Below, one piece after another: positions 1 to 31,177 of a DNA stretch of 31,177 nucleotides. Both the position numbers and the translations under genes were made by a program. This DNA is from a virus. The notes beneath the pieces were generated by a model. That model had not been told where the DNA came from, searched no databases, and saw only the letters and a list, made by a program, of their open reading frames with translations. Numbering within the stretch: the stretch's first letter is position 1; each line of letters starts with the position of its first letter. Where the stretch lies: positions 1 through 31,177 of IMG/VR virus record IMGVR_UViG_3300028840_003407. One strand, given 5' to 3'.

Positions 1-47
1 ACAAGGGCTCTGGTCGAAAAACCGGCGGCAAGAAAGGCGGTTGCTGA
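1..47 (+). CDS. C-terminal end of an upstream phage protein (partial)
   Basis: Reading from base 3, an open frame runs to a TGA at 45-47 and gives a 14-residue tail rich in Lys and Gly ending in Cys (KGSGRKTGGKKGGC). The beginning lies outside the window, so the product cannot be named. In phages with this gene order the portal gene usually sits just upstream of the scaffold block, so a portal or connector protein is possible, but that rests on position alone. Its stop overlaps the start of the next gene (TGATG), which suggests translational coupling. Confidence 0.5.
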   Translation, partial: KGSGRKTGGKKGGC

Positions 48-829
48 TGGGACTGCTTAGGCGCATGACAAAGCCCGTCCGCAGAGCCATTCAGCGCCGG
101 GGCCGGAATTACACCTACGACTATCGCCAAAAGCCCGAGGATCTCGTGCCGGATGCGGCAGTGGACAAAGGCTTTGCGAGTCCGGAAGAAATCCATGAGC
201 GCAGCAAGCGGGATCCTCCGCGCCGGGAACCTCGCGTGCCCGACAACTATGATGCCGAAGCTGAGGCCATGCGTACCGATTACCGCGACGATCTAAGCCT
301 CGACGAGCTCGAGCAAAACGATATCGCGATGACACAGGACGCCATCAAGGACGCCAAGCGGTATGTATTCAACACCGCTGTAGCAGCCCAGGCCTTCGTA
401 GGCCGGTGCCTTGAAACCACTCTGAAGCGGTGCGGCTGTCCTGTTTTCCAGGGCGCCGACAAGGACATACTGCAGCGGCAAATGGACCAGAACAAGGTCC
501 AGGTAGAAAACAGAAGCAAGGCTCCTGCACCCGGATACGGATCGTTCTACAAGGGCGCTGACGCCTGGCGCAACGGCCTATATGTCTACAAGGCCGGGGA
601 GCTAGTAGCTTTCATTTCTGTGCCCATGGTCGATATCCAGGCCGGTCTGGCCATCGACGACAGAGATGTCGTGGCCATGCGCGAGTTTATGAAAGTCGCC
701 CGGGACGGACAGGCTTTCAAGCACGATCCCGGCGCAGCCGCTGTGCGCACAGCAAGTGAATTCGCCCAGGCCGGCGGAAAGCCGTTTGTCATTACCAACG
801 CAGTGGTCGACATGAAAGGATATAGATGA
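47..829 (+). CDS. Hypothetical phage protein, 260 aa, probably structural or head-associated
   Basis: I do not recognise the family. The ATG at 47 is preferred over the in-frame TTG at 41 because it overlaps the previous stop (TGATG) and follows a purine-rich GAAAGGCGG stretch. The first 25 residues are strongly basic (LLRRMTKPVRRAIQRRGR), the next 80 are charged and probably disordered, and the C-terminal two thirds look globular. That part includes a helical piece with three cysteines (RCLETTLKRCGCPVF) and a short beta-like stretch (NGLYVYKAGELVAFISVPM). No membrane segment or signal peptide is visible. It lies upstream of the capsid block and its stop overlaps the next start, so it is probably co-translated with its neighbours. 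A head-assembly or accessory virion role is an inference from position. Confidence 0.7.
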   Translation: MGLLRRMTKPVRRAIQRRGRNYTYDYRQKPEDLVPDAAVDKGFASPEEIHERSKRDPPRREPRVPDNYDAEAEAMRTDYRDDLSLDELEQNDIAMTQDAIKDAKRYVFNTAVAAQAFVGRCLETTLKRCGCPVFQGADKDILQRQMDQNKVQVENRSKAPAPGYGSFYKGADAWRNGLYVYKAGELVAFISVPMVDIQAGLAIDDRDVVAMREFMKVARDGQAFKHDPGAAAVRTASEFAQAGGKPFVITNAVVDMKGYR

Positions 830-1089
830 TGCTGAGTATCCCGCTCGACGCAAAGCGCGCTGCTCAGCTGTACAGGGCCATGCACCACCTGAAGCAACCG
901 GACAATCCTTGTTTCGCCGTGTACGTCTGGCTCATCGAGCAGCTCAGCTCTTTGGACAGCGAGAACCGTGGCGAAATGGATGATACCACCTACAAGTGGC
1001 GGCAGGGCGCCGCCCAGGCCATATCGCAAATGTTGGATCATATTAACAAAGCAAGGGACGAGGTTCTCCGACTCGAGGGGAGAGCCTGA
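826..1089 (+). CDS. Small hypothetical phage protein, 87 aa
   Basis: A small, mostly helical protein with no family I recognise. Two adjacent ATG codons (826 and 829) are possible starts. The first overlaps the preceding TGA as ATGA and lies 5 bases after AAAGGA (815-820); the second has 8-base spacing. Residues 7-45 look like paired helices (DAKRAAQLYRAMHHLKQPDN, then FAVYVWLIEQLSSL). The C-terminus is another charged helix ending in RLEGRA. There is no signal peptide or clear membrane segment. Its tight coupling to the upstream gene points to a shared operon, and no function can be inferred beyond that. Confidence 0.65.
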   Translation: MMLSIPLDAKRAAQLYRAMHHLKQPDNPCFAVYVWLIEQLSSLDSENRGEMDDTTYKWRQGAAQAISQMLDHINKARDEVLRLEGRA

Positions 1090-1110
1090 TGCCCGACGGA
1101 GGAATTCAAC

Positions 1111-4100
1111 ATGAGTAAGAAGCTGATTTCATTTCTTTTCGCACTCTTCATGCTGATTGCCTTTGCCACCCCGGTGGATGCCGCGAGGTACGAGAACATC
1201 ACGGTAGGCAATCTGATCGTAGAGAAGTCTGCGAGGATAGATGGATTGCTCGAAGCAGTCGCCAACACGACCGGCAATGTCTGGTATGTCGACTCTGGAT
1301 CCGGAGTTAACGCTGTTGGCGCTGCCGGCAAGAGCAAAGACCGACCGTTCGACACGCTGGACTACGCGATCGGTCGATGTATTGACAACCACAACGACTA
1401 TATCATCGTCATGGCCGGGCACGCCGAGAACCTGGCGGCCGCCGATGCGGTTGATGTAGATGTGGCCGGCGTTACTATCCTCGGCCTGGGCGACGGCCAA
1501 GACCGGCCTACATTCACCTATACAGGCACTGGCGGAGAGTTCGTGATCGGCGCTGCGAACGTGCGCATCGCGAATCTCGTCTTTGTGGCAGGCGTCTCCA
1601 ATGTCACTATGGGTATCAGCGTAGAGGCTGCAGGCGATAACTTCACAATGGAATACTGCGAGGTTACCGAGCCGGGCACAGCGACCTACGATTTTGCCGA
1701 TATTATCGATCTCGCCTCCGGCGCGGACGATATCACCATCAACGGGATGCTGGTCAGGCAGCTCGGCGTTACTGCCGGCGATCTGGACCATTTTCTTGAG
1801 ATGGGCACCGGTGTGAACAACCGTGTGCGCGTGCTTAACTCCTTGATCGAGGGCGAGTTTCTTGTCTCCGCGATCTGGTCAGACAAGGCGGACACAGAGG
1901 TATTGATTGACAACTGCATCATCACCAATGCCACTAACGCACAGCACGCCATCGAGTTTACCAGCACGGCGCGCGGAACCATTCGCAACACGCTCGTGCG
2001 TACGGATGCTCAGGGCACGGCCTGTAATCCCGGCAGCTTAACCATGCACAATGTCTTCTGGGACGATAACGACGTAGCCGACTCGGTTGCCATACCCGTG
2101 GTTGCCGGCGGTGAAGCCACCCAGGCCCTTATTGATGTGAGCCTGGATCATCTCATGGCTTTGGACGGCGCAACTTCGGTGTATCCCGAGCAGGCGGCGA
2201 ACGACTCTACTATCTGCAAACTGATGGCCGACGACGACCCGGCTAACTGCAACACCTACAACAACGCCACGGACTCCCTAGAGGCACTCGGCGTAAAGCA
2301 AGGGGCCAATAACAACAACAACGAGTTCGCCTCGACCGCTGTCCTTGAGAACGTCGACGGCTCCATGCTGGAGCGCCTGGAGGGGCTCAAAGTACAAAGC
2401 GACGATATTCTCGCCGGCTTGCGCATGGCGGGAGTCAGCATCGGCAATGTCTACTATGTGGATAACGCCACCGGCGATTCAGCAGATAACGGCACTACCT
2501 GGGCGCTTGCCGAGGATACGATCGTCAACGGTTACAATAACACTACCGATGACAAAGGGGATATCGTCTTTGTAGCCCCGGATCACGAGGAAACCTTAGG
2601 CGACGCTCAGATCGCGCTGGATGAAGCAGGGGTCAGGATCATTGGCTTGGGCGATGGAGAACAGGTGCCCATGATCACAATGACCAATGCAAATTCGTCC
2701 ATCGATGTGACCGCCACCGATGTGACCCTGGAGAACATTCACATCTATCACACCACGGCCGATGCGGCCATAATGATCGATGTGGACGCAAGCGGCTTTG
2801 TGCTCAAGGACTGTAAGGTCACCGGCTCTGGCGCAGGCCATGTGATCGGCCTGGACCTGGCTACTACCCTCAGCGACGTAACCGTGCAGGGCAACTATGT
2901 CTATGTGACGGATACAGACGGTGACGCCTTTATCAATGCCACGGCCGGCGCAGAAACCCACTTGGTTATCCGGGACAACGATATATCCGGCGACTACGAT
3001 CTGGCCACGATCTATTCCGACCAGATCAACATTGATGCGCTCATCATGGACAACGTTATCCGCAATGTCCAGACCGGTATTCACGCCATAGAGCTTTCGG
3101 CAGCCACTACCGGGGATCTGGTCGGCAACCGGCTCTACACGGACGCCTATGCCACCACGCTGGATCCGGGCAGCATGATGTGCTTTGAAAACTATGCCGT
3201 GGACGTAGTCGATGAAGGCGCGTACCTCATCCCGAACATGGGCGACCATGACGGCAATTACCTTGGTGTGAACAGCGCCAACAACGATGCAGGCACGGCT
3301 ACTGTGGTAGAGAACAATGACGGCTCCGTGCTTGAGCGCTTAGAGCACCTGCAAGCGCTGTCCGACGATATTCTGGCAGGGCTGCGAATGGCCGGCCACG
3401 ATATCGGCAATGTTTACTACGTCGATGATGCTACCGGCGACAACTCTGATGCAGGCACCTCCTGGGCGCTTGCAGAGGCCGATATTGCCAACGGCTACAA
3501 CAACACGACCGATGATAAGGGTGACATCGTTTTCGTCGCGCCCGACCACGAAGAGACCCTTGGCGATGCACAAATAGCTCTGGATGAAGCGGGTGTAATG
3601 ATCATTGGACTTGGCAGCAACGAGCAAATGCCGATGATCACCATGAGCAACGCGAACTCGTCCCTGGACGTAACTGCAACCGATGTCACCATCGAGAATA
3701 TCCACTTTTACAGCACTACCGCTGACAGCACGATCGCGATCGATGTCGATGCCAGCGGGTTCACGCTGCGTGGATGCAGGTTCACCGAGAGCGGCGCAGG
3801 CCATGTCCGCGTACTGGATGTAGCTACTGCGCTCACGGATATCACCATTGAGGACAACTTCAGCTATTCCACCGATACTGATGGCGTAGCTTTTTGGGAG
3901 GGCGACGCCGGCGCGCAGACCAATGTCGTGATCCGGGGCAACCGCTTGTGGGGAGACTACGACAATGCGGTTATCTGGAGCGATGACGCAGATGTCAATA
4001 TCCTGATCGAGGATAACATCATCCGCAATGTCAATACGGGCGTACACGCCGTAGAGTTCACTGGGGCGGCAACCGGCTATATCCACGGCAATCAGCTCGC

Positions 4101-4596
4101 CGCCGATACGGCCGGTTCCATCCTGGATCCGGGCTCCTGCATGGTCTATGACAACGAGATTATGCTCACCGGTACCCTGGACGCCAATGATCGCGGCATG
4201 ATGGTCGACAAATGGTATTACTGCAACAAGACCTTCGAGCTGGACGCTACAGCGACCTATGACGCATTGTTTACAGTCACTGGTACCGTCGAGATGAAGG
4301 TCTTCGGCCTTGTGACTGAAACCCTCACGGCCCACGGCGACACTGTTTCCATCGGCCCCTCCGACGATCCTGCCCTAATGATCGCAGCGACCGCCGGTAG
4401 CGCGCCAATGACTAACGGGGATGCATGGACCAGCGTCTCGCCGGCAAAGGGCGAGCCGAGCCTGGCTACATCGTTTATAGTGAACACCGATACTGTCGGC
4501 ATCACGCAGTCAGGCGCCAACCTGGCAGATGGCACGGTCGTCATTCATGTGTATTGGCGGCCCCTTAGCAACGGGGCTCTTGTAGTACCGCTGTAA
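1111..4596 (+). CDS. Secreted right-handed beta-helix protein with three large repeats
   Basis: This 1161-residue protein begins with a Sec-type signal peptide: two lysines, a hydrophobic run (LISFLFALFMLIAFA) and a likely cleavage after VDA near residue 24. GGAGG about 9 bases upstream supports the ATG at 1111. The body is rich in short Asp/Asn/Thr/Val/Ile strands typical of pectate-lyase-like parallel beta-helices. Three copies of a module start with GNVWYVD or GNVYYVD at about bases 1273, 2443 and 3406. Copies 2 and 3 are 963 bases apart and are each preceded by a helical SDDILAGLRMAG segment that could help oligomerisation. The last 130 residues form a different beta-rich domain. Beta-helices of this kind bind or cut polysaccharide in phage tailspikes and host-surface enzymes, but no catalytic residues can be assigned. 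A signal peptide is unusual for a virion protein, so it may instead be exported to the host envelope. Confidence 0.8.
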   Translation: MSKKLISFLFALFMLIAFATPVDAARYENITVGNLIVEKSARIDGLLEAVANTTGNVWYVDSGSGVNAVGAAGKSKDRPFDTLDYAIGRCIDNHNDYIIVMAGHAENLAAADAVDVDVAGVTILGLGDGQDRPTFTYTGTGGEFVIGAANVRIANLVFVAGVSNVTMGISVEAAGDNFTMEYCEVTEPGTATYDFADIIDLASGADDITINGMLVRQLGVTAGDLDHFLEMGTGVNNRVRVLNSLIEGEFLVSAIWSDKADTEVLIDNCIITNATNAQHAIEFTSTARGTIRNTLVRTDAQGTACNPGSLTMHNVFWDDNDVADSVAIPVVAGGEATQALIDVSLDHLMALDGATSVYPEQAANDSTICKLMADDDPANCNTYNNATDSLEALGVKQGANNNNNEFASTAVLENVDGSMLERLEGLKVQSDDILAGLRMAGVSIGNVYYVDNATGDSADNGTTWALAEDTIVNGYNNTTDDKGDIVFVAPDHEETLGDAQIALDEAGVRIIGLGDGEQVPMITMTNANSSIDVTATDVTLENIHIYHTTADAAIMIDVDASGFVLKDCKVTGSGAGHVIGLDLATTLSDVTVQGNYVYVTDTDGDAFINATAGAETHLVIRDNDISGDYDLATIYSDQINIDALIMDNVIRNVQTGIHAIELSAATTGDLVGNRLYTDAYATTLDPGSMMCFENYAVDVVDEGAYLIPNMGDHDGNYLGVNSANNDAGTATVVENNDGSVLERLEHLQALSDDILAGLRMAGHDIGNVYYVDDATGDNSDAGTSWALAEADIANGYNNTTDDKGDIVFVAPDHEETLGDAQIALDEAGVMIIGLGSNEQMPMITMSNANSSLDVTATDVTIENIHFYSTTADSTIAIDVDASGFTLRGCRFTESGAGHVRVLDVATALTDITIEDNFSYSTDTDGVAFWEGDAGAQTNVVIRGNRLWGDYDNAVIWSDDADVNILIEDNIIRNVNTGVHAVEFTGAATGYIHGNQLAADTAGSILDPGSCMVYDNEIMLTGTLDANDRGMMVDKWYYCNKTFELDATATYDALFTVTGTVEMKVFGLVTETLTAHGDTVSIGPSDDPALMIAATAGSAPMTNGDAWTSVSPAKGEPSLATSFIVNTDTVGITQSGANLADGTVVIHVYWRPLSNGALVVPL

Positions 4597-4678
4597 TACA
4601 GCCCATACAGGGCGGGAGAGAGACTGCCTTTGGGACAACCCGGGGGTCAGCGACGGCCCCCGGGGAAAGGCTGGCAAC
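4594..4678 (+). promoter_or_regulatory. Intercistronic GC hairpin without T-tract
   Basis: The spacer before the next gene holds a perfect 8-bp stem: CCCGGGGG at 4639-4646 pairs with CCCCCGGG at 4657-4664 around a 10-base loop. No run of T follows, so it does not look like a factor-independent terminator. It sits immediately upstream of the GGAAAGG ribosome site (4664-4670) of the GTG-start gene at 4679, and its 3' arm touches that site. It could modulate translation of that gene or protect or process the transcript. Confidence 0.5.
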
Positions 4679-5050
4679 GTGCTTAAAGTTGAATTCAGGC
4701 AGAACGTTTCGGATTTCGGGTATGTTGTCTGGGTCTACTATGAGAACCCGGACGGATCCATGAATGTCGTAAAGGACCTGAAAACCTGGGAGGCAGAACG
4801 CATCCAGCCCGGCGCTATGGTTGACCCGAGCTTTACCGCTTTTACCACCCGGGGAGACGGGAATTTCATCCAGGCATTCGTAGATGCGGCCTATGAGCTC
4901 GGGATACGCCCCTCCGGCGAGCCCGTATTGAAAAACGAGCTCACGGCAACAAAAGCGCATCTAACGGATCTGAGGGCATTGCTGTTCACCTCAACTATTA
5001 AGCGGGAAGCATCTCCCATGGCGCGGGCTGCTTCTGTCGATGAGATATGA
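4679..5050 (+). CDS. Hypothetical phage protein, 123 aa
   Basis: The frame opens with GTG at 4679, 8 bases after GGAAAGG, and reads MLKVEFRQNVSDFGYVVWVYYENP. The first 40 residues look like paired beta strands. The middle (GDGNFIQAFVDAAYELGIRPSG) looks helical, and the C-terminal part (LTATKAHLTDLRALLF) is a helix like those in small phage proteins of the capsid region. I know of no defined function. It lacks membrane segments and a signal peptide. Its stop overlaps the ATG of a 32-residue ORF (ATGA at 5047), so the cluster 4679-5440 is probably translated as a unit. Confidence 0.7.
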   Translation: MLKVEFRQNVSDFGYVVWVYYENPDGSMNVVKDLKTWEAERIQPGAMVDPSFTAFTTRGDGNFIQAFVDAAYELGIRPSGEPVLKNELTATKAHLTDLRALLFTSTIKREASPMARAASVDEI

Positions 5051-5145
5051 GCGAACCAACCATCAAAGACGTAATCAAGGCCATCATCAGGGGCCTTAGG
5101 CAGATGCAAAAGGCTCTGGAGGAATTGCTGCATGAGACAAGTTAA
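5047..5145 (+). CDS. Very small ORF, 32 aa, overlapping both neighbours
   Basis: An ATG at 5047 overlaps the preceding TGA (ATGA) and opens 32 codons ending in TAA at 5143-5145, overlapping the next gene start at 5132 by 14 bases. The peptide reads MSEPTIKDVIKAIIRGLRQM followed by QKALEELLHETS. It would be a single amphipathic helix with alternating hydrophobic and basic faces, plausible for a small partner protein. Without it there would be an 81-base hole in an otherwise fully packed cluster, which supports it being real. It could also be only a relay that carries ribosomes to the downstream gene, whose own GGAGG lies inside it. Confidence 0.5.
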   Translation: MSEPTIKDVIKAIIRGLRQMQKALEELLHETS

Positions 5146-5440
5146 CGACAGAATCACGGCATTTGACCGGAAATACGAGATAAAGTCGGGCCATGGCCCG
5201 AAAAGCGTTATCAACCTACAGACCGGAACCATCACCCAGGCCGGCGAGAACGGCTGCCAGGTAGAAGATCTTCTCGCAGTCTGTATTGACCGGCTCGAAA
5301 CGTTCCAGGGCGGCCCCACCCCGTGCAAGGAGAACGCAGCGGCCATCAAGGCCCTGAAGGCCGCTATGCAGCAGCTGGGCAAAAGGACCGCTCGGCGAAA
5401 GGAGCAGGGCGTAGAGGGTACTTTCATCGCCCACGAATAG
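5132..5440 (+). CDS. Putative Acb2/Tad1-family (DUF7681-like) protein, candidate cyclic-nucleotide sponge
   Basis: The 102-residue protein starts at ATG 5132, 9 bases after GGAGG (5118-5122). Its N-terminal third is a short beta-rich segment (SVINLQTGTITQAGENG). Residues about 45-97 carry the pattern I associate with the Acb2/Tad1 helical-hairpin family: VEDLLAVCIDRLETFQ, then GGPTPCKENAAAIKAL, then AAMQQLGKRTARRKEQGVEGT. Common phage relatives read FQ-x-GPF-x-CRENA-x-A and end RT-x-x-R-x-x-x-GVEGT. Characterised Acb2 and Tad1 proteins bind cyclic nucleotide signals and block CBASS or Thoeris defence. Whether this branch with the extra N-terminal strand region binds such ligands is unknown, and many relatives are annotated only as small hypothetical proteins. 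Sitting between virion genes would make it a late-expressed protein, which is odd for an anti-defence factor that must act early. Confidence 0.6.
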   Translation: MRQVNDRITAFDRKYEIKSGHGPKSVINLQTGTITQAGENGCQVEDLLAVCIDRLETFQGGPTPCKENAAAIKALKAAMQQLGKRTARRKEQGVEGTFIAHE

Positions 5441-5514
5441 GAGAACATACACAACCGCTTCCTGACGCGCTAACGCCCCTCAGAGAAGCGAAGCCAAACG
5501 CGCTTACACTAAGC

Positions 5515-5537
5515 CCCTTTGGAATCAAAAGGGTTTT
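5515..5537 (+). terminator. Possible factor-independent terminator
   Basis: CCCTTT at 5515-5520 pairs perfectly with AAAGGG at 5528-5533 around the 7-base loop GGAATCA, followed by TTTT at 5534-5537. With one mismatch the stem can extend outward by up to three more pairs. Stem GC content is modest and the T-tract is short, so termination would be partial at best. Confidence 0.3.
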
Positions 5538-5567
5538 CGAATCCCGTGCTTGCTACACGGCTCGATT

Positions 5568-5596
5568 GCCCAGAGAGATTCCAGACGGGCTTTTTT
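5568..5596 (+). terminator. Possible terminator with T6 tract before the scaffold gene
   Basis: GCCC at 5568-5571 can pair with GGGC at 5587-5590, directly followed by six T (5591-5596). The stem is only four pairs with a 15-base loop, which is weak for a terminator. The upstream CCGTG/CACGG hairpin at 5544-5560 may stack on it or compete with it. It is listed because the T run follows a GC arm at a plausible transcription boundary. Confidence 0.3.
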
Positions 5597-5706
5597 CATA
5601 AGGGCCGGCAGCGAACACCCCGCAAGGACTCGCCCGGCAAAAGGACGCTATGGCGTCCAAACGATCAAACGGGAACACCGCAAAAGCGGCTCCCAAGGAG
5701 GCAATC

Positions 5707-6792
5707 ATGTTGGAACCACAGATTCCAGAACAGGTCCGGGCTGGTGCCGAGCACGCCGAGCAGCTCATTGCCGAACAGAAGGCCGCCGAAGCCGGCGAGA
5801 CCCCTTCTGCCGGCGATAAGCCGGCGGAACAACCGGCAGACCAAGACGCGGACCAAAACCCGAAACCGGAAGACGCTGCACCCACTGTGGAATCGCTCAC
5901 CAAAAAGGTGGAGGAGCTCACCCACAGTTTGTCAGTGCTCCAGGGCAAGTACAATGCGGAGGTAAAGGCTCTTGGCGACGATCCGAATCTTCTCAACACC
6001 TTAAAGGCTGACAAGAGACGGTTAGATCGCCAAGTCACGGATCTACAAAGAATCGTCAATGATCAACAAGCACAGTTGGCGAGGCTGTCTTCGAAGGACT
6101 CGCAGCCCCCCGAGGATCCAGACAATGAACCGGCTGTTCCCGACATAGATCTGAAGCTGGACAAGGAAGACCTTGATCACCTGCGCAACGAAGGGATTGA
6201 AGGAAAAACACTCGATATCTTCAAGAAGCTCGTGGCCCAGGGCGCGGATCAGATAGTCAATACGCGATATGGCAAGGTGTCCGACGAGGTCAAGGACATC
6301 CGTCAAGCCCAGGCGCTGACGGCAGAGCAGCAGTTCTTCAGCGATCTTACGGACGCAGTGAGCAACTGGCGCGCCATCAATGGCACGCCCGAGCAACCCA
6401 ACGAGGACTGGCTCGAATGGCTCGACGGCAAAGCTCCGTATCAGCGGCGCACCCGTGCAGAAGTATTGCACCAAGCACAGGACGCCCTCGATGTACAAAC
6501 CTGTATCGACATCTTCAAGGACTACATCGCAGAGAAAGGCACAGCAAACCCCGAGCCAAAAGAACCGCAGCCGGACCCCGCATTAAAAATAGAACCGGAA
6601 AAGCTATTGGAACCAAAGGGCGCTCCCGCCGGCGATTCGCCGGTACCTGAGGGCCCTAGGTTTACCATGGCTGATTACAAAAAGCACAACGACGAGTACA
6701 CGAAGGGTCTCTGGCGAGGGCGCGAAGAAGAATGGAAGCAGATCAACGCTGCCATGGAGAAAGCCTTTGCCGAGGGCCGCATGACAAAATGA
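5707..6792 (+). CDS. Putative capsid scaffolding protein, 361 aa
   Basis: Scaffolding proteins guide assembly of the major capsid protein into a procapsid and then leave or are degraded. The assignment rests on position directly before the capsid gene and on composition: very acidic and Ala/Pro/Glu/Gln-rich ends, a long heptad-like coiled coil (about residues 61-132, starting VESLTKKVEELTHSLSVLQ), and a basic helical C-terminus (YKKHNDEYTKGLWRGREEEW) of the kind that contacts the coat protein. I chose the ATG at 5707 because AAGGAGG (5695-5701) lies 5 bases upstream. An in-frame ATG at 5650 would add 19 residues but has no ribosome site. No protease signature is visible, so a fused prohead protease is unlikely. 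Confidence 0.75.
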   Translation: MLEPQIPEQVRAGAEHAEQLIAEQKAAEAGETPSAGDKPAEQPADQDADQNPKPEDAAPTVESLTKKVEELTHSLSVLQGKYNAEVKALGDDPNLLNTLKADKRRLDRQVTDLQRIVNDQQAQLARLSSKDSQPPEDPDNEPAVPDIDLKLDKEDLDHLRNEGIEGKTLDIFKKLVAQGADQIVNTRYGKVSDEVKDIRQAQALTAEQQFFSDLTDAVSNWRAINGTPEQPNEDWLEWLDGKAPYQRRTRAEVLHQAQDALDVQTCIDIFKDYIAEKGTANPEPKEPQPDPALKIEPEKLLEPKGAPAGDSPVPEGPRFTMADYKKHNDEYTKGLWRGREEEWKQINAAMEKAFAEGRMTK

Positions 6793-6797
6793 ACCTT

Positions 6798-6848
6798 CCT
6801 GGCCTGACGAGCGTTAAGCGGAGGGGACCGACATCCCCTCCGGCCAGG
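6798..6848 (+). promoter_or_regulatory. Nested double-stem RNA structure upstream of the capsid gene
   Basis: An outer 7-bp stem, CCTGGCC (6798-6804) with GGCCAGG (6842-6848), encloses an inner 7-bp stem, GGAGGGG (6820-6826) with CCCCTCC (6835-6841), capped by an 8-base loop. On the 3' side the two stems abut with no gap; on the 5' side 15 unpaired bases (6805-6819) bulge out. No T-tract follows. The inner 5' arm contains GGAGG, so the fold would hide a decoy ribosome site. The real site of the capsid gene begins 33 bases downstream. It could be an RNase-resistant or processing element, or a binding site for a translational regulator. Confidence 0.55.
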
Positions 6849-6881
6849 ATAGTACCGTGTCGGCGGGAAACAGCTATATAT

Positions 6882-6887
6882 AGGAGA
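6882..6887 (+). promoter_or_regulatory. Ribosome-binding site that decides the capsid start
   Basis: AGGAGA lies 2 bases before ATG 6890 but 8 bases before ATG 6896. The next gene uses AGGAGA (7845-7850) 7 bases before its ATG at 7858, and both then continue ATG GCT. The shared layout favours ATG 6896 as the true start of the capsid protein. Confidence 0.65.
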
Positions 6888-6895
6888 CCATGATT

Positions 6896-7822
6896 ATGGC
6901 TGCTGTAACTCCTGTCGCAACGGGCGTGGCGTCCGCGAGCGGCACCTATACCCCCGAGGTCTGGTCGGCCAAAACGCTGATCAAGTTTTATACGGCCACC
7001 GTCTTCGGAAGTATCTGCAACACTGATTACGAGGGCGAGATCAAGAGCATGGGAGACACCGTCCAGATCAGGACGATCCCCGATGTAACGATCCGCGACT
7101 ACGCGATCGGGCAGAAACTGACCAGGGAACGCCCGGCCACCGCCAAGATCAGCCTTTTGATAGACAAGGGCAAATACTACTCTGTTTCCATCAACGACGT
7201 TGAGCGGCTCCAGAGCGACCTGAACTATGTGGAGAAATGGACCGACGATGCCGGCAGGCAGATGGCGATCACTATTGACGCCCAGGTTCTGTCCACGCAG
7301 TACGCCTATGCAAGCGCGTCCAACAAGGGCAATACTGCCGGATATCGATCCAGTAGTTTTCAGCTTGGAACTACCGGAACCCCTGTGCTCCTGGATAAGG
7401 ACAACATCCTGGACTACATCGTCGATATGGGCACAGTCCTTGACGAATATGATGTGCCCGACGACGGCCGCCGGTGGATTCTCTTTCCGCCGCAGTTTTG
7501 CGGATTGATCAAAAAGAGCGACCTAAAGGACGCTTCTCTGGCCGGAGACGGTACTTCCATCATGCGCAATGGCCGCATGGGCATGGTCGATCGCTTCGAG
7601 ATCTTTAGGTCGAACCAGCTCACAACCACCCTGGACGGCGGCGTGTACATCACGAACTGCATGTTCGGGCACCCGGCGGCAATCAGTTTTGCCAGCCAGC
7701 TCACGGAGAACCGATATATCGATAACCCCGATGATTTCGGCAAGGTGATGGAAGGACTCCAGGTTTATGGCCACAAGACTATCAAGGCCGAAGGCCTGGG
7801 CCACCTGTATGCCCGCAAGTAA
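6896..7822 (+). CDS. Major capsid protein, 308 aa
   Basis: This is probably the HK97-fold shell protein. It follows the scaffold gene and has the best ribosome site of the region. The sequence matches podovirus-type coat proteins I recall: an N-terminal MAAVTPVATGVASASG arm, then PEVWSAKTLIKFYTATVFGSI, a central domain with DKGKYYSVSINDVERLQSD, and a C-terminal portion with WILFPPQFCGLIKKSDLKD and RMGMVDRFEIFRSNQL, where a beta hairpin leads into an SN-x-L motif common to many coat proteins. There is no N-terminal delta domain or protease cleavage site that I can point to, so assembly probably relies on the separate scaffold. An upstream in-frame ATG at 6890 would add only two residues. Expression should be high. 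Confidence 0.85.
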   Translation: MAAVTPVATGVASASGTYTPEVWSAKTLIKFYTATVFGSICNTDYEGEIKSMGDTVQIRTIPDVTIRDYAIGQKLTRERPATAKISLLIDKGKYYSVSINDVERLQSDLNYVEKWTDDAGRQMAITIDAQVLSTQYAYASASNKGNTAGYRSSSFQLGTTGTPVLLDKDNILDYIVDMGTVLDEYDVPDDGRRWILFPPQFCGLIKKSDLKDASLAGDGTSIMRNGRMGMVDRFEIFRSNQLTTTLDGGVYITNCMFGHPAAISFASQLTENRYIDNPDDFGKVMEGLQVYGHKTIKAEGLGHLYARK

Positions 7823-7857
7823 AGAATAACCTCTAACCGGTCATAGGAGAGACGATT

Positions 7858-8316
7858 ATGGCTAACTATGATTACACGGGCGATGGAAACGGCACTATCC
7901 ACGGCGAATTTTTCCGCAAGCACTTCCTGCTCAAAAGGGAAATGAAAGTGTCCGACATCATCGCATCCGACACCACGCTGACCGCGAACGGCGTTATCGC
8001 TGCGGCCGATGTCATACAGTTCATCGACCTGCTGGCGGGCACGGTGCTTGACAACTTCGCGGTAAAAACCGTGACTGCCGAGGGAGCGGCCCTCACGGCC
8101 GACTTTGGTATCGCAGGAAGCACGGAGCTTGCCTCCAACTTCGATATCAACCAGGCGGCCGGTACGATCACCGTGCTTGCGCACGATGCCAGTTGGGGTA
8201 CCGACAATGTTTGCTGCGTCGCGTTTGCAACCGCCGACACCATTGACATGACCTTTGACGCCGAAACTGATGCGGGCGAGTGGCACGTATACCTCGCCGG
8301 CTTCTTTTTGGATTGA
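7858..8316 (+). CDS. Probable capsid decoration or head-associated protein, 152 aa
   Basis: The gene follows the capsid gene by 35 bases and copies its ribosome-site layout (AGGAGA, 7 bases, ATG). The protein starts with a charged arm (residues 1-30), then becomes a compact all-beta sequence with alternating small and hydrophobic residues, for example VIQFIDLLAGTVLDNFAVKTV and GAALTADFGIAG. Small all-beta proteins directly downstream of a coat gene often decorate the outer capsid or form head spikes. There is no signal peptide and no membrane segment. A pair of adjacent cysteines (VCCVAF) sits near the C-terminus. The exact family is not recognised, and the role is inferred from position and fold class. 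Confidence 0.65.
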   Translation: MANYDYTGDGNGTIHGEFFRKHFLLKREMKVSDIIASDTTLTANGVIAAADVIQFIDLLAGTVLDNFAVKTVTAEGAALTADFGIAGSTELASNFDINQAAGTITVLAHDASWGTDNVCCVAFATADTIDMTFDAETDAGEWHVYLAGFFLD

Positions 8317-8337
8317 CAATAACCTGCATAATTGGGC

Positions 8338-8361
8338 TGTGGCCGGGATCTGCCGGCCACA
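8338..8361 (+). promoter_or_regulatory. Perfect 9-bp intercistronic hairpin without T-tract
   Basis: TGTGGCCGG (8338-8346) pairs fully with CCGGCCACA (8353-8361) around the 6-base loop GATCTG. No T-tract follows; the AGGAGG ribosome site of the next gene starts 5 bases later (8367-8372). It belongs to the same class as the hairpins at 4639-4664 and 6798-6848 and may stabilise or mark the 3' end of the abundant capsid and decoration messages. Confidence 0.55.
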
Positions 8362-8376
8362 TCCCCAGGAGGCGTT

Positions 8377-8880
8377 ATGCCAGAACAACGGTATCTGCGC
8401 AAATTGGATGATGGCTATGTCTATGGCTACACGGACGCCCTTGCGGCCCTGCCCGAGTTTGTGGAGTGCGACAAGGACGGCAGACGGCTTGAGCACATCG
8501 CTCTTATCGACGACACCAATATGCCAGTAATGGTCGAGATGGAGATCAATGGCGCTCAGTTCGACGTGCCCGAATATTTGGTCCCGACCGTACAGCAGCT
8601 TGTCGACAAGGACGATGAGCAATCGCTTGCCGCCGAGATCAAGGCTCTGCAAAAGCAGGTAGGAGATGCGAACGCTGCAAAAGGGGAGCTGAGAAAAGAG
8701 ATACTCGGCCTGCAAACGGCAAACAGCGATCTGCAAAAAGACCTGTCTAAGGCTGTCGAGGATCTTCGCAAGCGCGACACGGCCATTACCAAGCTCGAAG
8801 AACAGAACAAGAGCCTGGAGCGGGACGCAAGGGCGCTCAGCAAGCGGATTAAAAAGCTCGAAAAGCCCGACGAAGAGTAG
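8377..8880 (+). CDS. Coiled-coil phage protein between capsid and neck genes, 167 aa
   Basis: I selected ATG 8377 because AGGAGG (8367-8372) lies 4 bases upstream; an earlier in-frame start at 8332 would place the 9-bp hairpin inside the coding region and has no ribosome site. Residues 1-80 look like a small beta-rich domain (RYLRKLDDGYVYGYTDALAAL, then VMVEMEINGAQFDVPEYLVP). Residues 85-165 form a long, highly charged coiled coil (LAAEIKALQKQVGDANAAKG onward) ending in an acidic DEE tail. The first part resembles short phage proteins whose sequence reports on an amino-acid position or boundary, but I cannot name a family. A structural or assembly role is inferred from location only. Confidence 0.65.
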   Translation: MPEQRYLRKLDDGYVYGYTDALAALPEFVECDKDGRRLEHIALIDDTNMPVMVEMEINGAQFDVPEYLVPTVQQLVDKDDEQSLAAEIKALQKQVGDANAAKGELRKEILGLQTANSDLQKDLSKAVEDLRKRDTAITKLEEQNKSLERDARALSKRIKKLEKPDEE

Positions 8881-8887
8881 GTGAGCC

Positions 8888-10354
8888 ATGGGAAGCGTAC
8901 TGGCCAGCACGATCATGGCAGACGCGGCGGAGACCCTGCTCGACACAGCGAATACCCGGTGGCCCGATCTCGAAAAGTTCCGGTACCTGAACGCAGGTCA
9001 ACGCCTGCTCTGTCTCTACAAGCCCGACGCATACGCCCTCATTGATACCTATAGGCTTGTCCAAGGCACCAAGCAGCGCGTACCCGACGGTACTCGTGTA
9101 TTTGAGCGCCCCGCCAAAAGCTTTGACTTTGTAGACGCCGACGTCACCATCAACAACGCCCTGCCCGAAGGCACGCTGGACACCATCACAGAGGCCGACC
9201 ACGGCTTCGAGATGGGCGACAAGGTCCGGCTGACCAACGCCGGAGGCGCCTTGCCGACCGGGCTCGCCGCCGCAACCACGTATTACGTTATCGCCCTGGA
9301 TCCCGATACGATCGCCCTGGCTTCATCCATGGGCAACGCTCTATCCTATACGTGTGTGGAAATAACAGCGGCGGCCGGCGGCGGCACCCACACCGTGGCC
9401 CGGTACGATCGCGCCCTTGCCCAGGCTATCAGGCTGATCAGGGCTGTCCGCAATATGGGCACGGATGGAGTTACTGTAGGGCCGGCGATCGAGCACTGCG
9501 ACCTCGATGTACTGGACAGCTTTAATCCGGACTGGCACGAAGCGAGCTCCAATGCCGAGGTGCAGGCAGTCGCGTATGACGAAAGGTTTCCGAAGCAGTT
9601 CTTTGTCTATCCTCCGCAACCATCCGATACCCCCGGCTGGATCCAGATCGCTTATTCCGCGCTGGTCGAAGATATCATAGCTTTGTATTCCGGCAGCGAG
9701 AGCATCTGGGACGCAGACGCAGATGTTTTTACGGCAGGAACCTATGCCTGGGCCGCCAACGGCACGAACACGATCGCGAATGCATCTAACCGCTTGCGCG
9801 TCACGTATGTAGACGACGCTACGGGCGCCTATGTGAATCTCAATGACGCCGCGGACCTTAGCGAGGATCTCGTGCCCGGTCTGTACTATAAGCTGACCTT
9901 TGACGCCTACTGCTGGAACAGCGGTGGTGGAGCCACGCCTACAACGATACGCTTGTCTGTCGGCGAGGGCGCATCCAGTATCCAGGAATACTCCGAATAT
10001 CTCTCGTATTTCATGACCACTTACGAAGTCGAATTTGAGGCAACCAGCGCTACGGCGATGAGGCTTCAACTGTCCGGCATGGTGCCAGACAGTGTCGTAG
10101 AGATCGACAATTTGAGCCTGGACAAACGGGATGATTACGACGTGCCGATCAACCTCGCCGACAAGTACCAGAGCGCCTTGCGATACTATGTGCTTCACCG
10201 GTGCTACGAGAAAAACTCTGCGACATCCCCGTACGATGCGGCCAGATCCGTGGAATACTGGAACCTGTTTGTCACAGAGATCGGCAGGCTGGATCTGCTC
10301 AGAAAAGCCACAGGCCCGAACAGGAAAGAGCGTTCTGCAAACACGGAGGCATAA
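8888..10354 (+). CDS. Head-tail adaptor / tail tubular A-like protein (DUF6682-like) with two inserted domains
   Basis: The core resembles the phage adaptor family I recall as DUF6682. An N-terminal helical part (residues 1-75, with WPDLEKFRYLNAGQRLLCLY) continues at residues 185-265 (AVRNMGTDGVTVGPA, PKQFFVYPPQP, WIQIAYSALVEDI) and closes with helices at 425-475 (DKYQSALRYYVLHRCYEK). Such proteins join the portal to the tail. Family members are about 220 residues; this one has 488 because of two insertions. Residues about 79-172 hold a module also found in the next gene (FDFVDADV to AAGGGTHTV). Residues about 270-415 form a jelly-roll-like domain (LYYKLTFDAY, VVEIDNLSLDKR) similar in pattern to carbohydrate-binding modules. 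The next gene starts one base after its stop. Confidence 0.7.
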   Translation: MGSVLASTIMADAAETLLDTANTRWPDLEKFRYLNAGQRLLCLYKPDAYALIDTYRLVQGTKQRVPDGTRVFERPAKSFDFVDADVTINNALPEGTLDTITEADHGFEMGDKVRLTNAGGALPTGLAAATTYYVIALDPDTIALASSMGNALSYTCVEITAAAGGGTHTVARYDRALAQAIRLIRAVRNMGTDGVTVGPAIEHCDLDVLDSFNPDWHEASSNAEVQAVAYDERFPKQFFVYPPQPSDTPGWIQIAYSALVEDIIALYSGSESIWDADADVFTAGTYAWAANGTNTIANASNRLRVTYVDDATGAYVNLNDAADLSEDLVPGLYYKLTFDAYCWNSGGGATPTTIRLSVGEGASSIQEYSEYLSYFMTTYEVEFEATSATAMRLQLSGMVPDSVVEIDNLSLDKRDDYDVPINLADKYQSALRYYVLHRCYEKNSATSPYDAARSVEYWNLFVTEIGRLDLLRKATGPNRKERSANTEA

Positions 10355-11302
10355 ATGGCGACTACAATAGCGACTTTTCGCGGCGGCGTGCTGGCGGCAA
10401 TCCCTCGCTGCCCTCCGCCTATCGTAGACCAGGCAGTTGTCGACGCCATTATAGAGCTCTGCAAGGACGCATCCATCTTCGAGAAGAGCTTTGAGCACTG
10501 GCTCGATGCAGAAAACGATGTGGACTCAACGGATAACGACTCGATCACTATCACGCTCACGGACTATGTGGGCACCAGCTACCGGCCGCACATGGTCAAA
10601 GAGCTCAAAATAGACGGCGAGGGCTGGTATGTCGCCCACAAAGAGCTCGAAACCAATGTAGACGATCTCACATATTACGAGATCTCCGGCACCAAGTTCT
10701 ACAACTTTCCTTCCAGCACCGAGATGAAGCTGTTTCCGATCGATGATGACGCCACTACAGACGGCGACACATTCGATTTTGTCGACGCCGATGTGAGCGT
10801 AGCGGCGGACGAGATCACAGAGACAAATCATGGCCTTGACACCGGGCTGCCTGTGCGCCTTACAACCACGGGCACTTTGCCCACGGGCCTGGCAACCGGC
10901 ACTACTTATTACGTGATTCGCGTGGACGCAGACACTATATCCCTGGCCACGACCTATGCCAACGCGATAGCCGGCACGGCAATAGACATTACGGGCGCTG
11001 CGGGGGGCGGGACACACAGCCTTACGTCCCGCCGGACAAACCGGGTTTATGTCAATATGGTCTGGCTGCCGCTTAGATCAATGACACAGGTCGACGACAG
11101 CATCTACAACGACTACAGGGCCGCAGTGGAGGAATACGCTATTTATCTGCTGATGAGACAGCCGAACAAGGACTGGACCAATCCGGCAGAGGCCCCGGCG
11201 CATCTTTCCGAGTACGCTGCCCAAATGGAGCGCGCCAAGATCAGAAAGCTCCAGGGCTACGCTTACGGCTCCTTGCGTCCCAGGTCCGGGAGGTTCTTTT
11301 GA
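10355..11302 (+). CDS. Second neck/connector protein with the same inserted module, 315 aa
   Basis: ATG 10355 directly follows the TAA of the adaptor gene and is served by GGAGG a few bases upstream within that gene. The N-terminus (IIELCKDASIFEKSFEHWL) and the C-terminal helices (YRAAVEEYAIYLLMRQP, LSEYAAQMERAKIRKL) frame a beta-rich core. The order of helix, strands (MVKELKIDGEGWYV) and final helices is typical of phage head-closure or connector proteins. Residues about 139-225 are an insertion clearly homologous to the one in the upstream protein: both read FDFVDADV, a GLPTG- or PTGLA-type turn, TTYYVI and a final AAGGGTH. The core fits the slot between adaptor and nozzle in the T7-like layout. 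Exact family not certain. Confidence 0.65.
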   Translation: MATTIATFRGGVLAAIPRCPPPIVDQAVVDAIIELCKDASIFEKSFEHWLDAENDVDSTDNDSITITLTDYVGTSYRPHMVKELKIDGEGWYVAHKELETNVDDLTYYEISGTKFYNFPSSTEMKLFPIDDDATTDGDTFDFVDADVSVAADEITETNHGLDTGLPVRLTTTGTLPTGLATGTTYYVIRVDADTISLATTYANAIAGTAIDITGAAGGGTHSLTSRRTNRVYVNMVWLPLRSMTQVDDSIYNDYRAAVEEYAIYLLMRQPNKDWTNPAEAPAHLSEYAAQMERAKIRKLQGYAYGSLRPRSGRFF

Positions 11303-13113
11303 GAATAGTGCAGAACATATTCTCAGGCGAACGCCCTAAGCTGGCCAGCCACTTGCTTGCTCCCGGAGAAGCGCAGACCGCACAAAACTGCAAGCTGGAC
11401 AAAGGAGAGTTGCGCTCCTGGAAAGACTACGAATTCGTTGAGAACATAGAGGGCCTGGGAACCCCGGCGACCCTCTATCTCTACCAGAACGACGACATAG
11501 ATTACTGGATCACGGACGAGCTATTGCTGGATTTTGCCCGTACGGCTGTCGCAGGAGACCCTCACAACCGTCTTTACTACACGGGCAAGGATGAACCAAG
11601 GGTGTTGGCAAAAGAGCTTATTTCCGACCCCTTCGACCTGGATACAGACTATTACAAGCTCGGCGTGCCGGCCCCTACGTCCGCACCGACCATTGATGCC
11701 GGCTACACAACGGACAGCGCCTACAGGGCTTATGTGTACAGCTATGTGGTCCGGCTTGGGGATCTGGACTGCGAGGAAGGGCCTCCAAGCGATACAGTAG
11801 CGATTACCGATTACGACTCGGGCAACGTCACTCTTTCCGGCTTCACAGAGCCGCCGGCAAACAGGCAGATAGGCAAGATCCGGATCTATCGCACCAGCGC
11901 CGCCACAACCGCAGTTGCTTCGTTTCTATATGTGGGCGAATTCGAGACCGACGGGGTTGATTTCGATACCTTCACGTTTACAGACTCTGTGGCCGAAGCC
12001 GACCTTGGCACGGACTCTCCGCAGCCGGACACATTTGTGCCTCCCCCGACGGATCTCGACGGATTGCTCAGCCTCATAAACGGGTCTTTTGCAGGCTTTT
12101 CCGGCAACGTGGTCTATGTCTCAGAGCCCTATCTGCCGCATGCATGGCCCTATGAATACCCGGTTGCTGCAGACATTGTCGGCCTCGCCCGGTTCGGGAA
12201 CACGCTCGTGGTTTTGACAGACAGCACGCCCTATTACCTGATCGGCCCGCCGGAAGCCATGGAAGTAATGCCGCTTGAAGACATCTATCCGTGCCTGTCC
12301 AAGCGCGGTATCGTAATGGGGCAAAACGGTGTGCTTTATCCCACACAAAAGGGATATGCGCTCATAGACCAGAACGGGGTAAGGATCGTTACCGAAAGCA
12401 TTGTAGACCCTACGACCTGGAACGATGTCTATCATCCAAGCTCGCTGCATGCCTATTTTTTTGAAGATCGCATATTCGCGTTTCACGCAACCGGATCTTT
12501 CATCCTGGACTTTCCCAATGACCGCTTCACCACACTCGATATCTACCCGGACGCCTGCCATATTGCCCGGGGCACAGGCAGCTTTTACCTGATCAAGCCG
12601 ATCGACGATACAGATATCGCCGGGGATCACGCTATCTACAAATGGGAAGGCGCAGACTATGACCGGCTCCAATACGATTGGAAAAGCAACCGCCGGGTTT
12701 TGCCGTACGATACGAACTTCGCGGCCGCGAAGATCATACGCAATGCCACGGATCTAGCTGCGATTGAGGCCATTATCGACCAGAACATCGAAAACATCGA
12801 GGCCAACGCGGAGGCCATGGCCGACGGCGACATCGGGGATCCATTGGATTTCGGCGACATAGACGATGAGGACGTGCACGCAGACGATTTAGAGCCTGTC
12901 TACGATATCGACATGAACACAGACATTGTCTTCAAACTCTATGGTGATGGCGCGCTCATACACACAGAGACAGTTTCCGACGATGAACCCTTCAGCCTGC
13001 CCGGCGGCGTTTTGTATCAGGAAATAGAGTACGAGCTGATCGGCTATGTCGCTGTCAAGGAAGTAAGAATCGCTACGTCCATGCAAGAGCTCATGGAGGC
13101 TTCCAGTGCCTGA
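11299..13113 (+). CDS. Tail nozzle / tubular B-like tail protein, 604 aa
   Basis: The start is an unusual TTG at 11299 that overlaps the previous stop as TTGA and lies 5 bases after GGGAGG (11288-11293); an in-frame GTG at 11308 is a weaker choice. The N-terminus (FSGERPKLASHLLAPGEAQT, then AQNCKLDKGELRSW) matches the opening of phage tail-nozzle or stabilisation proteins, whose bodies are beta-propeller-like. A fibronectin-III-like stretch occupies about residues 150-240 (YRAYVYSYVVRLGDLDCEEG, then IGKIRIYRTSA). Propeller-like strands follow (FGNTLVVLTDSTPYYLIGPP, GYALIDQNGVRIV). An acidic segment (about 500-537) rich in Asp precedes a final beta domain. This protein probably forms the distal short tail through which DNA leaves. 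Confidence 0.7.
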   Translation: MRIVQNIFSGERPKLASHLLAPGEAQTAQNCKLDKGELRSWKDYEFVENIEGLGTPATLYLYQNDDIDYWITDELLLDFARTAVAGDPHNRLYYTGKDEPRVLAKELISDPFDLDTDYYKLGVPAPTSAPTIDAGYTTDSAYRAYVYSYVVRLGDLDCEEGPPSDTVAITDYDSGNVTLSGFTEPPANRQIGKIRIYRTSAATTAVASFLYVGEFETDGVDFDTFTFTDSVAEADLGTDSPQPDTFVPPPTDLDGLLSLINGSFAGFSGNVVYVSEPYLPHAWPYEYPVAADIVGLARFGNTLVVLTDSTPYYLIGPPEAMEVMPLEDIYPCLSKRGIVMGQNGVLYPTQKGYALIDQNGVRIVTESIVDPTTWNDVYHPSSLHAYFFEDRIFAFHATGSFILDFPNDRFTTLDIYPDACHIARGTGSFYLIKPIDDTDIAGDHAIYKWEGADYDRLQYDWKSNRRVLPYDTNFAAAKIIRNATDLAAIEAIIDQNIENIEANAEAMADGDIGDPLDFGDIDDEDVHADDLEPVYDIDMNTDIVFKLYGDGALIHTETVSDDEPFSLPGGVLYQEIEYELIGYVAVKEVRIATSMQELMEASSA

Positions 13114-14101
13114 TGTCCGCATAAAAGCCATGCACGGGGTTCCCAAGAACCTTGATAAGGCCATGTGGGACTTCCTGAATACTCTTCGATACAATATCGA
13201 GGTTCTGGCCGGGATGAAGGGCAGTGCTTCGAACAGATACGTTACGCTGGCCGAGCTGCTGGCCCTGTCCGGCACGGCGCAATATGTCGAAGTAGCAGAC
13301 ATAGACGATCCTTCCCCGGAGCTATCGTCACGAACCAGCACGGAAGCCGGACCCCTTCTCATCGCGTATCAGCCATCCGCCGGCGCGGACGATGCCTACA
13401 CTATATACGCCTGGGACGCATCTGGCGGCGCCAGCGATAGCCCTTATGTCGTCGCGGGCGACGGCGGCAACTGGACCGCTGTCGGCGGCACATACTCTGA
13501 CCAAGACCTGCACCTGGATCCGCTCACAGCGTCTTTTCTTGTTGCCACAGACGCAGCGAAAAAACTCGTCAGCACCAATCTGGCCGACTGGATCACCGCG
13601 GTGGCCAACGAAACCACGGTTGCCGACGATGGCGCCGGCGGCGCTATCATCGGCATAGTTAATCCGCTGATTGTGGCAAAAGGCGGCACGGGCGCAGAGA
13701 CCCTCACGGACCACGGCCTGCTCGTGGGCAGCGGCACGGGCGCAATCACGGCTTTGGCCGCTGCGGCTAATGGCCAGATCCCGATCGGTTCGACCGGCGC
13801 AGATCCCGTACTATCCACCCTGACAGGCGTTGCCAACGAGATCGATATCACGGTGGGAGCTGGCTCCATCACGATCGGCATTGTCGATCCGCTTATTGTC
13901 GGCAAGGGCGGCTCCGGCGGCACCACTTTTACAGACGGCGGCGTTTTACTCGGAAGCGGAGCCAATCCTTTCACGGCCACTGCGCGGCTTGATACAGACC
14001 AGCTGCTCGCCGGCCAAGCCGCGGGAGACCCTCAGCCAATGTCGATTGTCTGCAACAACGATGCGGTTGTCTGCCATAACGACGAGGTAGTGATGCTATG
14101 A
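13106..14101 (+). CDS. Tail fibre or collar-fibre protein with glycine-rich repeats
   Basis: The start is GTG 13106, 6 bases after GGAGG (13095-13099) and inside the end of the nozzle gene. The N-terminal 60 residues (PKNLDKAMWDFLNTLRYNIE) are probably the virion-attachment part. The rest carries fibre-type repeats: GIVNPLIVAKGGTGAETLTD at about residues 183-202 and GIVDPLIVGKGGSGGTTFTD at about 258-277, each followed by GLLVGSG or GVLLGSG. This GGTG pattern is typical of trimeric tail fibres, and the intervening GVANEIDITVGAGSITIGI strand is also typical. The C-terminus ends with NNDAVVCHNDEVVML, a conserved-looking tip with two cysteines. No chaperone or tail-spike enzyme domain is visible, so receptor binding may be shared with the next protein. 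Confidence 0.75.
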   Translation: MPDVRIKAMHGVPKNLDKAMWDFLNTLRYNIEVLAGMKGSASNRYVTLAELLALSGTAQYVEVADIDDPSPELSSRTSTEAGPLLIAYQPSAGADDAYTIYAWDASGGASDSPYVVAGDGGNWTAVGGTYSDQDLHLDPLTASFLVATDAAKKLVSTNLADWITAVANETTVADDGAGGAIIGIVNPLIVAKGGTGAETLTDHGLLVGSGTGAITALAAAANGQIPIGSTGADPVLSTLTGVANEIDITVGAGSITIGIVDPLIVGKGGSGGTTFTDGGVLLGSGANPFTATARLDTDQLLAGQAAGDPQPMSIVCNNDAVVCHNDEVVML

Positions 14102-14460
14102 CGGCTCTCAACGAAAACGCCATCACAAGGCTGTCAACCACGACGGGTGTTGACATGCAGGCCGTTGCAGCGACCACGCTCTATACGGTCCCTGCCGGCA
14201 AGGTGGCCTATATAACCCATGTCGTTATTCGGGATCCGTCTGCATCCATGGCCGGCGGCACGGATTTCGACTTCACCCAATGGCTGCAGACCGTCGATTT
14301 GTCGAGCCTGACTACTGCGAACACAGACTATATCGTGCTGGACGGCAATAACGCCAAGTACCAGGAGCTGGCTGCGGCCACGGCCTTTCAGATCACGGTC
14401 AATACCGGCACCACTGCAGCCTGCACGGCGACCATCGACGTGTTCGGCTTCCTGGTGTGA
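14098..14460 (+). CDS. Small all-beta tail appendage or fibre-tip protein, 120 aa
   Basis: The ATG at 14098 overlaps the stop of the fibre gene (ATGA). The sequence is a small beta sandwich: a Thr-rich beginning (ALNENAITRLSTTTGVDMQA), a central VPAGKVAYITHVVIRDPS strand pair, and a final TIDVFGFLV strand. Proteins that read YTVPAGK-x-A-x-I-x-x-V near the start are common beside phage fibres and are thought to be appendage or fibre-associated proteins. A role as fibre tip or partner is inferred from coupling to the fibre gene. No lipid-anchor or membrane signal is present. Confidence 0.6.
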   Translation: MTALNENAITRLSTTTGVDMQAVAATTLYTVPAGKVAYITHVVIRDPSASMAGGTDFDFTQWLQTVDLSSLTTANTDYIVLDGNNAKYQELAAATAFQITVNTGTTAACTATIDVFGFLV

Positions 14461-14471
14461 TGGGAGATTTC

Positions 14472-14747
14472 ATGGAGACAGCATCCGAAGAGCAGTCCTG
14501 GGACGGCACAGAGCGCAGACAAAAGACCTTCTGGAACGGCACGGCAACCAAGGTGCTTATGGTCCTTGTGGCGCTTCTCGCCTTTCTGGGCTCGCATCTT
14601 TTTCGGGAAGTGTGCGAGGTGCCTAAGATCTATGCCGTAAAAAGCGAAATGAGTATGCTCGCCGACAGAATGGACAAAGGATTCAAGGAGCTGCGAGAAG
14701 GCATCAACGATATCAATCAGTTTTTGCGGGACCAGAATAGGCCGTAG
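14472..14747 (+). CDS. Small single-span membrane protein, first gene of the lysis cassette
   Basis: ATG 14472 lies 5 bases after GGGAG (14462-14466). In-frame GTG 14457 and ATG 14460 overlap the previous stop but have poorer spacing to a ribosome site, so either could still be used. The 91-residue protein has a polar, acidic N-terminus containing DGTERRQK, one hydrophobic segment (VLMVLVALLAFLGSHLF, about residues 28-44) and a C-terminal coiled-coil-like tail (SMLADRMDKGFKELREGIND). The topology resembles small phage membrane proteins near lysozymes, such as haemolysin XhlA-type accessory proteins in reverse order. It could help lysis or superinfection exclusion; the sequence does not decide. 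Confidence 0.6.
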   Translation: METASEEQSWDGTERRQKTFWNGTATKVLMVLVALLAFLGSHLFREVCEVPKIYAVKSEMSMLADRMDKGFKELREGINDINQFLRDQNRP

Positions 14748-14755
14748 GGGGTTGT

Positions 14756-15187
14756 ATGGATTACGACGATGTAATGAACATGATCCGCAGGCATGAAGGG
14801 TTCTCTGCCGAGGTCTATCTTGACACCGTAGGTGTGCCCACGGGCGGCTACGGGCACGCTTTCCACGTAGGCTCTTATATCCCTGTGTATGTGGCCGAAA
14901 GGCTTCTGTGGCTGGACGTAAAGCAGGCGGAAGAAGATTACGACTATGTGGCAAAAATCTACAACTTAGACCTGGATCCCGTGCGGCGCGCAGTGTTTAT
15001 CGACATGCTTTTCAATCTGGGGCTGTCCAAGTTTCTGCTGTTCAAGAAGTTTCTCGCAGCGGTTCAGCGCGAAGACTGGCCTGAAGCAAAAGCGCAGCTC
15101 ATAGACTCCAAGTGGCACAGGCAGGTAGGAAACCGGGCCCTAGAGCTCGAGGAAATGATTCTTACCGGCGAATACGCGAGGCAATGA
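14756..15187 (+). CDS. T4-type lysozyme (endolysin, glycoside hydrolase 24)
   Basis: This muramidase cuts the MurNAc-GlcNAc bond of peptidoglycan to release progeny. The catalytic layout is clear: Glu14 in RRHEG, Asp23 in YLDTVG and Thr29 in PTGGYGH, giving the E-8-D-5-T spacing of T4 lysozyme (Glu11, Asp20, Thr26). The usual TIGYGH is TGGYGH here. Later helices include the expected VFIDMLFNLGLSKFLLFKKF and a terminal WHRQVGNRALELEEMILTGE segment with the Trp-His-x-x-x-x-x-Arg pattern near the C-terminus. At 143 residues it has the usual single-domain length. There is no signal peptide or signal-anchor, so it needs a holin to reach the wall. Confidence 0.93.
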   Translation: MDYDDVMNMIRRHEGFSAEVYLDTVGVPTGGYGHAFHVGSYIPVYVAERLLWLDVKQAEEDYDYVAKIYNLDLDPVRRAVFIDMLFNLGLSKFLLFKKFLAAVQREDWPEAKAQLIDSKWHRQVGNRALELEEMILTGEYARQ

Positions 15188-15606
15188 TGGCAATACCCGT
15201 TCTGTCCGCAATAAAGACCATTCTCGGCGTACTGGCTTCGCCCGTGACCGGCATGATCACCAGCTGGCAGGAACGCAAAAAAGCCAAGCTGGATGCCGAG
15301 CTGGCAATCCATGCCGCGAAAACAGACGCGCAGATAGAGAAGATCGCTACCGGCCAGAAGGCCGATATCGCATGGGAACAAACCTCGATTGATCGCAGCG
15401 GCTGGAAAGACGAGTGGTTTACCATCATTCTCTCTATTCCGGCGATTCTGTGTTTCATCCCAGGCATGGACGTCTATGTGATCCGGGGCTTCGAAGCGCT
15501 TTCCCGCACGCCCAAGTGGTATCAATGGGCGTTTCTGGTAGCTGTGGGCAGCGCGTTCGGGTACCGCAAGATCGCGGACTTTATGAGTCTGCGAAAAGGA
15601 GACTGA
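15184..15606 (+). CDS. Putative three-segment holin-like membrane protein (GTA_holin_3TM-like)
   Basis: Two adjacent ATGs (15184 and 15187) overlap the lysozyme stop as ATGATG; both give nearly the same 140- or 139-residue protein. It has an N-terminal hydrophobic stretch (VLSAIKTILGVLASPVTGMI), a charged helical region to about residue 65, and two membrane segments: residues about 77-95 (WFTIILSIPAILCFIPG) and about 110-130 (WYQWAFLVAVGSAFGYRKI). The WKDEW, IPxxxxFIPG and W-Y-x-W pattern is what I recall from three-segment holins of phages and gene transfer agents. Its place right after the lysozyme supports a role in the lysis pathway, but it could equally be an accessory membrane protein paired with the next gene. 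Confidence 0.6.
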   Translation: MMAIPVLSAIKTILGVLASPVTGMITSWQERKKAKLDAELAIHAAKTDAQIEKIATGQKADIAWEQTSIDRSGWKDEWFTIILSIPAILCFIPGMDVYVIRGFEALSRTPKWYQWAFLVAVGSAFGYRKIADFMSLRKGD

Positions 15607-15607
15607 A

Positions 15608-15838
15608 GTGACACGCAAAAACAAAATGAGATGGCTGAAGTGGGCAAAGGGGTTACTCAGTGCCGCTATCGGCGGCGCAGCCAACGGCATTACAGTGACT
15701 TTCGTGGATCCTGCCAGCTTTAACCTGCAGGAAGGCATTGGCAAGCTAGGCACGGTCATTGTTATCAGCGCAGTGGTTGCCATGGCCATGTATCTGAAAA
15801 AGGCACCGCTTCCGCCCGAAGAATTGGCAGGAATATAG
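15608..15838 (+). CDS. Putative small holin, 76 aa
   Basis: GTG 15608 lies 5 bases after GGAG (15599-15602). The protein has a basic N-terminus (TRKNKMRWLKWAKG) and two hydrophobic segments: about residues 16-33 (LLSAAIGGAANGITVTFV) and 45-62 (KLGTVIVISAVVAMAMYL), joined by a DPASFNLQEG turn and ending in a short polar tail. This two-segment layout with a conserved DP-x-x-FN-x turn is common among small proteins annotated as holins beside phage lysozymes. It is the best candidate for the hole-forming protein here, although the neighbouring 140-residue protein competes for that job. Confidence 0.6.
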   Translation: MTRKNKMRWLKWAKGLLSAAIGGAANGITVTFVDPASFNLQEGIGKLGTVIVISAVVAMAMYLKKAPLPPEELAGI

Positions 15839-16377
15839 TGGAAACCACTCTTTTGGCATACAGCGCGATTGACGGCATTCCGACCATGACGGATTCCGAG
15901 GTCCGCGGCCTATATGAGCGCATGGAGGCCGATGGCACCGCAGACACTGTGTTCTATGACGGCTCGGTGATGAGTGCGGATGACTTTCTCAAGACCATGA
16001 AGCACGGCATGACACAGCTCTTCATGGTTTCCATCGACAACGAAGTTGCTGGGGCTGTGTGGCTGACAGATTTTGAGGTAAGGCGAGCAGCGTTTCATTT
16101 CTGCTTCTTCTCCAATGCCTGGAAAAAGGACCTGGTTGATGCCGGAAAGGAATGCGTGACGCAGATATTGAATGCCGAGAGATTGAGCGTGCCGATGTTC
16201 GATTGCCTCATCGGCATTGTGCCGGCCACCAACAGGGCGGCTCAAATCTGGTGTCACAAAATGCGGTTTCGGCGCATAGGCGTACTGCCAAAAGGCGCGT
16301 GGATCCAGCGCGAGCAGCGCAGCGTGCCCGCGACGATATATTACGTAGAGCGAGGCAATTATGGGAAAGGGATCTAA
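15838..16377 (+). CDS. GNAT-like protein in the position of T7 gp13
   Basis: GTG 15838 overlaps the previous TAG by one base. The 179-residue sequence has the layout of a GCN5-related acetyltransferase fold: a central strand pair VAGAVWLTDFEVRRAAFHF, and a motif-B-like helix ending (PATNRAAQIWCHKMRFRRIG) where Asn and the Lys-x-x-Phe-x-x-x-Gly pattern are typical. The Q/R-x-x-G-x-G/A acetyl-CoA loop is not obvious, so catalysis is doubtful. Proteins of this class sit immediately before internal virion proteins in T7-like phages (gp13), and I infer the same place here. It could affect assembly of the ejection apparatus rather than modify a substrate. Confidence 0.65.
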   Translation: METTLLAYSAIDGIPTMTDSEVRGLYERMEADGTADTVFYDGSVMSADDFLKTMKHGMTQLFMVSIDNEVAGAVWLTDFEVRRAAFHFCFFSNAWKKDLVDAGKECVTQILNAERLSVPMFDCLIGIVPATNRAAQIWCHKMRFRRIGVLPKGAWIQREQRSVPATIYYVERGNYGKGI

Positions 16378-17200
16378 GACCACAACGGTTACGCAAGAAC
16401 AGAAATACGATCCGGTTGCGTCCAAGAAAATGGCAGAGGTCGCGGAGCGCCAACAGGAAATGGCCGAAGAACAGTGGGAGATGTATAAGGACTATTTCCA
16501 GGAATACGAGATCGAGGCGGCCAAGGCCAATGTAGAACTGTTGCCATATCTTACCGAAGCCTCGCGCATGACCCTGGAAGAAACGCAGCGGGATATCGAG
16601 GAAAACCGGCAGATAAAAGATGCGTTGCGAGAAGAACAGCTCGCAGAGCTCGGCATGGCAAAGCCCGTTGCAGAAAAGTTCTACAAAGAGTCGCTCGAGG
16701 GCATAGACCTGGGCAAGCGGGCCGATATTGCCGGCGCGAACGTGCTAAGCGCCTTGAAAGCAGGGCGCGGCGCGGAAGGCCGGGAATTGACCAGATACGG
16801 CATAGACCCTAGCTCGAGCAGGTTCCGAAGCGGGCTTTCTGAAAAGGGTGTCACTGCCGCATCCCTTGTGGCCGGGGCTCGCAACAAAGCTCTTGCCGAA
16901 GGAGAACAGGAGAACTATGCGCGCCTGGGCACGGCGCTTGGCGTGCGCGGCAGGGCTTCCGGCCTCCCAGGGATTCAGTCAACACAGGGCGAGGAGCAAG
17001 CCTATTTCGGCGGGGCCGATCCTGCAGGCAGGGCCATGGGCGGTTATGCCAGCGCCGCCGGCACCTATGCTCCGCTGGCAAGCAGGGTGCTGTCTTCTAC
17101 ACAGACAAAAACAGAGCCACGGGCCGATTTCTGGGACTTTGCCGGAAGCGTACTCGGGCAGGCTGCAGGCGCTTATGTGGGCGGCAAAATGGCTACGTAA
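16361..17200 (+). CDS. Internal virion / ejection protein (T7 gp14-like position), 279 aa
   Basis: ATG 16361 lies inside the end of the GNAT-like gene (17-base overlap) after GCGAGG. The opening GKGSKTTTVTQEQKYDPVAS is a typical start for a class of podovirus internal proteins. The remainder is helix-rich with strongly charged coiled-coil stretches (SKKMAEVAERQQEMAEEQWE, EETQRDIEENRQIKDALREE), then a Gly/Ala-rich C-terminal part (GRAMGGYASAAG) ending in GQAAGAYVGGKMAT. Ejection proteins leave the virion and form a channel across the envelope. The Ala/Gly-rich end could insert into or line such a channel. This is inferred from synteny and composition. Confidence 0.65.
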   Translation: MGKGSKTTTVTQEQKYDPVASKKMAEVAERQQEMAEEQWEMYKDYFQEYEIEAAKANVELLPYLTEASRMTLEETQRDIEENRQIKDALREEQLAELGMAKPVAEKFYKESLEGIDLGKRADIAGANVLSALKAGRGAEGRELTRYGIDPSSSRFRSGLSEKGVTAASLVAGARNKALAEGEQENYARLGTALGVRGRASGLPGIQSTQGEEQAYFGGADPAGRAMGGYASAAGTYAPLASRVLSSTQTKTEPRADFWDFAGSVLGQAAGAYVGGKMAT

Positions 17201-17209
17201 GGGGTTATC

Positions 17210-18391
17210 ATGTCTGATCCATGGAAATACGCAATACAGGGCTTCGACCGAGGCGTTCCTCTCGGCGTGCGCGCAAAAGAGCGTGCAGAGGATCTACGGT
17301 TCCGAGAAGAAGATTTGGGCCTGAGAAAAGAATCGGGCGAGAGAGCCGAGCGCGGCCTGAAGGTGCAGGAGGCCGGAGAGGAACGCGCTCAAAAAGAGTT
17401 CGATGCGAAAGAGACAGTCAAAAAGGCTCGATCGACGCTGAACGTCGCGCGCGCCCAGGTAGCCAACGACAACGCGTTCGCCGCGGCAAAGACCATGACA
17501 GACTACTATAGTTCCCAGATCCCCAATGGCGACGAGATCCGGGTCTTCTTGCGGGAGCACCAGGCCGACAATCCTGCTTTCGCAGACGTTCCGCCAGAGC
17601 ACAATGTCGTGGTTCAGTCTCGGACGGGCGGAATCCAGAGTTTCAAGGACCTGAATGCCGTTATCGAGAAAGCCGCCGCCATGGCAGATGTGAAAAGCAT
17701 CACGGACGCATATCAGGGCGCAAGGCAGAGACTGGCCGAAAAGAACGCTGCCGCCGCCGAAACCCCGTTCATGGCAGAAGACGGCAAATACTATGTCAAT
17801 ACATACACCATGGGTCCGGGCGGCGTGCCAGTGCAGGACAAACAAGTACCCTATACGGGCAAGGCTCCCGCCGGGGTTCGGACCGGGCTGAAAGCGGGCC
17901 TGGGACGCGAACCCTCAGAGAAAGAAACCCAGATCAAGCTCGGCTTGCGGGAAAAGATAGAAGAGCCTAAGCCCGGCGAAGCCGGCAAGACCGCAAAAGC
18001 GGCAGCGGATCTTCAGGGCAAAGAGCTCGACTCACTCAAAAAGCGCCTGGATCTTGCCCTGCGACCGTTCACCAAGGGCGCAAAGTCCGTATTCGACTTC
18101 GAGACCGGGAAGATGGTAACCGAGGGCGGCAACGCTATTGCGGAGGCGCAAAAGCTCTTGGACAAGGCGGAGAAAGCCCCCGAGAGTCTCACAGATGTTG
18201 AGAAAAAGAACGTAAAAAAGGCGGAACTCGCGCTGCAATTATATGATCAGATATTTGGCTCAGTGACCACGCTCGGTGGCGAAAAGCAATCCGAGGGCGA
18301 AGCCCCACCGGTTGAAGGAGCAAGAAAGGCCCCGGACGGCAAGTGGTACGTGCAAAGAGACGGCCAGTGGTACCTTGTAGAACCGGATTGA
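17210..18391 (+). CDS. Second internal virion / ejection protein (T7 gp15-like position), 393 aa
   Basis: ATG 17210 follows AAGGGG by a short spacer. The first 75 residues are an almost continuous charged helix (VRAKERAEDLRFREEDLGLR). The middle, about 95-180, looks like a helical domain (FAAAKTMTDYYSSQI, SFKDLNAVIEKAAAMADVKS). A Lys/Glu/Ala-rich region with further helices follows (DLQGKELDSLKKRLDLALRP, LTDVEKKNVKKAELALQLYD). The C-terminus carries a short aromatic repeat, DGKWYVQRDGQWYLVEPD, that may dock onto another virion protein. The giant gene starts two bases after its stop, so the two are coupled. Likely packaged and ejected with the giant protein. Confidence 0.65.
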   Translation: MSDPWKYAIQGFDRGVPLGVRAKERAEDLRFREEDLGLRKESGERAERGLKVQEAGEERAQKEFDAKETVKKARSTLNVARAQVANDNAFAAAKTMTDYYSSQIPNGDEIRVFLREHQADNPAFADVPPEHNVVVQSRTGGIQSFKDLNAVIEKAAAMADVKSITDAYQGARQRLAEKNAAAAETPFMAEDGKYYVNTYTMGPGGVPVQDKQVPYTGKAPAGVRTGLKAGLGREPSEKETQIKLGLREKIEEPKPGEAGKTAKAAADLQGKELDSLKKRLDLALRPFTKGAKSVFDFETGKMVTEGGNAIAEAQKLLDKAEKAPESLTDVEKKNVKKAELALQLYDQIFGSVTTLGGEKQSEGEAPPVEGARKAPDGKWYVQRDGQWYLVEPD

Positions 18392-18392
18392 T

Positions 18393-21300
18393 ATGCCGAG
18401 ATACATAGCCATAGACTACGATCCCTTTCAGCAGGACCGGATCCGGCCCGAGCTGGAAAAGCGGCAACCGGCCATGAAGCTGGTACCCGTGGACTACGAT
18501 CCTTTTGCCGAGAAAGCCGAGCCCGTGCAGGCCCCCAGGGTCGGGATACAAGAGCCAAGAAAGGGCGGGATAACTGAAGGGCTAAAGCAGATCCCGAGAG
18601 GCTTCGTTCATGGTTCCCTCGGCATAGCCGAAAGCGCTGGTACCGGCCTGGAATACATCGGCCATAGAATGCAGGAAGCTCCCGGTCTGGAAGATCTTGC
18701 ACGCACGCATCCAGGGCGCGCCTATGCCATGATGTCGCCTACGGATCAAAAAACAGTGTCTGATCTGATCAATAAGGGCGCTGATTTCCAGGACGCTCTC
18801 ATCGAAGTAACTACGAACCCTCCGTACGTTCCTATGCGAGAGAGCATGAAAAAGGCGGCACCCGGCGTTATTCAGCTCGGAAAAGACATTGCCGGTTCCC
18901 AGGCCGAGGTCGCTGAGCAGTACGGCCCTCCGGAACAATTCGCCGAGAAGAACGTCTGGGACAACCCCGAAGTGCTCAAAAGCCCTACCTGGTGGCTCTA
19001 CAATACCGCTGAAATGGCGCCTACGCTGGCCGCTGCCATGATCCCCGGAGCAGGCACGTACAAGGCGGTGCAGGTCGGAGGCGCGGCGTTGAAGCTATCT
19101 CCTGTTGTTATCTCCCGCATGGCGCAATTAGGCGCTATGGTCACAGGCGGCGCGGTCGGTGGCACCCTTGAGGGCACGCAGACATACAAGGCCGTGCTGG
19201 AAGCAGGCGGCACGGAGCAGGAAGCGGCCAGGGCCATGGAGCTCATGGGACTATTCAGTGCCGGTTTGAACTCTATTTCTGTCGGTAAAATGTTCACAAA
19301 GGCGGGCCCCGGGTTTCTCAATAAGGTCAAGAAGGTCGGTGCGTCCGGTATTGTCGAAGGGCTCACCGAGGGCGCAGAAGAGCCCTCGGAGGTAATAGCG
19401 AAAATAGGCGCAAAGCTGTTCACTGGCCAGAAGGTCCCGGACAATATTGCGCAAATGTTCTTTGATTCGCTCAAGGACGCTGTGACAGTGGCTCCGATTG
19501 CCGCAGTTACGGGTTTTGCCGGAGGCGCGGGCGGCGCACAGGTCGCTGGCGCCGAAGCAAAGGACATGCTGCAAGGCGATGCAGAACCAGCCCTTGTCAA
19601 CGAGATCAATCAGATTCTGCCAGAGGAAGAACCCGTTGCGCCGGAACCCGCAGCGCCTAAGCTAATACCTCTTTCACAGCAACGGCAGGCAGAGATTGAA
19701 CGGATCTGGGCCGAAGAGGAAGCCGTAGAAGAGCCGGCAAGGCACGGAATCGTTGCGCCGGAGGACCGCGAGGCAATTGCTGCAAAAAGACGCCAGGAAG
19801 AAATTGATCGCTTTGCCGAAGAGCAGGCCCGGACAGAGCGCATACAGCAAGAATACTTTGCGCGCCCGGCCAGGTATGGCATCGCGCTACCGGAAGAAAG
19901 ACGGCAGCCTGCGCAGCCAGAGAAGCCCCCTGAAGAGATCGCAACGCCGCCTATACCGAAGGTCACGCCGGAAGAAGAGGTCGCCTTAGAGGCAGCTAAG
20001 AAGCCCCAAACTGAAACCGAAGCGCCTTGGCTGAAAACCCTTTATCGGGGATGGACAGAGGGAGTAACGAAGGAGCGTGGCGAAGAAACATCATGGAGTC
20101 CAGAGAAAGAATACGCACAGACCTATGGTAAGAAGTTATCAACAGCCAAATTAAGCCCCAAAGCCAAAGTCCTGTCTTTCCTGCGAAGGGAACCTGACTT
20201 GCCTGGCAATCCCTGGGTAACAGATTATGGCTCTGAGCTCTACAACCGCTATAGAAAGCCTGGCCCGCTAATGAACCCGCCTTACATGGAACTCGACTTT
20301 GATCAAATGAGAGAGGACGGTTACGATGCAGTTGTGTGGGTTGATGACGGAATAGAGGTTCGCGTTTTGACGGGTGACGCACTTGAAAAGCCTCCCGCAA
20401 CGCCTGAAAGGACAGAGGTAGCTCCTGAGGGCGTTGAGGGGGAAGAACCCAGGGAAAGCCCCGCAATCGAGGCCCGCAGGAAAGAGCTTGAGGGCCTTCC
20501 GCGTCCGGACTGGCGCACACATCTATTCCGGGCAAGGGAGTACGCTAGCGTTCTCGGCGTGACCTGGGATCCGTCTTGGACGCCGGAACAGATCGCGGAC
20601 GCCGTAGATTCTCATCTCGATAAAGAGGGTCTGCCCGAAGAGGCCGCGCCCGAACCTGAATACATCGCCGGTATGGCGCTGAAGATGGATGATGGCCGCA
20701 TCATCACCGGCGAGGATGTCGGAGTCGAGGGAGTATCGCATACCGAAATATGGGATAAGCTGTCCCTGGAAGACAGAGACCGTGTGGAAGACGCTGACGG
20801 CGTAGTCACGAACACAGGCCGGTTTCTGACCCGGGAAGAAGCAGCGGAGTTTGTGGGCAAGCCCGGCGAGCTACTGGACGCATCGGAGCTGGTAAGCAGG
20901 CGGAAAGGGGCAGAGAAACCCGCCGCAGCGCCGGAAGAGGCCCCGAAGAAACCCGAGGACATGACGGCAGGGCAATGGTTCGATTATAAATGGTCTAAGC
21001 TCCCCAAAAAAGTTCAAAGGGCGATTTTAAGCGGAGAAAAAGGGTATGCGAGTCTCCAGCAAATAAGAGAGCAAACCCACAGAGAGCATGAACGCCTTGT
21101 TGAACAACCCCCCTCGGCCCCCAAGAAGGCCGAGGACATGACGGCTGATGAGCTGCTCGCGGAGCTGGATCGGCAGACTGAGGAAGCACCAGCCGCCAAG
21201 GAGTCCGCAGAAAAGCCTCCTGCCGCAGACAAGGATTGGATAGGTAACAACCTCGAGGGGGATCCGGTCTACGAGGACGAAAGAGGGCGGTATCTGAGAA

Positions 21301-24300
21301 AGCGCGCCGGCACCGGGCATGCGATTATCCATGCCCCTAGAGCTATTGGGCCTGCTGGCGAACGAATTGCGCCGAAAACTGCTCGTCAACTATACAAAGA
21401 AAGCCCTTTTTCCAACTATATAACCGAGGCTGAATACAAGAGGTTCGAAGCTGAGAAGAACCCCGCAGAAAAGCCGCCCCCGGCACCCAAACCAGAGCCA
21501 ACCCTCAAGGCGTATGGCGTTGAGGATGTCTCGCCTCTGGCGGCAGAACTTGAGCGAGCGCTTACTAGAGAGCCGAAGATCCCGCGTCAGCTGGCCGAGG
21601 AGGCCGGAATACCCTATGAGTCTTTCAACGAGATTCGAGCAGTGAACGAGGCAGTCTCGGAACTCGCGCTGCACAAGATCGCGTCCGAGAAAGACGGCAA
21701 ATACATTCATGGTGGGCGGCGATTGGTTCGGCCAAAAGCCACACTTGCAGAAAAGGCCACCGAAACCAAGCAGCACCTTGCCAACGCGGCCGACAAGTTC
21801 AAGCAGATCAACGCGATTCTCGGCGAAAAGGGCGAGCTTGCCCCAGGCGAAGAGATCGATGAAACCAAGTGGGCCCAGATTCAGCCCCTGCTGAAAGGGG
21901 CCTGGGATGATATCATCGCCGCCGGCAAGACAGGTGCGGAATTCGTGTCTCTTGCTCTCGAGGCCCTCGGCACCAAAGGCAAGCCGTATATCGCCAGATT
22001 TATTCGTGAAGTAAAGGCCCCAACTGCCCCAAAATCCTTGACAAAACCGCCAAAAGAGACTATTATAGAACCAACAGAACAACCCACAGAAGGAGGCGAA
22101 TATGGGCCTGGAATCGAGCAAGTGGTGGAGGGCCCGGCTGGAATACCTCCTGGAGTTCGAGCCGGAGACCGCCCGGCGCCTGTTCCGGAACAAGGAGAAG
22201 TTCCGCCGGCACCTGGAAGAGAGGGTGAACCACGCGATCAACGTGAACAACTCCCTCAAGAGCCGGGACCTGAACCCGGACCAGAGGGAAGAGATCGTGA
22301 TGAACGCGATCGCCCCGACCGAGGGGCAGCCGTCGGAGAACCCACTCCCGGAGGAGCTAGAGTTCCAGATACGGGCGTGGGCGGAGCAGCCAACCACGTA
22401 ATCCTGCCTGATGACGTAATCGTTCCGCGAGGCCCTGAAGGCAAGATCAAGGCCAATATCAGGGCCATACAGCTTGTCAAGACCCTCCAACAAGAAAACC
22501 GCGCAGCAACCCCCGACGAGAAAAAGATCCTTGCCCAATATGTCGGGTGGGGTGCCTTCTCCCAGAAGATCTTCGATCCTGAATTCACCGACTATATAGC
22601 GCACGGCAAAGACCGGTATACGCCGGAGCAGTGGTTTACCTCGCCGGAGCAGGCCAAGAAATACCGGGAGTGGGAAACCAGGTACGGCGAAAAGCTTCAT
22701 CCGGGCCTCGGCGGCGCAATGACCGAGGAAGAATGGAAGTCGGCCAGGGCATCTACGATCAACGCGCACTTCACGAGTCGTCCTGTAATCAACGCTATGT
22801 GGGACATTGCCGAACGCATGGGCTTCAAAGGCGGCACTGTCCTGGAGCCTGCCGCTGGCGTCGGCCACTTTTTCGGGCTCATGCCGCAGCGCTTAGCGCA
22901 AGACTCGGTCCTGTTCGGTATCGAAAAAGATACTTTGTCCGGGGCCATCCTCGACAAGCTCTATCCGGACGCAAACACGCAGACCACGCCGTTCGAGAAA
23001 TCCAATATAGAGAACAACTCGATGGACATGGTGATCACTAATGTTCCCTTCGGGAACGTGTCGATCATCGACAAGAAGCATCCGGAGTATTCCGGCTGGT
23101 CCTTGCACAATTACTTCTTTGCCCGGTCCCTCACCGCAACAAAGCCCGGCGGGTTAGTGATGGCAATTACTTCTTCCTGGACCATGGACGCGAAAAGCAA
23201 TGCGCGCGTACGCGAGTATCTTGCCGGCAAAGCCGATCTTGTCGGCGCTGTCCGGCTACCCAATACAGCGTTCAAAGAGAGCGCCGGCACGGAGGTAGTC
23301 ACCGACATCATTGTGCTGAGGAAAAAGGATAATTCCGAGTATCCTGGTCACGACTTTCTTACCAGCACAACGCTTGACACCCCGGAGAAAACAGAGGCTG
23401 AGGCCAGTCTGCAGGAAGCCATCCAGCAACGGGACGTTTTGCAGAAAATTCCCGCCAAAAAGCGCACGGATTCCGAGAAAAAGCAACTATCGGATGCCAA
23501 GGAGGATGTAAGCAAGAGCCTCAAGAAGATTGCAGGTCTCTACGGCGTGAACGAGTATTTTACCGAGAATCCAAAGATGGTGCTCGGCAAGCACTCCATG
23601 AAGGGAACAATGTATGCCGAGGGCACATATACGCTTGAGCCGACCGGGAATCTCCATGACCAGATCGAGGCTATTATCACAGAGTTTCCCGAGAACATTG
23701 CCGGAGAAGGCACGGATGTCTCTGAAGTAGAGCCCGTTGTGTATGCAGAATTGGGTGCCAAGGAAGGAACCCTCACTGTTAAAGACGGCGTGGTGCAGCT
23801 TGTAGAAAACGGCAAGCTGATAAAACCCTATTATCTGGACAGCAAGGGCAACAAGCAGCCCATATCCGGACTGCGCCTGAAGAGGGTCGAGCGATATCTG
23901 CAGGTCAGAGAAGCTACCGTAGAGCTCTTCGATTTGATGGCCGATGTAGAGACTACGGATCAGCAAGTAACCGACGGGCAGAAGCGCCTGGAAAAGCTCT
24001 ATGACGGATATGTCAAGAAGTACGGCTATTTCAACAGCACTGCCAATGGATTTATACGGCAGGCAGACAACGATTTCGCAGTCGTGGATGCGCTTGAGAT
24101 CGAGGACGACGACGACAAGAACGTCTATCATAAAGCCCCTGTTTTCACAAAGCGGACCATCTTTCCCTTTGTAGAGCCGACCACTGCCGAAAGTGTCGAG
24201 GATGCCGCATATTTGTCCATGGCCTATCGCGGCACGATAGACGTCAAATACATTGGCTCCCTGCTGAACATCCAAGACCTGGAAGCTGTCAAAACGGATC

Positions 24301-27300
24301 TGGTCGGTAAGGGCCTTGCCTTCATCGAGCCCGATACCGGCCTAATGATCCAAAAAGACGAGTATTTGTCCGGCAACGTCAAGAAAAAGCTCAAGGCCGC
24401 ACAGGCCGCAGCGCAAGATGATGACCTGTACAAGACCAATGTGGACGCTCTTCAGGCCGTTGTGCCCGAAGACATGGACATATCCTTGATTGATTTTAAG
24501 CTCGGGTCCTCATGGATCCCCGCAGACACAATCAAGGACTTTCTCAGAGAAGTTATCGAGGTCGAAGCCGATATCGAGTTCGCCCAGGGCGAGACGGGCG
24601 CTATCTGGAAGATCGCAGAGAAGAGCGGCTTTAACGGCATAAAAAACCGGGAAACATACGGCACACAGGAGTACTATGCCACCGGGCTGATCGAGAACGC
24701 TCTCAATATGAGACGGATCAAAATCAAAAGAAAGGAGAGGGACCCGGTTACTGGCTCAGAGCGAACCTATGAGGACAAAGACGCATCCAAAGAGAATAAC
24801 CTGAAAATTCAGGAAATCAGCAGCGAGTTCGTAGCCTGGGCTAAATCTCACGGCGAATGGGCTGCCAGATTACAGGACATCTACAACGAGGAAAAGAACG
24901 GTTTTGTGCTGAGAACCCATTCGCCGCCAGTGTTCCGGGACGCTGAGGGCAAAGAAACCGTGCATTACCCGAACGCTTCGGCAGAAATCACCCTCAGAGA
25001 GCATCAGAGAATCGCTGTTTCCCGGGCATTGCAGGAATCCGTGTTGCTTGCCTACGGTGTCGGTACCGGCAAGACATATATCTATATTACCACAGCCATG
25101 GAAATGCGCCGGATAGGCACCGCGAGAAAGCCCCTGATCGTTGTTCACAACCAGACCATAGATCAGTACCGGACATCGTTTAAGACCCTGTATCCTGCGG
25201 CTAAAGTGCTTATTCCGAACTATGCTCAGCGGTCAAGCAAGATGAGGAAAAAAACGCTGGTGAGCATGGCCACCGGCGATTGGGACGCCATTGTTCTTCC
25301 TCAGAGTTTCTTTGACGGCATTGCCAACGATCCGGATCGAGAAAGAGCTTTTGTGGAAGAACAGCTCATGGCGATCGAGGAACAAATTGCCAGCACCAGG
25401 GAGGAAGAAGGTTCTAAGTCCCTGCGCGTCAAAGAAATGGAGAAGATGCTGCAGCGCCGGGAGCAGCGCCTCGAGGCATTGCTTGAGCGCAGAAAAGACG
25501 AGGCAGTGCTTTTCGAGCAGATGGGTATAGACGCTCTTCTCATCGATGAAGTGCACGCCTATAAGCGCAGCGAGTTCTATACAAAGCTCGGCAACGTGAA
25601 GGGTATCGATTCCGGATCCTCGCAGCGAAGCTCAAGCCTGATCCTCAAATCAGAATACGTCCGGCGAAAGACCGGCGGCAAGAACGTCATTACCGCTACC
25701 GGAACGCCGATCTCCAACACCATGGCAGAGCTCTGGACCATGCTGCGGTACGTGCGGCCCGATCTGCTTGAAGAATACGGCGTAAGCACCTTTGACAACT
25801 TTGCCAACACGTTCGGCGACATCGTGGAAGATGTTGAAGAAACCGCTTCTGGCTTCAAGGACATCGAGCGCTTTGCCAGATACGTGAACGGTCCCGAGCT
25901 GCTCATGATGTTTTTCTCGGGCGCGGATATCCGCCTCACCAAAGACGCGAACCTGAAACTTCCCGCCATCAAGGGCGGCAAGCCGGAAATCGTTGTATCT
26001 GAAAAGAGCGAGGAATTGAGGCGCTATATTCAAGGCATTGTTGATCGCTGGCGCGCCTGGGAAGCTCTGAACGGCAGAGAAAAGCGCAAGCAAAGGCACG
26101 TTCCCCTCGTTCTCTACGGGCTGGCGAAGAAAGCGGCGGTGGATCTTCGCCTGATAGATCCGGCGTATTACAAAGAAGACCCGGACAGCAAGCTCGGCAA
26201 TGCTTGCGAGAATATCCACAGAATCTATCAGGAAACGAAAGCCAAGAAAAGCACGCAGATCGTGTTCCTGGACATTTTCCAAGACGAGACCCGGCGATTC
26301 AATGCCCATCAAGAGATCAAGCGGAAACTGACGGAGCTCGGCATACCGGAAGCAGAGATAGAGCTCTTTTCTTCGGGCATCAATGAAAAGAAGGAAAAAG
26401 CTATCAAGGACCGGATCCGATCCGGAGAATCCCGCGTAATCATCGGTTCTTCCGCGCGCTTGGGTATAGGGGTCGATATCGCAAACAAGCTGATCGCATC
26501 GCATCATATCAATGTGCCCGATCGGCCCATGGATATCGAGCAGCGGGACGGGCGCATCATTCGCCAGGGTAACGAGAACGACGAGGTTCAGATCTACCAT
26601 TATTGCACAAAAGACACCCTTGATTCAGTCATGTTCAATAGGCTCGTAAAAAAGCAGAAATACGCAGATCAAGTACTTACCGGCGACATCGAAGGCAGAA
26701 CCTTTGAAGACCCGTACAGCACGGAGCAGGCGTCCTTTGCAGAGTTTGCCGCTGCGGCCTCCGGCCAGGCGGGAAAGCTGTTGCTCGAGAAAAACTCCCT
26801 GCTATCGGAGCAAAACAAGTACAAAATCGCCCAGAACGCCTGGACCCGGAGAGTGTCCTCGGCGCGAAGCAAGCTCCGGGAGATCCCCGTCGAGATTGCC
26901 AATATGCGCAAGCGGCTCAAAGAGGTAGAGAACGAGAAGAAAAAGATCGAAAAGGCTTTCCCCGACTTGCAGCTTGAGACACTGACGTTTGAAGGCGAGA
27001 CCATGGATCGCAAGGTATTTGCGGAGCGCCTGGCCGACACCATCAAAGGCATAGATGAAGAATGGAAGAGCAAATATCACGAGATGGCGTCGGGTGACTT
27101 CGCAAAGGAGATAGAGGCGCATGGCGCTTACGGCCAAGTAGAAAGAACGATCACTGCAAAGGCCGGGAACATAGACATCTCGCTCAAGCTCTCGACGTTT
27201 ACAGACTACAAGAAGGAGAGCAAACCTTCGAAGAAGATACACTATTTCGGTCTATCAAAATGGGTGGGCGTCAACCTTTCGCTCGATGGCCACCTTCTGG

Positions 27301-30300
27301 ATAGTAGCCATCCACAAACTGAATCACTCCCGGGCGGCACGTTCACGCGCCTTTTCAATGACGTCATCAAGAAAGCAGTCGCTCTTCCCAAGGGCATAGA
27401 GCAGGATATCGCCAGAGAGCAAGAGGACGAGAAGGAATTCGAGAAGATCGCGGATGAAAAGTTCCAGTACCGCGAGCAGCTTGTCGCCGCGCAACGGCGC
27501 ATTGCCGAAATAGATCGAGAGCTGGTGAACCTCACCAAGGATGAAGAGCCAGCGGAGGCCCCTGAAGAGCCTTTGCGCGGGACCCCAGAGGATTTTGCCG
27601 TCGAAGCACAGGCTCCCAAGCGACGATTCTATAGGAGCGTTTGGCTGCAAGGTAAGACTCGGTGGACTGAAGCTCCTTCTAGCGCAGAGCCGATCGAGAT
27701 TGTGCCATGGGCCGAAACCTACATCTACGGCGATGAGAACGGATGGCACGTTGTCGAAGTGACAAGCGGCCAGGCGTTCGGACCTTGGCAGGACACCCGC
27801 CAAGAGGCCATTGACGCCGCCAAAGAGATTGTCGAGCAGAAGGGCGAAGAGGGCGTTAAGAAAGCCATTGCTGATTCAATCCAAAAGACAGGACCCGCAC
27901 CCGCTGTCAAGGCCGCTGTCAGCAAGCTGACCGAGGAAAGAGGATCTATCTCTTTCAAGAGCATCCAGGACGCCTTAACCTCCGAAGAATCCGAGACCGA
28001 CCTTACCGTCGTTAGATCCCACGACATGGGCAGGCTGGAAAAGCTCGAGGCCCCTCCGCAATGGCTGGCAAAGAAATACGATGAAGTAAAGCAGATGTTC
28101 GAGCGCATGAAACAGCGGGACAGGGACCGGATTCGCATGCTGTCTCAAAGCATAGACGAAAGCGCTGAGTTCTATGGCCTAAAAAAGGACTCTGAAGAAT
28201 TCAGCCAGCTAAAGCATCTGATATGGGCCATGGAAAACCGGGCCATGAAGGGTATGCCGCGCAAGTTCGTGAAAGTCGGCGGCGAAGAAGTAGAAGCCGA
28301 GGGCGAAGCCTGGGAACGCGGCGCAGAAAGAAACTTTGCTTTCGATCCGGACAGCACGAAAAACGAGGGCCGGTTTCAGCTCCTGCCTCCCGGACAAGTA
28401 TCGGACTATTTCAACCGGTATTCCTCCACTGAGGGCGTGCGATACGTAATGGGCAAAACCGAGGCCGGCGCGGAAGTAGTGCAGAGCGTCCGGTTCAAAA
28501 AAGAGCTGTTCACAGAGGACAAAGCCGGCAAGTGGTGGGAAAAGAACGCAGAATCAGAGGGCCTGGGTTTCGCCGAGGCAGAGATCATCGGCGGGCACTA
28601 TGAGCTCAACGAGGACTACTACACGCAGTACCGGGAGTGGCTCGGCAAGCTCAAGTCTGTTTCGGAGCCTGTGAAGGACATCTATCTCCAGATCCGAAAG
28701 AGCTTAGACAAGGATCTGTCGCAGGTCTACAACTCCATGGCCGACATGCCCGATATCGAAGAAAGCGTTTTGCAGGAATTCCGAAGGTCCATGGGCACTA
28801 TTCACAACTACTTTCCTCACATGCGCTACGGCAAATACTTTCTGCAGGCGTTCAACGAGGACGGAGAGCTCGTGTTCCGGGAGCACTTCAATGCGCCTAC
28901 GGGCTATGAACGCAAAGCCCGTAGGCTGATCGCAGAGCTCAAAAAGCAGGAAGGTTTCGCCGGCGTTAGTTTCAAGACGGGCAAGGTCGAGCGCCTGCCG
29001 GAGGAAGTGTTTGCGATACCCGTGCCGATCGAAGCCATTGAAGCAGTGATGAACGCTGCGATAAAGCGGATTCCCAATGAAGACGCAAGATCTGCGTTCA
29101 AGGCCATGCTCCCGGAGAACATCGCCAATGTTCTAAAGGCCCGGGGTTGGGGAGCTCATATGATCCGGCGGCAAGGCATTCCCGGTCACGAGACCGAAGA
29201 TATACAGCGCGTTCTTTTCGACTACAAGGCAGGGCTCTATGGCTGGATGACGAAAATGGAATGCGCACGAGACTTCTCCCGGATCATGGCGAGAGTGGAT
29301 CCTGCGGGCAAGGCCCGGCTGTGGGCGTGGATGCGCAACTATTCCTACAATATGCTCGAAAACGCCAGCGAGATAGATAGGCTGGTCAGCAACGCAAAGG
29401 CTCTTTTCTTTGCGAAATACCTCGGTGCGAACGTAAAGACCGCTGTGCTCAATACGACCCAGAACATTATCGCCGGTTGGCCGCGCCTGGGCATGGAAAT
29501 GGGGGGCGCGTTCGCGCAGGCCCTCAAAGGAGCTAATGCGGACATAGTATCCCATATACGCGGCCAAAAGAACCTTTCTGCCGATGAAGTGCGGCTCATC
29601 CAGCAAATGTTCGAAGAAGGCACTACTGGCGCGCAGTTTCTAACCGAGATCCGATCCCAGATCGGCGACAACGTGTTCTCGGCTACGAACAAATACCTTA
29701 TGCGCGGGCTAGGCATGCCCATGGAAATCGCGGAGCGGTTTAACCGGGTATCCATTGCGATTGCCGCATACAGGGCCGCTGTAGACGGCAAGATCAACAA
29801 CGAGAGCACGCTCAAGCAATACGATGTAAAACAGGGCGAAGCGCTGTCATATGATCAGGCCAAAGAGTTTGCCACGACCATTGTCGAAGACGCTCATTTC
29901 GTGTATGGCCGATCCAATAGGCCCGAGGCTTTCAGGGTCGGCGAGGCCGGAAAGCTGGCCCAGGCCGGCTATACTTTCCGCAGTTTCACGCATCACCTAT
30001 TGCATCTCTGGAAATACATGCTGCTGGAAACCGGCATGAGGGGCAAGACAGCGTTTGCCAAAAGCCTGGCGGCCACCATGGCCATCGGTGGCGTCACAGC
30101 AATCCCGCTGTACAAGACCTTTATGAATATTCTCCGGCAGCTCACGGGCGACGATCCAGAAGAAGACATCACCGCGATTCTGCCCGAAGACGCGGACATG
30201 CTGAAAGACATGCTGCTCTACGGCATGCCGGCGATCAGCGGGTTCACGATCGGCGGCAGCGTCGGTATGGAACTGCCCGTGTTCGAGCGGCTGAGCCTGC

Positions 30301-30920
30301 AGGGATCAATTACCACACAGGCCGGAAAGCAGATAGGCGAGATCATCGGTATACCGTGGGCTGTTGCCGAGGACGTTTCAAGCGCGTACCAGGCTTACCG
30401 GGTAGGCCAGGGGTCCCGAGCTCTGGAATACCTGTTGCCCGCCGGCATTGCGAACATCTTCAAAGGTTACAGGCTGTACAGCGCAGGCAACTATACATTG
30501 TCCGGCAGGCCCATTGCGGATCCATCTGCGCAGGACTATCCGCAAACAGAAGAAGTGTTGAAACTCGGCATGCGGCAGGCCATAGGCAAAGCCTTTGGGT
30601 TCCAGCCCACGAAAATGACCGGTGCCTGGAACATCGAACAAGCCATGCAGGATTTTATAGCCTACAAAACCAATAAGCGGTCCGAGCTGGCAAGCCGGAT
30701 TCTGAACGCTAAAGGCATCAAGCGCAAGCTGAAAAAGATCGAGCAGGACTATATCGAATGGAACCAAAAACACCGGGTCGATCATCCAGAGTACGTGATT
30801 ACACCCGATGAGCTGGTGCAATCCATACTCGCCCGCACGAGGACCCGGAAGCCACCGATGTATATGCTCGGCAGAACATTGGAATTGCGAGACAGATATC
30901 TAACCCAGGAGGCCCCATGA
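18393..30920 (+). CDS. Giant polyvalent protein, 4175 aa: ART-like domain, DarB-like methyltransferase and SF2 helicase
   Basis: One uninterrupted frame of 4175 codons occupies the slot of the large ejection protein (T7 gp16). Visible order: doubled DYDPF motif (7-12, 33-38); Ala/Gly-rich hydrophobic region (about 206-395); charged low-complexity stretch; ADP-ribosyltransferase-like domain (550-660); small phage modules including a TGRFLTREEA segment (760-833); Pro/Gly/Arg/Glu linker (1237-1337); DarB-like region with EPAAGVGHFFG (1485-1495) and NVPFG (1550-1554); SF2 helicase with GVGTGKT (2222-2228), DEVH (2385-2388), TATGTP (2434-2439) and QRDGRIIRQG (2717-2726); then a long C-terminal part with an FPHMRYGKY segment (about 3475) and an LPD38-like helical region (about 3667-3960). 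P1 DarB is packaged and protects injected DNA from restriction; I infer a similar virion-borne role. The ribosome site is weak, so translation probably depends on coupling to the upstream gene. No frameshift is needed to read it. Confidence 0.85.
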   Translation: MPRYIAIDYDPFQQDRIRPELEKRQPAMKLVPVDYDPFAEKAEPVQAPRVGIQEPRKGGITEGLKQIPRGFVHGSLGIAESAGTGLEYIGHRMQEAPGLEDLARTHPGRAYAMMSPTDQKTVSDLINKGADFQDALIEVTTNPPYVPMRESMKKAAPGVIQLGKDIAGSQAEVAEQYGPPEQFAEKNVWDNPEVLKSPTWWLYNTAEMAPTLAAAMIPGAGTYKAVQVGGAALKLSPVVISRMAQLGAMVTGGAVGGTLEGTQTYKAVLEAGGTEQEAARAMELMGLFSAGLNSISVGKMFTKAGPGFLNKVKKVGASGIVEGLTEGAEEPSEVIAKIGAKLFTGQKVPDNIAQMFFDSLKDAVTVAPIAAVTGFAGGAGGAQVAGAEAKDMLQGDAEPALVNEINQILPEEEPVAPEPAAPKLIPLSQQRQAEIERIWAEEEAVEEPARHGIVAPEDREAIAAKRRQEEIDRFAEEQARTERIQQEYFARPARYGIALPEERRQPAQPEKPPEEIATPPIPKVTPEEEVALEAAKKPQTETEAPWLKTLYRGWTEGVTKERGEETSWSPEKEYAQTYGKKLSTAKLSPKAKVLSFLRREPDLPGNPWVTDYGSELYNRYRKPGPLMNPPYMELDFDQMREDGYDAVVWVDDGIEVRVLTGDALEKPPATPERTEVAPEGVEGEEPRESPAIEARRKELEGLPRPDWRTHLFRAREYASVLGVTWDPSWTPEQIADAVDSHLDKEGLPEEAAPEPEYIAGMALKMDDGRIITGEDVGVEGVSHTEIWDKLSLEDRDRVEDADGVVTNTGRFLTREEAAEFVGKPGELLDASELVSRRKGAEKPAAAPEEAPKKPEDMTAGQWFDYKWSKLPKKVQRAILSGEKGYASLQQIREQTHREHERLVEQPPSAPKKAEDMTADELLAELDRQTEEAPAAKESAEKPPAADKDWIGNNLEGDPVYEDERGRYLRKRAGTGHAIIHAPRAIGPAGERIAPKTARQLYKESPFSNYITEAEYKRFEAEKNPAEKPPPAPKPEPTLKAYGVEDVSPLAAELERALTREPKIPRQLAEEAGIPYESFNEIRAVNEAVSELALHKIASEKDGKYIHGGRRLVRPKATLAEKATETKQHLANAADKFKQINAILGEKGELAPGEEIDETKWAQIQPLLKGAWDDIIAAGKTGAEFVSLALEALGTKGKPYIARFIREVKAPTAPKSLTKPPKETIIEPTEQPTEGGEYGPGIEQVVEGPAGIPPGVRAGDRPAPVPEQGEVPPAPGREGEPRDQREQLPQEPGPEPGPEGRDRDERDRPDRGAAVGEPTPGGARVPDTGVGGAANHVILPDDVIVPRGPEGKIKANIRAIQLVKTLQQENRAATPDEKKILAQYVGWGAFSQKIFDPEFTDYIAHGKDRYTPEQWFTSPEQAKKYREWETRYGEKLHPGLGGAMTEEEWKSARASTINAHFTSRPVINAMWDIAERMGFKGGTVLEPAAGVGHFFGLMPQRLAQDSVLFGIEKDTLSGAILDKLYPDANTQTTPFEKSNIENNSMDMVITNVPFGNVSIIDKKHPEYSGWSLHNYFFARSLTATKPGGLVMAITSSWTMDAKSNARVREYLAGKADLVGAVRLPNTAFKESAGTEVVTDIIVLRKKDNSEYPGHDFLTSTTLDTPEKTEAEASLQEAIQQRDVLQKIPAKKRTDSEKKQLSDAKEDVSKSLKKIAGLYGVNEYFTENPKMVLGKHSMKGTMYAEGTYTLEPTGNLHDQIEAIITEFPENIAGEGTDVSEVEPVVYAELGAKEGTLTVKDGVVQLVENGKLIKPYYLDSKGNKQPISGLRLKRVERYLQVREATVELFDLMADVETTDQQVTDGQKRLEKLYDGYVKKYGYFNSTANGFIRQADNDFAVVDALEIEDDDDKNVYHKAPVFTKRTIFPFVEPTTAESVEDAAYLSMAYRGTIDVKYIGSLLNIQDLEAVKTDLVGKGLAFIEPDTGLMIQKDEYLSGNVKKKLKAAQAAAQDDDLYKTNVDALQAVVPEDMDISLIDFKLGSSWIPADTIKDFLREVIEVEADIEFAQGETGAIWKIAEKSGFNGIKNRETYGTQEYYATGLIENALNMRRIKIKRKERDPVTGSERTYEDKDASKENNLKIQEISSEFVAWAKSHGEWAARLQDIYNEEKNGFVLRTHSPPVFRDAEGKETVHYPNASAEITLREHQRIAVSRALQESVLLAYGVGTGKTYIYITTAMEMRRIGTARKPLIVVHNQTIDQYRTSFKTLYPAAKVLIPNYAQRSSKMRKKTLVSMATGDWDAIVLPQSFFDGIANDPDRERAFVEEQLMAIEEQIASTREEEGSKSLRVKEMEKMLQRREQRLEALLERRKDEAVLFEQMGIDALLIDEVHAYKRSEFYTKLGNVKGIDSGSSQRSSSLILKSEYVRRKTGGKNVITATGTPISNTMAELWTMLRYVRPDLLEEYGVSTFDNFANTFGDIVEDVEETASGFKDIERFARYVNGPELLMMFFSGADIRLTKDANLKLPAIKGGKPEIVVSEKSEELRRYIQGIVDRWRAWEALNGREKRKQRHVPLVLYGLAKKAAVDLRLIDPAYYKEDPDSKLGNACENIHRIYQETKAKKSTQIVFLDIFQDETRRFNAHQEIKRKLTELGIPEAEIELFSSGINEKKEKAIKDRIRSGESRVIIGSSARLGIGVDIANKLIASHHINVPDRPMDIEQRDGRIIRQGNENDEVQIYHYCTKDTLDSVMFNRLVKKQKYADQVLTGDIEGRTFEDPYSTEQASFAEFAAAASGQAGKLLLEKNSLLSEQNKYKIAQNAWTRRVSSARSKLREIPVEIANMRKRLKEVENEKKKIEKAFPDLQLETLTFEGETMDRKVFAERLADTIKGIDEEWKSKYHEMASGDFAKEIEAHGAYGQVERTITAKAGNIDISLKLSTFTDYKKESKPSKKIHYFGLSKWVGVNLSLDGHLLDSSHPQTESLPGGTFTRLFNDVIKKAVALPKGIEQDIAREQEDEKEFEKIADEKFQYREQLVAAQRRIAEIDRELVNLTKDEEPAEAPEEPLRGTPEDFAVEAQAPKRRFYRSVWLQGKTRWTEAPSSAEPIEIVPWAETYIYGDENGWHVVEVTSGQAFGPWQDTRQEAIDAAKEIVEQKGEEGVKKAIADSIQKTGPAPAVKAAVSKLTEERGSISFKSIQDALTSEESETDLTVVRSHDMGRLEKLEAPPQWLAKKYDEVKQMFERMKQRDRDRIRMLSQSIDESAEFYGLKKDSEEFSQLKHLIWAMENRAMKGMPRKFVKVGGEEVEAEGEAWERGAERNFAFDPDSTKNEGRFQLLPPGQVSDYFNRYSSTEGVRYVMGKTEAGAEVVQSVRFKKELFTEDKAGKWWEKNAESEGLGFAEAEIIGGHYELNEDYYTQYREWLGKLKSVSEPVKDIYLQIRKSLDKDLSQVYNSMADMPDIEESVLQEFRRSMGTIHNYFPHMRYGKYFLQAFNEDGELVFREHFNAPTGYERKARRLIAELKKQEGFAGVSFKTGKVERLPEEVFAIPVPIEAIEAVMNAAIKRIPNEDARSAFKAMLPENIANVLKARGWGAHMIRRQGIPGHETEDIQRVLFDYKAGLYGWMTKMECARDFSRIMARVDPAGKARLWAWMRNYSYNMLENASEIDRLVSNAKALFFAKYLGANVKTAVLNTTQNIIAGWPRLGMEMGGAFAQALKGANADIVSHIRGQKNLSADEVRLIQQMFEEGTTGAQFLTEIRSQIGDNVFSATNKYLMRGLGMPMEIAERFNRVSIAIAAYRAAVDGKINNESTLKQYDVKQGEALSYDQAKEFATTIVEDAHFVYGRSNRPEAFRVGEAGKLAQAGYTFRSFTHHLLHLWKYMLLETGMRGKTAFAKSLAATMAIGGVTAIPLYKTFMNILRQLTGDDPEEDITAILPEDADMLKDMLLYGMPAISGFTIGGSVGMELPVFERLSLQGSITTQAGKQIGEIIGIPWAVAEDVSSAYQAYRVGQGSRALEYLLPAGIANIFKGYRLYSAGNYTLSGRPIADPSAQDYPQTEEVLKLGMRQAIGKAFGFQPTKMTGAWNIEQAMQDFIAYKTNKRSELASRILNAKGIKRKLKKIEQDYIEWNQKHRVDHPEYVITPDELVQSILARTRTRKPPMYMLGRTLELRDRYLTQEAP
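20040..20384 (+). other. ADP-ribosyltransferase-like domain in the giant protein (residues 550-664)
   Basis: The segment opens LYRGWTEG with Arg552. It continues ETSWSPEKEYAQTYG with Ser569 in the place of the ART Ser-Thr-Ser strand, followed by an Ala-x-x-Tyr helix. It ends GYDAVVWVDDGIEVRVLTG with Glu655. This gives an R-S-E arrangement like that of arginine-type ARTs and of ART domains found in phage polyvalent proteins. The final glutamate is not in a clear E-x-E or Q-x-E turn, so activity is uncertain. Packaged ARTs such as T4 Alt modify host targets straight after injection. Confidence 0.5.
22090..22096 (+). promoter_or_regulatory. Shine-Dalgarno site for the overlapping gene
   Basis: AAGGAGG at 22090-22096 is the full core match to the 16S anti-SD sequence, 5 bases before ATG 22102. 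It is as strong as the site of the scaffold gene and much stronger than that of the giant gene in which it lies. Confidence 0.7.
22102..22401 (+). CDS. Overlapping 99-aa gene in the +1 frame inside the giant gene
   Basis: A complete ORF with its own strong ribosome site lies wholly within the giant gene, shifted +1. The protein reads like a normal globular helical protein: MGLESSKWWRARLEYLLEFE, then PETARRLFRNKEKFRRHLEE, a middle helix with INVNNSLKSRDLNPDQREE, and an acidic C-terminus. By my count 91 of its 99 codons end in G or C, a strong coding bias that belongs to this frame. The giant frame over the same bases is a Pro/Gly/Glu/Arg-rich linker. The pattern of an aromatic-rich first helix, an L-x-x-E-P-E turn and a Glu-rich continuation faintly resembles small TnpV-like proteins, but I do not claim that family. 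Function unknown; its place beside the DarB part suggests a small partner of the methyltransferase-helicase. Confidence 0.75.
   Translation: MGLESSKWWRARLEYLLEFEPETARRLFRNKEKFRRHLEERVNHAINVNNSLKSRDLNPDQREEIVMNAIAPTEGQPSENPLPEELEFQIRAWAEQPTT
22542..23492 (+). other. DarB-like adenine methyltransferase domain (about residues 1384-1700)
   Basis: A YVGWGAF segment (about 1384) precedes the domain, as in DarB-type proteins. TINAHFTSRPVINAMWDIAE leads to the AdoMet-binding EPAAGVGHFFG (1485-1495). The catalytic motif is NVPFG (1550-1554) after DMVIT, a variant of the N6-adenine NPPF/Y motif that I recall as frequent in DarB-like proteins. Downstream, KPGGLVMAITSSWTMDAK and LVGAVRLPNTAFKESAGTEV are also typical of this group. 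The VNEYFTENPKMVLGKHSMKG segment near 1720-1740 marks the DarB-specific spacer before the helicase. Confidence 0.8.
24960..26740 (+). other. SF2 (SNF2/DEAH-like) helicase domain pair (about residues 2190-2783)
   Basis: Motif I GVGTGKT (2222-2228), motif II DEVH (2385-2388, in LLIDEVHAYKR), motif III TATGTPISNT (2434-2443), and the second RecA domain with RVIIGSSARLGIGVDIANKL and motif VI QRDGRIIRQG (2717-2726) are all present and in order. A coiled-coil insertion (residues about 2335-2370) separates motifs I and II. All catalytic residues for NTP hydrolysis are intact, so it is probably an active translocase or helicase fused to the methyltransferase. Confidence 0.88.
30907..30912 (+). promoter_or_regulatory. 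Ribosome-binding site of the last gene
   Basis: AGGAGG, 4 bases before ATG 30917, lies inside the end of the giant gene. With the ATGA stop/start overlap it gives the following gene both coupling and independent initiation. Confidence 0.6.
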
Positions 30921-31177
30921 AACGACTACTATTTTCGATTTGTATAGTATTGCTGTTCCCGGCTCTCACCTTTGCCGCTGCCGGCACAGTAAGCGAGGCA
31001 ATCACAAAGGACTCGCCTACAGGAGTCATTAAGATAACCTTCACCTGCACAGGCGGCACGGCGGGCGATGCCGGCACCATCCCGAACACAGCCCTTTCCG
31101 GATCGGCCCTACAGCTGCTTACATACAAAAAACCGTATTACCTGTATCGCGTGACGGCCTATCCCACGGCTGGCGGC
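30917..31177 (+). CDS. N-terminal part of a signal-peptide protein (partial)
   Basis: ATG 30917 overlaps the TGA of the giant gene (ATGA) after AGGAGG. The 87 visible residues begin with a Sec-type signal peptide: MKRLLFSICIVLLFPALTFA with likely cleavage after FA or AA near residue 20-22. The mature part starts AGTVSEAITKDSPTGVIKIT and looks like a beta-rich domain (FTCTGGTAGDAGTIP, then YYLYRVTAYPT). The gene runs past the window. Like the beta-helix protein at 1111 it would be exported to the periplasm or cell surface, so it could be an envelope-acting protein. No lipobox cysteine is seen at the cleavage site. The product cannot be named from the visible part. Confidence 0.7.
   Translation, partial: MKRLLFSICIVLLFPALTFAAAGTVSEAITKDSPTGVIKITFTCTGGTAGDAGTIPNTALSGSALQLLTYKKPYYLYRVTAYPTAGG

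Follow-up and report, generated by a model that had tools for sequence, protein, structure and literature searches.

Evidence for a conserved out-of-frame gene nested within giant DarB-like polyvalent genes of phages and plasmids

DarB-like proteins are among the largest antirestriction proteins of phages, and both their packaging and their action are poorly understood. The giant gene analyzed here can be compared to P1 DarB and the DarB-like polyvalent proteins (PMC5512222), with which it shares an LPD36 region, an adenine methylase and an SNF2 helicase; an overlapping gene is not mentioned in the text of that paper. P1 darB differs in that it begins right at the LPD36-methylase module and carries no nested ORF. 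P1 also encodes Ulx, a small protein whose gene is next to darB and which is listed as helping DarB to localize to the head (PMC9024508). Ulx is a possible model for how a small protein nested in a DarB-like gene might work, although its own gene lies downstream of darB. Homology between Ulx and the nested protein was rejected, as the hhalign score of 9.9-13.9 is at decoy level.

The window is a stretch of viral DNA of 31,177 nucleotides (IMG/VR record IMGVR_UViG_3300028840_003407), and all features given below are on its plus strand. The genes 5' of the giant ORF code for a major head protein, further head proteins and an internal virion protein. This ORF (18393-30920) encodes a protein of 4175 aa that matches PHROG 10089, 'DarB-like antirestriction', with E-values of 3.9e-163 and 1.6e-237. 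An LPD36-like region with a GWGA motif and the N6-adenine methylase domain together occupy 22422-23600 (alignment A2), directly 3' of the nested gene, and a Pfam match to Eco57I MTase at 22977-23234 falls just under the cut-off. The GXGU motif of LPD36 is described by Iyer et al. 2017 (PMC5512222). The SNF2/SF2 helicase part at 24987-26570 has Pfam matches to ResIII and SNF2-rel_dom over the cut-off and to Helicase_C under it, and the C-terminal region (28806-30845) is of the PLxRFG type of virion polyvalent proteins (NCBIfam NF032893, 4.4e-48). Judged by its LPD36, adenine methylase and SNF2 helicase parts, the predicted product is a DarB-like polyvalent protein. Motif IV of the methylase reads NVPF (23040-23051, giant frame VITNVPFGN), as in P1 DarB, and differs from the NPP(Y/F) described for this methylase class; the methylase activity may therefore be altered. 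At 28434-28553 the giant protein hits BRX, a plant domain (PF08381, 3.6e-6), probably through a coincidence of helical composition.

Inside the giant gene, in the +1 frame relative to it, a Shine-Dalgarno (SD) sequence, AAGGAGG, can be read directly at 22090-22096. It is followed by a 5-nt spacer, an ATG at 22102, 99 codons (22102-22398) and a TAA at 22399-22401, exactly as the sequence-only reading had described, and the +1 frame becomes open only a dozen codons 5' of this ATG. The predicted product of 22102-22401 is an all-helical protein of 99 aa, 11.8 kDa and pI 5.5. The giant frame spans the nested gene with a linker (22098-22421) that had been called rich in Pro, Gly, Glu and Arg, and these four make up 62% of its residues over the nested ORF; linkers of similar composition occur at the same place in relatives. 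The earlier reading also saw a sign of selection in the G or C found at the third position of 91 of the 99 codons. This count is right, yet it is weak evidence. Codons for Gly, Pro, Glu, Asp, Ala, Val and Gln, and most of those for Arg and Leu, have G or C as first base, and since giant position 1 is position 3 of the +1 frame, the composition is partly forced. When the giant protein was held fixed and its codons were shuffled synonymously according to the giant gene's own usage, the +1 frame was open in 35% of the shuffles. The window ORF by itself is little proof, as its openness alone is not beyond chance. The synonymous choices of the giant frame in the overlap differ strongly from those made elsewhere in the gene (z = -6.9, controls -1.4 to +1.2), as expected if another frame dictates them, and the same anomaly is seen in relatives (z -1.2 to -17.9, controls near 0). 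Combined with the conservation and the substitution patterns described below, these choices place the nested ORF beyond chance.

Relatives were collected by scans with the methylase region, over which the viral loci are 35-64% identical; profile A1 was too divergent for scanning the collection. Altogether 54 loci were examined, window included, and 49 of them are distinct. An open stretch of at least 90 codons was present in the +1 frame in 49/49 distinct loci, none of them broken by stops, and in the +2 frame in 0/49. The conserved stretches terminate within about 150 nt of the LPD36/methylase module. Elsewhere in the giant gene, open stretches were counted in 32/241 cases in +1 and in 36/241 in +2. 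The reverse frames are often open as well, so length alone is no argument; the frame and the place are. An SD match of at least 4 nt stands before the first in-frame nested ATG in 26/46 loci, as compared to 14% of the internal ATGs of the giant gene. With starts picked by best SD the figure becomes 34/46, which is biased by that choice. The full AAGGAGG also occurs in three relatives (L003, L005, L013), and AGGAGGT in L011.

Not all DarB-like genes share this arrangement. Besides P1 darB, the nested ORF is absent from four DarB-like plasmid genes (L080, L081, L082, L085), and hence not every enzyme of this kind can depend on it. These four genes also have no comparable linker, which fits a linker written over an older gene. 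A further nine loci (L035, L036, L037, L039, L023, L038, L048, L054, L057) keep the position of the +1 ORF with products that are not recognisably related to that of the window, and these may be diverged or replaced partners. The phage loci L031 (4546-4953) and L033 (3755-4162) have 25 differences over 300 codons of the methylase region and 90 differing sites in the 136-codon nested gene, a pattern that suggests recombination or fast evolution of the nested segment.

Selection on the two frames was analyzed by counting differences at giant codon positions 1/2/3 in close pairs, in the overlap and in the 300 codons downstream, where giant position 1 equals +1 position 3 and giant position 3 equals +1 position 2. 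Downstream, the usual excess at giant position 3 was observed; in the overlap the pattern was reversed, with most differences at giant position 1 and fewest at giant position 3. For L022/L024 the overlap gave 27/14/9 and the downstream codons 16/15/105 (Fisher 5e-12), for L017/L018 50/24/18 vs. 49/34/126 (Fisher 1e-10), for L026/L028 56/34/19 vs. 55/44/134 and for L042/L044 21/13/11 vs. 30/19/112. Isolate phages behaved in the same way, as seen for SopranoGao/LASTA (9/2/2 vs. 9/3/72, Fisher 3e-6) and PEp14/Pavtok (16/10/10 vs. 17/13/129). Fisher p-values for the shift ranged from 6e-4 to 5e-12 in six viral pairs and were below 1e-5 in 10/10 pairs among five isolate phages, the pairs being partly non-independent of one another. 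In the closest pairs that include the window itself, divergence is too great for a clean shift (41/38/36 with L008). Alignment scores in the overlap were higher for the +1 frame than for the giant frame in 26/27 pairs; identities by themselves gave a less clear picture, being inflated by the low-complexity linker. When the +1 protein was held constant, the giant frame was open in a median of 0.7% of shuffles using downstream codon usage and 8% using the ORF's own usage. That it is nevertheless open argues that the giant frame is maintained as well. Taken together, these results show that purifying selection acts in the +1 frame and that both frames are functional, the small protein being the more constrained product in the overlap, the opposite of the stronger giant-frame conservation that would have spoken against the sequence-only reading. 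On this sequence evidence we regard 22102-22398 as almost certainly a real gene, and the earlier proposal of an unannotated +1 protein-coding gene inside a virion polyvalent gene is upheld by conservation and phase-shifted substitutions.

An AlphaFold2 model of the 99-aa protein, built with 21 sequences, was confident (mean pLDDT 92.7, pTM 0.81) and consists of five helices; a more distant family member reached a pLDDT of 79, with a confident helical core. The window protein matches no profile of known families in searches that included HMMER against Pfam, NCBIfam and PHROG. By profile, two sets of nested products that had been collected separately are homologous to each other (probability 91.5, score 41.8, decoys at most 15.5), and a third set, A5, is weaker at 32%. 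The A5 group has weak Pfam hits (sperm tail and others) that look like coiled-coil noise, PDB hits of the A6 profile (designed helical repeats, recoverin) were set aside as helix composition, and a histidine-kinase match of L002 is a chance local match.

TnpV (Pfam PF14198) is a small protein of clostridial transposons and mobile elements. Its HMM, run over 36 whole records, gave matches in 9, at one place each and always at the small ORF or a homologue of it. The phage members L041 and L007 fall just under the Pfam cut-off of 27 bits, the best viral relative scoring 23.4, and only a plasmid protein, L070, passes with 28.9. The Nitratidesulfovibrio plasmid homologue with this score is annotated as TnpV and lies directly upstream of a DarB-like helicase gene. 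No PF14198 match was found for the window protein. The family resembles TnpV in length and profile, whereas the window gene is nested in another gene and shows no transposon linkage; instead of a transposon or integrative element with a recombinase, its setting is a virion gene region with head proteins upstream.

A second, probable kinship is with DUF1896 (PF08989). By hhalign the nested family compares to it with a probability of 69.7% and a score of 34.5, while 100 decoys reached at most 13.7; HMMER gave no match of the window protein to DUF1896. PG0816 (2apl), the one solved DUF1896 protein found, came first among the PDB fold hits for the window model and second for the relative's model, at weak values (prob 0.57 and 0.51, E about 3). 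In Bacteroidetes, DUF1896 immediately precedes the same methylase-helicase gene, and the two overlap by about 11 nt; for two Prevotella DUF1896 genes a methylase is not annotated alongside within the short stretch examined. Likeness is seen in position relative to the N6-methylase-helicase gene, weakly in predicted fold, and in a profile similarity well over decoys. Unlike the nested gene, DUF1896 genes are free-standing, known from Bacteroidetes, and encode about 145 aa with a C-terminal extension. We regard the nested family as probably a distant relative of TnpV and DUF1896, and homologues exist both as overlapping and as free-standing genes.

A tblastn search with the PEp14 product returned 21 records, which belong to twelve phages: Erwinia PEp14, Pavtok and Stean; Klebsiella SopranoGao, LASTA and SJM3; Pseudomonas Itty13; Agrobacterium Atu_ph08; Ochrobactrum POI1126; Vibrio VvAW1; Sinorhizobium PBC5; and Microcystis Mwe-JY07. 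In 21/21 records the large polyvalent gene is the sole feature annotated at the nested place, and the suspicion that annotation drops such a gene was borne out in every phage record checked. Phage 8P and Burkholderia phage JC1 have a nested ORF at the same place too, in JC1 at about 49219-49638 of its record. Mass spectrometry of purified JC1 virions has detected the DarB-like gp69 with 51 unique peptides (PMC9144972). In PBC5 the TnpV-like domain has no ORF of its own and instead makes up the C-terminus of orf33, the polyvalent protein encoded upstream (L068, 1002-1976). On plasmids of Pseudomonas, Burkholderia and Acidovorax, the small gene carries the label hypothetical and again occupies the +1 frame relative to a methylase frame that is open there; the methylase start as annotated lies further downstream. 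In L064 (2602-3154), L063 (1039-2065) and L086 (2087-2642), the open methylase-helicase frame extends far 5' of that start and across the small gene. These annotated starts are probably too late, as the upstream N-termini (MPRKRRQ..., MQLDLFG...) look real. Neither the L041 nor the L070 product recovered additional plasmid or phage relatives by tblastn, and profile A7 had 0 matches in 299 Pseudomonadota genomes, a search that is uninformative as it had no positive control. No paper found in the open-access literature, which omits most subscription journals, describes the nested gene.

The best explanation, to which we give a probability of roughly 0.75, is that an ancient nested gene encodes a small helical accessory partner of the DarB-like module and that the linker of the giant protein was written over it. 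The sequence-only reading had called the gene overprinted. The overlap is real, and the direction is probably the reverse: the apparently shared fold and the stand-alone relatives make the small protein look older than the giant linker. A foreign gene recently inserted into the linker was ruled out, since relatives have linkers of similar length with nested ORFs at the same place. Ribosomes that enter the giant mRNA at the nested gene's own site would make the small protein, and others would read through in the giant frame to make the 4175-aa protein, in which the overlap would supply a flexible Pro/Gly-rich linker. Internal, SD-led initiation could in this way yield the 4175-aa and the 11.8-kDa protein from one message in independent amounts. 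The small protein may be a dedicated accessory of the methylase-helicase that binds its LPD36/methylase part, and we infer such binding from genetic linkage. It may act during packaging, as a chaperone or an inhibitor, or else after injection, where it would form a subunit of the antirestriction activity. The constant position beside LPD36-methylase-SNF2 across phages and plasmids tips us, by a little, towards a partner of the module.

Other explanations have to be weighed against this. The nested gene may be real and its product act alone, for example as an anti-defence protein that is injected or made early and is merely physically linked to the DarB-like gene. This would suit a small protein, anti-CRISPR homologues have been noted close to DUF1896 genes (PMC6739104), and the L031/L033 divergence is as expected of an arms-race gene or a swapped cassette; the linkage to LPD36-methylase-SNF2, however, persists in phages, proteobacterial plasmids and Bacteroidetes elements, and we consider solitary action unlikely, though a serious contender. 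Entry into the +1 frame by programmed frameshifting, which would fuse the giant protein's N-terminal half to the small domain, is brought to mind by the fused domain of PBC5 orf33. It is improbable given the SD-led ATGs that open the frame in many relatives, at first ATGs far above background, and the few open codons ahead of the ATG in the window.

The distant TnpV similarity of relatives could also point to an Xis-like recombination-directionality protein, as once postulated for TnpV of Tn4451 (PMC3158075). That proposal itself rested on homology only, and the present gene sits inside a late virion gene downstream of head proteins with no recombinase adjacent, which leaves very little room for such a role. 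A chance ORF created by the composition of the linker would agree with the open frame in about a third of the window shuffles, but it is hardly credible in view of the phase-shifted substitutions, the conservation in all distinct loci, the codon-usage anomaly and the confident fold.

The ancient nested gene with a partner role would belong to a widespread family. In our judgement it is rather probable that DarB-like genes of phages and plasmids carry a +1 partner gene not previously described, that their linker was written over an older free-standing gene, and that annotation has dropped the gene in phages or truncated the methylase in plasmids. An out-of-frame overlap of this kind is unusually deeply conserved for bacterial viruses. 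It exposes a systematic annotation error, with genes missed in phages and methylase starts probably truncated in plasmids, and it would tie two orphan families, TnpV and DUF1896, to one genetic module. The nested gene in the isolate phages PEp14, LASTA, JC1, 8P and VvAW1 is a testable candidate for the missing partner of DarB-like proteins.
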